Positions 1 through 64,000 of a stretch of DNA of 64,000 nt are shown in pieces. Origin of the DNA: Acidimicrobiia bacterium. GTDB taxonomy: Bacteria; Actinomycetota; Acidimicrobiia; Spongiisociales; ZC4RG35. The translations under genes and the position numbers were made by a program. Where the stretch lies: contig JANQOU010000001.1 in the NCBI GenBank assembly GCA_028285585.1, positions 1 through 64,000 on the forward strand, in the 5' to 3' direction. Under the pieces are notes generated by a model that was given only the letters and a program-made list of their open reading frames with translations, made no database searches and was not told the DNA's origin. Every line of letters starts with the position of its first letter. Within the stretch, counting starts at the first letter, position 1.

Positions 1-11
1 TTTGAGGAGTG

Positions 12-1691
12 TCAGAGATCCTCGAACGGATCCTCCGGTTGTGCACTGTCGCCCATCGGCCTGACTGCCTCGGAAGCCCTGGTTGCCCATGCCGGGAAGG
101 GAAACTCGAGGACCAGCGGCACCGGCAGCTCGGGTTGGCTGAGGATCATCGTCCCTGGCTTGACGATGGTCGCCCGCTGCCGGTGGACCGACGGCAGGAA
201 CCCGTACTCTTCGCGCGAGGCTTCGGCGGAGTCGAGACGTCCCACCACCCGGATCGAAGAGTTGGCGATGATCCGACGCTCGACCTCACTGGCCGTCTGC
301 TGAGCCCCCACGAGGATCACGCCGAGTGAGCGCCCGCGCTCGGCGATGTCGAGGAGAACCTCTTTGATCGGACTCGTGCCCTCCTTCGGTGCGTATTTGT
401 TCAGCTCGTCGAGAACCACCATGAGCAGCTCGTCGGACTGCCCGGCACGCTCCTTGTCATCGAACGCCCGTTTCAAGGTGACACCAACCACGAACCGCTT
501 GGCCCGGTCGTTGAGATTGTGGAGATCGACCACCGTCACCTGGTGGTCTTCGAGCTTCACCCGGTGCCGATCGATGTCGCCGACGTCGGAGCGGACCAGC
601 CGGCCGATGTGCCGAACCGAAGCCTGGAGACGGCGCACGAAGGCGTTGATAGTCCCGGTGCCGATCGCCGGACCGGCCCAACGGCTCCTGATCGCATGGT
701 CATCGCTCTGCACTCGCTCGGTGATGAAGTCGACCAGCTCGCGGAAGGTCCTCAGCTTGGCCCCGTCGATGTTGGCGGCACCCGTGTCGGACGCCTCCGA
801 CTGCCGGAGCTGGGCCATCACGTTGTAGACGACGGTTGTGTATTGGGCCCGGTCGTCTTCGGCATCTGCGAACAGGAACGGCAGCAGGTCATCGGCGCAG
901 AAGTCGTGGACCGTCCAGAAGAAGGAGGTCACATCGCTCCGCGAGGCCACGTCGGCGGTCGCCTTCGGGTCGTCGATGCGCGGTGGTGCGTAAAGCCCGA
1001 CGGACTCGAAGGGAGTCGACGGCAACCCCAGATCGGCGTATCGGCGTCGCTCGTCGTCGGTCAGACGGCTGTTCACTCGGTCGAGATGAAGCAGGTCCTC
1101 GCCTTTCACATTGAAGATGAGAGCCTTGGTGTTGACCGATGCCGTGCCCAGCACCCCGGAGGTGAAAAGCGAATGAAGCAGGAAGGTTGCGTAGCTGGTC
1201 TTGGTTGCAACACCTGAGATGCCGGAGATGTTGACGTGAGCCCCCCGCTCACCGTTGAGAAACTCGAAGTTGACCCAAAGCGGGTCTCCGTTGCGAGTGA
1301 CGCCGACCGGGAACCGTCTCTCCATCTGATCGAAGAACAACGCACGCTCCCGCTCTTCGTCTTCGGCGATGCGCACCGGCTGACCGGGGCGAGGCGGCAC
1401 AAAGACCTCTGGCTCGAATCTCGTCGCGGTGACCTGAGCGGCCTCGGAGACCTCGGCGGGAAGGATCCCGTCTTCGATCAGGAAGACATCGGAATCGAAC
1501 CGGGCACCCTCATGACGTGCGATCACCTGGCCCACCGACCCGTACATGCGGACCAGCTCACCCGTAGGCAGCACCCGCTCCAAAGCCACGACATCATCGA
1601 GCTGGATGAACTCGCCATCACCCACCCCAACCCAGAATTCGAGAGGGGTGGAGTCACGGGTTCCGAGAACTCTGCCGACCATCTTCTCCAT
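12..1691 (-). CDS. HerA-like (DUF87) P-loop ATPase
   Basis: A 559-residue ATP-binding protein of the HerA/VirB4-like class, which pump or translocate DNA in repair and conjugation contexts. An N-terminal beta-rich region (about 1-110, HAS-barrel-like) precedes the ATPase core. The P-loop is atypical, GISGVATKTS (about residue 155), keeping the Lys but lacking the usual Gly before it. A Walker B segment, LLMVVLDELNKYAP, and a later RGRSLGVILVGAQQ segment typical of HerA/FtsK ATPases follow. The start ATG is 24 bases from the divergent mgs gene. No nurA nuclease partner is visible here; it could lie beyond the left edge. The ATPase class is secure, the cellular job is not. Confidence 0.8.
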   Translation of the reverse strand: MEKMVGRVLGTRDSTPLEFWVGVGDGEFIQLDDVVALERVLPTGELVRMYGSVGQVIARHEGARFDSDVFLIEDGILPAEVSEAAQVTATRFEPEVFVPPRPGQPVRIAEDEERERALFFDQMERRFPVGVTRNGDPLWVNFEFLNGERGAHVNISGISGVATKTSYATFLLHSLFTSGVLGTASVNTKALIFNVKGEDLLHLDRVNSRLTDDERRRYADLGLPSTPFESVGLYAPPRIDDPKATADVASRSDVTSFFWTVHDFCADDLLPFLFADAEDDRAQYTTVVYNVMAQLRQSEASDTGAANIDGAKLRTFRELVDFITERVQSDDHAIRSRWAGPAIGTGTINAFVRRLQASVRHIGRLVRSDVGDIDRHRVKLEDHQVTVVDLHNLNDRAKRFVVGVTLKRAFDDKERAGQSDELLMVVLDELNKYAPKEGTSPIKEVLLDIAERGRSLGVILVGAQQTASEVERRIIANSSIRVVGRLDSAEASREEYGFLPSVHRQRATIVKPGTMILSQPELPVPLVLEFPFPAWATRASEAVRPMGDSAQPEDPFEDL

Positions 1692-1715
1692 CGGGACCGA
1701 GAGTAGACAGGCCCT

Positions 1716-2885
1716 ATGACAGATCCTCGGCGCCCCACCAGCCTGGTCGTGTTCCCCTTCAAGCAGGAAGAGGTGTCAGTGGTGGCCTCCAACCTGAGGA
1801 TCGCCTCCGCGCATGAAAGCGTTGCGGAGGTGTGGGCAGTCGCCGCAGCGGAAGACGCGGCCATGGCTGCGGTGCAGTCGGCGGCGGAGGACATCCATGA
1901 AGGCCCGATCCGGGTCTTCGCTCAAGAGCGGCTTGGGTCGCTGCGATCCGGCAAAGGCGACGGGATGAACACCGCACTCGCCCGAGCTGCCGAGTCAGGC
2001 TTCGGACGTGTTCACTTCTACGACGCCGACATCACCAACTTCGACCGAAGCTGGATCGACGGCGCCGAGGCCGCCGCCGATGACGGCGGCTATCAGGTGG
2101 TGAGACACCGGTTCCCGCGAGCATCGACCGACGCCATGATCACATGGATGATCACGCGGCCTCTGCTGGCCAAGCAGTTCCCAGGGACCGTTCTCCCATC
2201 GCTGGGCCAGCCCCTTGGTGGCGAGCTGCTTCTCGGACGGAGCGCCGTTGAGGCCCTCGCCTCCGACCGGTTCGTCCGAGCCCGGTCGGACTGGGGAATC
2301 GACACGGTGATCACCCATGCGACGGCCTCGCTGGGGTTTCCGATGTACGAGCACAACGTGCTCGACGGAAAACGTCACGCCCTCTATGGCCGGCTCGACG
2401 AGATCAGGGCGATGGCCATCGAATGCCTCGACGCCGCAATCAGTCTGCGGGATCGGGCTAGACCATCCTCGACGGGACTGTTCGCGGCCGATCCGCCGGC
2501 ACCGGCTCCCAGCGACCTGAAGCACACGGTCGCCTACGACGTTGGCCCCACCATCGAGCTGCTCACCGAAGGCTGGTCGCCCGAAGAGCAGGGCTTGGCG
2601 GAATCATTTCCTGCGGGGCTTCGCGATGAGATCCTGGCGAATATCGATGCTCCCAGCTTCGACTTCATGACCGCCGAAGTTTGGGGTGAGACGCTGGACA
2701 CCCTGGGCTCGGGGTTCGTCTTGGGCGACGCTGCCTGGGAGTCGCTGGCCTTCCGGCTCTGGCTGATGCGGGTGCTCGCTTACACGACCAAAGAGGCGTT
2801 GTGGGGCTACGACGCCGCCATCGGGTATCTGGAGCAAACGATCCGCGATTATGAGAAGGGGGCAGACCACCATGGCCACCGATGA
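1716..2885 (+). CDS. mgs: mannosylglycerate synthase (GT78)
   Basis: Transfers mannose from GDP-mannose directly to D-glycerate, making the compatible solute mannosylglycerate in one step in the cytoplasm. The 389 residues match the Rhodothermus-type enzyme throughout as I recall it: SLVVFPFK at the N-terminus, GSLRSGKGDGMN, the metal-binding FYDADIT (DxD), PRASTDAMITWMITRP, QPLGGELL and SDWGIDT. The C-terminal helical region (FDFMTAEVW, WESLAFRLWLMRVLAYTTKEALWGYD split across 310-370) is also conserved. The stop overlaps the next start (ATGA), so a small DMT-type membrane protein is translationally coupled. An osmotic or thermal stress role is established for the family; regulation is not evident. 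Confidence 0.9.
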   Translation: MTDPRRPTSLVVFPFKQEEVSVVASNLRIASAHESVAEVWAVAAAEDAAMAAVQSAAEDIHEGPIRVFAQERLGSLRSGKGDGMNTALARAAESGFGRVHFYDADITNFDRSWIDGAEAAADDGGYQVVRHRFPRASTDAMITWMITRPLLAKQFPGTVLPSLGQPLGGELLLGRSAVEALASDRFVRARSDWGIDTVITHATASLGFPMYEHNVLDGKRHALYGRLDEIRAMAIECLDAAISLRDRARPSSTGLFAADPPAPAPSDLKHTVAYDVGPTIELLTEGWSPEEQGLAESFPAGLRDEILANIDAPSFDFMTAEVWGETLDTLGSGFVLGDAAWESLAFRLWLMRVLAYTTKEALWGYDAAIGYLEQTIRDYEKGADHHGHR

Positions 2886-3334
2886 GCATGTTCTGGGTCG
2901 TTTTGGTGGGAGTTGTCGGTGGGTTGGCAGGGGCGTTGCAAGGCCAGTTCCTGGGCCTGATGGAGGACAAGGTGGGAACGCTGGCTTCGACTTTCATCAC
3001 GTACGGCGTGGGCGGCGTGGTCATCACCGTGTTGATGTTCACCGTGGGCGGGGCCCGATTCTCTGACTTCAGAGGGATCCCGTGGTGGGCGTTCACTGCG
3101 GGGTTGATGGGTCTGGTCATCGTCTCGTCGATCGGTGTGACCGTGGCCAACCTCAGCCTGGGAGCCGGCCTCACGCTGTTCACTGCGGCATCGCTTGTGA
3201 TCGGTGCGATCGTCGACAACTTCGGCTGGTTCGGGGAGATACGAGACCTCGACCCGCGTCGGCTGGTCGGCATCGCCGTGGTCATCGTCGGCACCTGGCT
3301 GGTCGTCGGCGGCGACAGCACCACAGCTAGCTGA
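2882..3334 (+). CDS. YdcZ/DUF606-type DMT membrane protein
   Basis: A 150-residue inner-membrane protein with four to five hydrophobic segments (about 3-25, 34-55, 68-90, 95-115, 125-145). The length and spacing fit the YdcZ/DUF606 branch of the drug/metabolite transporter superfamily, half the size of EamA transporters, which act as oligomers. The ATG lies inside the mgs stop (ATGA), so it is co-translated with mannosylglycerate synthase. Solute export or import linked to osmolyte metabolism is possible but only inferred from position. Confidence 0.72.
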   Translation: MSMFWVVLVGVVGGLAGALQGQFLGLMEDKVGTLASTFITYGVGGVVITVLMFTVGGARFSDFRGIPWWAFTAGLMGLVIVSSIGVTVANLSLGAGLTLFTAASLVIGAIVDNFGWFGEIRDLDPRRLVGIAVVIVGTWLVVGGDSTTAS

Positions 3335-3415
3335 CAGGCTTCCCCTCGTTCGCGCTGCACCAGGTAGCGCTAAGAGCGACCCCATGCAGCGCAAACGAGA
3401 TCAGATGCAGTCCGC

Positions 3416-4246
3416 CTATCCGACGGCGATCGCGCCGATGGCGACCAGAGTGAGAACGAGCCCGACCACCTGACGGACATGCAGATGCTCGCCATTGAAG
3501 ATGCGGGCGAGCAGCACGGTGACCGCCGGGAACAGCGACGAGGCCACCGAGACCAACGCCAGCGTCCCGACGCGAAGACCCGCCAGCAACGCAGCGTTGG
3601 CGGCGACATCGAAGAGACCGCTGCCGGCCACGATCGCTTTGGGCACCTTGCCGAACCCAGTGACCTTCCAAACCCCCAGCGCGGCGACGATGAGTACCAC
3701 GGTCATAGTGGCGGCGCGGGCCGGGATCAGAGGAAGCAACTGCGATCCCTCGCTAGTGAGGTTGATCATGATCGTGTAGGTGCCGAACCCGAAGCCGGCC
3801 ACCACTCCGTACCAGAGGCCTCCGTAGGGAACGTCGCCCGGGCTCGTCACCCAAGAGCAGAGCACGATCGCCGGAATCGCCACAGCGACCCCTATCCAAG
3901 CCAGCGCGCTCGGCCGCTCGCCTGTGAGAACGGCGACGATCACCGGGAAGATCGCGGTGATCGCTCCCGAAGCAGGAGCCACCGCAGCGGCGTGACCGCG
4001 ACTCAGCCCGGCGAAGAGGAAGACAAGGCCCATCGACCCGCCGGCCCCAGCGGCCAGAGCAGCCAGGATGTCGCTGCCGAGGATCTCGCCGCCGACCAGC
4101 ACGGCGGTCGCCACGACGACCGGGAAGGAGATGATCCCCGCCCATAGGACCACCGCGGCGGCAGGAGCTCGCTTGGCCCCTTCCCCTCCCAGGAAGTCGC
4201 CGATGCCCCAGAAGACCGAGGCGAAACCGCCGAGGAGAACTCCCAC
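3416..4246 (-). CDS. EamA-family DMT transporter
   Basis: A 276-residue integral membrane protein with about ten hydrophobic helices in two EamA-like halves. Motifs include a GASV/FWGIGDFLGGE-like first helix and the second-half signature FPAVTVLLARIFNGEHL, typical of drug/metabolite exporters. The start is GTG, whose G is shared with the stop of the upstream HIT gene (TAGTG), so translation is probably coupled. The substrate cannot be read from the sequence. Confidence 0.82.
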   Translation of the reverse strand: MGVLLGGFASVFWGIGDFLGGEGAKRAPAAAVVLWAGIISFPVVVATAVLVGGEILGSDILAALAAGAGGSMGLVFLFAGLSRGHAAAVAPASGAITAIFPVIVAVLTGERPSALAWIGVAVAIPAIVLCSWVTSPGDVPYGGLWYGVVAGFGFGTYTIMINLTSEGSQLLPLIPARAATMTVVLIVAALGVWKVTGFGKVPKAIVAGSGLFDVAANAALLAGLRVGTLALVSVASSLFPAVTVLLARIFNGEHLHVRQVVGLVLTLVAIGAIAVG

Positions 4247-4668
4247 TAGCTGGAGACTCCGCTAGCTCCTTGGGCCGTCAACACGGCTCGAATCGAAGCG
4301 GCGCTGGCCTCCAGCTCGTCACGCTCCACCGACACGGCTGCGTTGGCGAAGTCGAGATCGTGGACACCGTTGATCGGGACGAGGTGAATGTGGAGGTGGG
4401 GCACCTCGAGCCCGGCGATCATCAGGCCGACCCTCTCGGAGCCGAACGCTTCGTGGATGGCATCGCCGATGGTCTGCGCTACGCCGAACAGGTGGTCTCT
4501 CAGATCGTCGGAGGCGTCCAGCCAGTGGTCGATCTCCTCGCGCGGGACGACGAGAGTGTGCCCGGCGCTGAGAGGGTTGATCGACATGAAGGCAACACAC
4601 CGGTCGTCGCGCCACACGAACGTGCCCGGTATCTCCCCATCGATGATCTTCGTGAAGATGGTGGCCAT
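4246..4668 (-). CDS. HIT-family nucleotide hydrolase
   Basis: A 140-residue histidine-triad protein. The FTKIIDGEIP start, the central RDDRCVAFMSINPLSAGHT segment and the catalytic HLHIHLVP motif near residue 91 are all present. Family members cleave nucleoside phosphoramidates or dinucleotides through the middle histidine of the triad. Full length for a bacterial HIT protein. It sits 24 bases downstream of the sugar-dehydrogenase-like lipoprotein gene and overlaps the EamA transporter start by one base, forming a short minus-strand operon. Confidence 0.9.
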   Translation of the reverse strand: MATIFTKIIDGEIPGTFVWRDDRCVAFMSINPLSAGHTLVVPREEIDHWLDASDDLRDHLFGVAQTIGDAIHEAFGSERVGLMIAGLEVPHLHIHLVPINGVHDLDFANAAVSVERDELEASAASIRAVLTAQGASGVSS

Positions 4669-4692
4669 GGCCGGAGACTATCGGCCCGAATC

Positions 4693-5871
4693 TCAGCCCC
4701 GGTCGGGTACCAGCTTGAGCAGGCTGTCGGTGGTCAGCACGTACACCTCACCGTCGGAGTCGGTGCCGAAGCTGACGACTTTCCCGGCATCCCCCACCTG
4801 GTCGGTGTAATCGGTGACCTCGCCGTCGACCAGCCCGCGCAGATAGCCGCCGCAAAAGTCGGAGTAGAGGTATACGCCGTTCAGCTCTGGGATCGCCATG
4901 CCCCGATACACAACGCCTCCGGTGATCGAGCAGGTCCCGGAGTCGGAGTGCGAGACCTCGACCACGGGAAGGGTGAGCCCGCTCATGTCACACTCCGACG
5001 CCGGCCTGAAACAGTGCAGACCTTCTGTGATTGGCCACCCGTAGTTCACGTCCGGCTCCAGCGGTGCCACCGAGACCTCCTCGTAACGCCTCTGGCCAAC
5101 ATCAGCCACATAGATGGTGTCCGAGTCGATCCAGAACCGCCAAGGGTTGCGTAGGCCGTACTGGAACAACTCGGCTTCGGTCGTGTCGACATCGATGGCG
5201 ACGATGCCGCCGAACAGTGTGTCCTGGTTCTGGCCGTTGCCGAAGACGTCGTTCGACCGCCCGCCGTCGCCGAGTGCGAGGTAGAGCCTGCCGTCGGGAC
5301 CGAACTGGATCATCCCGCCGTTGTGATTGCTGGCCGGCTGTCTCAGCTGGAGTAGCACTCGCTCACTGGCGGGGTCGAACACGCCGGCGACCAGCCTGAA
5401 CTCCGACACAACAGTGTTCGAGTTGCTTCCTGAATAGTGGACGTAGAGAAGGTCGCCGCCCTCACTGACCGCTATCGCCAGCAGCCCTCGCTCCCCTGAG
5501 TTGATGACCCGTTCGTTGATGTCGAGCACGACCTCACCCAAGACTCCGTCGGCCATGGCAATGATGCGGCCTGCTTTGGTGGCGAGCAGCTCGCCGCCTT
5601 CACCCAGCCATGGGATCAGATGAATCGGGAATCCCGGAGCCTCCAACTCCTCATAGGCGAGGCTCTGCAAGACAGGGAGGGTTGTCGTTGTGGTGGTAGA
5701 GGTGGAGCTGGTCGACGTTGTGGTCGGAGGAGGCTCCGTGGATGTTGAAACCGGCTGCTCGGTGGTCGTCACCGCGATCGGTTCCGAACTGGTCGTAGGG
5801 GCAAGCTCTTGAGCCTGGGAGCACGCCGCGCAAACCAGGAGCAGAACGACTATCGACCACCGCATCGCCAA
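4693..5871 (-). CDS. PQQ-dependent sugar dehydrogenase-like lipoprotein
   Basis: A 392-residue exported protein. The signal peptide ends in the lipobox VCAAC (Cys16), followed by a Ser/Thr/Pro-rich linker to about residue 66, then a six-bladed propeller of the glucose/sorbosone dehydrogenase (GSDH) family. Family motifs visible are GERGLLAIA, ASNHNGGMIQFGPDG, LYLALGDGG, YGLRNPWRFWID, VADVGQ and NYGWP. Related enzymes oxidise sugars or aldoses with PQQ outside the membrane; some members are non-catalytic. The linker suggests display on the cell surface. No PQQ biosynthesis gene is in the window, so the cofactor would be imported or made elsewhere. Confidence 0.83.
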   Translation of the reverse strand: MAMRWSIVVLLLVCAACSQAQELAPTTSSEPIAVTTTEQPVSTSTEPPPTTTSTSSTSTTTTTTLPVLQSLAYEELEAPGFPIHLIPWLGEGGELLATKAGRIIAMADGVLGEVVLDINERVINSGERGLLAIAVSEGGDLLYVHYSGSNSNTVVSEFRLVAGVFDPASERVLLQLRQPASNHNGGMIQFGPDGRLYLALGDGGRSNDVFGNGQNQDTLFGGIVAIDVDTTEAELFQYGLRNPWRFWIDSDTIYVADVGQRRYEEVSVAPLEPDVNYGWPITEGLHCFRPASECDMSGLTLPVVEVSHSDSGTCSITGGVVYRGMAIPELNGVYLYSDFCGGYLRGLVDGEVTDYTDQVGDAGKVVSFGTDSDGEVYVLTTDSLLKLVPDRG

Positions 5872-5910
5872 TCAGGTTATGCCCGGACCTGAGTTGAGAA
5901 GCCCGTTGGA

Positions 5911-6174
5911 CTAGACCGAAGGAATCTGGCTCTGTTTGCTGAACAAGTCAGCAAGCTGGGGAATGGCCACTGGCGCTTCATCCAGTGACTCGGAGAATCG
6001 AGCAAACTCATCCGGCGACAGCGTCAGTTGTCCGTGGTCGGCAACGACAGCTCGAGCGCGCTCAACTGCGGCACTCTCGACAAAGTTGGCCTTGGAAACA
6101 CCGCGCAAGGCGGCGGCTCTCCGAACAAGCACATCACTCTGCGGGGAGATTCGCAACGTCCACCAAATCAACAC
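5911..6174 (-). CDS. DUF1778 (TacA-like) ribbon-helix-helix antitoxin, orphan
   Basis: An 87-residue protein with a GTG start. TLRISPQSDVLVRRAAALRG and the following SKANFVESAAVERAR match the DNA-binding ribbon-helix-helix of DUF1778 antitoxins, and the C-terminal tail (LTLSPDEFARFSESLDE) is the usual toxin-neutralising segment. TacA-type antitoxins normally precede a GNAT acetyltransferase toxin; downstream here is only a 39-base gap and the end of the sugar-dehydrogenase gene on the same strand. The toxin is therefore missing, suggesting a decayed or solitary antitoxin. It abuts the 6.2-7.2 kb insertion. Confidence 0.75.
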   Translation of the reverse strand: MLIWWTLRISPQSDVLVRRAAALRGVSKANFVESAAVERARAVVADHGQLTLSPDEFARFSESLDEAPVAIPQLADLFSKQSQIPSV

Positions 6175-6228
6175 GACCCTCCACGATCGTCGTGGTTGAG
6201 AGGCTAACCCCTCATCCGATCTGCCAGG

Positions 6229-6285
6229 ATGAGCGTCATGGCTGAGCAGCTAGTCAAGAACGACCCGCGCACCATCTTCGAGTAG
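6229..6285 (+). pseudogene. 5' fragment of UMF1 transporter gene
   Basis: A short reading frame beginning ATG (6229 or, with a better-spaced AGGA, 6238) encodes a peptide ending LVKNDPRTIFE then a stop. KNDPRTIF is identical to the start of the intact transporter at 7153 (PKNDPRTIFGW). The shared DNA is a 26-base repeat. This is best read as the original, now disconnected 5' end of the transporter gene, cut off by the insertion of the intervening 0.9 kb. Confidence 0.6.
6255..6280 (+). repeat. left 26-bp direct repeat of 0.9-kb insertion
   Basis: CAAGAACGACCCGCGCACC followed by ATCTTCG. It matches 7176-7201 at 25 of 26 positions, with a G/A difference at 6267/7188. It lies at the 5' end of the transporter coding sequence in both copies, as expected for an attachment core or target duplication that restores the reading frame of the interrupted gene. 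Confidence 0.75.
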
Positions 6286-6374
6286 CGATCCAGGAGCCGC
6301 GGACTCAACCACATAGTTCCTAGTTACCTGTCTGAGGTAGTGCGCGCTCACATACCAATAGAATTCGGTGACAC

Positions 6375-7097
6375 ATGCACGTATCTGACGGCGAAGTTGG
6401 GGCGATGGCGCTATTCATCGCTAGAAAGAACCCCGAATCTCCGGCCCCGAGACTCTTGTCCAACGCCGTGTCATTAACGGTGGAAGAAGAAGGAGAGTAC
6501 ACCGGATGGCACGAGGTTCTCTACGTCCGTCTGCCTCTTGACTTCTATGAGCTTTGGACTGCCCAGGTGGCATCAGATGTCACAGTGGCAGCGCAACAGG
6601 CCGGCTTCGACGTCAGCTACTCGAACGCCATTCTGGGCGCAGAAGCTGAAGACTGGCGCGACCGACTAGCCCAGCTTGAAGATTGGGGACCTGAAACCGA
6701 ACCATCGGGCACATGGGAAGTTATTGACAATCGCCTTACCGATTTGAAGGGCCTTCTAGACCGAGCGTTGACACCAGATCAGCTATCGGACGTAGGTAAG
6801 CGATGCCGTGACCTGTTGATCGCATCTGCAAGCGCCACCTACAGGCAATCGATGCTCCCAAACGGTGAGGATCCACCTAAAGAGGCTGACGCCAAGACCA
6901 AGTGCCGGTACATCGTTGCTGCCCATGGCACGGGGTCAACAGACAAGAGTCTCGTGAAGCTGATTGAGAGGGCATGGGAGCTAGCAAACGCACTGGCCCA
7001 CAACCCAGACCCCTCATCCATTGCTGCCTTTGCCTCCGCTCAAGCCACAATCCTTGTCGTTCGCACCCTGGAACGGATCGAGGCAACCCTCGATTGA
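6375..7097 (+). CDS. unknown protein of inserted segment
   Basis: A 240-residue soluble protein that I do not recognise. The N-terminal 110 residues are mixed alpha/beta. The C-terminal half (about 125-240) is helical, with KGLLDRALTPDQLSDVGKRC, a YRQSMLP segment and ERAWELANALAHNPDP, in the style of C-terminal helical domains found in some abortive-infection or HEPN-like proteins. This is a resemblance only. Its base composition is lower in GC than the flanking genes. It is the only gene between the 26-bp direct repeats, so it is probably the cargo or remnant of a mobile segment. The ATG at 6375 is the first good start. Confidence 0.7.
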   Translation: MHVSDGEVGAMALFIARKNPESPAPRLLSNAVSLTVEEEGEYTGWHEVLYVRLPLDFYELWTAQVASDVTVAAQQAGFDVSYSNAILGAEAEDWRDRLAQLEDWGPETEPSGTWEVIDNRLTDLKGLLDRALTPDQLSDVGKRCRDLLIASASATYRQSMLPNGEDPPKEADAKTKCRYIVAAHGTGSTDKSLVKLIERAWELANALAHNPDPSSIAAFASAQATILVVRTLERIEATLD

Positions 7098-7152
7098 GTT
7101 AACAAATCGCGGCATCGAGCGGTGCTGGACCACCCGTTAGGGTGCGCCAAAG

Positions 7153-8511
7153 ATGAGAGAGAATCCGGACTACCCCAAGAACGACCCACGCACCATCTTC
7201 GGGTGGGCGATGTACGACTGGGCCAACTCGGCCTACATCACAATCTTCGGGGCGGTGCTGGCCGCCTTCTTCACAGGGACGATCGTCCCCGACGAGGGGT
7301 TCGCCGGGCAGTCCGGCGAGACCCTCTGGGCGTTTGTCGTCTCCATCGGCTCACTCATCCTGTTCCTCGCCATGCCGATGCTCGGTGCCGTCGCCGACTA
7401 CGCCGCGGCCAAGAAGCGGCTGCTGCGCAACTTCGCCGTCATCGGCGCCGCCACCACTCTCGTCATCCCCTTCGTCCCCGACGGCGCGGTCGTGCTCTTC
7501 CTCGTCGTCGTCCTCATCTCTCAGATCGGGTTCGTCGCAGCCAACGTCTTCTACGACGGCTTTCTCCCGATGATCACGACCGACGACACCATCGACAAGG
7601 TCTCGTCGAAGGGGTTCGCCTACGGATACATCGGAGGCGGCCTCTACCTCGCCATCGGGATCGCCCTCATCGCCCTCAGTGACGCCGGGTCAACCGGGAT
7701 GGACGTCACCACCGCCCAGAGGGTCGCCATCGGCGGGGCCGGGTTGTGGTGGATCGGGTTCAGCATCCTCAGCCTCAGACGGCTGCCGGAAGAAGGCGAC
7801 CCTCGACCACTCCCCGAGAACCTCAGCAACTACCCGAAGTGGAGCGCATACGCCCGCATCGGCTTCGGCGAAGCGTGGAAGACGACCAAGCTCCTCCGCA
7901 GCTTCCCGGCACTCCTCCTCTTCGTCGCCGCCTACTTCCTCTACAACAACGGGATCAACACGGTCATCGCCGTCTCCGGCGCCTACGCCGAGGACACCCT
8001 CGAGCTGGCCGTGCAGGAGATCGCGATCACCTTCCTGATCGTGCAGTTCGTCGCCTTTGGTGGCGCACTCGTATTCGGATGGCTGTCGGGGAGGATCGGC
8101 ACCAAGCCGGCGATCGTTGTGTCGCTGATCATCTGGATCGGGGCCACCATCGGCGGCTACCTACTCCCGGTCGGCGAGGCCACCCCCCTCTACGGGCTCG
8201 GAGTCGTGATCGGCCTGGTCCTCGGTGGCTCCCAGGCGCTGTCGCGCAGCCTCTACGGGAGCATGATCCCCGAGGAGAACTCGGCAGAGTTCTTCGGCTT
8301 TTTCACAGTCTTCTCCAAGGCGTCAGCGGTGCTCGGCACCTTTGCCTTCGCCCTGGTCAGCAGTATCACCGGGTCGGGCCGGTCGGCCATCCTCTTCATC
8401 ATCGTCTTCTTCATCCTCGGCCTGCTCCTGCTGCTGCGTGTGAACGTTGACACCGGCCGGGCCTCGCGGGAAGACTGGGCCACCATCGGAGCCGGGAGCC
8501 AAAGTGACTGA
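7153..8511 (+). CDS. UMF1/Atg22-like MFS transporter
   Basis: A 452-residue, twelve-helix permease of the UMF1 family (Atg22-like MFS). The hallmark N-terminus GWAMYDWANSAY, the GAVADYAAAKKR loop and the second-half motif SRSLYGSMIP followed by SAEFFGF are present. Fungal relatives export amino acids from vacuoles; the bacterial substrate is unknown. The present start codon lies 23 bases before the right copy of the 26-bp direct repeat, so its first eight residues come from DNA newly joined by the upstream insertion. The stop overlaps the GTG of the next gene. Confidence 0.88.
   Translation: MRENPDYPKNDPRTIFGWAMYDWANSAYITIFGAVLAAFFTGTIVPDEGFAGQSGETLWAFVVSIGSLILFLAMPMLGAVADYAAAKKRLLRNFAVIGAATTLVIPFVPDGAVVLFLVVVLISQIGFVAANVFYDGFLPMITTDDTIDKVSSKGFAYGYIGGGLYLAIGIALIALSDAGSTGMDVTTAQRVAIGGAGLWWIGFSILSLRRLPEEGDPRPLPENLSNYPKWSAYARIGFGEAWKTTKLLRSFPALLLFVAAYFLYNNGINTVIAVSGAYAEDTLELAVQEIAITFLIVQFVAFGGALVFGWLSGRIGTKPAIVVSLIIWIGATIGGYLLPVGEATPLYGLGVVIGLVLGGSQALSRSLYGSMIPEENSAEFFGFFTVFSKASAVLGTFAFALVSSITGSGRSAILFIIVFFILGLLLLLRVNVDTGRASREDWATIGAGSQSD
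7176..7201 (+). repeat. right 26-bp direct repeat of 0.9-kb insertion
   Basis: CAAGAACGACCCACGCACC followed by ATCTTCG, inside codons 8-17 of the UMF1 transporter. It is the partner of 6255-6280 (one mismatch). Together they bracket the foreign-looking gene at 6375-7097. Confidence 0.75.
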
Positions 8512-8821
8512 CGAGCGAGATCGATTCGACGACATACCCGAGATCGAGGAGAAGCTGCCGCCGGGTGAAGGTCTGCCCTGGGGCATCGTCATCGGCACCA
8601 TCGGGCTGATCCTCCTGGTGGTGTTCACCGTCCAGAACACCGAGCCGGTCCAGGTCGAGTTCCTCTGGCTCAGCGGAGACTTCGCCCTCTCAATCGTGAT
8701 CCTGGTGACGACGATCGTCGCCGCCCTGGTCACCGCCTTCTCCGGTGCCTTCTACCGACGCAGACGCCGGCGGCGCCGGGAGGAGCAGGAAGAGCTGCGA
8801 CGTCTGAGGGAAGACACCTGA
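8504..8821 (+). CDS. LapA-domain (DUF1049) membrane protein
   Basis: A 105-residue protein with two hydrophobic helices (about 24-44 and 58-82) joined by the LapA signature TVQNTEPVQVEFLW, and a basic C-terminus (FYRRRRRRRREEQEELRRL). In proteobacteria LapA/LapB proteins help control lipopolysaccharide assembly; in Actinobacteria this small domain occurs without that pathway and its role is unclear. The GTG start at 8504 is chosen because it overlaps the transporter stop; an upstream in-frame ATG would lie inside that gene. Confidence 0.8.
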   Translation: MTDERDRFDDIPEIEEKLPPGEGLPWGIVIGTIGLILLVVFTVQNTEPVQVEFLWLSGDFALSIVILVTTIVAALVTAFSGAFYRRRRRRRREEQEELRRLREDT

Positions 8822-9546
8822 AGCACCTCGCGCTGGTGCTGGCCCTGGCCGCCTGCTCAGCGACCACCTCGACCGAGACCGGGCCTGTCGCCGAGGTCAC
8901 CTGGGTCTACGACGGCGACACCATCGAAGTCGTGATCGACGGCACCGCGACCGATGTCCGGCTGCTCGGGATCAACACTCCTGAAAATGACGAGTGCTTC
9001 AGCGAGGAGGCCTCTGACTATCTCAGAGACCGGCTCCTCAACCGCGAAGTCGGCCTCACCATCGAAGGCGACGACCAGTTCGGCCGCGCTCTTGGCTTCG
9101 TCACCCTCGACGACGCCGACATCAACGAGGAGATGGTGTCCCAAGGCTTGGCGATAGCCACCACCGACGAGTGGGGTAGCTACGACAAGGCCGAAGACTC
9201 GGCCATCGACGCCGGGCTCGGCCTCTGGGGTGGCCAGGCCTGCGGCACGGGACCGATCCCAGTGCTCGGCCTCGACGTCGACCCGTTCGGGGAGACGGTG
9301 ACGATCGTCAACGACCAAACGACCTCAGTCGACATGAGCAGATGGATCCTGCGTGACGAGTCTTCACGACACCGATACACCTTCCCTGCGGGAACGACCA
9401 TCGCTCCCGGGGGTGCCCTCATGGTGTCCAGCGACGACGCCGGCTGGCACCCGGGAGGGTCCAACGTGTGGAACAACGACGGCGATATCGCCCTCCTCCA
9501 GCTCCCCGACGGGCGTGTCGTCGAACACCATCGCTATCGCCCCTAA
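8818..9546 (+). CDS. SNase-like nuclease with lamin-tail domain, lipoprotein
   Basis: A secreted staphylococcal-nuclease-fold enzyme. Motifs are VYDGDTIEV, VRLLGINTPE (catalytic Arg and Glu) and FGRALGFV (second Arg), residues about 25-130. A lamin-tail-like beta domain follows (about 150-240: TIVNDQTTSV, MSRWILRDE, YTFPAGTTIAPGG). The first GTG (8836) would give a signal peptide of only six residues before Cys. CTG at 8818 gives KHLALVLALAACS, a proper lipoprotein signal; it lies 7 bases after GAGGG and overlaps the LapA stop (CTGA). I therefore place the start at CTG, which is rare and tentative. Confidence 0.75.
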   Translation: MKHLALVLALAACSATTSTETGPVAEVTWVYDGDTIEVVIDGTATDVRLLGINTPENDECFSEEASDYLRDRLLNREVGLTIEGDDQFGRALGFVTLDDADINEEMVSQGLAIATTDEWGSYDKAEDSAIDAGLGLWGGQACGTGPIPVLGLDVDPFGETVTIVNDQTTSVDMSRWILRDESSRHRYTFPAGTTIAPGGALMVSSDDAGWHPGGSNVWNNDGDIALLQLPDGRVVEHHRYRP

Positions 9547-9556
9547 TCTCCGGCGC

Positions 9557-10735
9557 GTGAAACGCGTCTCCCAACGTCTTCAGGCAATCCCGGGGTCGGC
9601 CACCATGGCCATCGCCGGCCGCGCCCGCGAGCTTCGGGCCGAGGGCCACGAGGTGATCTCCATGGCTGCCGGAGAGCCGGACTTCCCCACCCCGGAGCAC
9701 ATCGTCGCTGCTGCCACCCGTGCCGCACACGACCCGGACAACCATCGCTACACCGCCAACCCGGGCCTCCCTCCGGTGCGGGAGGCCATCGCCGAGTACA
9801 CGGTCAAATACTCCAACGTGCCGGTCGACCCGTCGCAGGTGGTGGTCACCAACGGTGCCAAGCAGGCGGTGTTCCAGACGTTCGCTGCCCTTCTCGACCC
9901 GGGTGATGAGGTGCTGGTGCCCAGCCCCTATTGGGTCACCTACCCCGCCGGCATCGAGCTCGCCGGGGGCGTGACCGTCCCGGTGGACACCACGCCGGAG
10001 AGCGGGTTCAAGGTGACGGTCGAAGCTCTCGAAGCGGCCCGCACCGACCGGACCCAGGCCGTCGTCTTCGTCTCGCCGTCGAACCCGACCGGCGGCGTCT
10101 ACACCGCCGAGGAGACCAAGGCCATCGGCCAGTGGGCGCGTGACAACGAGGTGTGGGTGATCGCCGACGAGATCTACCAGCGTCTCTTCTATTCGGGAGA
10201 TGTCGCACCTTCGATAGCCGACACCACCCCGAACCTCGAGAACTACATCCTGATCAACGGGGTGGCCAAGAGCTTCGCCATGACCGGCTGGCGGGTGGGC
10301 TGGATGATCGGTCCCGAAGACGTGATCAACGCCGCTGCCAGGTTCCAGTCACATGCGACCTCGAACGTCTCCAACATCAGCCAGGTCGCCGCCCTCGCCG
10401 CCATCACCGGCGACCAGGCATCGGTTGAGATGATGCGCGACGCCTTCGCCCGGCGGCGCAAGGTGATGTACGAGGCGGTCACCTCGATACCCGGCTTCGA
10501 GTGTGTCGAGCCGGACGGTGCCTTCTACGTCTTCCCCGACGTCATCGGCGCTCTCACCGACGAGGTGCCGACCTCGGCCGCCCTGGCGGAGCTGATCATC
10601 GACAAGGCCAACGTGGCCGTCGTCCCCGGCGAGTCGTTCGGGACGCCGGGTTACCTCCGTCTCTCCTACGCCCTCGGGGAGGACGACATCACCCGTGGTA
10701 TGTCCTGGATCGCCGATCTGATTAACACTCTCTAG
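9557..10735 (+). CDS. class I/II PLP aminotransferase (aspartate aminotransferase-like)
   Basis: A 392-residue fold-type I aminotransferase, cytoplasmic. It shows AAGEPDFPTPEHI near the N-terminus, NGAKQAVFQTF, the SPSNPTGGVYTAEE loop with the Asn that contacts PLP, IADEIYQRL, and the Schiff-base lysine in NGVAKSFAMTGWRVGW (Lys about 234). The GTG start at 9557 begins the conserved VSQRLQAIPGSATM segment; longer frames upstream run inside the nuclease gene. Aspartate:2-oxoglutarate transamination is the likeliest reaction, but related enzymes accept aromatic or prephenate substrates. Confidence 0.87.
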   Translation: MKRVSQRLQAIPGSATMAIAGRARELRAEGHEVISMAAGEPDFPTPEHIVAAATRAAHDPDNHRYTANPGLPPVREAIAEYTVKYSNVPVDPSQVVVTNGAKQAVFQTFAALLDPGDEVLVPSPYWVTYPAGIELAGGVTVPVDTTPESGFKVTVEALEAARTDRTQAVVFVSPSNPTGGVYTAEETKAIGQWARDNEVWVIADEIYQRLFYSGDVAPSIADTTPNLENYILINGVAKSFAMTGWRVGWMIGPEDVINAAARFQSHATSNVSNISQVAALAAITGDQASVEMMRDAFARRRKVMYEAVTSIPGFECVEPDGAFYVFPDVIGALTDEVPTSAALAELIIDKANVAVVPGESFGTPGYLRLSYALGEDDITRGMSWIADLINTL

Positions 10736-10743
10736 TGCAGGTT

Positions 10744-10749
10744 TACACT
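10744..10749 (+). promoter_or_regulatory. putative -10 element (TACACT), leaderless start
   Basis: TACACT fits the TANNNT -10 consensus and ends 8 bases before the ATG at 10758. There is no ribosome-binding site between, so transcription probably begins at or next to the ATG, as is common in Actinobacteria. Inference from spacing only. Confidence 0.35.
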
Positions 10750-10757
10750 CGCAAATA

Positions 10758-11834
10758 ATGGAATCGGGCACCACAGCGCGCGCGATGATGCTCGTCGAGC
10801 CCAGGCACTTCACCGACACCAAGGTGACTGCCCGTGATGACGACGAAGGCGGCTGGCTCGCCGTCGAGGCCACCGGCATATCGGGCGCTGACGTGCAGGT
10901 TTGGAAGGGCGACGCCCGTGAGATCGTCTACCCGCTGGTCCCCGGAAACGAGGTGGTGGGCCGGATCGCGGTGAAAGGCCCCAACGTGCCGTTCGACGTC
11001 GGCACCCGGGTCGTCGTCGAGCCGAGGATCCGCTGTGGCACCTGCCGACGCTGTGTCCAGAACCTGGCGACTTGCCGGAGCCGCCGCCCGTCGAACTCCT
11101 ACGGGATGATCCCGTCGATCGAGCCTCCCGGTCTTTGGGGTGGTTTGGCGGAGAGGATGTATCTCGACCCGAACGCCCATCTCCACGAGCTGACCGACGA
11201 CGTGCCTGCCGAGGTGGCAACTTTCGTCCACCCGCTGGCGTCGGGCCACACCTGGGCCGTCGAGCTGCCCGCCTTGAAGAAGGGTGACAACGTTCTCATC
11301 CTCGGTCCCGGGCCACGTGGCCTCGCCTGCCTCATCGCGGCCAAGGCGGCCGGAGCGGGATGGGTGGGCATCACCGGTCTGAGTCACGACCGCGACCGCC
11401 TCGACCTGGCCACCTCACTGGGAGCAGACCTCGCCATCAACGCCGAGGAGCGCGACCTCGCCGGTGAGATCGCCGGAGCCCTCGGGCAGCGGCCAGATGT
11501 TGTGGTGGACGTGACCGCCGACGACCCCGAGGCCGTGTTCACTGCTCTCGACCTGGTTCGCAGTGGCGGGCGGGTGATCCTCGCCTCGACCAAAGGCAAC
11601 CGCGCCTTCCACTTCCTGTCGGACGTGATCGTCGCCAAGCAGCTGACCCTCAAGGGCGCAGTCGGCGCCACCAACGTCGGCTATCAGTGGGCCACCAACC
11701 AGGTGGCAACCGACCCGCGGATCGACAATCTGGTGTCACACCAGTTCCCGCTCACCGAGTCATCCCGTGCCCTCCAGGCTGCGGCCGGTGATCTGGGCAG
11801 GGAAGAGTTGATCTCGGTCGCAGTCACCTTCTGA
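10758..11834 (+). CDS. MDR-family dehydrogenase lacking catalytic zinc ligands
   Basis: A 358-residue medium-chain dehydrogenase/reductase: GroES-like domain (about 1-165) and Rossmann domain (ILGPGPRGLACLIAAKAAG). The structural-zinc loop is kept (CGTCRRCVQNLATC). The catalytic-zinc Cys is replaced: GISGAD where zinc ADHs have GICGSD. The usual GHE is GNE, so the second ligand is also lost. It may therefore be a zinc-independent reductase, or have another metal set. It follows the aminotransferase on the same strand by 22 bases, with its own putative promoter. Substrate unknown. Confidence 0.82.
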   Translation: MESGTTARAMMLVEPRHFTDTKVTARDDDEGGWLAVEATGISGADVQVWKGDAREIVYPLVPGNEVVGRIAVKGPNVPFDVGTRVVVEPRIRCGTCRRCVQNLATCRSRRPSNSYGMIPSIEPPGLWGGLAERMYLDPNAHLHELTDDVPAEVATFVHPLASGHTWAVELPALKKGDNVLILGPGPRGLACLIAAKAAGAGWVGITGLSHDRDRLDLATSLGADLAINAEERDLAGEIAGALGQRPDVVVDVTADDPEAVFTALDLVRSGGRVILASTKGNRAFHFLSDVIVAKQLTLKGAVGATNVGYQWATNQVATDPRIDNLVSHQFPLTESSRALQAAAGDLGREELISVAVTF

Positions 11835-11849
11835 TCCGCAGCTCAGCGG

Positions 11850-12881
11850 TCAGTGGAAGTCGGCGCGGACTCCGGTGATGAGGTGCTGCTCCACCGCGTA
11901 GGGGATGGGCAGGTCTCTGATCTCGTCGGGGCCTCTGGTCAACCGCCTCCCGATCTCGGCGAACCAGGTGTCGTTGGCGAACGCCCACGGCCAGGCTCTG
12001 ATCCCCTCTCTCGACCCGATGATCGCCCCGACAGCGGCACCGAGAATGCTCCCACCGATCCGGGCGGCCTGCTCGACGGGTCCGTGAGGAACTTCGTCGG
12101 CCGGTGCGGCCAGCGCCACGCCGGCGAGTGCCTGATGGATGGGGTCTGCCGGGTCGTCGCCCAACGAGGCGAGAACCTCTTCGCCCGATGTGGTGCCCAC
12201 CGCATCCATCGCGGTGGAGAAGTCCTGCTCCAGACTTTCGAGACGGCCCTCACCCACCGCGCCACCCGCTATGTCGTCGATGGCGGGCATCACCGCTTCG
12301 GCGACACCGGCGACCAGGTCACGCCCGGTTTGGCCGAAACAGCTGGCAGCCACAGCCGAGGCGGAGATGGCGCCGGCAGCGATGCTCCCCGCATCACGAT
12401 GGAAGATCCGGCTCAGCTCAATGGCACCTTCCATGACATGCCGTGACTCGCGGCGGTAGGCGACACCAACCGGCACGGCCCTCGCGATGCCGTCGATGGC
12501 CGGCTCGTCGTCGGGCATCGGGGAGCCGGTGGCGGCCCGGTCGAGCCAGACCCTGAAGTGGGGTGACTCGGCCCGGTAGACACTGCCTCCGTCTTCGGAG
12601 CCGTCCAGCTCACGCACCCTCCTGGTGATCATCGTCGGGTCGAGGTGGCGGTGCTCGATCAGCTGGTAGCAGATGACGGTGATCTGCTCGGTCACCGCCG
12701 AGTAGCCGAGCTCCCACGCTCCCCCGGCGGCGTCACCGGCGGCGACTCCGAGCATGAAGCCGTCACCTTCACCGGACACCAACGAGAACAACGGCTCGTT
12801 GTCGGTGTTCTCGAACGGGTTCTGGTTTCCGGTCCCCGGCGAAGAGTCGAGATCGCCGGGCTGATCCGAATAGGCGCTCAC
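11850..12881 (-). CDS. ADP-ribosylglycohydrolase-family protein
   Basis: A 343-residue protein of the DraG/ARH fold, which removes ADP-ribose from proteins or small molecules using two magnesium ions. It shows GFMLGVAAGDAAGGAWE at about 41-57, VPVGVAYRRE, and the C-terminal ILGAAVGAIIGSREG motif. The first 35 residues are Pro/Gly/Asn-rich and disordered. It starts with GTG at 12881. The typical T/S-D-D-T metal motif after the first helix is not clear, so activity is uncertain. No ADP-ribosyltransferase neighbour is present. Confidence 0.75.
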   Translation of the reverse strand: MSAYSDQPGDLDSSPGTGNQNPFENTDNEPLFSLVSGEGDGFMLGVAAGDAAGGAWELGYSAVTEQITVICYQLIEHRHLDPTMITRRVRELDGSEDGGSVYRAESPHFRVWLDRAATGSPMPDDEPAIDGIARAVPVGVAYRRESRHVMEGAIELSRIFHRDAGSIAAGAISASAVAASCFGQTGRDLVAGVAEAVMPAIDDIAGGAVGEGRLESLEQDFSTAMDAVGTTSGEEVLASLGDDPADPIHQALAGVALAAPADEVPHGPVEQAARIGGSILGAAVGAIIGSREGIRAWPWAFANDTWFAEIGRRLTRGPDEIRDLPIPYAVEQHLITGVRADFH

Positions 12882-12917
12882 AGAAAGCGCAGACTACCGG
12901 TATAGCCTCATCTGCCA

Positions 12918-13847
12918 ATGGAACGGTTAGTGGTGATCGCCAACCCGGTCGCCTCACAGTTCACGGGGGGCTCGCACCGCGTAGTGATGTCGACTTTGTC
13001 GAAGACGCACAACGTCGAGGCGTTGTGGCCGGCCACTCCGGGGGAGGCGACCGACGTCACCAGGCGTGCGGTCGAAGAGGACGATGTCCGGGTTGTGGTG
13101 GCGATGGGTGGTGACGGGATGGTCCATCACGTCGCACAGGGGTTGGTGGGGGCCAAAGCCAGCCTTGGTGTCATCCCGGTGGGCACGACGAACGTCGTGG
13201 CCCGGCTGCTGGGGATGCCAAGCCGCCCGGCCCGCGCCGCCCGGGTGATCGGACGAGCCCACTCACCGTCGACAATCGGGGTAGCAACGATGACGCTGCA
13301 ACGCGGCACCACCGGGACCACCCATCACGCCATGTTCTCCTGCGGGGTGGGCTTGGACGCCCAAGTGGTCATCGAGGCGGACAGCGACCCTTACCGGAAG
13401 TACCGGTTCGGCTCGATCCACTACGCCCGAACCGCGTTCGGTGTCGGGCTGCGTGACTACCCGAAACGACAGCCCAACCTGGAGATCACCGCTGGGGACC
13501 GCACCGCCACCGGGACCACCGTCGTCGTCCAGTTCCGCGACGTCTACACCTTCTTCGGGAGGATGCCGATCACGCTCGGCGACGAGAAGCCCGACCCGAT
13601 GACCGCGCTCGTGCTGGGCCGGCTCAAACGGAGGCGCATCCCGCGAATCGCCTGGAATTCCCTGACCAAACGCAACCTGCGCGATGTCGAGGACATCGAC
13701 GTCTGGGAGGGCGTGGAGAGCATCGACATCGATGCCGATCCACCGGTGGCGGCTCAGGCCGACGGCGAGTCGCTGGGGATGGCCGACTCCGCTCAGATCC
13801 GGTGGACGCCGGACGCCTTGAATGTGATCGGGGCGTCTGTCCTCTAG
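12918..13847 (+). CDS. diacylglycerol/lipid kinase family protein
   Basis: A 309-residue DagK-catalytic-fold kinase: IANPVAS at the N-terminus, the nucleotide-binding VVAMGGDGMVHHVAQGL loop (GGDG), IPVGTTNVVARLLG, then the C-terminal beta domain. Such enzymes phosphorylate diacylglycerol, sphingoid or related lipids with ATP at the membrane. Its last codon overlaps the stop of the convergent mscS-like gene in a CTAG. The exact lipid is not determinable. Confidence 0.87.
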   Translation: MERLVVIANPVASQFTGGSHRVVMSTLSKTHNVEALWPATPGEATDVTRRAVEEDDVRVVVAMGGDGMVHHVAQGLVGAKASLGVIPVGTTNVVARLLGMPSRPARAARVIGRAHSPSTIGVATMTLQRGTTGTTHHAMFSCGVGLDAQVVIEADSDPYRKYRFGSIHYARTAFGVGLRDYPKRQPNLEITAGDRTATGTTVVVQFRDVYTFFGRMPITLGDEKPDPMTALVLGRLKRRRIPRIAWNSLTKRNLRDVEDIDVWEGVESIDIDADPPVAAQADGESLGMADSAQIRWTPDALNVIGASVL

Positions 13848-14656
13848 TCCTGGGCTCGGTGCACCGTGAGCTGCGGGAACGGGATGGTGATCCCTTCAGC
13901 GTCGAACCGGTTCTTGACCCTGCGCAGAGCCTCCCGGCGCACAGCCCAACGCTCGTCGGCGTCGGTGGTGAGACGGCCGCGGATGACAACCGCCGAGTCT
14001 CCAAGCTCGTTGACACCCATGATGTCGGGATCCCCGAAGATGCGTGGCGCCCAGTCTGGGTCTCTGGAGAGTTTGGTCAGTTCGTCGCGCAGTATCTCGA
14101 GGGCATGGTCGACGTCGGACTCGTAGGCGATGCCCACATCGATCACAGGGTTGGCGAACGAAGCCGTGAAGTTGGTGGTCACCGTGACTTGGCCATTGGG
14201 GACGAAGATCTTGTTCCCGGAGAGGTCGCGCATGACGGTCACCCGCAGCTGCACGTCTTCCACCGTGCCGGTGACACCGCCGATCGTGACCGTGTCCCCC
14301 ACCGTGTACTGCCCCTCGAGAAGCATGAAGAACCCGGCGATCACGTCTTTGACCAGGTCTTGAGCGCCGAAGCCGAGGGCCGCAGCGAGGACCGTCCCCA
14401 TCGCCAGGAACGGAGTGATGCTGATCCCCCAGATGCCGAAGAGGACGAAGGTGGAAGTGACGAGCACGGCAACGAGCAGCAGCCGCTGAATCACCACCCA
14501 GAGCGTGCGCATCCGGTCGCCTTGCTCTTTCTCGGCGCTCTCGACGTACCTGTCGAGCATCTGTCGCCCGACTCGCGCAAGCACCCAGTAGGTGACAACG
14601 GCACCGAGCAACACCACTCCGGTGCGGATCAGGTTCTCGATGACCGTTTCACTCAT
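13844..14656 (-). CDS. MscS-family mechanosensitive channel
   Basis: A 270-residue small-conductance mechanosensitive channel. TM helices at about 8-27 and 60-82, then the pore helix ITPFLAMGTVLAAALGFGAQ with Gly/Ala packing and QDLVKDVIAGFF. The beta domain (YTVGDTVTIGGVTGTVE, IFVPNGQV) and C-terminal alpha/beta domain are complete. It releases solutes on hypo-osmotic shock. The ATG at 14656 gives the standard MscS length; the longer frame upstream is Ser/Arg-rich and overlaps the GTPase gene. It complements the mannosylglycerate synthase gene of the same window in osmotic balance, by inference. Confidence 0.9.
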   Translation of the reverse strand: MSETVIENLIRTGVVLLGAVVTYWVLARVGRQMLDRYVESAEKEQGDRMRTLWVVIQRLLLVAVLVTSTFVLFGIWGISITPFLAMGTVLAAALGFGAQDLVKDVIAGFFMLLEGQYTVGDTVTIGGVTGTVEDVQLRVTVMRDLSGNKIFVPNGQVTVTTNFTASFANPVIDVGIAYESDVDHALEILRDELTKLSRDPDWAPRIFGDPDIMGVNELGDSAVVIRGRLTTDADERWAVRREALRRVKNRFDAEGITIPFPQLTVHRAQD

Positions 14657-14669
14657 GCGTGACGGGAGG

Positions 14670-15863
14670 TTAACGAGTGGTGAGGCTTGCGACCGTGAGC
14701 GACAGGTCGGCAACCGAGGCGGCGAGCTGGGCCCTCTGCCTCAGGACCTCTCGCATCGGATCGACCAGCTCGGCTGTGATCGACTCGGTGACCTTGGCCA
14801 TCTGCTCGGTATGCGACGGCGCGCTTCGGCTCCTCACCCACCACAACCTGGAGAAGACGGTGCGACGCCTCAAGGGAGTACCCGTCTGCCGGTAGGCGGT
14901 CTCGACCGCCGCGGGGATCTTGGTCGAGATGGCGTCGAGTTGTGGCAGGCCGAGGGACTCGACGAATTCGGTGAGCAGGGCCGTGGCGGGGTCGGTCTCA
15001 CCGTTGCCGATCAACCGCGACGCCTCGTCGACCAGCTCACCAACTCGGGTCTCGAAGTCGGTGCCGGTCGCACCGGCCATCTCAGCCAGGGTCGATGCCG
15101 CCCCCTCGATGTCGGCGAGAAGCTTGGCTTGCAGCATCAGCGGGTCGGTGGCCAAGCGATGCAAGGCCTCGACCAAGTCGTCGACGCCCAAAGCCGGGCC
15201 GGACGGCGGGTTGGCGGCTGTAGCGATCACCGTCGGGTCAGCCAGGCCGTCTTCGCCGAGACTCACCCCGAAGTCGGCGACCACTTGGGCTCGGCCTTCC
15301 TCGCTGAGCCGGTCGACCTGGTTGAGGACAAAGACCATCTGGCCCTCGTGGGCGGTGAGCCGCCGGATCAGGCTGTGCAGCGACTCGTCCCGATACTTCT
15401 CGGGGTCGGCCACCCAGACCACGACGTCGATCGACGGCAGCAGCGTCTCCACCAGATGGCGATGCTCCACTTCGACGCTGTCTGTGTCGGGCAGGTCGAC
15501 AAGGACCAACCAGCTCGGAGCACTAGCTGCGGGAACAACTTCGATGCCCAACTCGTCGAGGTAGCCGCTGACCGACCCGATCCGGCCCGGCTCGGCGACG
15601 GCGAGAGGCTCACTGGTCGTCGGGCGAACCCCTCCGACATCGGCCATCTCCTCACCCGAGATTGCGTTGAGGATGCTCGACTTCCCCGACCCGGTCCCCC
15701 CGGCCAACGCCGCGATGATGAGGTCGTCGGGATAGGCCAGTCGCGCCCTGGCCGTCTTTGCCAGTGATGCCGTCGAGTCGATCTGGTCTTCGTCGAGTAC
15801 TTCTTTGGCGAGGGCCAGAGTCAGATCGAGCTTCTCGAGCAGGCCAACCAGCCGCTCACGCAT
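14670..15863 (-). CDS. dynamin-like GTPase, second of pair
   Basis: A 397-residue P-loop GTPase. G1 is AGGTGSGKSS, G2 a Thr in RPTTSEP, G3 DLPDTDSV and G4 NQVD, followed by an alpha-helical region to the C-terminus ending in amphipathic helices. The layout fits bacterial dynamin-like or YfjP/Era-like GTPases. The ATG at 15863 lies inside the end of the upstream GTPase gene (8-base overlap), so the two are co-translated. Actinobacterial dynamin pairs (DynA/DynB, IniA/IniC) act at the membrane in cytokinesis or envelope stress; this pair may be analogous. Confidence 0.82.
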   Translation of the reverse strand: MRERLVGLLEKLDLTLALAKEVLDEDQIDSTASLAKTARARLAYPDDLIIAALAGGTGSGKSSILNAISGEEMADVGGVRPTTSEPLAVAEPGRIGSVSGYLDELGIEVVPAASAPSWLVLVDLPDTDSVEVEHRHLVETLLPSIDVVVWVADPEKYRDESLHSLIRRLTAHEGQMVFVLNQVDRLSEEGRAQVVADFGVSLGEDGLADPTVIATAANPPSGPALGVDDLVEALHRLATDPLMLQAKLLADIEGAASTLAEMAGATGTDFETRVGELVDEASRLIGNGETDPATALLTEFVESLGLPQLDAISTKIPAAVETAYRQTGTPLRRRTVFSRLWWVRSRSAPSHTEQMAKVTESITAELVDPMREVLRQRAQLAASVADLSLTVASLTTR

Positions 15864-17283
15864 CGGCGAAGTGGGACCGTGCCACCACGGCGGCCACACG
15901 CTCGGTGAGCACCGTCGGGTCGGGGTCGACCAGACCGTCCCGCTGAGTCTCCACCAGGCGCTCCGCAGCCGCGTCGTAGATGAGCTGGAGCCGCTTTGTC
16001 AGCTCCTTGCGCGTCCTGGTGATGAGCGTCGGTGCCCGATCGCCGTAGAGATGCTCGACAGGAGCGACCGCTTCCGGGTCGAGGGAAGCTTTCATCAGTG
16101 CCACCTGCCCCAGCTCGCGACGGAGGGTTCCGGCCTCGTCGGCGACTCTGGCCGCGTACTCGGCCCAACTCCGCAGGGCTTGGCGGACTGCCGACGACGA
16201 TGCTCCACTGGTGTAGCCAAGCCGCCGCAGGTCGGAGTCGACGGCGACGACCACCGATGTGGCGTGACCGAGGGTCGGGTGGGCTCGTCTCTCCCATCGA
16301 CGGCGTCGCCACGCCGATCCCGTCTCCGGGAATCCCAGCTCGATCCGGTCCGCCGCAGACGTGAGGTCGAGCTTTTCGGCACGCCCGTCGAAACGTTGCC
16401 TGACCGAGGCATCACGGGCCAGCACCCAGGCGTCGTCTTCGGACACCATGGCGGTGAGGCTTCTCGCCTGCTCCAGGGTGGACCCCAGCACCCGGTCGAG
16501 AACTTCTTGTGCGTAGGCGCGGCGGTCCTGGCCGATCTCGACCAGCCGACGTCGCAGTTCTCTCGCCGCCAGGGAAGGCACCGCTTGGGCGCCAGGCCCG
16601 AGGTGGTGCTCGGGAACGCGGAGCACGTCGCTCTCGATCCCGGCGTCGGCGAGGCGAGCCTGGAGGTCGACGTATGCGCCCGACGACTTGCTCCCGTAGC
16701 GGTTGAGCACGTTGAGCACCGTGGCCCCGCGCGAGGTGGCCCTTCTCAGAACTTCCCAGGGGACGTTGTCGGCGTAGCGCAGGGTGGATGTGACGAAGAC
16801 CACGACGTCGGCGTAGTCGATGAGGGTCTCCGCTATCTCACGATGATGAGTCGAGGTCGAGTCGATGTCCGGTGTGTCGACCAGCGCCATGTCTTCGAGG
16901 ATCGGGGCACGCCCCAACACCGTCTCGCACTCGAACGGGCCGATGCTGGAGAATCGCTTCTCGTGCGTCTCCGCGACCAGGGTGATCGGGGCGGTTGTCG
17001 TCGGCCGGATCGGCCCGGTCTCGGACAACTCAAATCCGGAGATGGTGTTGATCAGGGTCGACTTGCCCGACCCGGTCGGCCCGGCGAACACGACGCAGAG
17101 CGGGACGTCGGGGTCGGACATCTTCGGGATCAGGTACGACCGGATGTTGCGCACCAGCTGGTCCCGCATGGCCGGCGTGTTCGTGCCGCGGACCTCCGCG
17201 GTCCTCAAATCAAGGCCTTCGAGCGCAAGGGCGAGCGCTTCGAGGTCGTCGGTCAGACCGGTTGAGTTCCTGACTGCAACCAC
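15856..17283 (-). CDS. dynamin-like GTPase, first of pair
   Basis: A 475-residue GTPase: G1 AGPTGSGKSTL, G2 RPTTTAP, G3 VDTPDIDST, and a degenerate G4 NRYGSK in place of NKxD. A helical stalk-like region with a basic patch (AWRRRRWERR) follows. The GTG at 17283 is preferred: longer frames run into the dioxygenase gene. A CACAAT hexamer ends 5 bases upstream, so the message may be leaderless. It overlaps and precedes a paralogous GTPase; together they probably form a hetero-oligomer. Confidence 0.8.
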   Translation of the reverse strand: MVAVRNSTGLTDDLEALALALEGLDLRTAEVRGTNTPAMRDQLVRNIRSYLIPKMSDPDVPLCVVFAGPTGSGKSTLINTISGFELSETGPIRPTTTAPITLVAETHEKRFSSIGPFECETVLGRAPILEDMALVDTPDIDSTSTHHREIAETLIDYADVVVFVTSTLRYADNVPWEVLRRATSRGATVLNVLNRYGSKSSGAYVDLQARLADAGIESDVLRVPEHHLGPGAQAVPSLAARELRRRLVEIGQDRRAYAQEVLDRVLGSTLEQARSLTAMVSEDDAWVLARDASVRQRFDGRAEKLDLTSAADRIELGFPETGSAWRRRRWERRAHPTLGHATSVVVAVDSDLRRLGYTSGASSSAVRQALRSWAEYAARVADEAGTLRRELGQVALMKASLDPEAVAPVEHLYGDRAPTLITRTRKELTKRLQLIYDAAAERLVETQRDGLVDPDPTVLTERVAAVVARSHFADA

Positions 17284-17320
17284 ACCCGAGATTGTGCCAC
17301 GGGTCGTGTGGTTCGAGTGG

Positions 17321-18196
17321 TTAGGCCGTCCAGCCGCCTTCCGGCTTCTCGAACCAGACGTGGACCTGCCCGGTGCCGGTGGCGTTCTCGTAGTCGGAGT
17401 ACAGCTCACCGGGTGCGGTGCAGTTGGCGCCGCCGACCGAGCCCAGCATCATCAGGAAGTGGCCGAAGTCGCCTTCCGGGTTGTGCTGCATGTAGTCGTC
17501 CATCGACTCCACGATGCGGCGGTGGTTGCCTGCTCGCATCCAGTCGAGCCGCTCCTCGTCGGCAGCTCTGGCCTCGGGGGTGAAGATGTGCACCGGGTCG
17601 GACGCCTCGTGCTTGGGGAGTTGCTTGAGGGGCCAGAAGGTGTGGCTCATCCCGCCTGATGCGAGGACGACGGCGCGCCGGTCAAGCCGGGAAACGGCCT
17701 CACCGATCGCCGCACCCATGGTCAAGAAATCGTCTGGCTCTCCGGTCTGCACCACCGACACCGAGACCACCTTCTCCTCCTTGTGGAGATACTCCACCAG
17801 GTTCACGGTGGCGTAGTACACGGGGAGATGGTCGTCCTCGGAAGCGTGGGTTGGCGTGCCCAGCTCGTCACCCAGCGTCGCGGCGAGACGGCCGAACTCG
17901 GGGTCACCCGCATAGTCGTAGGGGATGCCTGCCATCCCGCGGGGCAGCTCCGACGAAGTCATGTGACCCTGGCGGCGGGCATGGGCGGAGATGACGTGCT
18001 CGACGGTGGTGAACCAGTGGGAGTCGATGATCACCATGAGGTCGGGCTGGAGGCGGTCGAACACCTCGTCGCGGAGCTTGACGAGGCCGGGGACGAGGCT
18101 GATCTCCTTGCCCTCGTTGATCTCGTGACGCATCTCCTCGTTGAACATGATGGTTGGGGCGTGGCTGATCAGGCCGACGCCGACGATCTCACCCAT
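17321..18196 (-). CDS. hpaD: class III extradiol dioxygenase, homoprotocatechuate type
   Basis: A 291-residue LigB-fold ring-cleavage dioxygenase. Iron-ligand candidates are His12 (LISHAPT) and His60 (IIDSHWF), with a later GGMSH histidine. SSELPRGMAGIPYDYAGDPE, VVSVSVVQ and the C-terminal TGTGQVHVWF follow the pattern of E. coli-type 3,4-dihydroxyphenylacetate 2,3-dioxygenase, and the length matches. It opens the aromatic ring meta to the hydroxyls. It is cotranscribed behind a MarR regulator (12-base gap) and divergent from an aldehyde dehydrogenase of the same pathway type. The exact substrate could be another catechol. Confidence 0.8.
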   Translation of the reverse strand: MGEIVGVGLISHAPTIMFNEEMRHEINEGKEISLVPGLVKLRDEVFDRLQPDLMVIIDSHWFTTVEHVISAHARRQGHMTSSELPRGMAGIPYDYAGDPEFGRLAATLGDELGTPTHASEDDHLPVYYATVNLVEYLHKEEKVVSVSVVQTGEPDDFLTMGAAIGEAVSRLDRRAVVLASGGMSHTFWPLKQLPKHEASDPVHIFTPEARAADEERLDWMRAGNHRRIVESMDDYMQHNPEGDFGHFLMMLGSVGGANCTAPGELYSDYENATGTGQVHVWFEKPEGGWTA

Positions 18197-18208
18197 AGCT
18201 TCTCACTT

Positions 18209-18748
18209 TCATGTGCTCGTGTCGGTGACCAACTGGTCGCCGGTGGCGGTGGCAGTCACTTGCCGCAGCAGTCGGGCAAGCTCTCTTCTCTCGTCATCGT
18301 CGAGACTCGATGTGAATCTCGCCTCGTAGTCGTTGAACTTGGGGAACACCGTCTCGATGAGGTGGCGGCCGGCCGGCTCGAGGCGGACCATCACCCTGCG
18401 GCCGTCGCCTGGGTGCCGGGACCGGGAGACGAGCCTGGTCTTCTCCAGGGTCTGGAGCATGCCGGTCAGGGTGCCTTTGGCCAGCCCGCAGTCGTCGGCC
18501 AGCTCGCCGGTCTCCTTGTCTCCCCACACCCAGAGGACGAAGAGGATGGTGAAGCCGCCCCAGCTGAGCCCGGCTCCGGAGAGGATCTCCCGCTCCATGC
18601 GGGCCCGAACCGCGTTGGCGGCGCGGTAGATGTTGGAAACGGCGAGCAGGGCGTCGAAATCGAAGTCTCGATCGCCCAGCTTCTCGCGGATGTCCCGCTC
18701 TGCTTCGAGGACGACACCCGGGTCGTGGTCGGTCAGACCGCCCGGCAT
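18209..18748 (-). CDS. MarR-family transcriptional regulator
   Basis: A 179-residue winged-helix regulator. The DNA-binding core is WGDKETGELADDCGLAKGTL, then TGMLQTLEKTRLVSR and the wing RHPGDGRRVMVRL. It heads an operon with the extradiol dioxygenase. The 12-bp palindrome TTAGGTACCTAA 34 bases upstream, between it and the divergent aldehyde dehydrogenase, is its likely operator. MarR proteins usually repress and release on binding an aromatic ligand, which fits the neighbours. Confidence 0.87.
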   Translation of the reverse strand: MPGGLTDHDPGVVLEAERDIREKLGDRDFDFDALLAVSNIYRAANAVRARMEREILSGAGLSWGGFTILFVLWVWGDKETGELADDCGLAKGTLTGMLQTLEKTRLVSRSRHPGDGRRVMVRLEPAGRHLIETVFPKFNDYEARFTSSLDDDERRELARLLRQVTATATGDQLVTDTST

Positions 18749-18782
18749 CGTAAGGTCTCGCTCATTGGCAGCGAGCTTATCA

Positions 18783-18794
18783 TTAGGTACCTAA
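18783..18794. promoter_or_regulatory. MarR operator palindrome TTAGGTACCTAA, copy 1
   Basis: A perfect 12-bp palindrome between the divergent MarR-dioxygenase operon and the aldehyde dehydrogenase, 9 bases before the latter's GTG. An identical copy lies at 27605-27616, just upstream of a P450 gene. Identity over 12 bp at two start-proximal sites and closeness to a MarR gene make this the likely operator. Confidence 0.75.
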
Positions 18795-18803
18795 CGACTC
18801 GGA

Positions 18804-20273
18804 GTGGATTTGCCCTCTTTGCGTGCTGAGATCTCGGAAATAGCGGTCTCCCCCGACCATTACATCGGCGGTCGGCGGGTGGCGTCGGACACCACTTTCG
18901 AGGTGCGCTCCCCTCTCGATTGGGACTGGAAGCTGGCTGATGTCGCCCGCGGCGACGCTCTCACCGCGGACGAGGCGGTCACCGCGGCCAACGAAGCCTT
19001 CGACGGATGGGCTGCCCGCGGCCCCGAAGGCCGGGCCGAGATTCTGCACCGGCTAGCCGACCTGATCGACGACAACATCGAGGCCATCGCCACCGTCGAG
19101 TGCGCCGACATGGCGATGCTGCTGGAGAGCCTCCAGGCGAGAGTCGTCCACCGCGGCGCCGAGAACTTCCGCAACTACGCCGACCTCGCCGCCGGCTACA
19201 CACCGAGAGAATGGTCGTCGAAGGGGACCAACAACACGGTGCAGCGGATGCCGGCCGGCCCAGCAGTGATCATCACCCCCTGGAACGCTCCCTGGCTGCT
19301 CTCCACCTGGAAGCTGGCACCGGCCCTCGCCGCGGGCAACCCGGTGATCCTCAAGCCGGCCGAGTGGTCGCCGCTGTCGGCGTCGCTGCTGGCCGACCTC
19401 GCCGACGAGGCCGGTGTCCCGCCGGGTGTGCTCAACATCGTCCAAGGCATCGGCGAAGAAGTGGGAGCAGCCCTGGTCTCCGACCGGAGAGTGCGCCGGA
19501 TCTCGTTCACTGGTAGCCCGGAGACCGCCCGGCACATCGGAATCGCCGCGGCGAAGAACATCACGCCGTTCACCGCCGAGCTTGGCGGCAAGGGACCGCT
19601 CATCGTGTTCGCCGACAGTGATCTCGAAGCCGCCGCCAAGAAGGGCGCCGGCCAGTACGACGACTCGGGTCAGGTTTGTCTCGCCGGGACCCGGCTTCTC
19701 GTCGAGGAGTCGGTGTCTGCCGAGTTCTTGGAGATGTTCCACCGGTTCACCGACGAGCACGTCCTCGGCGACAGCCGGGCACCGTCGACCACCATCTCCC
19801 CGATGATCCACCCCGACCATCTGGCGCGGGTGGAGGGTTTCGTCGAGCGTGCTCGTGGAGCCGGCGACACCATCGTCAGGGGCGGCGAGCGGTGGAAGGC
19901 CGACGGCCTCTGGTACGAGCCGACGCTGATCGAGCCGGCAAGCAACCACTCCGAGGTCGTCCAGCGCGAGGTGTTCGGCCCGGTGCTCACCTATCAGACC
20001 TTCGCCGCCGAGGCCGAGGCGATCGAGCTGGCCAACTCGACCGACTACGGGCTGTCCGGCATCGTCTACACCGGCTCCGAGGAGAGGGCGCAGCGTGTCG
20101 GCGCCGCGGTGCGTGCGGGGACCGTCTGGGTCAACACCTTCCTGGTCCGTGACCTGACCGCTCCGTTCGGCGGGTGCCGGATCAGCGGGATCGGCCGTGA
20201 GGGCGGCGACTACGCCCTCGACTTCCACTCCGACCTGAAGACACTTCAGATCAGCGAAGGCTCAACTGGCTAG
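18804..20273 (+). CDS. NAD(P)-dependent aldehyde dehydrogenase (HpaE-like)
   Basis: A 489-residue aldehyde dehydrogenase. Key parts are ITPWNAPW, LKPAEWSPL, FTGSPETAR, the general base in AELGGKGP and the nucleophile Cys in SGQVCLAGTR. The N-terminal YIGGRRV and the ETADT-like VECADMAMLLESLQ segment resemble 5-carboxymethyl-2-hydroxymuconate semialdehyde dehydrogenase, which oxidises the ring-cleavage product of the divergent dioxygenase. GTG start just after the MarR palindrome. The stop overlaps the convergent antiporter stop in CTAG. Confidence 0.82.
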   Translation: MDLPSLRAEISEIAVSPDHYIGGRRVASDTTFEVRSPLDWDWKLADVARGDALTADEAVTAANEAFDGWAARGPEGRAEILHRLADLIDDNIEAIATVECADMAMLLESLQARVVHRGAENFRNYADLAAGYTPREWSSKGTNNTVQRMPAGPAVIITPWNAPWLLSTWKLAPALAAGNPVILKPAEWSPLSASLLADLADEAGVPPGVLNIVQGIGEEVGAALVSDRRVRRISFTGSPETARHIGIAAAKNITPFTAELGGKGPLIVFADSDLEAAAKKGAGQYDDSGQVCLAGTRLLVEESVSAEFLEMFHRFTDEHVLGDSRAPSTTISPMIHPDHLARVEGFVERARGAGDTIVRGGERWKADGLWYEPTLIEPASNHSEVVQREVFGPVLTYQTFAAEAEAIELANSTDYGLSGIVYTGSEERAQRVGAAVRAGTVWVNTFLVRDLTAPFGGCRISGIGREGGDYALDFHSDLKTLQISEGSTG

Positions 20274-21523
20274 CGGCCCCGGGTGGGCTGCTCTTCGGTC
20301 TCCCCCATCTCCGGCATCTCCTCGTCGTCCATCTCCTCCATCGTCCGCCCCATCCACTTCGCCGCGGGGACCGCGGTCACACCGTGGAGGACGATCGACA
20401 GCAGCATGGTGACCGTCACCGCCTGCGTGACCACGTCGGGCACGGCCGGCAGCTCTTCGATTGCGATCAGGTAGAAGACGATGGTGGCGAGGCCCCTCGG
20501 ACCGAACCACCCGAGGAAGCCGATCGTCTCCGGCATCAGCTTCTCACCGATGAGTGAAAGTGCGATCGGGATCGGCCTGACCAGCGCCAGGGAGACCAGG
20601 GCGAGCACAACCGGCTCCCACGAGACGCCGGTGTCGAGGAGCGCTGCGACGGGACCGGCACCGACGAAGAGGAAGGCGAGAGTCACCATGATGTGGCCTT
20701 CGGTCTCCGCGAAGTCGTAGAGGTACTCGGGTCTCATCTCGAACCGGTGGCTCATGAAGACCCCGGCGACAAACACTGCGACGAACCCAGAGCCTCCGAG
20801 CAGCTGGACAGCGGCGAACCCGGCCAGGGCGAGCGACATGGCGGCGATCTTCTGGTGGAGCGGGTCCATCCACTGCCGGGACACACCACGGGAGATCACC
20901 CAGGTGCCGAGCAGCCCGATGGCCAGTCCCCCGGCCACGCCCAGCCCCAGCTCCCGAATCACGATCAGGACCGCCCCGCCGGCTTCGACCATCCCTCCTT
21001 CGGCTTCGAGGAGTCCGATGGCGATGATCAACGCGGGGACGGCGAGACCGTCGTTGAGCCCCGACTCGACGTTGAGCGTCTGACGGATCCGGGCGGGGAC
21101 CGACCGGTTCTCCAGCACCGGTGCGGCCAAGGCGGCGTCGGTGGGTGCCAGCACCACGCCGAGCAGCAGGGCGAAGCCGAGGGGAAGACCGAGAAGCCAG
21201 GCCGCGGCCGCAGTGCCGAGCGCCATCGCCAGCGGCAGGCCGATGCCGAGCATCCGCGCCGGCCAGGAGAACTGGCCGCGGAGCCGGCCCAGGCTGACCC
21301 GGGAGGCGTCGCTGAACAGGACGAGGGCCAGGGTCAGCTCGAGGAAGGTGAGGAAGGCAGGCTCGGTGAGGTCGACCGGGCCGATGACAAACAGACCGAG
21401 GACCAGCCCGATGACGACTGCGACGATGGGCTCGCTGAGCCAGACCTTCTCCAGCCGCCGGCTGAGGATGGTGACGACGAGGATCGCCCCGGCCGAGGCC
21501 AGCACGACAACTTCGACGGTCAA
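20270..21523 (-). CDS. CPA1-type cation/proton antiporter
   Basis: A 417-residue membrane protein with about twelve helices. It carries VVLAPTDAALAAPVL and VESGLNDGLAVPALI (the conserved ND motif of CPA1 Na+/H+ exchangers), LGGSGFVAVFVAG, and a helix near 345 with FGPRGLATIVF. The short cytoplasmic C-terminus is acidic (EEMDDEEMPEMGE). The TTG start overlaps the stop of the upstream acetoacetate-decarboxylase-like gene (TTGA), making it third in an operon with that gene and a glutamine-synthetase-like gene. Confidence 0.87.
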   Translation of the reverse strand: MTVEVVVLASAGAILVVTILSRRLEKVWLSEPIVAVVIGLVLGLFVIGPVDLTEPAFLTFLELTLALVLFSDASRVSLGRLRGQFSWPARMLGIGLPLAMALGTAAAAWLLGLPLGFALLLGVVLAPTDAALAAPVLENRSVPARIRQTLNVESGLNDGLAVPALIIAIGLLEAEGGMVEAGGAVLIVIRELGLGVAGGLAIGLLGTWVISRGVSRQWMDPLHQKIAAMSLALAGFAAVQLLGGSGFVAVFVAGVFMSHRFEMRPEYLYDFAETEGHIMVTLAFLFVGAGPVAALLDTGVSWEPVVLALVSLALVRPIPIALSLIGEKLMPETIGFLGWFGPRGLATIVFYLIAIEELPAVPDVVTQAVTVTMLLSIVLHGVTAVPAAKWMGRTMEEMDDEEMPEMGETEEQPTRGR

Positions 21524-22305
21524 TTGCGCCTCAGCGTGGTCCCACCCTTCCAGGAGACCCCGACCCGGTGGTAGAAGCCGCCGATCACCTCGACCGGCTC
21601 GAGCAGGGCAAGCTCCTCGGAGGGAGACTCGAAGAGCCTGATGTCGGCTTCTCCCGCCCAGACGTCGGCCACCTCACCGTCGTAGCCGCGCATGGTGACC
21701 AGCTCGTCCATCGACTTGGTGCCGTCCGACTCGATGGCCGGCCACACCCGGTTGTGCAGCATCGGGTGGCCGTTGACGAAACCGGGTGAGTCGACCTGGT
21801 GAGTGAGGGTGACAGTCGCTTCAGCGAGACGACGGTCGGCGGCGGCCAGGGTCATGCCGAAGCGCCCGCCAGCCTCCAGCCGGGGACCGGCCCGACCGAC
21901 ATTGATCGGCCTCGTCATCCAGATGTCTCCGAGCTTCTTCGGGTAGCCCTGGTGATATCCCCGAACCAGGGCGAAGTCCTTGTCGACCCAGATGTACGGG
22001 CAGCGGCTCCAGGTCTCGCCCTCCCACTCGCAGCGAATGACGACAAACGCCTCTTTATATTGGCTCCGCACCGGGTCGAGTGTCTCGGCGAGGTCGTCGC
22101 CGGCGCTCTGCCAATCGGCCCAGATGACCGCCACCGCTCCGGGGTCTTCGGAGGCAAGCTCCGCTCCTTCGGGCAGCAGCTCGGCGACCCGGGCCGGGTC
22201 GGTCCGATACTCGACGGTCAGCATCTCACCCGAGTAGTGCCACGGCGGGTGCGGGATGAGCGAGGACTTGCCAGTCGGCGTCTCGGGGAAGAGGAAGGCG
22301 CCCAT
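21520..22305 (-). CDS. acetoacetate decarboxylase-family protein
   Basis: A 261-residue protein of the ADC fold. HPPWHYSGEMLTVEYRTD and RVAELLPEG open the fold, and GYPKKLGDIWMTRP contains the paired lysines where the Schiff-base lysine of true acetoacetate decarboxylase sits. Many family members are not decarboxylases but lyase/aldolase-like Schiff-base enzymes. The ATG at 22305 is chosen because it overlaps the upstream stop (TGATG). Co-expression with a gamma-glutamyl ligase-like enzyme is unusual; the substrate is unknown. Confidence 0.8.
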   Translation of the reverse strand: MGAFLFPETPTGKSSLIPHPPWHYSGEMLTVEYRTDPARVAELLPEGAELASEDPGAVAVIWADWQSAGDDLAETLDPVRSQYKEAFVVIRCEWEGETWSRCPYIWVDKDFALVRGYHQGYPKKLGDIWMTRPINVGRAGPRLEAGGRFGMTLAAADRRLAEATVTLTHQVDSPGFVNGHPMLHNRVWPAIESDGTKSMDELVTMRGYDGEVADVWAGEADIRLFESPSEELALLEPVEVIGGFYHRVGVSWKGGTTLRRN

Positions 22306-23591
22306 CACAGGAACGGCATGTATTCGGCTGACTCCCAGTCGGTGGTCACCACCTTGTACCGGTCCCACTCGGCGCGTTTCACGGTGAGGAACCCGTCGAC
22401 GAACTCGGGGCTGAACGCTTCGACGAAAGCGGTGTCCGCCTCCAGCGCGTCGAGTGCCGTCTCCAGCGATGAGGGGACAACCACGTCGGTCGAGGCATTC
22501 TCCAGGCAGTCCTCAGTCTCGGCGGGTGGCAGGTCGTAGCCGTTCTCGTAGCCGAGACGGGCCGAGGTGAGGATGGTGGCGATCGCCACGTGGGGACCGA
22601 CCCCTCCGTCTCCGGTCCGGTGCTCGAGCCGGGTGGCGTTGCCCCGCGCCGGCGGGACCCGCACGGTGACCCCGCGGTGGTCGTGACCCCAGTTGGCCCA
22701 ATACCCAGTGAGGGTTCCCGGCTGGAGACGCTTGTAGGCGTTGACCGTGGGTGCGAGAAGGGCGGTCTGGCCGACATGGTGGTGGAGCATTCCGGCCATG
22801 ACCGATCGCGCCGTGTCGGAGAGACCGTCGTCGGCCGACTCGTCGTAGAGGACGTTGGAACCGCTGCTGTCGTTGAGCGACAGGTTGACGTGGAGCCCGG
22901 ACCCGCCACGATCGGTGATCGGCTTGCCCATGAAGGTGAGCAACAGGCCCCGCTGGGCGGCGATCTCCTTGGCCATCACCTTGAACAGGAACGCCTCGTC
23001 GGCAGCTTGTAGGGCGTCGGTATAGGCGAGAGTCAGCTCGAACTGGCCGTTGTCGTATTCGCTGTTGACCGACTCCAGTGGGAGGTTGACCTTGCGGGCG
23101 ACCCGCATGATCTCGTCGATGGTGCCGGAGGTGTCGACTGCCATGCCGGTGCCGTAGACGAAGTGGCCGGGGGTGTGGATGGGCACCCAGTCTCCGTCGC
23201 AGTCGAGCTCGAAGAGGAACGCTTCCAACTCGATGCCGACCATCGGGGTCAGGCCGTGACCTTCCCAGGCGGCGATGGCGTCTTTGAGGACATTGCGGGG
23301 CGAAAACGCCACCGGGCTCCCCTCTCGGGTGATGTCGGGGACGACGATCGGGGTGCCTTCTTGCCAGCCGGGCCGGATGTCGGAGCCGTCGAAGTTGGCG
23401 TCGCAATCGGGGAGGCCTTCGGTCATCTTCCCGCCGACATGGGGGTACATCACCCGGTCGTAGCCGAGTGTGAACAACGAGATGCAGTGTGCGGTGCCGC
23501 TGTCGGCCTTGTCCGGCGTCAGGTACTTGCCCCGTGCCAGCCCGAGATGGTCGGGCCAGAGAAGCCGGAGACGATCGAATTCAACTGTCAC
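22305..23591 (-). CDS. glutamine synthetase-family ligase (PuuA-like)
   Basis: A 428-residue GS-fold enzyme. It shows VGIELEAFLFE (metal Glu pair), ESVNSEYDNGQFEL, SGLHVNLSLND and an arginine-rich active-site stretch (HRGVTVRVPP, RLEHRTGDGG). The short N-terminal domain and FSPRNVLKDAI are closer to gamma-glutamylpolyamine or other gamma-glutamyl-amine ligases than to ammonia-assimilating GlnA. It heads an operon with the ADC-family and antiporter genes and is divergent from an amino-acid decarboxylase, so it may act on the amine that enzyme makes (inference). Confidence 0.82.
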   Translation of the reverse strand: MTVEFDRLRLLWPDHLGLARGKYLTPDKADSGTAHCISLFTLGYDRVMYPHVGGKMTEGLPDCDANFDGSDIRPGWQEGTPIVVPDITREGSPVAFSPRNVLKDAIAAWEGHGLTPMVGIELEAFLFELDCDGDWVPIHTPGHFVYGTGMAVDTSGTIDEIMRVARKVNLPLESVNSEYDNGQFELTLAYTDALQAADEAFLFKVMAKEIAAQRGLLLTFMGKPITDRGGSGLHVNLSLNDSSGSNVLYDESADDGLSDTARSVMAGMLHHHVGQTALLAPTVNAYKRLQPGTLTGYWANWGHDHRGVTVRVPPARGNATRLEHRTGDGGVGPHVAIATILTSARLGYENGYDLPPAETEDCLENASTDVVVPSSLETALDALEADTAFVEAFSPEFVDGFLTVKRAEWDRYKVVTTDWESAEYMPFL

Positions 23592-23652
23592 TCGATTGAT
23601 CGTAGATGCTGAGACCTGGGCAGACCGGTGGAGGCACGATTACCTTGACGAC

Positions 23653-25032
23653 GTGCGCAGTCAATTGGAGCCAGGGCACGACAAGCGTGCCGAGCTGACA
23701 GAGCAGGTCGTCGAGTTCATCGCAGCATGGTTCGACAAGGTCGACGACATGGACGCCTACGGGCCCGACCCCTCACCGGAGACGGTGCAGCATCTCCAGA
23801 CCGCCCCTGCTGAGACCGGCCGGTCGCTGGAGTCGATCCTCGAAGACCTCGACCTGGCCGGTGAGAGTGGCATCTACCACCCGTCGGGCGGGCACATGTC
23901 GTACATCCCCAACTCGGGCATGTACACGGCGGCGCTCGGTGAGTTTCTGGCGGCGAGCCTCAACCGGTACACGGGTGTGGCCACCGCGGCCCCTGGTTTC
24001 ACCGCCATCGAGCACGGTGTCGTCAAATGGCTGACCTCGCTGTTCGAGCTTGGTGACGAGGCGTCAGGCCTGCTGCTGTCGGGTGGCTCGATGGCCAACT
24101 TCACCGGTGTGGTCACGGCTCGTGTCGCTCAACTCGGCGACGACTTCACCAACGGGGTGGTCTACGTCACTTCCCACACCCACCACTCCACCGCCAAGGC
24201 GGCCCGGCTGGCCGGCTTCCGCTCTGACCAGATCGTCGCGGTCGGAGTCGACTCCGATCTGCGCATGGACATCGACCATCTCAACTCGCTGATCGCCGCA
24301 GACCGCGAGGCCGGCAAGGAGCCGTTCCTGATCGTGGGCTCGGCGGGCACAACCGACACCGGAACCGTCGACCCTCTCGACGCCCTGGCCGATGTCGCCC
24401 AGCGCGAGGAGATGTGGTTCCACGTCGACGGTGCCTACGGAGGCTTCTTCCAACTCACCGAGAGAGGCAAGGCCAGGATGCCCGGCCTGGGCCGGGCCGA
24501 CTCGATCGCCCTCGACCCTCACAAGGGGCTTTCGATTCCGTTCGGGGTGGGTGCGCTTCTCGCCCGCAGCGAGTCGCAACTCGTCGAGGCCCACCAGGGC
24601 CGTGGTGCCTACCTCCGTGACGAGGACACCTATGTCGGCCTTCGTGACATCGCTTCGCTGGGCCCGGAGCTGAGCCGCCCCTTCCGCGGGCTGTCGGTGT
24701 GGCTGCCGTTGCAGCTGCACGGGGTGGGTGCGTTCCGCGATGCTCTCGACCTCAGCCTCAACCTTGCCAATCACGCCTTCAAGAGGCTCTCGTCGATCAA
24801 CGGGGTTCAGGCCCGCTGGGCTCCAGACCTGTCGATCGTGGCGTTCGGCTTCGATGACGACGACCTGGGGCGTGCCGCCTGGCAGGCCGTGAACGACGAT
24901 GGCCGCGCCCACCTCTCCCCGACGATCATCGACGACCGCTTCATCCTTCGCCTCGCCATCCTGAACAGACGCACCAGTTTCGACCACGTCGACCAAGCCA
25001 TCGACATCATCGAGAAGACCCTGATCGGCTGA
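23653..25032 (+). CDS. PLP-dependent group II amino-acid decarboxylase
   Basis: About 460 residues, of the aromatic-L-amino-acid/glutamate decarboxylase family. It shows YHPSGGHMSYIPN, LSGGSMANFTG, SHTHHSTAKAARLAG, the GSAGTTDTGTVDPL loop, WFHVDGAYGGFF and the PLP lysine in LDPHKGLSIPFG. GTG at 23653 or TTG at 23596 could start it; the former leaves 61 bases for divergent promoters with the ligase gene. It removes CO2 from an amino acid (aromatic, Glu or Asp) to form an amine. Pairing with a gamma-glutamyl-amine ligase-like gene suggests amine metabolism. Confidence 0.87.
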   Translation: MRSQLEPGHDKRAELTEQVVEFIAAWFDKVDDMDAYGPDPSPETVQHLQTAPAETGRSLESILEDLDLAGESGIYHPSGGHMSYIPNSGMYTAALGEFLAASLNRYTGVATAAPGFTAIEHGVVKWLTSLFELGDEASGLLLSGGSMANFTGVVTARVAQLGDDFTNGVVYVTSHTHHSTAKAARLAGFRSDQIVAVGVDSDLRMDIDHLNSLIAADREAGKEPFLIVGSAGTTDTGTVDPLDALADVAQREEMWFHVDGAYGGFFQLTERGKARMPGLGRADSIALDPHKGLSIPFGVGALLARSESQLVEAHQGRGAYLRDEDTYVGLRDIASLGPELSRPFRGLSVWLPLQLHGVGAFRDALDLSLNLANHAFKRLSSINGVQARWAPDLSIVAFGFDDDDLGRAAWQAVNDDGRAHLSPTIIDDRFILRLAILNRRTSFDHVDQAIDIIEKTLIG

Positions 25033-25039
25033 GAGCCCG

Positions 25040-26293
25040 CTAGTTCGAGCAAGGCGCGTCGGCGACGAAGTAGGGCAGGAACCCGGCGATGGAGCCTCCA
25101 TCGCGTCTTCCGATTGCGCCTTGGACCCGCCCCCGCTGGGGGTCGTAGGCGATCTGTGTGATGACTGGCACGGTTTGGTCGGTTGGCGCCGGGTCTTCAT
25201 TCCAGGCTCGATACAGAGCGCGGTAGGAGCCTTCACCCGTTCCGTTCAAGCCCGTTACACCGGCAGCTTCGTCGTAGACCTCCCAGACTCCGGCCAGCTC
25301 TGCCGTCGCCTGGTAGTACTGCTGATTGGGCGCATCGCGGATCGTGATGTCTTCGTACCGCTCCGCGAACCAGCTGACATTGAAGGAGCCGTCGGCGTTG
25401 AGAGTGAGCGTCCCGTCGTAGGTGTCGTAGGCGGGCGCACCCGCCGGGTCGAAGTTCATGTCGGCCGCAACGAAGGTCAAAGTTGCCGGCAGGTCGAGAT
25501 CTGACGGAAGCGGGCAGGCACTCGAGGCTTCGGGCTCGGTTGCGATGGGGCTGTCGTCATCCCGTCTTCTCTCCACGAACCGCTCTGAGAACTCCCGCCC
25601 ACAGCCGTCGCTGTCGTCGAGCAACTCGGGCAGGATCACGCCCGATGTGGTGGTGCCGACGACAACCGCGCAACTGTCTTCGGTGTTGAATCCACCCGAG
25701 ACGGTCATGACCAAAGCGTCATCGGCCAGCAGCAACCCCACGATCTGGTCGAGCGAGTAGCCGGTCTGTGCCAGTGCCACAACCATGGCCAGGAAGTGAC
25801 GACCCGCAGCTTCTTCGCTGAGCCTTGACTCACCTCGCAGATCCTGGAGCTGACTGACGAAGGTGACCGGGCTCAGCAGATCGTCGTCGGCTCCGAGCTT
25901 GTTCAGCGCAACCCGGACACCACCCGACGGAGCAACAGCCTCGTCATCGCCACCCTCTGGCAGGGCCACGACTCCTTGGATTCCGTAAGCAGGCGCTCCT
26001 AAGCCTGCGTCGCTGTCGATCACGCCATCAGCACCGAGTGCGTCGGCATCAACAGCGGCGACAAGTTGGGAGGCCGTGTATCCACGCTCGAGACCCCAGA
26101 CGACAGCCGAGAAGCCACCTTCCTGCCCGAAGCGGACAATCAGCCGGTCGGCAGTAGCGGCCCCCGCCACATCATCAGCCTCGAATGCGACCGCGTCGTC
26201 AGGGACGTCACCACCGGCCACCTCGCCTGTCGATCCGCCGCAAGCAGCGAGAAGAAAACTTGCCATCAAGCTGAACCGAAGAATCCACCGCAC
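25040..26293 (-). CDS. unrecognised lipoprotein
   Basis: A 417-residue exported protein with a signal peptide ending in lipobox LLAAC (Cys18). I do not recognise a family. Two related helical segments occur: WGLERGYTASQLVAAV (about 66-82) and VALAQTGYSLDQIVGLLL (about 170-190), suggesting an internal repeat. The C-terminal domain (about 270-417) looks beta-rich (GTLTLNADGSFNVSWFAE), like a lipocalin-type or extracellular ligand domain. Four cysteines could form disulfides. It ends 8 bases from the convergent decarboxylase stop and is 42 bases downstream of the P450 gene on the same strand. Confidence 0.75.
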   Translation of the reverse strand: MRWILRFSLMASFLLAACGGSTGEVAGGDVPDDAVAFEADDVAGAATADRLIVRFGQEGGFSAVVWGLERGYTASQLVAAVDADALGADGVIDSDAGLGAPAYGIQGVVALPEGGDDEAVAPSGGVRVALNKLGADDDLLSPVTFVSQLQDLRGESRLSEEAAGRHFLAMVVALAQTGYSLDQIVGLLLADDALVMTVSGGFNTEDSCAVVVGTTTSGVILPELLDDSDGCGREFSERFVERRRDDDSPIATEPEASSACPLPSDLDLPATLTFVAADMNFDPAGAPAYDTYDGTLTLNADGSFNVSWFAERYEDITIRDAPNQQYYQATAELAGVWEVYDEAAGVTGLNGTGEGSYRALYRAWNEDPAPTDQTVPVITQIAYDPQRGRVQGAIGRRDGGSIAGFLPYFVADAPCSN

Positions 26294-26335
26294 CCGGCAA
26301 AGCTAGCCGGGCTGGAGCGATCGGCTGAGGGCGCG

Positions 26336-27598
26336 CTAGCGAAGCTGGACTGCGACCGGCAGGTGCTTGATGCCGGAGATGAAGTTGGAGCGGAGCCGGT
26401 CGGGCTCGCCGACTTCGAAGCCGGAAACCCGGGACAAGAACTCTTCGAAGAAGACCCGGACTTCGAGACGGGCCAGTGAGGCCCCGAGACAGACGTGCCT
26501 CCCGGTGCCAAAGGTGACGTGGTTGTTGGGCTCTCTGGTGATGTCAAAGGTGAACGGGTCGGCGAACTGCTCGTCGTCGTAGTTGGCCGACGTGTACCAC
26601 ATGACCACTTTGTCCCCCGCTGCGACGGGGACGCCTCGTATCTCGGTGTCTTCGGTGGCCGTCCTGCGGAAGTGCATGGTGACGCTGGAAGCCCGGAGGA
26701 TCTCTTCGGTGGCCAGCTCGGAGGATGCGGCGGGGTCGGCCATCCAGGTGGCGAGTTGCTCGGGGTGGTTGTCGAGGTAGACGAGGCCGTGGCTGATGGT
26801 GTGCCGGGTGGTCTCGTTGCCGGCGACCATCATCAGGGTGAAGAAGTTCTTGAACTCGAGGTCGGTGAGCGGCTCTCCGTCGGGCTCGGCGGTGAGCAGC
26901 GTGGTGATGATGTCGTCGCGAGGCTCCTGTCGCCGCTCCAGGGCGATGTCCTCTGCGTACCGAAAGATCTCGAGCGCTGCCGGCGACCGGAACGGGAGCA
27001 GCCGGTACTCCTCGGTGTCGACCTTGTCGATGATCACCGGCGTGTACTCGGGGTCGGCGTTGGAGATCATCTGGTCGCCCCAATCGACCATCTTCCCCGA
27101 GTCCGACTCGGGGACTCCAAGCAGCCGGCACAACATGCGGATGGGCAACTCTCGTGCGATCTCGGTGACGAAGTCGAACTCCCCCAGAGCAAGCACGTCG
27201 TCGAGGACGTGGCCCACCAACGACCGGAACGCCGACTCATAGGTGGTAACAACTTTGGGCGTGAACCCGGGCTGGACCAGCCGCCGCAGCCTGGTGTGAT
27301 CGGGTGGGTCGAACTCCATCAGGGTCCGCCGTGCCTCCAACTCGTCGTCGGCCATCTCCTCGATGCGTATCCCCCGCGACGCCGTGAACCGGTTGTAGTC
27401 ACGACTGACCTCGATGACATCGGCATGTTTGGTAACAGCCCAGAACCCACCTTCGGCGGAGTCGTCGACCCAGGACACCGGCTCGTTCTCACGAAGACGT
27501 CGAAACGCCGCATGGGGAAACCCACGCAGGTAGGTGTCGTGTGAGGTGATATCAGCCTCGGGGTCACCGAGATCAGCATGAAGCACGTTGGCAGCCAT
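26336..27598 (-). CDS. cytochrome P450 (CYP125/124-like)
   Basis: A 420-residue soluble bacterial P450. I-helix oxygen-activation motif VAGNETTRHTISHG (about 245), and heme-thiolate loop FGTGRHVCLGASLARLE (Cys about 366). LMEFDPPDHTRLRRLVQPGFTP and the overall layout match actinobacterial CYP125/CYP124/CYP142, which hydroxylate sterol or fatty-acid side chains. The redox partner is not encoded nearby. The MarR-type palindrome TTAGGTACCTAA ends only 6 bases upstream of the ATG, so expression is probably tied to the dioxygenase/aldehyde dehydrogenase locus. Confidence 0.9.
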   Translation of the reverse strand: MAANVLHADLGDPEADITSHDTYLRGFPHAAFRRLRENEPVSWVDDSAEGGFWAVTKHADVIEVSRDYNRFTASRGIRIEEMADDELEARRTLMEFDPPDHTRLRRLVQPGFTPKVVTTYESAFRSLVGHVLDDVLALGEFDFVTEIARELPIRMLCRLLGVPESDSGKMVDWGDQMISNADPEYTPVIIDKVDTEEYRLLPFRSPAALEIFRYAEDIALERRQEPRDDIITTLLTAEPDGEPLTDLEFKNFFTLMMVAGNETTRHTISHGLVYLDNHPEQLATWMADPAASSELATEEILRASSVTMHFRRTATEDTEIRGVPVAAGDKVVMWYTSANYDDEQFADPFTFDITREPNNHVTFGTGRHVCLGASLARLEVRVFFEEFLSRVSGFEVGEPDRLRSNFISGIKHLPVAVQLR

Positions 27599-27604
27599 TG
27601 GTCG

Positions 27605-27616
27605 TTAGGTACCTAA
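27605..27616. promoter_or_regulatory. MarR operator palindrome TTAGGTACCTAA, copy 2
   Basis: Identical to 18783-18794, placed directly before the P450 start codon, where a bound repressor would block initiation. This marks the P450 as a probable member of the MarR regulon. Confidence 0.72.
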
Positions 27617-27641
27617 ACGTAGCGCGCCGCCTCTAGACCAA

Positions 27642-28607
27642 CTACTCGCGTAACTGCGATGCGAAGAACGCCTGGAGTCCTGGATTCGTCTCCAGAATCG
27701 TACGTTCCTCAGCGCCACCAACTAAGCCGCTGTCTGGAGCTGCAAACACCGATCGAACCAACTCGCCAAGTATCAGGGTGCGAGCACCTTCGTCTTCCGT
27801 GGCTTCCAGGAACAGGCCATACGTGTCAAGTGCTGCCTGCTTCGACTCATTCAGAATCTGCAGGTGCCGCTCGCTCCGATAGTTCCGCGCAAGAAACGCC
27901 AAGCCGTAACTCAGGACCCCTAAAAGCAGCAAGCGATAGACCAAGCCCCGTACGAAAGCTCCCCAAAAGACTGACGTTGATGAGTCCTCCGACAGTTCGG
28001 GCGGAAAAAAAAGGAACAGAAAAACAATGAGAAAAAGCGTTACCATTAACGCTGCGAGCAGTGCACGAAAGTAGCGCTGAGCCAAATCCTTGTGTCTACC
28101 TGCTTGGTTTGCGTAGTGGTCCGAGAGTCGGCCCGCTCCCGTCTCACCCGCCGACCTTCGAAGATTGGATAGAAGACTCCGAATCGCTGACTCGGCCTCC
28201 TCAGCTGAAGCTACCGCTTGTTGTAACTGGCCCAGCTTCTCAGAGGTATCCACATCCATGGCGCGGATGTGAGGTCGGACCTGCTCGACGAACCACTTTT
28301 TGTGTCGCCCGATGGCATGAACGATCCTTGTGTGCTGCGTCGCAGCCTGGTCCTGTGCCAGGGTGAAACTTTCGATCTGATCAAGCTGTTCCGCTAGTCC
28401 AGATACCTGTTGCACGACCTGGCCGTGGAGAGTCTCTGGAACTTCCTCGAGTGGCTGCTGAAGAAACGCCTGCACAAGGCTGCGAACCACTCTGAGGTCG
28501 GGGATGGAATCACTGAAATCGAGTTCGCCCAGGGCGTCAGTCCGGGTCAGATCCGGCATGTGATCTTCACCCAGCCTTTCGACCAAGTCTCGAAGTTCTT
28601 GTGCCAT
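27642..28607 (-). CDS. two-TM coiled-coil membrane protein, unknown
   Basis: A 321-residue protein that I cannot assign. Residues 1-180 are helical with heptad-like stretches (about 55-150). TM helices are at about 181-201 and 219-240, with a short periplasmic loop rich in Ser/Asp between. The C-terminal 80 residues are again cytoplasmic and helical. AGGA seven bases before the ATG supports the start. It lies 44 bases downstream of a small gene on the same strand and begins the lower-GC accessory island. A sensor or membrane-effector role in defence is conceivable from context alone. Confidence 0.7.
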   Translation of the reverse strand: MAQELRDLVERLGEDHMPDLTRTDALGELDFSDSIPDLRVVRSLVQAFLQQPLEEVPETLHGQVVQQVSGLAEQLDQIESFTLAQDQAATQHTRIVHAIGRHKKWFVEQVRPHIRAMDVDTSEKLGQLQQAVASAEEAESAIRSLLSNLRRSAGETGAGRLSDHYANQAGRHKDLAQRYFRALLAALMVTLFLIVFLFLFFPPELSEDSSTSVFWGAFVRGLVYRLLLLGVLSYGLAFLARNYRSERHLQILNESKQAALDTYGLFLEATEDEGARTLILGELVRSVFAAPDSGLVGGAEERTILETNPGLQAFFASQLRE

Positions 28608-28651
28608 CGTCTATGTCCTACAGATGCCAGGTCGTCGGAACGCCGCGGGTG

Positions 28652-28909
28652 TCACGCCACAGCAGTTGCCATGGCTGCAATTGGCGCCACAAGTGCTAGT
28701 CGCCTGCCGTTTTGGTCATCGGGAACTGAAAAAGCAAGGGCTGTAGGTGCATCCACGAGGGGGCCGGTAACTGGATTCGCCTTCGCATTGGTGCCTTCAG
28801 AGCGGCTATGCGGCTCGGCCAACGCCACCTCCTCTTTCTCCGAGCTTTCTGCTATTTCAAGCTCACACTCCTGCTTGGGTTCTGAAACGGCTCCGATGTC
28901 GTGATCCAT
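28652..28909 (-). CDS. small acidic protein, unknown
   Basis: An 85-residue protein beginning MDHDIGAVSEPKQ, preceded by AAAGGA five bases before the ATG, a good ribosome-binding site. The first 45 residues are Glu/Ser-rich and probably disordered; the last 17 (LALVAPIAAMATAVA) are weakly hydrophobic. It sits immediately upstream of the two-TM coiled-coil protein, probably in one operon. No family recognised. Confidence 0.5.
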   Translation of the reverse strand: MDHDIGAVSEPKQECELEIAESSEKEEVALAEPHSRSEGTNAKANPVTGPLVDAPTALAFSVPDDQNGRRLALVAPIAAMATAVA

Positions 28910-29208
28910 TGGGGTCCTTTCGGTTGTCAAGCCGCTTGTAAGGCTTGTGAGGCACTCGAGAATTCGCTTTCGAGAATAGGCTGTCAAGCCGCTCGATCTT
29001 CAACCTATCTCCTCAGAGCACAACCTTGTCATGAATCTGTGTCGTGGACATCTCAACGGAGCCTCGCTCTCTACCTGAGCGCACCCACACCCATAAATCA
29101 AACTCGCGTGCAGCGACTGTCCAGACAGTGCCCGAGGGCAACGACATCTCCGATCTTCGAAACCCTCGCGACAGATCGAACAAATGTTCGCTACTGTTAG
29201 GAGTGACG
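28910..29208. other. intergenic region of 299 bases
   Basis: Divergent promoter space between the small acidic protein gene and the zinc-finger protein gene. It contains a 12-base direct repeat TGTCAAGCCGCT (28925-28936 and 28982-28993) and a nearby TCGAGAAT pair. No RNA gene, terminator or open frame with coding character is seen. Confidence 0.5.
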
Positions 29209-29949
29209 ATGAAATGTCCGTTCTGCCTTGGCGATGGGAAGAAGACCCGCGAACATCTCTTCTCGAATGCTGTCTTCGACTCGATGGGCCTCGATCGCGC
29301 GATCACGGTTGCGTCTGTCAATCCAGACTCGGGATCATTCAAGCCCTTGACCAGCCTGGATAACCGCAGTGTCCGACTGCCCTGCGGGTCCTGCAATAGC
29401 GGCTGGATGAGCGCGCTAGAGGGCGAAACGGCGGATGTCCTGCGTAGGTGGACATCGCCCGGGAACCACGACTTGACCGTTGGTGAGCATTCCACGCTCA
29501 CGCGTTGGCTAGTGAAGACCATGATTGTTTTGACTTTCTCGGAACTCAGAGCCCGAAACTTCATGGAGGAGCCGACGGCGACTGCGATACCTGACATCAC
29601 GTCAGCTCGTGCCGTGGCGGACGGACGCATTCCTGACTTGGCAGTCGTCGGTGCTGCTCGCGTGGCTCCGTCAAGTTCAATCGTGTGGTCAGTAGGTAAT
29701 GCCGACGTTCAGCCTGTCGGGCCAGACGCTATCAGCAGTCGGGCGGTCAACGTAGCTGTCGTTACCCTCGGAGTCCTAAAGCTCTGGATTGCGCTGCCGT
29801 TGATCAAGCCAGACCGGTTGAATCTGCCTCAGGACGTTCGGCCGCTCCTCCCGGGGACACAATTTTCGGAACTCCCAACGAACACGCGCGGTGTGTCACC
29901 GACTCGCGTCAAAGTCTGGTACTCGGCACAGAGATCGGGTGCGTTCTGA
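29209..29949 (+). CDS. zinc-finger/HNH-like protein
   Basis: A 246-residue protein. The N-terminus has C3xxC6 (MKCPFCLGDG), a TREHLFSNAVF segment with His16, then LPCGSCNSGWMSALE with C59xxC62. This CxxC...EH...CxxCN.GW pattern is that of small treble-clef/HNH nuclease-like proteins found in accessory regions. The rest is mixed alpha/beta with a hydrophobic stretch near 178-195. The ATG is chosen from a strong AGGAG six bases upstream. Nuclease activity is plausible but unproven, since the catalytic second His is not clear. Confidence 0.65.
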   Translation: MKCPFCLGDGKKTREHLFSNAVFDSMGLDRAITVASVNPDSGSFKPLTSLDNRSVRLPCGSCNSGWMSALEGETADVLRRWTSPGNHDLTVGEHSTLTRWLVKTMIVLTFSELRARNFMEEPTATAIPDITSARAVADGRIPDLAVVGAARVAPSSSIVWSVGNADVQPVGPDAISSRAVNVAVVTLGVLKLWIALPLIKPDRLNLPQDVRPLLPGTQFSELPTNTRGVSPTRVKVWYSAQRSGAF

Positions 29950-30052
29950 GCAGTCATGACGCAACTCCAGTCAGGATCAGGTGCATAGTGGGCTTTAGCT
30001 CGTGTCATGGCACTAAGGGCGTCCACAAGGGCAGCAAACGAGGTGGTAGAGC

Positions 30053-30991
30053 GTGACGCAGACTTTGACCCTGCCGGCTTCGGATGGCTACGGCGAAGGA
30101 CTTCGCAACCTTCTCATCGAAGCACTCGGAGAGGACGGGGCATGGCTGATTCTCTCCATCGACCATTACGGATGGCGAATCCGCTACGACTTGGCACGAT
30201 CAGTTGCCGAAGGTGCAGCACATCGGTCGGATCATCACGCTCGTCATCTCCAATCGGTCGTGGATCTCGAAGTGCAATCTGGTCTATACGCAGCAGTGGA
30301 GCAGTTAGGCCGCCTGCTCGCGGGTATTCGCAAGCATGAACACGGAACAGACACCTTCTTCGAAGCCTACGTTGCGTCGAACTACAAGCTGCCAGCTTTG
30401 ATCGACGGGATGGGCAAAGTTGAGCGGGACGAGCTTGGAGTTCTCCTCGGCGTTCCCGACACCCTCGATGAGTTCAAGTCCAGCTTATGGAAGCTGAGCC
30501 AGTCTCAAGAAGCTCAGGTGGCTGAAATGCTGTTTGGTCAGATCCAAACCACTTTGGATGAATTGGCTGCGAACCTTGGAGAGTTCAAGCAGATGATCAA
30601 GAGACTGGACTTGTCAACTACTGACGCTCCCGTCGACGAAGGCCATTCGCTCAGAACCGTCGACAACGCATTCCGACATGGTGTCAAAACCCTGTTCCAC
30701 GACACGCTTCCTATCGAACGCACCTTCGGTGTCGCCGTCAGTGGGATTGCCGATCCGCTGAGTGAGTTCGCGATTGACTTGTATCAGTCGAGTGTGGAGC
30801 CGAAGTTCGCGACGATCGATGGGCGTCCAGAGCGAACCGCAGACCACATCAGCGTCATCGAGGCAGTTTGCGTTCGTATCAAGCAGATGTCTCGCGGTTT
30901 CATTGCGGCTATCGCGAGTGAGCCTGGTTTGCTCGCAACATGGCCTTCGACCACATTGGATGAGGTCGACATTTCGTTGCAAGACGTGTGA
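30053..30991 (+). CDS. unknown helical protein in defence island
   Basis: A 312-residue soluble protein with no family that I recognise. It is mostly helical: about 60-110 (HLQSVVDLEVQSGLYAAVEQ), a coiled stretch at about 155-190 (QIQTTLDELAANLGEFKQM), and a C-terminal domain containing VDNAFRHGVKTLFHD. The GTG start is preceded by AGGTGG at a fair distance. It lies between the zinc-finger protein gene and a convergent GmrSD-type nuclease. Position suggests, but does not show, a defence function. Confidence 0.65.
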   Translation: MTQTLTLPASDGYGEGLRNLLIEALGEDGAWLILSIDHYGWRIRYDLARSVAEGAAHRSDHHARHLQSVVDLEVQSGLYAAVEQLGRLLAGIRKHEHGTDTFFEAYVASNYKLPALIDGMGKVERDELGVLLGVPDTLDEFKSSLWKLSQSQEAQVAEMLFGQIQTTLDELAANLGEFKQMIKRLDLSTTDAPVDEGHSLRTVDNAFRHGVKTLFHDTLPIERTFGVAVSGIADPLSEFAIDLYQSSVEPKFATIDGRPERTADHISVIEAVCVRIKQMSRGFIAAIASEPGLLATWPSTTLDEVDISLQDV

Positions 30992-31021
30992 CAGAAGTCA
31001 ACTCCTCAGCGACATCTCCGA

Positions 31022-33100
31022 TCAGATGAGGCTCGCTTCTTCCTCGGCGAGAGCTAGCAGTTCTTCGGCTACGAGTTTTGCGTGAGGGTCAGCAGCCCCC
31101 GAGGCGAACGAGACGCCTTCAGCCTCCAACACCTCCGTCGGATCACGAGTATCACTCTGATCGGTCCAGGCAAACCCATCGGCGACATGTCCGTCCCAAG
31201 TGAGCACCCGGTACGGCTTGAAACACGTCGTGCATTTCGAAACGTGATTGGCAAGTGCTTGGGCCGATGTACCAACGGCTTCTGCCAGGTAGAAGTAGCC
31301 AGTCCATTTGCCGTCAGGAATCCGCTCCAGAATCTCGTGGGTGAGTCCCCAATCGAAACCTTGCTCCTGTTTGAACCGGGCGCGGTAGTCGGCCAACACT
31401 TCAGGTGGCAGGGTTGGCCGCCTCCACAGGGCGGTTGCCTGTTCGGCCAACTTCTTCGCCCGAGCAACGATTGTTTCTTCGTTCCAGGTATTGAGTTCAG
31501 CGAGATCCTTGTTGAGCTGGAGGTGGCTGTCGCGAAAGCCTCCGGGCATGTCCCGCTTCTCAACGAACGACCGGTCGGATAACTCGGGGTTGTAGCCCGT
31601 CAGAGTCAGGTTGCCGAGCGTGTGCAACAGTGGGGTCCGCACGTCTGCCCAGTCTGGGCCGAGCATCTCCTGCCACTCCTCTGACAGATTCTCGTTCTGC
31701 GGCAAGACATGCTCGATGGTGTAATCGCCGATGCTTACGGGCTCTTTGTGCCCCTCGTTCTCCATCTTGACCAAGAAGTAGGGCGCTCGTTGAAGGTGGT
31801 AGGTGTCCTCCTCCCGCAGGTACTTCCCAAACTCCTCGTCGTCGGGGAACCGCTTGTAGGTGTCGAGCGTCAGAAGTCTGCCCAGCACACTCTCCACGTA
31901 CTTCTGCGGGTTTATCTGACCGGCAAGCGAGGCGAAGGTCTTGTTCAGAGAGTTGGTGGGAATTCGACAAATCGCCCGGCGGAACAAGTACGAGATGACC
32001 GTGTCGAGGATGAGCGCAAACTCGGACGAAGGCAGCTGGCCTGCCTTGTAGTCGTCGTAGACACGCAGGAGGAAGGGATAAGCCACGGTGGCCTTCAGCT
32101 GCTCGATCTCAGCGAAACGGACGGCAAGCAACGGGTCCGGCTCCTTTCCCAACGCCATCGCAACGAAGTGCTTTGCGCTGTTGCTCAGGTCGACAACCAC
32201 CGCCTCTTGCGTCTTGCCCAGTTCGGCTTGGGCGATAGTGAAATCCTTGAAGGCGTCATAGATGTCCTGCAGCCTCGGAATGGCTCCGGTCCGGAAGGTC
32301 AGGTAGTGGCGAACGAACTCGTCGAATCGACGTTCGTTGGCTCCCTTGAACTCCTGCTCCATCGGAAACCAGTAGCCCTCGTATAGCTGGATCTGCTGAC
32401 TTGGTTCGAGATCCATCAGCACGAAGTTCCTTATGAGATCGGCCTGCGACAGCTTCTTGCCAGTCGAGTTCATCGCCTCAAAAACCAACTGTGGGTTGTC
32501 CACTCCTCGCGCCAAGTGCACATCGACCACGACAAGTTTGGATATGCCTCTGCAAATGTCAGCGAGGTCGACCTTCGAGTCCTCAAGCATGGAGACAAAG
32601 AACTGGTAGTTCGCAACGACACGAGAGGCGGTTTCCTTCGGCAGTGGGTCGTTCCGAACAACTGCCTTGAGAGCCTCCTTGTCGCTCTGAGTCAGTAGCA
32701 GCTTGAAGTACTTGTCACCGGTCTCGTACTCATTTGTAAGCCACAGCCCTCGGATCTTCCGAGGGGCAAAGCCTGTAACCGGCTCTCGCTCATCCTCTGG
32801 GAGGCGTTCAAGGTGAGTGGCCAATGCGGCGAGCAGGAGTGTGACTGTCGTGATGCGTTGCTGACCGTCGATTACGAGCGCCGGCTCAGCTTGGGCGATC
32901 GTGCCATGGTCCTTCTCGACGTAAACGATGGAACCAGTGAAGTGCGCCCCGATGGCTTCGCTCGTCCCGGCTCGGACGATGTCCTTCCAGAGCTGCTCAC
33001 ACTCGGCCGCATCCCATGAGTAGACGCGTTGGTAGATGGGCACCACAAACTGAGTCGCTTTCTTGAGCAGATCCAGCAGATTCACGTCTACCGCTTTCAA
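31022..33100 (-). CDS. GmrSD-type DUF262/DUF1524 nuclease with ATL-like C-terminus
   Basis: A 692-residue fused GmrS-GmrD-like protein. DUF262: VPIYQRVYSWD (20-30), VIDGQQRITT (DGQQR at 78-82, nucleotide-binding) and EAMNSTGKKLSQADLIRNF. DUF1524 His-Me nuclease: YTIEHVLPQN (His464) and LGNLTLTGYN. Such type IV enzymes cleave glucosylated or otherwise modified phage DNA using NTP. Residues about 583-665 look like an alkyltransferase-like DNA-reading domain (EILERIPDGKWTGYFYLAE then KPYRVLTWDG). The PCHR cysteine of methylguanine transferases aligns with Tyr630, as in non-catalytic ATL proteins. It is divergent from hsdM. Confidence 0.82.
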   Translation of the reverse strand: MKAVDVNLLDLLKKATQFVVPIYQRVYSWDAAECEQLWKDIVRAGTSEAIGAHFTGSIVYVEKDHGTIAQAEPALVIDGQQRITTVTLLLAALATHLERLPEDEREPVTGFAPRKIRGLWLTNEYETGDKYFKLLLTQSDKEALKAVVRNDPLPKETASRVVANYQFFVSMLEDSKVDLADICRGISKLVVVDVHLARGVDNPQLVFEAMNSTGKKLSQADLIRNFVLMDLEPSQQIQLYEGYWFPMEQEFKGANERRFDEFVRHYLTFRTGAIPRLQDIYDAFKDFTIAQAELGKTQEAVVVDLSNSAKHFVAMALGKEPDPLLAVRFAEIEQLKATVAYPFLLRVYDDYKAGQLPSSEFALILDTVISYLFRRAICRIPTNSLNKTFASLAGQINPQKYVESVLGRLLTLDTYKRFPDDEEFGKYLREEDTYHLQRAPYFLVKMENEGHKEPVSIGDYTIEHVLPQNENLSEEWQEMLGPDWADVRTPLLHTLGNLTLTGYNPELSDRSFVEKRDMPGGFRDSHLQLNKDLAELNTWNEETIVARAKKLAEQATALWRRPTLPPEVLADYRARFKQEQGFDWGLTHEILERIPDGKWTGYFYLAEAVGTSAQALANHVSKCTTCFKPYRVLTWDGHVADGFAWTDQSDTRDPTEVLEAEGVSFASGAADPHAKLVAEELLALAEEEASLI

Positions 33101-33385
33101 CGGACTACCTCCTGCACGCTTTCCTCAACTAGGCCAGCTGAAGCGACGAGCTGTGCTCCTCTTCGCCCCAAACCGTAGTGCCGGCAACCATCCTCGGTCA
33201 CGGCCGCCAGCAGTGGCTCAAGCCAGATTCAACGCGCGGGTATCGTCGCTCACTGACCAAATGCAATCGCCATCACGAAACAATGATCGAATCCGCCGTG
33301 GACCACTCGGCGTTGCGAACATCGAGTCGAGCAAGTCGTCATCTCACTATGAATTCGTTCGTTCAGAAGAAGCCTTAGCCAGTCC
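33101..33385. other. divergent intergenic region, GmrSD-like / hsdM
   Basis: 285 bases of promoter space between two divergent restriction systems. No coding sequence, RNA gene or strong inverted repeat is seen. The hsdM start has no clear Shine-Dalgarno sequence. Confidence 0.45.
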
Positions 33386-34960
33386 ATGAACAAGGAAACG
33401 CAGCGTGCCGAACTGCACAAGACCATCTGGCGGATTGCCAATGACCTGAGAGGAAGTGTCGACGGGTGGGATTTCAAGCAGTACGTGCTCGGACTGTTGT
33501 TCTACCGGTTCATCTCGGAGAATCTCGCCGCCTATCTGAACGAGCATGAACACAAGGCTGGTTCTCCCGACTTCGACTACGCCAGCATCAGTGATGAGGA
33601 CGCCGAATTCGGCCGTAGGGAAACCGTTGTCGAGAAGGGCTTCTACATTCTGCCCAGCGAATTGTTCGTCAACGTCCGCGCCCGAGCCAGAGACGATGAG
33701 GATCTCAACGAGACTCTTGAGAAGGTCTTCGCCAACATCGAAGGATCCGCAGTCGGCAGTGCAAGCGAGGGCGACTTCAAGGGGCTGTTCGATGATCTGG
33801 ACGTGAACAGCGCCAAGCTTGGGTCGACGGTCGCCAAGCGCAACGAGAAGCTGGTGAAGTTGCTTGACGCCATCGGCGACCTCAACCTGAACAACGGAGG
33901 GGGCACGTTCACCGACAACACCATCGACGCGTTCGGCGACGCCTACGAGTACTTGATGACCATGTACGCCTCCGGTGCCGGGAAGTCGGGTGGTGAGTTC
34001 TTCACCCCTCAGGAGGTATCCGAACTCCTGGCTCGGATGACCGTTGTCGGAAAGACCGAGGTCAACAAGGTCTACGACCCGGCGTGTGGTTCGGGTTCAC
34101 TGCTTCTCAAATTCGCCAAAGTCCTGGGCCGGGACAACGTGCGTCAGGGGTTCTTCGGTCAAGAGATCAACCTCACCACCTTCAACCTGTGCCGCATCAA
34201 CATGTTCCTCCACGACATCAACTACGAGCACTTCGACATCGCCCACGGCGACACACTGACGGATCCGGCCCACTGGGATGACGAGCCCTTCGAGGCGATC
34301 GTCTCCAATCCTCCTTACTCGACGAAGTGGGAGGGCGACTCCAACACACTTCTCATCAACGACCCGAGGTACGCCCCAGCTGGTGTTCTTGCCCCAAAGT
34401 CGAAGGCCGACCTCGCATTCACCATGCACATACTGAGCTGGCTGGCCGTGAACGGGACGGCGGCCATCGTCGAGTTCCCCGGCGTCCTCTACCGGGGCGG
34501 CGCCGAGAAAAAGATCCGCAAGTACCTCATCGACAACAACTACGTCGACACCGTGATCCAGCTGCCGCCAGACCTCTTCTTCGGCACCACCATCGCCACT
34601 TGTGTGATCGTGCTGAAGAAGTCGAAAGCCGACAACAGCACTCTCTTCATAGACGCGTCGGAACAGTTCGTTCGGAGTGGGAACAAGAACAAGCTCACCG
34701 AAGAGAACCAAGAGGCCATCCTCGATGCCTTTGTCGACCGCGCCGATGCGGATCACTTCGTCCGGTTGGTTGAGAACACCGAAATCGAGGACAACGACTA
34801 CAACCTCTCTGTCACGTCGTACGTCGAGCCCGAGGACACCCGTGAACCGGTCGACATCGTGGCACTCAACGCTGAGATCGCCGAGATCGTGATACGCCAG
34901 CAGGAACTGCGGACGGCCATCGACGAGATCGTGGCCGATCTAGAGGATTCACCATCGTGA
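33386..34960 (+). CDS. hsdM: type I restriction-modification methyltransferase subunit
   Basis: A 524-residue N6-adenine methyltransferase subunit. An N-terminal helical HsdM_N domain (about 10-150: FKQYVLGLLFYRFISENL) is followed by the methylase core: GGEFFTPQEVSELL, the SAM motif VYDPACGSGSLLLKF and catalytic NPPYSTKW. It forms an M2S1 methylase that protects host DNA. The stop overlaps the GTG of hsdS (GTGA). Complete, with no frameshift. Confidence 0.95.
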   Translation: MNKETQRAELHKTIWRIANDLRGSVDGWDFKQYVLGLLFYRFISENLAAYLNEHEHKAGSPDFDYASISDEDAEFGRRETVVEKGFYILPSELFVNVRARARDDEDLNETLEKVFANIEGSAVGSASEGDFKGLFDDLDVNSAKLGSTVAKRNEKLVKLLDAIGDLNLNNGGGTFTDNTIDAFGDAYEYLMTMYASGAGKSGGEFFTPQEVSELLARMTVVGKTEVNKVYDPACGSGSLLLKFAKVLGRDNVRQGFFGQEINLTTFNLCRINMFLHDINYEHFDIAHGDTLTDPAHWDDEPFEAIVSNPPYSTKWEGDSNTLLINDPRYAPAGVLAPKSKADLAFTMHILSWLAVNGTAAIVEFPGVLYRGGAEKKIRKYLIDNNYVDTVIQLPPDLFFGTTIATCVIVLKKSKADNSTLFIDASEQFVRSGNKNKLTEENQEAILDAFVDRADADHFVRLVENTEIEDNDYNLSVTSYVEPEDTREPVDIVALNAEIAEIVIRQQELRTAIDEIVADLEDSPS

Positions 34961-36141
34961 GCCGGATCGATGGCCTGATTCAGGAGCTTTGCCCGGATGG
35001 GGTGAAGTTCGAGAGCTTGGGGGAGGTGGGTAGCTTCACTCGCGGGAGTGGCATCCAGAAAGCCGACCTTATCGAGGACGGTGTCGGCGCAATTCACTAC
35101 GGCCAGATTCATACGCACTACCGAACATGGGCACGGGAGACCAAGTCGTTCGTAGCACCAGAAATGGCGGTGCGACTGAAGTTGGCGCGAACTGGAGACC
35201 TCGTGATCGCAACCACCAGCGAAGACGACGAAGCTGTCGGCAAGGCTGTTGCATGGCTGGGAGCAAACGAGGTCGCCGTCAGCACCGACGCATACATCTT
35301 CCGACATTCACTCGACCCGAAGTACATGGCCTACTTCTTCCAAACCGACCAATTCCATCTCCAGAAGAGACGCTTCATCACGGGGACGAAAGTCCGCCGG
35401 ATATCTGGCGACAACCTTGCGAAGGTTCTGATTCCTGCCCCTCCGATCGAGGTCCAACAGGAGATCGTTCGGGTTTTGGACTTGTTTCAGTCGCTGGAAG
35501 CGGAGCTGGGGGCGGAACTTGAGGCGGAGCTGGAAGCGCGCCGCCGTCAGTACGACCACTATCGCGACTCCCTTCTGACTTTCCCTGGGACTGTCCACTG
35601 GGCGACTCTTGGCGAAGTCGCCGCGAATCTTGATTCGATGCGGAAACCAGTCTCTAAAGCCGCTCGGGTAAGGGGCCAGTATCCGTACTACGGAGCCTCC
35701 GGCATCGTCGACTATGTGGATGACTACCTGTTCGACGGCGACTATCTGCTCGTCTCCGAAGACGGTGCAAATCTCCTTGCCAGATCCAAACCGATTGCCT
35801 TTTCCGCCTCCGGAAAGATCTGGGTGAACAATCATGCTCACGTCCTTGAATTCGACTCCTATGCGACTCGACGCCTAATCGAGGTCTACCTCAACTCCAT
35901 CGACATAAGCATGTATGTCGGCGCCGCCGCCCAGCCAAAGTTGACTCAGAAGAACCTCAACCGGATTCGCGTCCCCGTCCCACCGCTCGCAGAGCAAGAG
36001 CGCATCGTCGCCATCCTGGACAAGTTCGGCGCCCTGGTGAACGACCTTTCGATCGGTCTCCCCGCCGAACTCGCCGCCCGTCGCCAACAGTACGAGTACT
36101 ACCGGGATCGGCTACTCACCTTCTCGGAACGAGCTGCCTGA
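34957..36141 (+). CDS. hsdS: type I restriction-modification specificity subunit
   Basis: A 394-residue specificity subunit with two target-recognition domains (about 1-160 and 205-350), each followed by a conserved helix. The spacer repeats are plainly homologous: EARRRQYDHYRDSLLTF near 190-207 and AARRQQYEYYRDRLLTF at the C-terminus. ELGAELEAELEA in the central spacer is a short tandem repeat of the kind whose copy number changes the gap in the bipartite recognition site. GTG start, translationally coupled to hsdM. Confidence 0.93.
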   Translation: MSRIDGLIQELCPDGVKFESLGEVGSFTRGSGIQKADLIEDGVGAIHYGQIHTHYRTWARETKSFVAPEMAVRLKLARTGDLVIATTSEDDEAVGKAVAWLGANEVAVSTDAYIFRHSLDPKYMAYFFQTDQFHLQKRRFITGTKVRRISGDNLAKVLIPAPPIEVQQEIVRVLDLFQSLEAELGAELEAELEARRRQYDHYRDSLLTFPGTVHWATLGEVAANLDSMRKPVSKAARVRGQYPYYGASGIVDYVDDYLFDGDYLLVSEDGANLLARSKPIAFSASGKIWVNNHAHVLEFDSYATRRLIEVYLNSIDISMYVGAAAQPKLTQKNLNRIRVPVPPLAEQERIVAILDKFGALVNDLSIGLPAELAARRQQYEYYRDRLLTFSERAA

Positions 36142-36159
36142 ACTGTTGACTATCGGATA

Positions 36160-36179
36160 ACTGGATAATATCATCCAGT
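36160..36179. promoter_or_regulatory. inverted repeat operator of MNT-HEPN module
   Basis: ACTGGAT, a 6-base spacer (AATATC), ATCCAGT: perfect 7-bp arms ending 2 bases before the ATG of the HTH-nucleotidyltransferase gene and containing a TAATAT -10-like sequence. It is a probable site for autorepression by the HTH domain, giving the toxin-antitoxin pair its own promoter inside the hsd operon. Confidence 0.65.
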
Positions 36180-36181
36180 AT

Positions 36182-36766
36182 ATGAGAACTGAGGCTCCGC
36201 TGCTGGCACCGGTGTTCCGGTCGGAGGGACAGGCCCGGCTTCTCGCCACTCTCGTCCTCACCGGGGACGAACTGAGCCTCACCGACCTCGCGGAACGGTC
36301 CGATGTCGCTTATGCGACGGCACACAGAGAGGTGGCCCGTCTCCTCGATGCGGGGATCCTGGCCGAGCGCCAGGTAGGTCGGACCCGTCTGGTTTCGGCC
36401 AATGCTGAAAGCCCGCTGGTCGAACCGCTGCGTGAGATTCTCCTCATCACCGCCGGGCCGGCGGCACTTCTTGCCGAAGCACTGGCAGAGGTCGAGGGAG
36501 TCGACTTCGCCGTTCTCTACGGTTCCTATGCAGCGCGGGCGCAGGGAGTCAAAGGCCCAGCCCCTCAAGACATCGACCTCATGGTCATCGGTAGGCCCAA
36601 TCCGGAGAAGATCTATGCTGTGTGCGACCAGGTCGAGCCCCAAGTGGGCAGACCGATCAACCCCACGATCCTCAGCCAGGCCGAGTTCGGCGAAGAGTCC
36701 GGGTTCCTCTCGCACATCGCCGATAACCCGACAGTCCCGATCATCGGTGAGGTCCCTTGGCAGTGA
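36182..36766 (+). CDS. HTH-nucleotidyltransferase (MNT) antitoxin-like protein
   Basis: A 194-residue fusion. Winged helix at about 15-75 (LSLTDLAERSDVAYATAHRE, LLDAGILAERQVGRTRL), then a minimal nucleotidyltransferase: LYGSYAARA (Gly114-Ser115) and QDIDLMVIG (Asp130, Asp132). MNT proteins pair with HEPN RNases as antitoxins, in known cases by adenylylating the toxin. The stop overlaps the HEPN gene start. An inverted repeat just upstream suggests autoregulation. The module is placed between hsdS and hsdR. Confidence 0.8.
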   Translation: MRTEAPLLAPVFRSEGQARLLATLVLTGDELSLTDLAERSDVAYATAHREVARLLDAGILAERQVGRTRLVSANAESPLVEPLREILLITAGPAALLAEALAEVEGVDFAVLYGSYAARAQGVKGPAPQDIDLMVIGRPNPEKIYAVCDQVEPQVGRPINPTILSQAEFGEESGFLSHIADNPTVPIIGEVPWQ

Positions 36767-37212
36767 TCCCGCTCTCCGAGGACCAGCAGAAGGCCATCGA
36801 TGATCTGGTCGGCGCCGGTCGGATCGAGGTCGTTCCTGCGGATCTCAACCGAGCGTCGGCTTTCCTGCAACAGGCAGAGAACTCGCTGGCCGACATTGAG
36901 AATGTCACCGTGATCCAGAATCGCTACACCCTCGCTTACGACGCCGGCCATGCCGCTGGTGAAGCCGTGCTCACCGCGTATGGGTATCGCACCACCAACC
37001 AGCCTGGACACCACGAAGCGTTGGGTCTGTTCCTTTCTGCGATTCTGTCTGAACCGAACCAGGCGGAGGCGGCAGCGCACTTCAAGCGAAGGCGACGAGC
37101 CCGAAACCAGATGCAATACCGCGCCCGCCCACCGAGCGAGACCGACACGGAACAGGCTGCCCGTACAGCAACCACTCTGGTCGAGGCCGTGCGTCAGCGA
37201 GGAGTGGAGTGA
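36763..37212 (+). CDS. HEPN-family protein, toxin partner of MNT
   Basis: A 149-residue helical protein. The central helices (IQNRYTLAYDAGHAAGEAVL) and FKRRRRARNQMQYRA near 110-125 resemble HEPN proteins of the SAV_6107-like group, where RN...Y replaces the usual R-x4-6-H RNase motif. Start GTG 36763 overlaps the MNT stop; TTG 36757 is an alternative. The end overlaps the hsdR start (GTGA), so the toxin is coupled to both partner and restriction subunit. The RNase activity is inferred from the family. Confidence 0.75.
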   Translation: MIPLSEDQQKAIDDLVGAGRIEVVPADLNRASAFLQQAENSLADIENVTVIQNRYTLAYDAGHAAGEAVLTAYGYRTTNQPGHHEALGLFLSAILSEPNQAEAAAHFKRRRRARNQMQYRARPPSETDTEQAARTATTLVEAVRQRGVE

Positions 37213-40200
37213 AGGAAAGTCCCGGGTCGCACTACGAGCCGATTGCTCTCAGCTCGGAGAGCACGGTCGTCGCTGAGTTCGTACCTGACGTAAACGCCGA
37301 GTCGTCGTATCAGTCAGAGGCCGAGCTTGAAAGGGCTTTCATCGCGCTTCTCCAGCAACAGGCGTATGAGTACCTGCCTATCACCAGCGAGGCCCAGCTG
37401 ATTGCCAACGTGCGGACTCAGCTCGAGGCTCTGAACGCGATCGAGTTCAGCGATGCCGAATGGGAGCGGTTCTTCACCGAACGAGTATCTGGGGATAAGG
37501 ACGGCATCGCCGAGAAGACGGCACGTATCCAGGAAGATCATGTCCAGCTCCTCGAACGGGACGACGGGTCGACCAAGAACGTCCGGCTGATCGACAAGAA
37601 GAACGTCCACAACAACCGGGTACAGGTGATCAACCAGTACGAAATCGAAGGCTCTCGCAAAAACCGGTATGACGTGACGATGCTGGTCAACGGACTGCCG
37701 ATGGTGCACATCGAACTGAAACGTCGCGGCGTGGCGATTCGCGAGGCGTTCAACCAGATCAGTCGTTATCAACGGGACAGCTTTTGGGCCGGCTCGGGCC
37801 TATTCGAGTACGTGCAGGTCTTTGTGATCAGCAACGGCACCCACACCAAGTACTACAGCAACACCAACCGGCTCCAGCATCTCGACGAGACCGGCGGAAA
37901 CAAGCGGTCGCGGCGAACATCGAACAGCTTCGAGTTCACGAGTTGGTGGGCCGACTCGAACAACAAGCCGATCCAAGACTTGACCGGATTCGCTCGGACG
38001 TTCTTTGCCAGGCACACGTTGTTGAACATCCTCACCAAGTACTGCGTGTTCGACGTTGACTGGATGCTGCTGGTGATGCGGCCCTATCAGATCGCCGCTA
38101 CCGAGGAGATCCTCCGGCGGATTGAGGTCTCGACCAACTATCGAACTCTCGGCACAGTCGCGGCCGGTGGTTACGTGTGGCACACCACCGGCTCCGGTAA
38201 GACTCTGACCAGTTTCAAGGCCGCGCAACTGGCGAGCCGGTTACCGGACATCGACAAGGTGCTGTTCGTGGTCGACCGGAAGGATCTCGACTACCAGACG
38301 ATGCGTGAGTACGACCGGTTTCAGAAGGGAGCGGCCAACTCGAACACATCAACCCGGGTCCTGAAACGGCAACTTGAAGACCCAGACGCTCGGATCATCG
38401 TCACCACCATCCAGAAGCTGGCCAACCTCGTTGGAGGAAACAAGGACCATTCCATCTACGACGGTCATGTGGTGATCGTGTTCGACGAGTGTCATCGGTC
38501 GCAGTTCGGTGAGATGCACACAGCGATCACCAACGCGTTCAAGCGCTACCACCTTTTCGGTTTCACCGGCACACCTATCTTCTCCGACAACGCAAGAAGC
38601 GGGGGAAACCCGCGTCTCCGGACGACAGAGCAGGCATTCGGCGACAAGCTGCACACCTACACGATCGTCGACGCCATCAGCGACAAGAACGTGCTGCCCT
38701 TCCGCATCGACTACGTCAATACAGTGCGGCTGCCGGAAGGCATCGACGACAAGCAGGTCAGTGCCATCGACACTGAGAACGCGTTGTTGGCCACCGAGCG
38801 GGTGAGCCAGGTCGTCGCCTACATCCTCGAGCACTTCGACCAGAAGACCCGACGGGCCGAGCACTATCTGCTCAAGGATCGGCGGCTGCGTGGGTTCAAC
38901 TCACTGTTCGCAACGTCGTCAATCAGAGCTGCACGCATCTACTACAACCAGTTCGGCCGCCAACAGGAGCACCTCCCCTCGGATCAGCAACTCAAAGTCG
39001 GGATGATCTACAGCTACGCCGCAAACGAGGAAGAACCGGATGGTCTGCTTGCTGAGGAAGGGTTCGACCCGCATGACCTGTCCGTAGACGACCGCACGTT
39101 CCTCGAAGATGTCATCCAGGACTACAACGACATGTTCGGCACGAGTTTCGACACGTCGTCGGATCGGTTCGAGAACTACTACAAGGACCTGTCGCAGCGG
39201 ATCCGGAACCGCGAGATCGACATCGTGATCGTCGTCAACATGCTCCTCACCGGATTCGACGCCACGACTCTGAACACGTTGTGGGTAGACAAGAACCTCC
39301 GTGCTCACGGCTTGCTCCAGGCCTACTCACGTACCAATCGCATCCTCAACTCTGTCAAGACCTACGGGAACATCGTCAGCTTCCGAGACCTGGAAGAGGC
39401 GACCAACGACTCCATCGCCCTGTTCGGCAACAAGGACGCCGGTGGGATCGTCCTCCTGAAACCGTTCCAGGAGTACTTCGAGGAATACTCAGAGCTTGTG
39501 TCCGAACTTCTGGAGAAGTACCCAATCGGCGAACAGATCGTTGGAGAGAGGGCGCAGAAAGAGTTCATCGCCCTCTTCGGAGCGATCCTTCGACTCCGAA
39601 ACATCCTCGTCTCCTTCGACGACTTCGAAGATCAACAGATACTGACACCACGCCAGATCCAGGACTATCAGAGCCTCTACCTCGACCTCTACGCCGACTT
39701 CAGAGTTCGGGAGGCAGCAGACAAGGAATCCATCCTCGACGACATCGTTTTTGAGATCGAGCTGATCAAACAGGTCGAGATCAACGTCGACTACATCCTG
39801 ATGCTGGTGGAGAAGTATCGCGAGGCCAAAGGCGACGACACCGACAAGGAGATGCGTGCCGAAATCGAGCGCGCCATCGATTCCAGCCCATCGCTACGAA
39901 ACAAGAAAGACCTCATCGAAGCCTTCGTCGACTCACTATCCGTGACTGCCGACGTCGACGCCGAATGGCAGACCTTCGTCGCCACAAGACGAGCCGAGGA
40001 GCTCGACCGAATAATCGCTGAAGAGCGCCTCGACCGAAACGCAACGATGGCTTTCGTAGATCGTGCTTTCCGCGATGGAGCAGTCCCAGCGGGTGGCACA
40101 GCGATCACCAGAGTCTTACCAGCGGTCTCCCGATTCTCCGCGACCGGCGACCATGGGGCGAAGAAGAACATCGTGATCGAGCGGCTGACAGAGTTCTTCG

Positions 40201-40223
40201 AACGATTCTTCGGCCTCGGCTAG
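37209..40223 (+). CDS. hsdR: type I restriction endonuclease subunit
   Basis: A 1004-residue motor/nuclease subunit. The nuclease domain holds RYDVTMLVNGLPMVHIELKR (PD-ExK type: Asp then ELK). The SF2 helicase has HTTGSGKTLTSF (motif I), VFDECHRSQFG (II), FTGTPI (III), MLLTGFDA and AYSRTNRI (V-VI). The C-terminal helical domain binds the M2S1 core. It translocates and cuts unmethylated DNA. GTG start overlapping the HEPN gene stop. Complete length. Confidence 0.95.
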   Translation: MKESPGSHYEPIALSSESTVVAEFVPDVNAESSYQSEAELERAFIALLQQQAYEYLPITSEAQLIANVRTQLEALNAIEFSDAEWERFFTERVSGDKDGIAEKTARIQEDHVQLLERDDGSTKNVRLIDKKNVHNNRVQVINQYEIEGSRKNRYDVTMLVNGLPMVHIELKRRGVAIREAFNQISRYQRDSFWAGSGLFEYVQVFVISNGTHTKYYSNTNRLQHLDETGGNKRSRRTSNSFEFTSWWADSNNKPIQDLTGFARTFFARHTLLNILTKYCVFDVDWMLLVMRPYQIAATEEILRRIEVSTNYRTLGTVAAGGYVWHTTGSGKTLTSFKAAQLASRLPDIDKVLFVVDRKDLDYQTMREYDRFQKGAANSNTSTRVLKRQLEDPDARIIVTTIQKLANLVGGNKDHSIYDGHVVIVFDECHRSQFGEMHTAITNAFKRYHLFGFTGTPIFSDNARSGGNPRLRTTEQAFGDKLHTYTIVDAISDKNVLPFRIDYVNTVRLPEGIDDKQVSAIDTENALLATERVSQVVAYILEHFDQKTRRAEHYLLKDRRLRGFNSLFATSSIRAARIYYNQFGRQQEHLPSDQQLKVGMIYSYAANEEEPDGLLAEEGFDPHDLSVDDRTFLEDVIQDYNDMFGTSFDTSSDRFENYYKDLSQRIRNREIDIVIVVNMLLTGFDATTLNTLWVDKNLRAHGLLQAYSRTNRILNSVKTYGNIVSFRDLEEATNDSIALFGNKDAGGIVLLKPFQEYFEEYSELVSELLEKYPIGEQIVGERAQKEFIALFGAILRLRNILVSFDDFEDQQILTPRQIQDYQSLYLDLYADFRVREAADKESILDDIVFEIELIKQVEINVDYILMLVEKYREAKGDDTDKEMRAEIERAIDSSPSLRNKKDLIEAFVDSLSVTADVDAEWQTFVATRRAEELDRIIAEERLDRNATMAFVDRAFRDGAVPAGGTAITRVLPAVSRFSATGDHGAKKNIVIERLTEFFERFFGLG

Positions 40224-40334
40224 TGCTTTGTTGTGCGAGGACAGCACAGCCGGGGTAGAAACCAGCAGAGTGCACTAAATCCGATGGTGCAACTTCAGCG
40301 ATACTCTGTGGACACGAAGGTCATGGCACACGTC

Positions 40335-42743
40335 CTATAAGTTGAACGTAAGCTGGCCTTGCGGTTGCGGTTCATTAGCGGGCATCAGCAATACGTCGAC
40401 CGCATCGGACCGGTAGTCCACCTCAACCTCGAAGTCGAGCCCTGCCAACCGAATATAGGTTGTCTGCGGCGTTGGAAGACCAACACTCCTGACGGGTATG
40501 CGAATGATAGGCCCATTGTCATCAGTTTGGACGACATATGGTGGTACCCGTCCCGGGGTATCGGTCACCTCTGCCTCCGTCGCTATGCCGGCGTCACCCA
40601 ACACCCGCTCCTGAGTCGATACGAGGACTATGCCCTCATCGAAACCACCTCGAGCTTCCTTCTTCTGGTCCGCGACTTCGGTGAGCTTCACTAAATCCAA
40701 ACCCAACAACGATGAGAGCGAGCGGACCACTTCAAACAGATCTCCGAGCTCTTCAACCAAAGCCTCGCGACCAACAGCAAACGACAGCTCAAAGGCTTCC
40801 TCGATGGCCTTGAGGTTCAACAGCTGGATCAACTCGTCACCGGATCGTCGAAGTATCAGCACATCCTCGGACTTGTCCAAGACCAAAGTCGGTATGTGAT
40901 CACGGACTAGCTTGTTGAGCGGGACTTCAGGGGCTCTTCGTCGATCCTGGGCAGAGCGCTCAAACACATGAGCACCCGATCTTCGAAGTACGTAGAAGGC
41001 GTGAGAGAGCACACTTCCCTCAAGCAACACCGGAATATTTTTATCTGAGGTAAAAGAGCCAACTGCTTCGAGGAACTCAGTGTCGCGAAGAAACTGAGTC
41101 GTCGGCCTAAGGACGATAGCCACCTGGAAGGCATCAACCTGCAATTCCAGTACATCTCGTTGGATTACTTTCAGATCCTCTAGCGTCCGCACGGTGCGCT
41201 CTATTGGTCGGCGTTGAAGGGCGGCTGGCGAAACTTGGGCAGGGTCGAAGTCATCATCCCGCTGAATAAACCAAGGCAGCACGTCGGGATACCCCAAACC
41301 ATCTGCCGTACCAACAAAAAACATAACCTGGACGCGCTGGCCAAGAGCCTTCGCAATGCTGTGTGTTGATTCGGCAATCAGGAGAACCTGCTCCGATGTC
41401 AGCACCGTTCTCCAGTCCCAAGCCCATCCAGCCTCCCTCTCAACAAACGACCCTGTTGCGTCGACATCAACGAAGTGCCCCTTCCAACGAACATCGCTCC
41501 GTACCCGATCGGGATCCTTCAAGTCGATGTCGTAGGTGTCGTGTGGACAGAAGAGCAGTGAGTCTGGGATGCCCCAAGTTGCATCAATTCTGACCCTTGA
41601 AACATCCGGTCGAGCGTAAGCAAAAGCCCCTGCGCGGGCAGCGACGAATCGGTGTAGAAGAAAGGCAACCCGCCCTTCCTTAATGTCCTCGGCAAGGGTG
41701 GCAGCTTTGTCGACAAGAAAGTCAAGCACCTGGTTCTCGTCGTCTAGGACGTCTGATCGCGGAGCGAACAAGCCGTCACCACCTGCAATGTCGCTCCGTA
41801 CCACGACCGGCGATTGGGCGAGATTCACGACGTCCTCTGTAAGGCTGCCTGGTATCTCACCTTTCGCAAGGCCGCTGAGAATGCTGATGTCGTCTAAGAG
41901 GAGCACTTCTCCGTAAGGGAGGCCAAGCTCCTTGAAGAGGCACACATGTTGGGCTTTAGTCGACCCCGTCTCAGGTGTTCCAGATGCCTTGCTCAGAACC
42001 CGGTAGCGTGGTTCACCGCTCGGCTTCTTCTGCGAAGCCCATGCATGACATGGCGGTTGGTGCTCGACGCGAGTCTCGTGGTCGCACTGAACGATCCAGA
42101 TCGCATCTGCGTCACTGACCCATTCAATGTGGTACCGAAAATCCTCAAGCGTTAGGTCGTGGGCGACTTGAGATAGAACTTCCTCTGGTGGTTGGCTGAT
42201 TCGTTGCCTCTTCAGTGGAAGGTCTTGGTTGGCAGACCCCTGGCTTGGCCTCATGGTCCGCGAGGTGATGTTCGGCCAATGTTCTTCTAAACGCCACAGG
42301 TTTCGCGCTCTCGAAACTCTGCGCTCGTTAGAGAGGTGGCCAAGCGCTGTTGGCTCAATCCTTCGTTGGATCATGATCGCGAGCCGATCAGATCCCACGG
42401 ACTCTGCGTGAACTGCAATCCGGGCTGTAGCGTCCGAAACCGCCTCGGGCGTGGCAGACACCCTGTAGCTATGTAGCCGACCTCGCTCAACGAGAGTTTC
42501 GGTGGGAGACGAAGATCGGACGTATACCTCGGTCAAGATTGATGGGTGCTGAAGACTCTCCCGAAGGGCGTCCAGCGAGGACTTAACCTCTTTCAATAGT
42601 GGTCGGCGGGCTGCAAAGTCTCGTGTCCTCCGAGAAGGCAACACCTCAAACTCGGGCACCCACAGTTTCGGGAGACACATAAGGCCAGAAGCCTTAAAGC
42701 CGAACTGTGCAATCTCATCTGAGTCAGGCTTGTGCCTGATCAT
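40335..42743 (-). CDS. PEP-synthase-like dikinase / MazG pyrophosphohydrolase fusion
   Basis: An 802-residue protein of a layout I have not seen described. Residues 14-36 (FGFKASGLMCLPKL) and 73-80 (VYVRSSSP), then RYHIEWVSDADAIWIVQ (204-219), follow the ATP-grasp N-domain of PEP synthase/PPDK. A second, weaker copy runs about 262-495 (TKAQHVCLFKELGLP, PVVVRSD, WFIQRD). GSVLSHAFYVLRRSG (576-590) resembles the phospho-histidine swivelling domain (His581). Residues 609-715 are MazG-like: NKLVRDHIP, EEAFE (648-652) and ELGD (665-668), the metal motif of NTP pyrophosphatases. A beta-rich tail ends it. It is third in an operon with a TM protein (ATGA overlap) and a HIT protein. Confidence 0.75.
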   Translation of the reverse strand: MIRHKPDSDEIAQFGFKASGLMCLPKLWVPEFEVLPSRRTRDFAARRPLLKEVKSSLDALRESLQHPSILTEVYVRSSSPTETLVERGRLHSYRVSATPEAVSDATARIAVHAESVGSDRLAIMIQRRIEPTALGHLSNERRVSRARNLWRLEEHWPNITSRTMRPSQGSANQDLPLKRQRISQPPEEVLSQVAHDLTLEDFRYHIEWVSDADAIWIVQCDHETRVEHQPPCHAWASQKKPSGEPRYRVLSKASGTPETGSTKAQHVCLFKELGLPYGEVLLLDDISILSGLAKGEIPGSLTEDVVNLAQSPVVVRSDIAGGDGLFAPRSDVLDDENQVLDFLVDKAATLAEDIKEGRVAFLLHRFVAARAGAFAYARPDVSRVRIDATWGIPDSLLFCPHDTYDIDLKDPDRVRSDVRWKGHFVDVDATGSFVEREAGWAWDWRTVLTSEQVLLIAESTHSIAKALGQRVQVMFFVGTADGLGYPDVLPWFIQRDDDFDPAQVSPAALQRRPIERTVRTLEDLKVIQRDVLELQVDAFQVAIVLRPTTQFLRDTEFLEAVGSFTSDKNIPVLLEGSVLSHAFYVLRRSGAHVFERSAQDRRRAPEVPLNKLVRDHIPTLVLDKSEDVLILRRSGDELIQLLNLKAIEEAFELSFAVGREALVEELGDLFEVVRSLSSLLGLDLVKLTEVADQKKEARGGFDEGIVLVSTQERVLGDAGIATEAEVTDTPGRVPPYVVQTDDNGPIIRIPVRSVGLPTPQTTYIRLAGLDFEVEVDYRSDAVDVLLMPANEPQPQGQLTFNL

Positions 42744-43342
42744 TCGGTTGTACCCGCGGACCCTTGCTCTTTCTCGCGCACATCACCGAACACTCGTTGA
42801 GCAAGGCGAAGCAGTGCTGCTACAGCATGGTCAGAAAAGTAACCGGAGAGGTATCCGAAAGCCACAATCGCCGCTGGAATTTCCAAACTGTTGGCGTTCA
42901 AAATAGGAAGAAGCTCACTTCGAACCAATGCCACGACCACAAACGCAAGGCTCGCAGAAAGGAACGGAGTTGCCAGTCGCCAGAGTAGACGGTCACGATG
43001 CCAGGAACCTTTGGCAACGGAGTGGTAGAGCCACTTGAGCGAGAAACTCGTGCCCCCCAGGAGACCGCTCGTCCATGCAAGACCGTATACACCAAAAACG
43101 GCGGCGTTCTCGCCTTGGAGGCCGAACCAGTCCGCACCTCGACCATTCCAAATAGCAATCATAAGGAAAGGACTTGCGAGTGTAAGGCCGAATAGGACGC
43201 AAGCTTCAAAGGCGATGTGATACTGAGCTCTTCTCGGCCAGCGCGTTGGCCAGTCGTAAGGCTCGCGACCGTCCGTGAGGTCGTAGGGCGCAAAATGGCG
43301 GGCTGTCGAGTTGCCCTTCTTCGACCGTTCGTCGTCGGCCAC
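42740..43342 (-). CDS. four-TM membrane protein of HIT-dikinase operon
   Basis: A 200-residue membrane protein with a 40-residue soluble N-terminus (Arg/Asp-rich, RPPYDW-like EPYDWPTRWPRR) and TM helices at about 43-65, 80-100, 122-142 and 152-172, then a short charged tail. AGGAG seven bases before the GTG supports the start. The HIT gene ends 15 bases upstream, and the dikinase/MazG gene starts within its stop. No family recognised. In nucleotide-signalling defence systems small TM proteins are often effectors; that is only an analogy here. Confidence 0.75.
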   Translation of the reverse strand: MADDERSKKGNSTARHFAPYDLTDGREPYDWPTRWPRRAQYHIAFEACVLFGLTLASPFLMIAIWNGRGADWFGLQGENAAVFGVYGLAWTSGLLGGTSFSLKWLYHSVAKGSWHRDRLLWRLATPFLSASLAFVVVALVRSELLPILNANSLEIPAAIVAFGYLSGYFSDHAVAALLRLAQRVFGDVREKEQGSAGTTE

Positions 43343-43357
43343 TGAGCTACTCCTAGA

Positions 43358-43969
43358 TCAGGCGAATCGGGCGTTAAGGAAGTCGTGAGTTTGCATATAA
43401 GTGTCGTCGACATCGCAACGATCTCGCCAATTCCACTCTTCTGGCTCACCTAAATAGTGGGCAATAGCCTTCCGAAAGTACTGACTCGTGGGTTGGATAA
43501 GCGACTTGACAAACAGAGAACCCTCTCTCCCCGCCAGCAAGTACTCGGTGTTCAGATAGTCACCCAGGGATTGGGGGTCGATCGGCTTCCAGGAACCAGG
43601 GACAGCCAGATGCCTGTTCGCGTACTCCAGCAGGTCGTCATCGAATGGGAGGACATGAAGATGCGCATGTGCCGTGGCGCATGCCGTCGCCGACCCTGAA
43701 GCGACTGCACCGTGTTCGAATAGGAAAGCACTTCCCGGCATGCTCCGCGCCACCGATAGGGCATCTTCGAACAGAGCCAACCTCTGTTTCTCCCCAAGAC
43801 GAGCGGAGGCTGTTTCGTGCACCTGGCTTATCACCAAAGTCCAAAGAGGTAGCAACGCTCCCAACGACGGCCGCGCTGTGTTTCCTGCTGGCAGATAGCT
43901 CTGTGGTTCCTGCCCTCGATCGCAGAATCTGCAGGTGGCAGAAGCTACCGAACCCCTACGGTTGGCCAT
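43358..43969 (-). CDS. HIT/GalT-like nucleotide hydrolase or transferase
   Basis: A 203-residue HIT-superfamily protein distinct from the small HIT at 4246. C13xxC16 (TCRFCDRG) forms part of a zinc site; the nucleotide pocket has FEHGAVASGS (about 84) and the triad HAHLHVLP (His101, 103, 105). A C-terminal extension (YFRKAIAHYLGEPEEWNWRD) is shared by larger HIT-like phosphorylases and adenylyltransferases. ATG at 43967-43969; upstream residues in the same frame have no coding character. It is first gene of a three-gene operon with a TM protein and a dikinase/MazG fusion. Confidence 0.78.
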   Translation of the reverse strand: MANRRGSVASATCRFCDRGQEPQSYLPAGNTARPSLGALLPLWTLVISQVHETASARLGEKQRLALFEDALSVARSMPGSAFLFEHGAVASGSATACATAHAHLHVLPFDDDLLEYANRHLAVPGSWKPIDPQSLGDYLNTEYLLAGREGSLFVKSLIQPTSQYFRKAIAHYLGEPEEWNWRDRCDVDDTYMQTHDFLNARFA

Positions 43970-44165
43970 CAGCGTCACGCCCAAAGAGTAACAAGGGGGC
44001 TCCGAAGTGGTGAACCACTCATTCGACTTCTTCCTCGTTAACGTTCGCCAAGCCGCGCCTTCCGCAGCCTCGCCACACTTAACCGCACCCGGTTGACCGA
44101 CTGCAAGCGGTGGCACAGATAACGCGCCGTGGTGGAATTTTTGTATCGGCAGGCCGCTCGTTCGG

Positions 44166-44190
44166 GGAACCTCCCGGTGAGGGCTACGTT
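44166..44190 (+). promoter_or_regulatory. ECF sigma-type promoter, copy 1 (GGAAC-N16-CGTT)
   Basis: GGAAC at 44166-44170 and CGTT at 44187-44190, 16 bases apart, the classic ECF sigma-factor spacing. The GTG start at 44199 lies 8 bases after CGTT, so the message should be nearly leaderless. The same arrangement occurs before the paralogous gene at 47147. Confidence 0.65.
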
Positions 44191-44198
44191 TCATAGGA

Positions 44199-45860
44199 GT
44201 GGTACTTCCCGAAGGGTCGAGGCCCGGCAAGCAGAACGGCTCGGCGGCCAAAGGAGCGACTGTCGTCCTTGCTTCGGTGATGGTCGTATTCGGATTGGTG
44301 GTGCTTGCCCTACTCACCGCGACCGATCCGGTTGAGACTGCTGAGGAGACGACCACCACCCTTGACGAGGAGATCTCGCCGCCGACCACCCGGTTCGACC
44401 GCGACGCCTGGACTGTGGCCAGGATCGAGACCGAGATCCAGCCGTCGTGGTCGGAGACGGCTCTGCTGGAGGGCTGGTCTCACGGCGTGTACACGTTGGA
44501 CGGACAGCTCGTCTACATCGGCTCATCTGCCGTTCCGTACCAATTCAGGCCGCCGCAAGGGCTAATCGTCTACCAGTCCTCGGATGGTGAAAGCTGGACA
44601 CGTGTAGAGACGAACATCGAAGAGGGAGTATCGATACTGAATGCAAGGGGTGCCGACGGTGTCGTCGTCATCAGCGGGATTGACAGTGGAGGACGCTCCA
44701 TCCTGTTCCAGTCCTACGACGGAACCAACTGGGTACCGGTTCCGTTGCCCGACGAGGTAAGCCGCAGCCTCTTCAACGTCGTCGGTGTCAGCAAAGACCG
44801 GATTGTCATCTTCGACAGCTTCTACCCCATTGCAACAGTCGCCACAGTCATAGAGGCGCTGCCCGAAGACTTGGCCGAAAACGCAACCAACGTCCATGTC
44901 GACCACAACAGGGTTGTTGTCCACGGGCCCGCAGGCCTGATCATGGCCAGATACACAGCAGAGGAGTTGGGGCTGACTCTTGAGGACTTGGGTCAAGAGC
45001 ACCCCGTACCTCAGGACGAGATCACGGTGTGGAGCCTGGTCGACGGCTCATGGCAGCAGGGAAACGTCGGTGCCAACTGGATCGACCAGGTCCATATCCT
45101 CGACAACGGCGAGCTGCTCGCTGTCGGCCACGGAGGGCCCAGTTTCCACGGCCGGTGGCGTTCGACCAACGGAGTGGTGTGGACCGTTGACCCCACCCCG
45201 GGCCAATACATGGACGATCAGTGGAACGATGGCTACGTCGGGATAACCCCGGCTAGGAACGACCTGGTGTACAGCGATGACCTCACTGAGTGGGAGTCGA
45301 TGGGATTGTCGGAGATCCTTCCTCAGGAGCTCCGTTGGGATTTGAACAATGTCGACGCCAGCGAGTCAGGCGTCGCCGCGATAGCCAACACCTGGGAAAC
45401 ACACAGCGTCAACACTCAGCCTGCCGACGTCGTCAGATCCCGCGCCGGCTACCAGCTGGTGTATCAACCGAACCAGGGGCGTTTCGTGGTCCGAGACGGC
45501 GACGACGTGCTGATGGCCGTCACATCCGGAGGTGCTGTCTCCGAGCACCTCTTCTTCGACCTGACCCGCCGGACAGTCGATTTCCTCCATCCCGGGACCG
45601 GAGACATCATCTTCACCTTCAGCTTCGACGAGCTGGAAGTGATGCAAAGCGAAGCCTGGCCACGTCTGTCGAACAGCATCCATCACATGGCGCTCCTCGT
45701 CACCAGAGACGGTGAGAACTGGATAGTCGACGACATCGGCGATCTGGTGGGCAGTGACTGGATCCAATCGGCCAGCTTCGAAGACAACCGGATCGTCCTG
45801 GTTTCAGTCGACAACCGACACATGCCCACCAGCCGGGTCTGGGTGGGAACACTCCCCTAG
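44199..45860 (+). CDS. membrane-anchored propeller-like protein, paralog A
   Basis: A 553-residue protein: short basic cytoplasmic N-terminus, one TM helix (about 21-43), Thr/Glu-rich linker, then a large ectodomain. The ectodomain repeats Asp-box-like motifs: YQSSDGESWTRV, FQSYDGTNWVPV, WRSTNGVVWTVD and a shorter YSDDLTEWESM, as in sialidase/BNR propellers. The C-terminus RVWVGTLP is shared with paralog B at 47147. GTG start downstream of an ECF-type promoter. An envelope-stress or surface-binding role is possible; no enzyme site is recognised. Confidence 0.72.
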   Translation: MVLPEGSRPGKQNGSAAKGATVVLASVMVVFGLVVLALLTATDPVETAEETTTTLDEEISPPTTRFDRDAWTVARIETEIQPSWSETALLEGWSHGVYTLDGQLVYIGSSAVPYQFRPPQGLIVYQSSDGESWTRVETNIEEGVSILNARGADGVVVISGIDSGGRSILFQSYDGTNWVPVPLPDEVSRSLFNVVGVSKDRIVIFDSFYPIATVATVIEALPEDLAENATNVHVDHNRVVVHGPAGLIMARYTAEELGLTLEDLGQEHPVPQDEITVWSLVDGSWQQGNVGANWIDQVHILDNGELLAVGHGGPSFHGRWRSTNGVVWTVDPTPGQYMDDQWNDGYVGITPARNDLVYSDDLTEWESMGLSEILPQELRWDLNNVDASESGVAAIANTWETHSVNTQPADVVRSRAGYQLVYQPNQGRFVVRDGDDVLMAVTSGGAVSEHLFFDLTRRTVDFLHPGTGDIIFTFSFDELEVMQSEAWPRLSNSIHHMALLVTRDGENWIVDDIGDLVGSDWIQSASFEDNRIVLVSVDNRHMPTSRVWVGTLP

Positions 45861-45896
45861 ACGTCGAGTCGAACACGCAAGATCCGCTGAATCCAC

Positions 45897-46988
45897 CTAC
45901 GGAGTCGTGTCCTCCGCCAGCACCTGTGTGAGAGCAGCCTGTAGATCCTCGGGTCTCTCGACAACGAGGCTCGACGCGGCTCGAGTCAGCCGATCGTCGA
46001 TGGCTCGCCCGAGGCCGGCTTCTCCCGCAAGCTCCAGCACGATCACGTCGGCACCGATGGCGTCAATGCGCCGGAGCGACTCGTAGAGGTTTCGGGCAAG
46101 CTCGTCGATTGCTCCGGCGGACCCGAGCGGCTCGAACCGCCAGCTATCTGGAATCTGAGGAGGCCTGTCCGAGTAGCCCGCATACAGGACCCGGAGCTTC
46201 GCTGTGAACTCCAGCGTCCCACTACCCGAAGCGAACGCCCCAGGCGACACGGCCACCGCCGGCGATCTTGGCGAATAGTGACGGGCTTCGTGGCCGGGTG
46301 ATGCTTTGAGGTGCGACCCCTCATCTTCGACAGCTCTCACCGAGCAGTGCTCGCGGAGCTCCTCCATGGGGATGGCTCCATGCCGGAGAACAACAACACC
46401 ATCCTCATCGACGGAAACCACTGTGGACTCGAGTCCCCGCTGAGTGCGCCCCGAGTCGACGATGACGTCACAACCGTCGCCCAAGTCGGCCAGGACATGC
46501 TCTGCTGACGTCGGGCTTATACGACCGAATCGATTGGCACTCGGGGCCGCGATCGGGATTCCACACTCAAGCAGAATCGCACTGGCCACAGGATGCGAGG
46601 GAGATCGCACCGCCACGCTTGGAAGCCCGCTCGTCACTGCAGCAGGCAATGCCGAGTTCCGAGGGAGAACCAGGGTGAGCGGACCTGGCCAGAAGTGATC
46701 GGCCAGTAGGCGAGCTACCGGCGGGAGTTGCCCATCGACAACCCTGTCGAGCATCTCACCGTCGGCCACATGGACAATCAGAGGGTCGGTGGCCGGTCTC
46801 CCCTTGACTGCGAAGACCCGGCTGATCGCAGCTTCGTTGAATGCGTCGCACCCGAGCCCGTAGACAGTCTCTGTCGGGAACGCCACGAGCTTCCCTTCGA
46901 GGAGAGCACCCGCAACCTGGCTTACCAGACCTCTGTCGATGTGGTCGACCGGGATCGAAATTAGTTCGGGTTTCAACTGATTGGTCAC
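45897..46988 (-). CDS. L-threonylcarbamoyladenylate synthase (Sua5 type)
   Basis: A 363-residue enzyme making threonylcarbamoyl-AMP from Thr, bicarbonate and ATP for tRNA t6A37. YrdC domain (about 20-210): AFPTETVYGLGCDA, VKGRPATDPLIVHV, PGPLTLVL, SGLPSVAVRSPSHP and APSANRFGRISPTSA. Then the Sua5 linker SPGHEARHYSPRSP and a C-terminal Rossmann-like Sua5 domain. GTG start. It lies between, and opposite to, the two paralogous propeller-like genes. Confidence 0.92.
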   Translation of the reverse strand: MTNQLKPELISIPVDHIDRGLVSQVAGALLEGKLVAFPTETVYGLGCDAFNEAAISRVFAVKGRPATDPLIVHVADGEMLDRVVDGQLPPVARLLADHFWPGPLTLVLPRNSALPAAVTSGLPSVAVRSPSHPVASAILLECGIPIAAPSANRFGRISPTSAEHVLADLGDGCDVIVDSGRTQRGLESTVVSVDEDGVVVLRHGAIPMEELREHCSVRAVEDEGSHLKASPGHEARHYSPRSPAVAVSPGAFASGSGTLEFTAKLRVLYAGYSDRPPQIPDSWRFEPLGSAGAIDELARNLYESLRRIDAIGADVIVLELAGEAGLGRAIDDRLTRAASSLVVERPEDLQAALTQVLAEDTTP

Positions 46989-47112
46989 GGGTCGGGTCTG
47001 GAACTGCGTCCTCGCAAGGTTCCCCAGAGTTCAGTGTACGAGTCCGCCTCCCACAGATCACACGAGGGAGCACTTGAAGCCCGGCTTCTCCTGCTGTCGA
47101 AACGCTCGTTCG

Positions 47113-47137
47113 GGAACCACCGCGAGAGGGCTACGTT
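47113..47137 (+). promoter_or_regulatory. ECF sigma-type promoter, copy 2 (GGAAC-N16-CGTT)
   Basis: GGAAC at 47113-47117 and CGTT at 47134-47137, spacer 16, with GAGGGCTACGTTT shared with copy 1. The GTG start is 9 bases downstream. Conservation extends from about 47105 through the first codons. Confidence 0.65.
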
Positions 47138-47146
47138 TACTGGATA

Positions 47147-48865
47147 GTGGTACTCCCGGAGAGGCCGAGTTCCGAACAGCAATTCTCGTTCTCACGCCGG
47201 GCGGCTGTGATCACCGCCTCGGTGCTGGTAGTGCTCGCCCTGGTGGCGCTCACAGCCCTGACCTCCAGTGACACGGTCGAGAGCGCCGAGTCGACGACCA
47301 CTGTTCCCGAAGACGAGGTCTCGCCACCTGCGGTGCCTTTCGACCCCGCAACCTGGACGGTGTCCCAAGTGGCGCAAGGGCCGCAGCTCGAGTGGGCTGC
47401 GTCCGCTGAGCTGCCGACACACCCTCGTGCGTTGATCGAGAAGTCGGGGACGCTCTACTTGTTCGGCACCGAGCGCACGACACAACCCGACCTGACAACG
47501 CGATTAAGACTGTGGACGTCCAACGATGGGCTCACCTGGGAAGCGAATGGGGAGATCGATCTCGCCGGACCGGTTCAGATAGTCGCCACCGACACCGGGT
47601 TCCTGGCATCGGTCGTCACCGAAGCCGATCGGGTCTTTGAGTCGGCAGACGGCGTGGTGTGGGATCCAGTCGATGTGCCTGACGAGACGATGAGCTACGA
47701 GATCGGCTATGCCGGTGAAGGCGACATCGTCCTCGCCGAGACCAACTGGGGGATGTATTCGCACCTGGCCATCGAGCAGGCATTGCCCGAGGAGTGGCGT
47801 CAGAACGAGTACGGATGGGGAATCGAAGGTGGTGCCCAACCAGACGCCCGGCTCGTCCTCTACGGGCCTCTGGGGATAGCACTCGAGAAGGTCAGTCCCG
47901 AAGAGCTGGGGATCAGCCGGGAAGACCTGGATCGTTACCTTTTTGGAGATGGCAGCAGCTCACTAGAGACCTTCATCTGGGTCGACTCCGGCGAAGGATG
48001 GGTTGGTGGAACACTCGACTCTCGCCGCATCGAAGCTGTCTACCCGATCCCGGGTGGAGGTTGGGCCGCGGTGGGCCAGGGCAACAACTCGACCCGGGTG
48101 TGGACCTCCGACAACGGGGCGATCTGGGAGATGGAAGGTGTCGTCTCAAGCATGCACCATCTGATCGGAGGAGCCGCCGAGTGGCGCAACGGAGTCGTCT
48201 CGATGCGTGGGACCGACCCACACCAGGGCATGTTCTACTCGACAGACCTCTACAAATGGGAAGAGCTGTTGCTGCCGGACACGCTCCCGCGATCTCTGTC
48301 CTGGCGGCAAACCGGACTCGTCACTGGCGAAAGTGGCATCGCCCTCTTGGCCACCGGCTACAACTACGGACAACTGGAGCGGTCCGAGATCGAGCTGGTG
48401 AGCATGGAAGACGCCCAGTCCGGCTACACGGTCTCCCTCGACGGTCACTCGGGGAGACTGCTCATCTCGTCGGGCGACGAGCAGCTCGCCGAGTACCGGC
48501 TCTGGAGAGCGCACACTCCGGAGACAATCAGTGTCAGCCTCGAAAACGAGACCATCACGTTCAGCGACGCCGACACCATGGAGCCGCTGGTGACCGCCAC
48601 CTTCGCCGAGCTGGACGATCTGCAGAGGCGATTCCACGCCAGCGAGGTCAACCAGGAGCGCCGCCTCAACGCCTTCTTCTACTCACCACGTGGCAACGAC
48701 TGGACCGTGCAAGACCTCGACCAGGAGTTCGGCAGCAACGCCTGGCCGAGCCAGCTCGTGGTCATGGAAGACCGGATCGTGGTTGCAGTCACCCACGGTT
48801 TCGCTCGGCTGCCCTCGGATGCGGACCAGATCAGCACCCGGATCTGGGTGGGAACACTCCCCTAG
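47147..48865 (+). CDS. membrane-anchored propeller-like protein, paralog B
   Basis: A 572-residue paralog of the protein at 44199, with the same start (VVLPE), TM helix (about 20-41), acidic Thr-rich linker and ectodomain. Asp-box-like motifs are WTSNDGLTWEANG, FESADGVVWDPVD, WTSDNGAIWEMEG and YSTDLYKWEEL. EQALPEEWRQN and SPEELGISREDL match EALPEDLAEN and TAEELGLTLEDL in paralog A. Sequences have diverged well beyond the promoter and termini, so the duplication is old. The stop overlaps the convergent DUF2442 gene in CTAG. Confidence 0.72.
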   Translation: MVLPERPSSEQQFSFSRRAAVITASVLVVLALVALTALTSSDTVESAESTTTVPEDEVSPPAVPFDPATWTVSQVAQGPQLEWAASAELPTHPRALIEKSGTLYLFGTERTTQPDLTTRLRLWTSNDGLTWEANGEIDLAGPVQIVATDTGFLASVVTEADRVFESADGVVWDPVDVPDETMSYEIGYAGEGDIVLAETNWGMYSHLAIEQALPEEWRQNEYGWGIEGGAQPDARLVLYGPLGIALEKVSPEELGISREDLDRYLFGDGSSSLETFIWVDSGEGWVGGTLDSRRIEAVYPIPGGGWAAVGQGNNSTRVWTSDNGAIWEMEGVVSSMHHLIGGAAEWRNGVVSMRGTDPHQGMFYSTDLYKWEELLLPDTLPRSLSWRQTGLVTGESGIALLATGYNYGQLERSEIELVSMEDAQSGYTVSLDGHSGRLLISSGDEQLAEYRLWRAHTPETISVSLENETITFSDADTMEPLVTATFAELDDLQRRFHASEVNQERRLNAFFYSPRGNDWTVQDLDQEFGSNAWPSQLVVMEDRIVVAVTHGFARLPSDADQISTRIWVGTLP

Positions 48866-49119
48866 CCTGGCGCAGGCGTTGCCGGTTCGAAGTCTCCATG
48901 AAGAACATCCGGGTCCAGGTCGGCACCGTTCGGCCATCCAATTGTTCCCGTCTCCGGATTCACTTGGACCTGGGCGAAAAGGCGGTCGTCAGTAGCTATA
49001 CCTTCAAAGGCCGGACCCCACAGAAGAGGAGATAGATCGACAACGCGCGAGGTGTTGTCCGAAAAGCGAAGCTCCACGACCCGATCATGTAGAACTGTGA
49101 CATCGGCGATATCGACCAT
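48862..49119 (-). CDS. DUF2442-family small protein
   Basis: An 85-residue protein: VDIADVTVLHDRVVELRFSD, VDLSPLLWGPAFEGI, FAQVQVNPETGTIGWPNGAD and DLDPDVLH follow the DUF2442 pattern. These proteins often sit beside DUF4160 partners as putative toxin-antitoxin pairs; the neighbouring upstream small gene is not a clear DUF4160. ATG at 49119 begins the conserved domain. Confidence 0.8.
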   Translation of the reverse strand: MVDIADVTVLHDRVVELRFSDNTSRVVDLSPLLWGPAFEGIATDDRLFAQVQVNPETGTIGWPNGADLDPDVLHGDFEPATPAPG

Positions 49120-49168
49120 CGTGACTCCTACGGCAGAGGCTGGAAACCAACGGCGGATTGGACCGCAG

Positions 49169-49354
49169 CTAAGGCACTCGGGCTTCGGAGCGCAACTGGA
49201 TTGTCGAGATGTGTCCCGCCTCCGCATCGGCAAGCCCTCGAGCCAAGGTGTCAACGGCTTCTTGGCTTCCGAAATGGGCCGCCTCTGCTTCCGTCATGAC
49301 AACAGCGGGTTGAGTAATGGGACGCTTCTCGAACGAAAGTTCTTCTGCCACCAC
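49169..49354 (-). CDS. possible 61-residue protein
   Basis: An open frame beginning with tandem GTG codons (49354/49351) encoding VAEELSFEKRPITQPAVV, then a region rich in Glu/Ala with FGSQEAVDTLARGLADAEAG. It ends 50 bases before the DUF2442 gene on the same strand. TACCAT, a possible -10, precedes the GTG at leaderless distance. No family recognised; it could instead be untranslated leader. Confidence 0.35.
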   Translation of the reverse strand: MVAEELSFEKRPITQPAVVMTEAEAAHFGSQEAVDTLARGLADAEAGHISTIQLRSEARVP

Positions 49355-49384
49355 ATCAATGGTACCCGGGTAGCGTGCCCGGCA

Positions 49385-50263
49385 ATGGAGTACCGACGAA
49401 TCCTGCTTCACGGCCAGCCGATCCGGGCCCATGTCGAAGGTGACGAGTTGGTCACAGGGAGTGGCGAGAGAGTGCCCATCGACGAGGCCGAGCACCTCCC
49501 GCCCGTCGAGCCGTCGAAGATCATCGCCACCCATCTCACCTACCGGAGCCGGGTCGACGAGTTCATGACCAAACTGCCGCCGGCGCCCACTTACTTCCAC
49601 AAGCCGACCACGTCACTAAACGCCCACCTCGGCGAAGTGGTGCGGCCGCAGCGCTGCAAGTACCTCAACTTCGAAGGCGAGATCGCCATCGTCATCGGCT
49701 CGACTGCCTACGACATCTCCCAGGACGAAGCTGCCCGCCACATCGCCGGCTACACCATCGCCAACGACTACGGGCTCCACGACTTCCGCGACACCGACGC
49801 CGGATCGATGCTCCGGGTGAAAGGGTCGGACACCCTGTGCCCGCTCGGCCCGGGTCTGGTCACCGACTGGGATTTTCGCGACAAGCGGATCCGCACCCTG
49901 GTCAACGGCGAGGTCAAACAGGAGGCCAGCACCTCCGAGATGGAATGGGACATGCACTACCTGGTGGCCGACATCGCCAGGACGATCACCCTCCTCCCCG
50001 GCGACGTGATCCTCAGCGGCACCCCGGCCGGGTCCCGGCCGGTCGAGCCGGGCGACGTCGTGACCGTTGCAGTCGACGGCTTGGGTGAACTGACGAATAC
50101 CATCGTCTCCGGCGACGTCGCGGTCAGGCCCGAAGTCGGGGCACAGCCCAGCGACTCGGAGGAGGTCCTGTCGACCGCCCTCGGAGGAGACTGGGAATTC
50201 CGGGGCATCCGGGCACCGCAAGGGCCCGGTGCCAAGCACTACGAATCGGAGGTGACGGAATGA
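49385..50263 (+). CDS. fumarylacetoacetate hydrolase-family protein
   Basis: A 292-residue FAH-fold enzyme (hydrolase, isomerase or decarboxylase acting on beta-diketo or oxo-diene acids). Visible are YFHKPTTSLNAH, FEGEIAIVIG (metal Glu pair), GYTIANDYGLHDFRDTD, the GSDTLCPLGP loop and LLPGDVILSGTPAGSRP. The length and pattern fit 2-hydroxyhepta-2,4-diene-1,7-dioate isomerase (HpaG-like), which acts downstream of the dioxygenase type at 17321, though other substrates are equally possible. ATG at 49385; a TAGCGT hexamer 8 bases upstream may mark a leaderless promoter. The stop overlaps the next gene (ATGA). Confidence 0.82.
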   Translation: MEYRRILLHGQPIRAHVEGDELVTGSGERVPIDEAEHLPPVEPSKIIATHLTYRSRVDEFMTKLPPAPTYFHKPTTSLNAHLGEVVRPQRCKYLNFEGEIAIVIGSTAYDISQDEAARHIAGYTIANDYGLHDFRDTDAGSMLRVKGSDTLCPLGPGLVTDWDFRDKRIRTLVNGEVKQEASTSEMEWDMHYLVADIARTITLLPGDVILSGTPAGSRPVEPGDVVTVAVDGLGELTNTIVSGDVAVRPEVGAQPSDSEEVLSTALGGDWEFRGIRAPQGPGAKHYESEVTE

Positions 50264-50982
50264 GACCACTTGTTGGTGTTACCGCCTGGAGGCGCAACCT
50301 CGACACTTCGATCGGCATCGAGCCGCTCCAGACTTTGGCGACCCACTACACCGACTCGCTGGTCGCCGCCGAGATGACCCCGATCATGTTCCCCAGCGGC
50401 CTCGACCCGGCAGAAGCAGACCGTCTCGTCGCCATGGTCGACGGGGTGCTCCTCTCCGGAGGTGACGACATCGACCCGGCGACCTACGGAGCAGAGAACA
50501 CCGACTCGAAAGACATCGACAAGCGAGCCGACGAGTTCGAGATCGCAGTCATCGAAACGGCGCGCTCCCAGGACAAGCCGGTGCTCGCCATCTGCCGCGG
50601 GCTTCAGATCCTCAACGTGGCACTGGGCGGGACCCTGGCCCAAGAGGTGTTGTCATCGGGAACAGTCCACGAAGTCATCGACGACAACACCGACATGGAC
50701 GAGCTGCAAGCCCGGAGACACGTCGTCCACCTCGAGGAAGACAGCATCATCGCCGGCCTCTATGGGTCGACCGAAGCCAAGGTCAACACGCTCCATCATC
50801 AGGGCATCGGCGAGCTGTCCCCCGAGTTGATCGTCGAAGGTCGCACCGAAGACGGGCTGGTCGAAGCCGCCCGCTGCCGGGGAGACTGGTGGGCGCTAGG
50901 TGTCCAATGGCACCCGGAGCGCATGGACGACGAGCACCAAGACATCTTCGACCTGTTCCGAGAGAAGATCAGCGGCGGCTAG
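50260..50982 (+). CDS. gamma-glutamyl-GABA hydrolase-like amidase (peptidase C26)
   Basis: A 240-residue class I glutamine-amidotransferase-like hydrolase: SGGDDIDPATYG, the nucleophile Cys in LAICRGLQ (about 114), HHQGIGELSP and the His-Glu pair in VQWHPE. This is the PuuD pattern; such enzymes split gamma-glutamyl amides such as gamma-glutamyl-GABA. The start overlaps the FAH-family stop. A PuuA-like ligase is encoded at 22305. The stop overlaps the convergent arsR-like gene in CTAG. Confidence 0.87.
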   Translation: MRPLVGVTAWRRNLDTSIGIEPLQTLATHYTDSLVAAEMTPIMFPSGLDPAEADRLVAMVDGVLLSGGDDIDPATYGAENTDSKDIDKRADEFEIAVIETARSQDKPVLAICRGLQILNVALGGTLAQEVLSSGTVHEVIDDNTDMDELQARRHVVHLEEDSIIAGLYGSTEAKVNTLHHQGIGELSPELIVEGRTEDGLVEAARCRGDWWALGVQWHPERMDDEHQDIFDLFREKISGG

Positions 50983-51308
50983 ACCGAAGCCGCCACAGGC
51001 GACAACGCGTCACGCACCTCGGCGAGACGGTCCCCGACCACGCTGTAGTGGATCCAGCGGCCACGCCGCTCGCCCTCGACCAAGCCCGCCTCGCGGAGAA
51101 CCTTGAGATGATGCGAGATCGTCGGCTGGGAGAGACCCAACGGCTGCTCCAAGTCACAACCGCAGGCACTCCCGTCGGGAGCGGCGGCGAGCATCGAGAC
51201 GATGCGGAGACGGACCGGGTCGGCCAGCGCCGAAAGCACCGGAGCCATGTCGGAGGCCTGATCATCGTCGATGACCCCTTCAAAGAGAGGTGTGCAGCAG
51301 TAGTCCAT
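50979..51308 (-). CDS. ArsR-family metalloid-responsive repressor
   Basis: A 109-residue winged-helix regulator: ALADPVRLRIVSMLA, LGLSQPTISHHLKVLREAGL and a short wing. Vicinal cysteines near the N-terminus (DYCCTP) and a CGC at about 50 match the Cys pair plus distal Cys arrangement of corynebacterial-type arsenite ArsR. No arsenic efflux or reductase gene is in the window. ATG at 51308 is preferred to an adjacent TTG. It may be cotranscribed behind the RecB-family nuclease (42-base gap). Confidence 0.85.
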   Translation of the reverse strand: MDYCCTPLFEGVIDDDQASDMAPVLSALADPVRLRIVSMLAAAPDGSACGCDLEQPLGLSQPTISHHLKVLREAGLVEGERRGRWIHYSVVGDRLAEVRDALSPVAASV

Positions 51309-51350
51309 CAACGGAAATTGTAGCCGTAGATATCGATAGCGCTCAATATG

Positions 51351-52127
51351 TCAATCGAGCAGCGCCGCCACCGACTGGCCCTCCCGGCAGTCGGGGAGGA
51401 TCGGGCAGTACATGCACCACGGCCCGCCTTTCTTGGGCAGCTCCTGGTGTGACGACCACGCCGTGCGTATCTCATTGACAAGCTCGGCCACCTCCTCGGC
51501 AACGCCCTGGAGATCGGCGGTGCTGGGCACGGTGCGATACCTCTCGCCAGTGCGGACCGAGATCGCCTCCACATAAGAAGGCACGTCCTCCTCCTGGAGC
51601 GCCCACAGCAGCGCATAGAACATGAGCTGGTCCTCGGGCTCGCCCAGCTCGCCCGTCTTCCAATCGACGAGACGATGGCCGCCCAAGTCCTCCCGGTAGA
51701 CCGCATCCACCTTGCCGACCAGTTGGATCTTGTCGTCGGTGAGATGCTCCAACTCGACCTCCGAGCCCTCGAACCCCTCCTCGGGAAGGTTGACGAAACG
51801 CTCGTAAAGGCCCCGCACCTCCTCGATGAGGCCGTTCAGGACCGAAGGCTTCATCTCCAGTCCGGCCATCTTGTAGTTGAGGCCCGAGCTGCCGATCTCC
51901 TCACGGCAAGCCTGGGCGAAATCATCAGGAGAAATCGGCCCGTCATCGAGATGACGGCTGAAGATGCGATGCGCCAAAGTCCCCAGAAACGCCGGCTTGG
52001 TGTCCGGGCCGTAGACACCCTGAAGCCGGGCATTTGCAGAATCCGGGCACTTTTTCCACGCCATATACGTCGAAGCAGATAGACGAATGGGATCCCCGGC
52101 AATCACAGGTGGAATCGACACCGTCAT
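51351..52127 (-). CDS. RecB-family PD-(D/E)XK exonuclease with Fe-S cysteines
   Basis: A 258-residue nuclease of the PDDEXK_1/Cas4-AddB class. FLGTLAHRIFSRHL supplies the motif I His; VGKVDAVYRE and RLVDWKTGE (D...DWK) form the active site; and QLMFYALLWA is the QxxxY motif. Cys at about 28 (KKCPDS) and WCMYCPILPDC at the end give four cysteines, the spaced set that binds a 4Fe-4S cluster. Likely role in DNA end processing. No cas genes or CRISPR array are nearby. Confidence 0.87.
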   Translation of the reverse strand: MTVSIPPVIAGDPIRLSASTYMAWKKCPDSANARLQGVYGPDTKPAFLGTLAHRIFSRHLDDGPISPDDFAQACREEIGSSGLNYKMAGLEMKPSVLNGLIEEVRGLYERFVNLPEEGFEGSEVELEHLTDDKIQLVGKVDAVYREDLGGHRLVDWKTGELGEPEDQLMFYALLWALQEEDVPSYVEAISVRTGERYRTVPSTADLQGVAEEVAELVNEIRTAWSSHQELPKKGGPWCMYCPILPDCREGQSVAALLD

Positions 52128-52235
52128 CGGTGTCGAGCGTATACCCCCGCCCGAGGTGGAGATGGTTCCGTTACAGCGCGCCCTGGCGGTACCATGCCCG
52201 CTCCAGGACCGAGGCCGGTTGGGGCGGCCTTCCCA

Positions 52236-54146
52236 ATGAGAAACACCTTCCTCTTTCGCATAAACCCCTTCCTCGCGGCCGCGGTCATCGTCGGTGTGTT
52301 CTTTGCCGTCCTCTTCTCGACTTACGGCCTGACCCGGGCCTTCTCCGCCGGTGAGGTGATGGGCCGAGTCGAGGTGTCCGGGACCGCACTCGGCGGGCTG
52401 ACCCGGGATCAGGCCCTGAACACGATGGTCGGCGTCGAAGACGAGTATCTGGCCACCACACTCAATGTCTCCCTCGACGACGAGACCGTTCCCGTGCTAC
52501 CGCCGGTCACCGGCTTCGACATCGACGAAGAAGCCATCGTCGACGAGGCGCTGAAGATCGGACGTGAGGGAAACGCCTCCAACCAGTTCCTCTGGTGGCT
52601 CAGCAACATCTTCTCGACCAACGAAGTCGAGCTGACCGGCTCCGTAGACCCCGAAGCGCTCGAGATCCTGTTCGACCAATGGGACGCCGACGTGATCGGG
52701 ATGCCGGCAAGCCTCGGGTCACTCGAACTGGTCGACGGAGTGGTGAACCCCGTGTACCCCGCACCCGGCACCGGTGTCGACCGCGACGCCGCACCCGGCC
52801 TGATGCTCACAGCCATGCTCGAGAACAACGGGCTGACCCCCGTCTTGCCCACCGTGCGGATCATCCCCAAGCTGAGTGACGCCGACGTCGACGAGGCACT
52901 CGCCGAAGCCAATCAACTGCTCTCCGGCGACATCCGGCTCCTCTACACCGGCAGCGAAATCGTCTTCACCGTCGAACAGCTCGTCGAGGCCTACCGCACC
53001 GAGACCATCGCCGAAGGCGCACCGCAGATCATCAACTTCTTCGACCCCGACATCATCAACAGGTACCTGATCCCGGTCCGCGCCCTGTTCGAAGCCGCAC
53101 CGGTCAACGCCGAGTTCGTCATCGAAGGTGACGAGATCAGAGTCGAGCCGGGCCTGCGCGGGACACGCATCGACCAGAACGAAGCAGCGCTGCGTCTCTA
53201 CGTCGCCGGGATCTCCGACGACCGCACCGGCCAGCTCGCCCTCGTCGAAGACGCCGACCCCGAAGTGACCACCGAGGCGCTGGAGTCGCTCGGCATCAAC
53301 CACCTGGTCTCGTCGTTCACCACCTACCACCGCTGCTGTGAGAGCCGGGTCACCAACATCCAGACCTTCGCCGACACAGTCGACGGCGTCATCGTGCTGC
53401 CCGGCGAGGAGTTCTCACTCAACGGCCACGTCGGTCAGCGGACCACCGCAGGCGGGTACCTGCCCGCCGGGACGATCGTCGCCGGAGAGCTGCAAGACAC
53501 GGTCGGCGGCGGCGTCAGCCAGTTCGCCACCACCATCTACAACGCCATCTTCTGGGGCGGCTACGAGGACATCGACCACAAGCCCCACTCGTACTACTTC
53601 AGCCGCTACCCGGAGGGCATCGAAGCCACCATCAGCTGGCTCACTCCCGACCTGGTGTTCCGCAACAACGACACCGAAGCTGTCCTGATCGACACCGTCT
53701 ACAGCGGCGACTCGATCACAGTCAGGTTCTTCGGCGACAACGACGGCCGGATCGTCAAAGGCGACCAGCGCAGCGGCAACACCAACATCGAAGTGATCGC
53801 CGAAGGCGGGCCCAACGCTCTCTGGGTGGAAGGCGAAGTCAGTGGCCGCTTTGCCCGGACCAGCCCCCGCGAGCCGCGCTACAAGCCCAACGAGGCGCTG
53901 GGCGTGGACGAGGTGATCCAGACCCAGTCGGAGCGTGGCGGGTGGAGTGTGAACGTGACCCGACGAATCCTCTTGGGAGGGGCAACCCTGGTCTCCACCC
54001 AAGAGTGGACGGTCCGCTACTCACCAACATTTGCTGTGTTCGAGGTCCATCCGTGCATGGTCCCGGGCCAAGAGGAGACCTGCCCGACCACGACCACTTC
54101 GACAACAACTCCTCCAACAACCTCGACAAGCGCCCCTCCGCCGTAA
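52236..54146 (+). CDS. VanW-family cell-wall protein
   Basis: A 636-residue membrane-anchored protein. TM helix at about 12-34, then repeated alpha/beta modules like the peptidoglycan-binding PG4 domain (GLTRDQAL, DADVDEALAEANQLL), and a VanW domain: VLPGEEFSLNGHVGQRT, AGTIVAGELQDTVGGGVSQF, TTIYNAIFW and HSYYFSRYPEG. A final Thr/Pro/Ser tail (TTTTSTTTPPTTST) suggests wall exposure. VanW function is unsettled, often linked to wall modification. ATG at 52236 is chosen to begin the signal anchor. Confidence 0.87.
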   Translation: MRNTFLFRINPFLAAAVIVGVFFAVLFSTYGLTRAFSAGEVMGRVEVSGTALGGLTRDQALNTMVGVEDEYLATTLNVSLDDETVPVLPPVTGFDIDEEAIVDEALKIGREGNASNQFLWWLSNIFSTNEVELTGSVDPEALEILFDQWDADVIGMPASLGSLELVDGVVNPVYPAPGTGVDRDAAPGLMLTAMLENNGLTPVLPTVRIIPKLSDADVDEALAEANQLLSGDIRLLYTGSEIVFTVEQLVEAYRTETIAEGAPQIINFFDPDIINRYLIPVRALFEAAPVNAEFVIEGDEIRVEPGLRGTRIDQNEAALRLYVAGISDDRTGQLALVEDADPEVTTEALESLGINHLVSSFTTYHRCCESRVTNIQTFADTVDGVIVLPGEEFSLNGHVGQRTTAGGYLPAGTIVAGELQDTVGGGVSQFATTIYNAIFWGGYEDIDHKPHSYYFSRYPEGIEATISWLTPDLVFRNNDTEAVLIDTVYSGDSITVRFFGDNDGRIVKGDQRSGNTNIEVIAEGGPNALWVEGEVSGRFARTSPREPRYKPNEALGVDEVIQTQSERGGWSVNVTRRILLGGATLVSTQEWTVRYSPTFAVFEVHPCMVPGQEETCPTTTTSTTTPPTTSTSAPPP

Positions 54147-54157
54147 GCGGCCTGGGG

Positions 54158-54454
54158 TCACTCCTCTTCGTCGTAGAAGCGGAGGAAGCTGTGGGTGGTG
54201 TCAGTGACCGTTCCCGCCGAGTCCTCGTCCCAGCCACCGGGCCGACGAACCGTCACCACGTTCTGAATCACGTGTACATGGTCGATGCCGAGACCGAGGT
54301 CGAACAGCCGGGAAGCAAGAACTCCCGGAACACCCTCCCCAGGATCGCCCGGCTCGATGACATGGCCGTCCTGGCCGGTGAAGCTGCGGTCGGTGTCGAT
54401 GATGAGCACGTCACCCATCTTCACCGTGTCTTTGATCTCGACGTTCTGACCCAT
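54158..54454 (-). CDS. small conserved-looking protein, unknown
   Basis: A 98-residue protein, probably cytoplasmic: beta-strand-rich start (VKMGDVLIIDTDRSFTGQ), then IDHVHVIQNVVTVRRPGG and a Glu-rich end (RFYDEEE). It follows pyruvate kinase by 15 bases on the same strand, so is probably the last gene of the gatCAB-pyk operon. No family recognised. Confidence 0.65.
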   Translation of the reverse strand: MGQNVEIKDTVKMGDVLIIDTDRSFTGQDGHVIEPGDPGEGVPGVLASRLFDLGLGIDHVHVIQNVVTVRRPGGWDEDSAGTVTDTTHSFLRFYDEEE

Positions 54455-54469
54455 CAGCGCTGATCGTAA

Positions 54470-55912
54470 CTAGCCGCCAAGCCCACCGGAAAGCTCACCG
54501 ATCCGGTGCACCTTCACCAGGTTGGTCGAAGCCTGATAGTTCGGAGGCACGCCACCGACCATCACCACCCGCTCCCCCATCTCGGCGACACCGTCTGCCT
54601 GGAGATGCTGGGCGGCCTGGGCGATCTCCTCGTCGGTCGAATCTTTGCGCTCGAACGAGTGGGGCGTCACCCCGCGGAATAGGGCCATACGTCTCAGCGT
54701 CGACTCGTTCGGGGTGAAGGCGACAATCTGCTGGCTGGGGCGATACTTGGAGATGAGCCTTGCTGTAGAGCCTGACTCGGTGAAAGCGACGATGGTGTTG
54801 GCACCCACGTTCTGGGCGATTTGGACAGCACCATGGGCCACAGCAGAAGCGATGTTGCTCTCCTCGCCGACAAAGCCGACACTCTCCTCACCCCTCTCGA
54901 CAAGGGTCCCCTCCTCCACGGTGACGCAGATCCGCGCCATCACCGCCACCGTCTCGGCCGGGTAATCGCCGACAGCCGTCTCACCCGAAAGCATCACCGC
55001 ATCGGTGCCGGAGAGAACCGCGTTGGCGACGTCGGTCACTTCGGCCCTGGTCGGCCTGGTGTTGTGCGTCATCGACTCCAGCATCTCGGTAGCGGTCACC
55101 GAGATGTCACCGGCGGCGTTGGCCCGTCTCAGGATGTCGGCCTGGATCAACGGGAGACGCTCCAACGGGAGCTGCACGCCCAGGTCGCCGCGGGCCACCA
55201 TGACCCCGGACGACTCTTCGATTATCTCGTCGAGGTTGTCCAGCGCCTGAGCCAGCTCGATCTTGGCGATCACCGGGGCGTCACCAGCGAGAGCGGACAC
55301 TGCCCTGACATCGGCGGCGGACCGGACGAACGACGCCGCGACGTAGTCGACGCCGAGCCGCTTGCCGAACTCGAGGTCCCGCTCGTCTTTCGGGGTGATG
55401 TTGTCGACAGAAAGCTCACTGTCAGGAAAGGCCACGCCCTTGTGGTCGGCGAGCACCCCGCCCACGACCACTTCGGCGCGGAGGCAAGTGTCGGTGACAT
55501 CGGCGACGACAAGCTGGACCAGCCCGTCAGCAAGGATCACGCGATGGCCGGGCTTCACATCTTGGAGAAGGGCCGGGTAACCGACGGGGACCAGGCCCGG
55601 ACCGCCCTCACCATTCTCCGCCACCAGCTCGACGGTGCTGTCGTTGTCGAGCGTGATCTCGCCACTTGGGAATTTGCCGACACGGAGCTTGGGGCCCTGA
55701 ATGTCCTGCATTACGGCAACCGTGCGCCCCAATGAAGCGGCGGCTTCGCGGACCCAGCTCAGCTTCTGACGATGAACGTCGTGATCGCCGTGGGAGAAGT
55801 TGAGACGAGCCACGTCCATCCCTGCGGCGACCAGCGCATGCACCGACTCGGCGCTGGCTGTGGACGGCCCCAGAGTGGCGATGATCTTGGTCCTGCGTTG
55901 CACGAGGGCCAC
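54470..55912 (-). CDS. pyk: pyruvate kinase
   Basis: A 480-residue glycolytic enzyme converting PEP and ADP to pyruvate and ATP. RTKIIATLGPST opens the barrel; MQDIQGPKLRVG leads to the B domain; IAKIEL contains the catalytic Lys/Glu; MVARGDLGVQLP binds metal; SVTATEMLESM is the signature (Thr-Met variant with Glu in place of Gln). The C-terminal effector domain is complete. The start may be GTG 55912 or the GTG three codons on. It lies 14 bases behind gatB. Confidence 0.95.
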   Translation of the reverse strand: MALVQRRTKIIATLGPSTASAESVHALVAAGMDVARLNFSHGDHDVHRQKLSWVREAAASLGRTVAVMQDIQGPKLRVGKFPSGEITLDNDSTVELVAENGEGGPGLVPVGYPALLQDVKPGHRVILADGLVQLVVADVTDTCLRAEVVVGGVLADHKGVAFPDSELSVDNITPKDERDLEFGKRLGVDYVAASFVRSAADVRAVSALAGDAPVIAKIELAQALDNLDEIIEESSGVMVARGDLGVQLPLERLPLIQADILRRANAAGDISVTATEMLESMTHNTRPTRAEVTDVANAVLSGTDAVMLSGETAVGDYPAETVAVMARICVTVEEGTLVERGEESVGFVGEESNIASAVAHGAVQIAQNVGANTIVAFTESGSTARLISKYRPSQQIVAFTPNESTLRRMALFRGVTPHSFERKDSTDEEIAQAAQHLQADGVAEMGERVVMVGGVPPNYQASTNLVKVHRIGELSGGLGG

Positions 55913-55926
55913 GCTAACCGCGTCGA

Positions 55927-57378
55927 CTAGCCGCTCAGCTTCTCCCGGAGCAGCTGATTGACCAGCTTGGGGTCTGCCTTGCCCTGCGTGGCGCGCATCA
56001 CCTGGCCGACGAGGAACCCGACGACCTTCTGCTCACCACCCTGATAGGTCTCGATGGCGTCCGGATTGGCGGCGAGCACTTCGTCGACCGCTGCTTCCAG
56101 CGCCTTTGTGTCGGAGATCTGAACCAGGTCGCGAGCCTCCGCCACCTGACGGGCGCCGCCCTCGCCGCTGAGCATCCCGTCGAGGACATCCTTGGCCGCC
56201 GAAGCCGAGACCACGCCGTCGGCGACGATGCCGACCAGCTCGGCCAGGTCGGCTCCGGCGAGAGGCAGGTCGGGAGCTTCGGTCTCGGTGCGCCGGAGCC
56301 ACGCCGTCACCTCACCGGTGAGCCAGTTCGCCGCGGCACGGGGATCGGCCCCGGCGACGGCCGCCTCGTCGAAGACGCCTCGCAGCTTGGCTGGTGCCGC
56401 CGAGAGAACCGATGCCGAGTCGGAGTCCAGGCCGGCCTCGACGTATCGCTCGAGTCGCTGCGCCGGCAGCTCTGGCAGCGTGGACCGCACCTCCTCGACC
56501 CAGACGTCGCCCATCACCATGGGAACCAGGTCGGGCTCGGTGAAATAGCGGTAGTCGGAAGAGCCCTCCTTGGTCCGCATCGAGTGGGTGACGTCGCCTT
56601 CCTCGTCCCAATGACGGGTTTCCTGGACCACTTCGCCGCCGTCGGAGACGACCTCGACCTGGCGTTTGATCTCGTAGTCGACAGCGCGTTCAAGAGACCG
56701 GAAAGAGTTCATGTTCTTGATCTCGACCTTGGTGCCGAAAGCCTCGATACCCTCGGGTCGGATCGAGACGTTGGCGTCGAACCTGATCGACCCTTCCTCG
56801 AGCCGGGCGTCCGAAACCCCAAGCTCGGCGACGAGAGCCCGCAGCTCCTGGGCGTACGCCCGCGACTCAGCGGCACTGCGGATGTCAGGCTTCGAGACGA
56901 TCTCGACGAGGGGCACACCGGAGCGGTTGAAGTCGAGCAGCGTCGACTCGGCCGAGTGGATCCGGCCACCTTCGCCGACGTGGGTCGACTTGCCGGTGTC
57001 TTCCTCCATGTGGGCACGCTCGATTCCGACCCGTGTCGTCTCGCCGTCGACCGTCACGTCGAGGAAACCGTCGTGGCAAACCGGGATGTCGTACTGGCTC
57101 ACCTGATAGTTCTTGGGCAGGTCGGCGTAGAAGTAGTTCTTGCGGTGGAAAACGGAGCGCTCGGATACCTCACAGTTGAGGGCCATCCCGATCGCCATGA
57201 TCCACTCGATGGCCTGGCGGTTGGTCACGGGAAGAGCGCCGGGCAGGCCGAGGCAAGTCGGGCAGATGTTGGTGTTCGGCTCCGCCCCGAAGCCGACCGC
57301 GCAGCCGCAGAACATCTTCGACTCGGTGGCAAGCTCGACATGGACCTCGATGCCGATTACTGGCTCGTAAGCGGTCAT
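55927..57378 (-). CDS. gatB: Asp-tRNA(Asn)/Glu-tRNA(Gln) amidotransferase subunit B
   Basis: A 483-residue GatB. EPVIGIEVHVEL, the zinc-site FCGCAVGFGAEPNTNICPTC, GLPGALPV, HRKNYFYADLPKNYQ and the GatB signature DFNRSGVPLVEIVSKPD are present, with the YqeY-like C-terminal tRNA-binding domain (about 330-480). It activates the glutamyl/aspartyl-tRNA for amidation. ATG overlaps the gatA stop (ATGA). Confidence 0.97.
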   Translation of the reverse strand: MTAYEPVIGIEVHVELATESKMFCGCAVGFGAEPNTNICPTCLGLPGALPVTNRQAIEWIMAIGMALNCEVSERSVFHRKNYFYADLPKNYQVSQYDIPVCHDGFLDVTVDGETTRVGIERAHMEEDTGKSTHVGEGGRIHSAESTLLDFNRSGVPLVEIVSKPDIRSAAESRAYAQELRALVAELGVSDARLEEGSIRFDANVSIRPEGIEAFGTKVEIKNMNSFRSLERAVDYEIKRQVEVVSDGGEVVQETRHWDEEGDVTHSMRTKEGSSDYRYFTEPDLVPMVMGDVWVEEVRSTLPELPAQRLERYVEAGLDSDSASVLSAAPAKLRGVFDEAAVAGADPRAAANWLTGEVTAWLRRTETEAPDLPLAGADLAELVGIVADGVVSASAAKDVLDGMLSGEGGARQVAEARDLVQISDTKALEAAVDEVLAANPDAIETYQGGEQKVVGFLVGQVMRATQGKADPKLVNQLLREKLSG

Positions 57379-58844
57379 TCCGCCACCACCGGAATCTCGG
57401 GCCGGGCGTCGAACCCTGCGAGTCGCTCGACTTCGGCAGCGACACCGAAGAGGACTTCCTCTCCGAGAGCGGGCGCCATCACGTGGAAGCCGATGGGGAG
57501 GCCTTGACCGTCGAGCCCGATCGGTACCGAGATGGCTGGGTCGCCAGCCAGGTTCATGGGGATGGTGCAGATGTCGGCGAGGTACATCGACAACGGCTCG
57601 TCGACACGGTCACCGGCTTTGAAGGCGACGGTGGGGCTGGTCGGCGAGACCAGGACGTCGACCGACTGATAGGCCCGCTCCAAATCCTCCTGCACCGCGG
57701 CACGGACCTTCTGGGCTTGGCCGTAGAAGGCGTCGTAGTAGCCGGCGGATAGGGCGTAGGTGCCGAGGAGAACTCGCCTCACCACCTCGGGACCGAAGCC
57801 TTCCGCCCGGGTCCTGGCCATCAGCTCCTCGGTGGTCGAGCCGTCGGCCCTATGCCCGTACCTGATGCCGTCGAAGCGGGCCAGGTTGGCCGACGCCTCG
57901 GCAGGGGCGATCAGGTAGTAGGCGGACATGGCGATGTCGAAGGTGGGCAGGGAAACCTCGACGATCTCCGCCCCGGCGCTGTGAAGCTGCTCGACCATCT
58001 CAGCAACAGCCGACTCGACATCGGGCTCGTAGCCCTCACCCGCGAGCTCTTTGACCACACCAATCTTCAGCCCTTCGACACCCTTGCTGAGAGCCGCCCG
58101 AGGGTCGGGGTACTCGCCGGAGAAGGAGGTCGAGTCCAGCGGGTCGTGACCCCAGATCGTCTCTAGGGTTGCGGCGGCGTCCTCGACACTCTTCGACAGC
58201 GGGCCGATCTGATCCAGAGACGAGGCAAAAGCGATCAAGCCGTACCTGCTCACCGTGCCGTAGGTGGGCTTCATCCCCACGATGCCAGTAAGGGAGGCGG
58301 GCTGACGGATCGAGCCGCCGGTGTCAGAGCCGAGCGCTGTGAACGCCGACCCGGCGGCCACCGCAGCGGCCGACCCGCCGGAGGAGCCGCCCGGTATCCG
58401 TCCGATGTCCCACGGATTGAAAGAGGGGCCATAGGCGGAGTTCTCGGTTGACGAGCCCATGGCGAACTCGTCGAGGTTGGTCTTGCCGATCAGCACCGCA
58501 CCGCCGTCCCGCATCTTGGTGACGACCGTTGCGTCGTAGGGAGGGACGTACCCGGCGAGGATCTGACTCGAAGCGGTGGTCTCCAGCCCTCGGGTGCACA
58601 TGTTGTCCTTGAGAGCGATCGGGATCCCGTGGAGAGGGCCGCGGTCCTTCCCCTCGGCCAGCTCGGCATCAGCCTGGGCAGCAGATTCCAGGGCGCCGTC
58701 ACGGTCGATGTTGAGAAAGGCGTGAAGCTGCGCCTCGGTGCGGGAGGCGCGGTCGAGCACCGCCTCCACCAGCTCTGTCGATGTGGTCGAACCGGAGCGG
58801 AGCCGCTCGCCGGCGGCGACGACCGTGAGATCGGTGACTGTCAT
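57375..58844 (-). CDS. gatA: Asp-tRNA(Asn)/Glu-tRNA(Gln) amidotransferase subunit A
   Basis: A 489-residue amidase-signature enzyme that frees ammonia from glutamine. The catalytic Lys is in GIPIALKDNM; the Ser-rich motif is GGSSGGSAAAVAAG with the cis-Ser, and GSDTGGSIRQPAS carries the nucleophile Ser. Full length. Its ATG overlaps the gatC stop. GatCAB is required in lineages lacking GlnRS and/or AsnRS. Confidence 0.97.
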   Translation of the reverse strand: MTVTDLTVVAAGERLRSGSTTSTELVEAVLDRASRTEAQLHAFLNIDRDGALESAAQADAELAEGKDRGPLHGIPIALKDNMCTRGLETTASSQILAGYVPPYDATVVTKMRDGGAVLIGKTNLDEFAMGSSTENSAYGPSFNPWDIGRIPGGSSGGSAAAVAAGSAFTALGSDTGGSIRQPASLTGIVGMKPTYGTVSRYGLIAFASSLDQIGPLSKSVEDAAATLETIWGHDPLDSTSFSGEYPDPRAALSKGVEGLKIGVVKELAGEGYEPDVESAVAEMVEQLHSAGAEIVEVSLPTFDIAMSAYYLIAPAEASANLARFDGIRYGHRADGSTTEELMARTRAEGFGPEVVRRVLLGTYALSAGYYDAFYGQAQKVRAAVQEDLERAYQSVDVLVSPTSPTVAFKAGDRVDEPLSMYLADICTIPMNLAGDPAISVPIGLDGQGLPIGFHVMAPALGEEVLFGVAAEVERLAGFDARPEIPVVAE

Positions 58845-59131
58845 TCCGATTCCAGGGCCGGTGGCACCACGAAGTAGCCATCCATCGACTCGGGGGCCTG
58901 AGCGAGGACTTCGTCACGGTCGAGGGACGGCCTGACCTCGTCTTCCCGGTACACGTTGACGAACCCGAGCGGGTGCTCCGACTCGGTGCTGGGATCGCCC
59001 TCAAGACCTTGGACCCGCGCCGCGTGCTCGAGGATGTCACCGAGCTGAGCCCGGTACTGCTCCAACTCGGCGTCGCTCAGGTCGAGCCTGGCGAGACGAG
59101 CCACGTGTGCGATGTCAATGTCGATGGGCAT
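58841..59131 (-). CDS. gatC: Asp-tRNA(Asn)/Glu-tRNA(Gln) amidotransferase subunit C
   Basis: A 96-residue GatC: DIAHVARLARLDLSDAELE at the N-terminus, LGDILEHAARVQGL and the C-terminal SLDRDEVLAQAPESMDGYFV, which wraps around GatA. First gene of gatCAB-pyk. Upstream lies a region with two palindromic repeats. Confidence 0.95.
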   Translation of the reverse strand: MPIDIDIAHVARLARLDLSDAELEQYRAQLGDILEHAARVQGLEGDPSTESEHPLGFVNVYREDEVRPSLDRDEVLAQAPESMDGYFVVPPALESE

Positions 59132-59210
59132 GGCCGTCGGAGTGTAGGAAACCCCGATCGCCTACCAACCGGTGATACCAACACCCCCACAACCGCGCCG
59201 ACCGGACTCC

Positions 59211-59236
59211 TTGCTATAGCAAGCCGTGTCGGTCAG
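59211..59236. repeat. palindromic intergenic repeat, copy 1
   Basis: Perfect 12-bp palindrome TTGCTATAGCAA (59211-59222), 3 variable bases, then GTGTCGGTCAG (59226-59236). The same unit recurs 108 bases downstream. It sits in the 249-base gap between gatC and a divergent membrane-protein gene, which otherwise holds no gene. Confidence 0.7.
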
Positions 59237-59318
59237 CGACACGCTGTGCACGCCAAACCGCGGCAGCAGCCGACACAAGCCAGTCGCGCGTGCACCGCGT
59301 GACGCCCAGCGCGACCCG

Positions 59319-59344
59319 TTGCTATAGCAAGGAGTGTCGGTCAG
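59319..59344. repeat. palindromic intergenic repeat, copy 2
   Basis: TTGCTATAGCAA (59319-59330), 3 variable bases, GTGTCGGTCAG (59334-59344). It matches 59211-59236 at all but the 3-base spacer. Two regularly built units suggest a protein-binding site or a small dispersed repeat family. Confidence 0.7.
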
Positions 59345-59380
59345 TCCCCTACCTACTGTTTCGATGGCATCATCGGAATC

Positions 59381-59731
59381 TTGAGCCAGACCAGTCCTCC
59401 CGATCCGCACCCGCTTCGCGCAATGGCGATAGCGATGGGTGTCGTGGGAGCAGCCCTGGTGGTGACAGCCTTTGGTTTCGTCCTGTTCACCGATGAGACA
59501 CTGACCACGCCTGCGATCGGCCTTGCGGTGCGAGTCGGTGCCGTCTTGGTGGCTGCCTCGCTGGCGCTGCCCAGCGTCCGCAAGCCCTCCCTGCCAGCCA
59601 TGCTGATAGCCGGGGCGGTGCTGGTCCTGGTGTTGCTCCGCCCAAGCCTGATCTGGGTGGGTCTCGCCGCCTGGATCACCTGGCTGGTCCGAAGCCGTCA
59701 GCGAGCCAGAGCCGAGGCCAGAGACTCGTAG
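59381..59731 (+). CDS. small membrane protein, unknown
   Basis: A 116-residue protein with four hydrophobic helices (about 15-35, 43-60, 70-88 and 90-103) and a basic C-terminus (RSRQRARAEARDS). The TTG start at 59381 is tentative; ATG 59423 is an alternative. Its end overlaps the convergent dapE gene by 34 bases. No family recognised. Confidence 0.65.
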   Translation: MSQTSPPDPHPLRAMAIAMGVVGAALVVTAFGFVLFTDETLTTPAIGLAVRVGAVLVAASLALPSVRKPSLPAMLIAGAVLVLVLLRPSLIWVGLAAWITWLVRSRQRARAEARDS

Positions 59732-60723
59732 GCCCAGACGAGGTCGTCCAGCCTGATCGACTCACCCGGCTTGTGAGCCAGAGCCGTCTCCCCCGGGCCG
59801 AAGTTGACCCCGGAGATGCCTCGCTCGGCGAGCTGGGCCACGTCGGTCCATCCCTGCTTATGGGAAACCACACCGCCGGCTGCCTCGATCAGCCTCTTGA
59901 ACAAGGGGTGCGAGCTCTCCGGGTAGGCGGCAGGGGCCGAGTCGACGATCTCGAACCCATCGGCCGCCGAGCAGACCTGACGAAGGTGCTCCTGGGCTTC
60001 GGCAACGGTCCGGTCAGGCGAGAAGCGATAGTTGATATTGAGCTCGAAACGGGACGGGATGATGTTCCGGGCGACGCCTCCCGTCGCTCCCGTGACGGAC
60101 ATCACCTCTTTGAACTGGAGCCCTTCGATCTCGTGGATCTCCGGCTGCCGGGCATGCATGGCGGCCAGGAAGTCACTGGAGCCGGTGATGGCGTTGTCAC
60201 CGAGCCAAGGGCGCGCCGAATGGGCCGCCTCGCCCTCGAACCAGACCTTGGCGTTCACCGAGCCCTGGCACCCGAGATGTGTCTCCCGATTGGTCGGCTC
60301 CATCACCACGCCCGCATCCGCATCGGCCAGCTCGGGAATGGCGTCGAGGATCGGCCCCAGGTCGTTGCCCGACATCGGCCCCTCCTCTCCGGCGTAGAAG
60401 ACGCCGACCAGGCGATCGTCGCCAAGATCCTCGAGAAGGTGGACCATCACTGCGAGCCCGCCCTTCATGTCAGTGGCCCCCAGCCCGTGGAGACGGGTGC
60501 CGTCGATGCGGGCGCCGACATGACCCTGAAGCGGCACCGTGTCGGTGTGGCCAACCAGCAAAACCGAGTCGGCTCCTGGGGTTCCGACCACAACCGAGTT
60601 TTTGACGACCTGTTGGGGATGACCGGACAACCGCTCGGCGATCGCATCACGGATGGCCGCCTCCTTGCCGGTCTCCGACGGGATGTCGACGAGCCAAGCC
60701 AGCGTCTCGGTGAGGGTGGGCAC
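59698..60723 (-). CDS. dapE: succinyl-diaminopimelate desuccinylase
   Basis: A 341-residue M20 metallohydrolase removing succinate from N-succinyl-LL-diaminopimelate. Zinc ligands are in LLVGHTDTVPL and GATDMKGG; the catalytic Glu is in YAGEEGPMSG. The dimerisation domain follows (about 165-280), with HKQGWTDVAQ near the C-terminus. GTG start, 37 bases from the divergent dapD gene, the preceding step's enzyme in the same lysine/peptidoglycan pathway. Confidence 0.92.
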   Translation of the reverse strand: MPTLTETLAWLVDIPSETGKEAAIRDAIAERLSGHPQQVVKNSVVVGTPGADSVLLVGHTDTVPLQGHVGARIDGTRLHGLGATDMKGGLAVMVHLLEDLGDDRLVGVFYAGEEGPMSGNDLGPILDAIPELADADAGVVMEPTNRETHLGCQGSVNAKVWFEGEAAHSARPWLGDNAITGSSDFLAAMHARQPEIHEIEGLQFKEVMSVTGATGGVARNIIPSRFELNINYRFSPDRTVAEAQEHLRQVCSAADGFEIVDSAPAAYPESSHPLFKRLIEAAGGVVSHKQGWTDVAQLAERGISGVNFGPGETALAHKPGESIRLDDLVWAYESLASALAR

Positions 60724-60760
60724 ATCTGGAAGCTAACAGCCCGCCACTACCCTGCCCGGC

Positions 60761-61669
60761 GTGACAGAAGCAAGCGCACACGCTGCCGGCATCGCCACTT
60801 TCGCCGGCGAAACCATCCTTGACGTCTGGTATCCCGACCCCCAATCGACCGACACGGGCCAGCTGGAACCTCTCGTAGGGGCCGATGACGCCCGCGGCGT
60901 GACCAGGCGGATCGTCGACACGCAGATCGCCGACCTCTCCCAGTCGCCGACCGATGCTGCTGACGCCTATCTCCGTCTTCATCTTCTCTCTAGCCGGATC
61001 CACCAGCCCCACCACCTCAACGTGGACGGGATCTTCGGGGTGCTCAACAACGTGGTGTGGACCACCGAAGGCCCCTGCGCCGTCGAAAGCTTCGCCGAGA
61101 CCAAGGCGCGGCTGATCGCGGCGGGGCGCCCGCCGGCGGTCACCTCAGTCGACAAGTTCCCGCGAATGATCGACTACGTCGTCCCCACCGGAGTCCGCAT
61201 CGCCGACGGCGACCGGGTCCGTCTCGGTGCCTACCTCGGCGAAGGCACCACGGTCATGCACGAAGGGTTCGTCAACTTCAACGCAGGCACACTCGGAACC
61301 TCGATGGTCGAAGGGCGGATCTCCGCTGGTGTCGTGGTCGGCGACGGGACCGACGTCGGTGGCAGCGCCTCGATCATGGGCACCCTCTCCGGCGGCGGCA
61401 CGGAGGTGATCCGGATCGGTGAGCGATGCCTGCTCGGAGCCAACTCCGGCGTTGGGATCTCACTTGGCGATGACTGTGTGGTCGAAGCCGGTCTCTACGT
61501 GACCGCCGGCAGCGTCGTCACCCTCCCCGATGACTCGACAGCGAGAGGGCGCGAGCTGTCCGGGATCGACAACATGCTGTTCCGGCGCAACTCGGTCACC
61601 GGCAAGGTCGAAGGCCTGCCGCGCTCCGGCTCCTGGGGCGGCCTCAACGAGGCGCTGCACCACAACTAG
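60761..61669 (+). CDS. dapD: tetrahydrodipicolinate N-succinyltransferase (actinobacterial type)
   Basis: A 302-residue left-handed beta-helix acyltransferase using succinyl-CoA. The actinobacterial N-terminal domain (FAGETILDVWYPDPQ) is followed by hexapeptide repeats (VRIADGDRVRLGAYLGEGTT, SAGVVVGDGTDVGGSASIMG). MHEGFVNFNAGTLGTSMVEG contains the conserved Gly/Glu active-site region. GTG start. Divergent from dapE, so both diaminopimelate genes share a control region. Confidence 0.94.
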   Translation: MTEASAHAAGIATFAGETILDVWYPDPQSTDTGQLEPLVGADDARGVTRRIVDTQIADLSQSPTDAADAYLRLHLLSSRIHQPHHLNVDGIFGVLNNVVWTTEGPCAVESFAETKARLIAAGRPPAVTSVDKFPRMIDYVVPTGVRIADGDRVRLGAYLGEGTTVMHEGFVNFNAGTLGTSMVEGRISAGVVVGDGTDVGGSASIMGTLSGGGTEVIRIGERCLLGANSGVGISLGDDCVVEAGLYVTAGSVVTLPDDSTARGRELSGIDNMLFRRNSVTGKVEGLPRSGSWGGLNEALHHN

Positions 61670-61726
61670 CCGCATGCCAATTCGGGCATTCGGCACAGCC
61701 ATCGGGCGTCGCTACGGTCGGATCCC

Positions 61727-64000
<2,274 letters not shown>

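Follow-up and report, generated by a model that had tools for sequence, protein, structure and literature searches.

For some GmrSD nucleases, the means by which they sense a DNA mark has been described. The single-chain enzyme BrxU cuts DNA containing 5mC, 5hmC or glc-5hmC; the DGQQR motif is the nucleotide hydrolysis motif of GmrS, and the BrxU pair D474/H475 is required for cleavage (PMC8565348). In DndI and SspE, which are paired with phosphorothioate modification genes, sensing of the modification is the task of the N-terminal domain (PMC11662687). Many GmrSD enzymes bear extra C-terminal domains of unclear role. One of these is DNA_binding_1 (PF01035), which passages of a 2015 study place on GmrSD homologues 'mainly from various Streptomyces species' (Machnicka et al. 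2015, PMC4619093), so that the combination of GmrSD and PF01035 is already known. The relevant passages of that study name the domain and hold no analysis of its catalytic, finger or pocket residues; in the open-licence literature we found no further study of the GmrSD-fused domain, and no protein bearing this tail for which binding to DNA, cleavage or an effect on phage had been tested. Here, we analyse such a protein encoded in a 64,000-nt stretch of an Acidimicrobiia bacterium contig (hereafter, the window). Its tail derives from a DNA-repair protein that probes damaged bases, but neither the reactive residue nor the base-flipping arginine is retained in it. A base-flipping repair fold that has been stripped of its chemistry and moved between nuclease types would offer a direct way into the question of how type IV enzymes select modified phage DNA.

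The gene is a single intact reading frame with a Shine-Dalgarno sequence (AGGAGG, 33108-33113) 7 nt from its TTG start (Table 1). Both core domains score well above the Pfam curated cut-offs (GmrSD_N, 110.9 bits against 33.2; GmrSD_C, 82.2 bits against 23), and E463-H464 is the equivalent of BrxU D474/H475. By both Pfam domains and the intact DGQQR and HNH motifs, the predicted protein is a member of the GmrSD family; PADLOC labels it Orf5/HEC-06. In the AlphaFold model, residues 3-563 of the core (about 1-565) align with DndI at Z 21.3; the scores against SspE and BrxU are Z 17.6 and Z 11.2, all three being defence nucleases of the GmrSD type with solved structures. Family membership suggests that cleavage by this protein would be modification-dependent (type IV). 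By analogy with BrxU, SspE and DndI (PMC8565348, PMC11662687), the DUF262 domain would bind and hydrolyse nucleotide, gating the HNH (DUF1524) domain, which, as in the family at large, would cut DNA under the control of a DNA mark.

Table 1. Features of the gmrSD-like gene, its protein and the adjacent type I RM locus (window coordinates).
Feature	Residues	Position	Strand	Basis or remark
gmrSD-like gene		31022..33100	-	Single intact ORF, 692 aa, TTG start
GmrSD_N / DUF262, ParB-like NTPase-type domain	9-227	32420..33076	-	PF03235, E=1.2e-31
GmrSD_C / DUF1524, HNH-type nuclease domain	418-553	31442..31849	-	PF07510, E=4.3e-23
DGQQR motif	78-82	32855..32869	-	Invariant across 27-sequence alignment (A4)
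HNH catalytic motif	E463-H464 ... H493, N497, N504	31589..31714	-	Invariant in 27-sequence alignment (A4)
MGMT/ATL-like winged helix domain	578-680 (about)	31061..31369	-	PF01035, PDB profile matches, hhalign, VIA-align
Base-flipping Tyr of AGT/ATL (Y114/Y25)	Tyr602	31295..31297	-	Y in 53/53 relatives
Arginine-finger position (R128/R39)	Gln614	31259..31261	-	hhalign; relatives Q34, V14, R3, A2 of 53
Cysteine pair, loop after recognition helix	C623-x2-C626	31223..31234	-	Present in about half of relatives
Counterpart of P-C/W-H-R	K628-P629-Y630-R631	31208..31219	-	Active-site column without Cys or Trp
hsdM		33386-34960		Type I RM locus
hsdS		34957-36141		Type I RM locus
hsdR		37209-40223		Type I RM locus

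The C-terminal tail matches PF01035 weakly (residues 589-662; 16.5 bits, E=0.008, under the cut-off of 27). Its homology to MGMT/ATL proteins is nevertheless real. The last 128 residues, used alone as a query, recover fused relatives at roughly 50% identity as well as standalone PCHRV MGMT-family proteins (E down to 1.7e-6), and three of the tail relatives (L042, L047 and L085) exceed the PF01035 cut-off, with L047 reaching 36.6 bits. A profile of eight tail relatives, searched against the PDB, returns E. coli Ada-C, S. pombe Atl1 and the V. parahaemolyticus ATL at the top (E about 1e-3), followed by further MGMTs; it was the profile alone that gave such a match, a phmmer search of the PDB with the single tail sequence having returned no MGMT. 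The comparison with MGMT and ATL families that the first-pass annotation had called for gave, with hhalign, 98.7% against 12 ATLs and 98.1% against 41 MGMTs. Finally, the AlphaFold model of the tail (pLDDT 89.5, pTM 0.75) aligns best by VIA-align with S. pombe ATL bound to DNA (3gx4; Z 10.8 over 94 residues, rmsd 3.1 Å); every rank down to 34 is an MGMT or ATL chain, and generic winged helices follow at Z 3.1. Foldseek again ranks the MGMT/ATL family first, and in the full-length model residues 578-680 align with 3gx4 at Z 11.1. Sequence profiles and models thus identify the C-terminal domain as a homologue of the MGMT/ATL DNA-binding domain with a predicted MGMT-type winged helix fold. These results bear out the earlier description of a DUF262 and DUF1524 protein, a type IV-like nuclease, that carries a non-catalytic domain of this fold; a predicted C-terminus lacking the fold, which would have refuted that description, was not the outcome. 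They confirm where that description placed the domain (about 80 residues, 580-670) and extend it somewhat, to about 578-680.

Alkyltransferases and ATLs have in common a tyrosine and an arginine finger for base flipping and a pocket that reads P-C-H-R-V or P-W-H-R-V (PMC10779285). To assign the corresponding columns we used profile alignment (hhalign) of 53 fused-family relatives, 12 ATLs and 41 MGMTs. In the reference sets the Tyr, the Arg and the Pro-Trp pair are present in 12/12 ATLs, and the MGMTs carry the Tyr and Pro-Cys without exception (41/41) and the Arg in 39/41. The tail family departs from this pattern at the pocket and the finger. The Cys/Trp column falls on Pro629 and is occupied by Ala in 40, Pro in 10 and other residues in 3 of the 53 relatives, never by Cys or Trp; the His column falls on Tyr630 (W 24, H 17, Y 9, others 3). 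Tyr630 had earlier been taken for the active-site Cys position, an assignment that is off by one column. The finger position is Gln614, with A-Q-[AP]-L-[AG] the counterpart of A-R-A-V-G; a hand alignment made without a profile had put the finger over Leu616 and was dropped. F643, W645 and E661 are near-invariant among the relatives. The cysteine pair C623-x2-C626 would suggest a zinc site, but we do not propose it as essential, since only about half of the relatives possess it.

PF01035 homology might point to an active alkyltransferase, yet the active-site column holds Cys in 0/53 relatives. This rules out an alkyltransferase of any kind known; we regard the chance that the tail is an active alkyltransferase as negligible, and its earlier designation as non-catalytic stands. 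The first-pass annotation went further and took the domain for an ATL-type sensor of bulky O6-alkylguanine. The closest structural match being DNA-bound Atl1, the absence of the Cys as in ATLs and the retention of Tyr602 would all agree with this idea. However, the arginine finger found in 12/12 ATLs is replaced by Gln614, Pro55 and Trp56 of the ATL pair are replaced by Lys628 and Pro629 (K-P-Y-R-V in the window protein), and the same loss runs through the fused family. Moreover, in the tree the fused proteins make up a clade of their own, separate from the actinobacterial ATLs (99*), and the host genome already encodes a PWWRV ATL as well as an MGMT. Judged from the aligned columns, the tail lacks two of the three ATL marks and retains the base-flipping Tyr alone. 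Because the finger and the Pro-Trp pair are lost, reading of O6-alkylguanine by the tail is not supported, and we consider it improbable; the tail is more likely to have been re-purposed as a DNA reader or anchor. The earlier account is therefore partly supported: it was correct in its main lines, but one residue was misassigned and the proposed function was too specific.

To follow the tail beyond this protein, we scanned a collection of 84,980 genomes, one per species, with alignment A2 (the eight-sequence alignment A1 being too divergent). The scan found 66 loci, nearly all in Actinomycetota. At 35 of these the tail follows a GmrSD core. Phages and viral contigs yielded no relatives of the tail, and plasmids yielded one. 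Eight of the 35 (L035-L046) constitute a separate core clade; in L035, the sole member scanned with Pfam, a RAMA domain sits between core and tail, and a gap of about the same length is present there in the remaining seven. In L080, DUF4268 is located after the tail. About two dozen further loci, mostly from Streptomyces, lack a GmrSD core. Five core-less proteins that we aligned share an N-terminal domain in which a nuclease-like motif, D-x13-E-x-K, is conserved, L050 has a weak N-terminal NucS_C match (E=0.0055, below cut-off) and L073 a sub-threshold match to HNH_2. In proteins from Streptomyces, Blastococcus and Frankia (L042-L066), this MGMT/ATL-like tail is joined to a NucS-like PD-(D/E)XK domain, an arrangement for which we found no description in the open-licence literature. 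A lone tail domain at L147:2940-3393 lies after the apparent end of a GmrSD core, as a remnant gene, and adjoins what looks by eye like a nucleotidyltransferase/HEPN pair. Two other candidates were set aside: L144, a frame of 832 codons that contains a PAHRV domain, was dropped as a further fusion, most of it appearing non-coding, and a GIY-YIG domain suspected by eye at the N terminus of L085 was not confirmed.

The cores and tails of these proteins group differently. The closest relatives of the window core (Arthrobacter D5-1, at 57% identity, Ruegeria, Aminobacter and a genome of the same family) have another kind of tail, attached at the same junction (near residue 575); that of Arthrobacter, the only one of them with a Pfam call, is DUF5655. 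In the core tree the window protein groups with these DUF5655-type cores (99*). In the tail tree its nearest neighbours are the tails of the L035-L046 GmrSDs (53% identity), and a single clade comprising the window tail and the remaining GmrSD tails is rejected (p=1.4e-4). An AU test on the core tree (p 0.41) does not prove that the tail was gained on the window lineage. Because the core grouping differs from the tail grouping, the tail is an exchanged module; the alignments and trees indicate that it is mobile, having been swapped between GmrSD cores and between nuclease types.

The gmrSD gene lies back to back with hsdM, divergent from the adjacent type I RM locus (Table 1), and a related core (50% identity) is found in Ruegeria TM1040 inside a type I RM operon ordered hsdM-hsdS-orf-gmrSD-helicase (L102:4311-13489). 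This proximity, together with the binding of UvrA/UvrC by ATLs (PMC10779285), could mean that what the tail binds is another protein (a regulator, say, or the type I RM complex encoded next door) and not DNA. An HsdM or HsdR homologue lies within 6 kb of only 5 of the 35 tail-bearing GmrSDs, however, and the tail is also present on unrelated nucleases, so we hold a protein-binding role to be unlikely. On the same count we rejected a fixed link between tail-bearing GmrSDs and type I RM as a rule; the locus is a defence-island neighbour of the gene and no fixed partner. Within the operon, a nucleotidyltransferase/HEPN pair (PADLOC PDC-M05A/B, 36182-37212) sits between hsdS and hsdR. On the other side, a 312-aa ORF (30053-30991) converges on gmrSD; it matches nothing in Pfam, PADLOC or NCBIfam, and 59 related genomes contain no homologue. 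Beyond it, an ORF at 29044-29949 has CPFC...CGSC zinc-finger-like pairs and no family match, and is possibly an HNH-type protein. Elsewhere, the same genome encodes a second DUF262 protein of another type (L148, G000:C8:52027-52665), with an AlbA_2/Schlafen-like C terminus by eye. Of the phosphorothioation genes, a search confined to DndC (TIGR03183) found none in the 97% complete host genome.

Taken together, the evidence leads us to favour, at a probability of about one in two, a single-chain, modification-dependent GmrSD nuclease in which a dead MGMT/ATL winged helix serves as an exchangeable DNA-recognition module. The tail would dock on DNA through its recognition helix and would help to choose the DNA handed to the nuclease, probably DNA with some modification. 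DNA recognition is the most likely role of the tail because it has a DNA-binding fold, retains the flipping Tyr together with a conserved side of the pocket, is exchanged for other accessory domains and occurs on unrelated nucleases. What the tail might recognize is a separate matter. DndI senses phosphorothioate through P-x-Y-Q (P23, Y25, Q26), whose window counterparts are P21, Y23 and Q24; given N-terminal sensing in DndI and SspE and the retention of this motif, the tail may not be the sensor. It could instead be a DNA anchor, a winged helix of non-specific or sequence-specific binding that raises affinity, with any modification sensing in DUF262. The loss of the Arg finger, the residue that drives flipping, tells against the reading that we favour. 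This loss and the binding of the minor groove by the MGMT-type HTH without sequence specificity (PMC10779285) are consistent with such an anchor, which is a reasonable second candidate, though we think it less probable. Against it, F643, W645 and E661 are near-invariant and Tyr602 is kept in 53/53 relatives, for which a plain anchor has no obvious need. Within the DNA-recognition reading that we favour, a role of the tail as a base-modification sensor is possible. More tentatively, the family may be a distinct MGMT/ATL subfamily (Cys/Trp replaced by Ala/Pro, finger by Gln/Val) that acts in Actinomycetota as a plug-in reader of a phage base modification other than O6-alkylguanine, common to GmrSD, NucS-like PD-(D/E)XK and other nucleases. 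If so, SRA, EVE and RAMA would be joined by another fold that reads modified bases, one new to restriction. The tail is small and compact, and nature provides a swap, DUF5655 on a 57% identical core, which makes the reader question testable.

Of the closest known systems, DndI (9jfl) and SspE (7drs) share the predicted fold of the window protein's core and are the best structural matches to it, but have no ATL-like tail. BrxU and Eco94GmrSD resemble it as single-chain GmrSDs with DGQQR and HNH motifs; they too lack the tail, and the structural match is weaker (Z 11.2). On the side of the tail, the ATLs (Atl1, 3gx4; V. parahaemolyticus ATL, 2kif) have in common with it the fold, the absent Cys and the base-flipping Tyr, whereas they keep the Arg finger and the Pro-Trp of PWHRV, both of which the window tail, fused to a nuclease, has lost. 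Archaeal AGT-EndoV and ATL-EndoV fusions (PMC10779285) likewise combine an alkyltransferase-fold domain with a nuclease, but with a different nuclease and in a repair context, and the Ferroplasma AGT-EndoV is catalytically active (PMC10779285). The GmrSD homologues in the passages of the 2015 study (PMC4619093) have the same DUF262, DUF1524 and DNA_binding_1 architecture; unlike them, the window core belongs to the DUF5655-tailed clade. Relative to that account, what is new here is the mobility of the tail between cores and the presence of the same domain at the end of NucS-like nuclease proteins.
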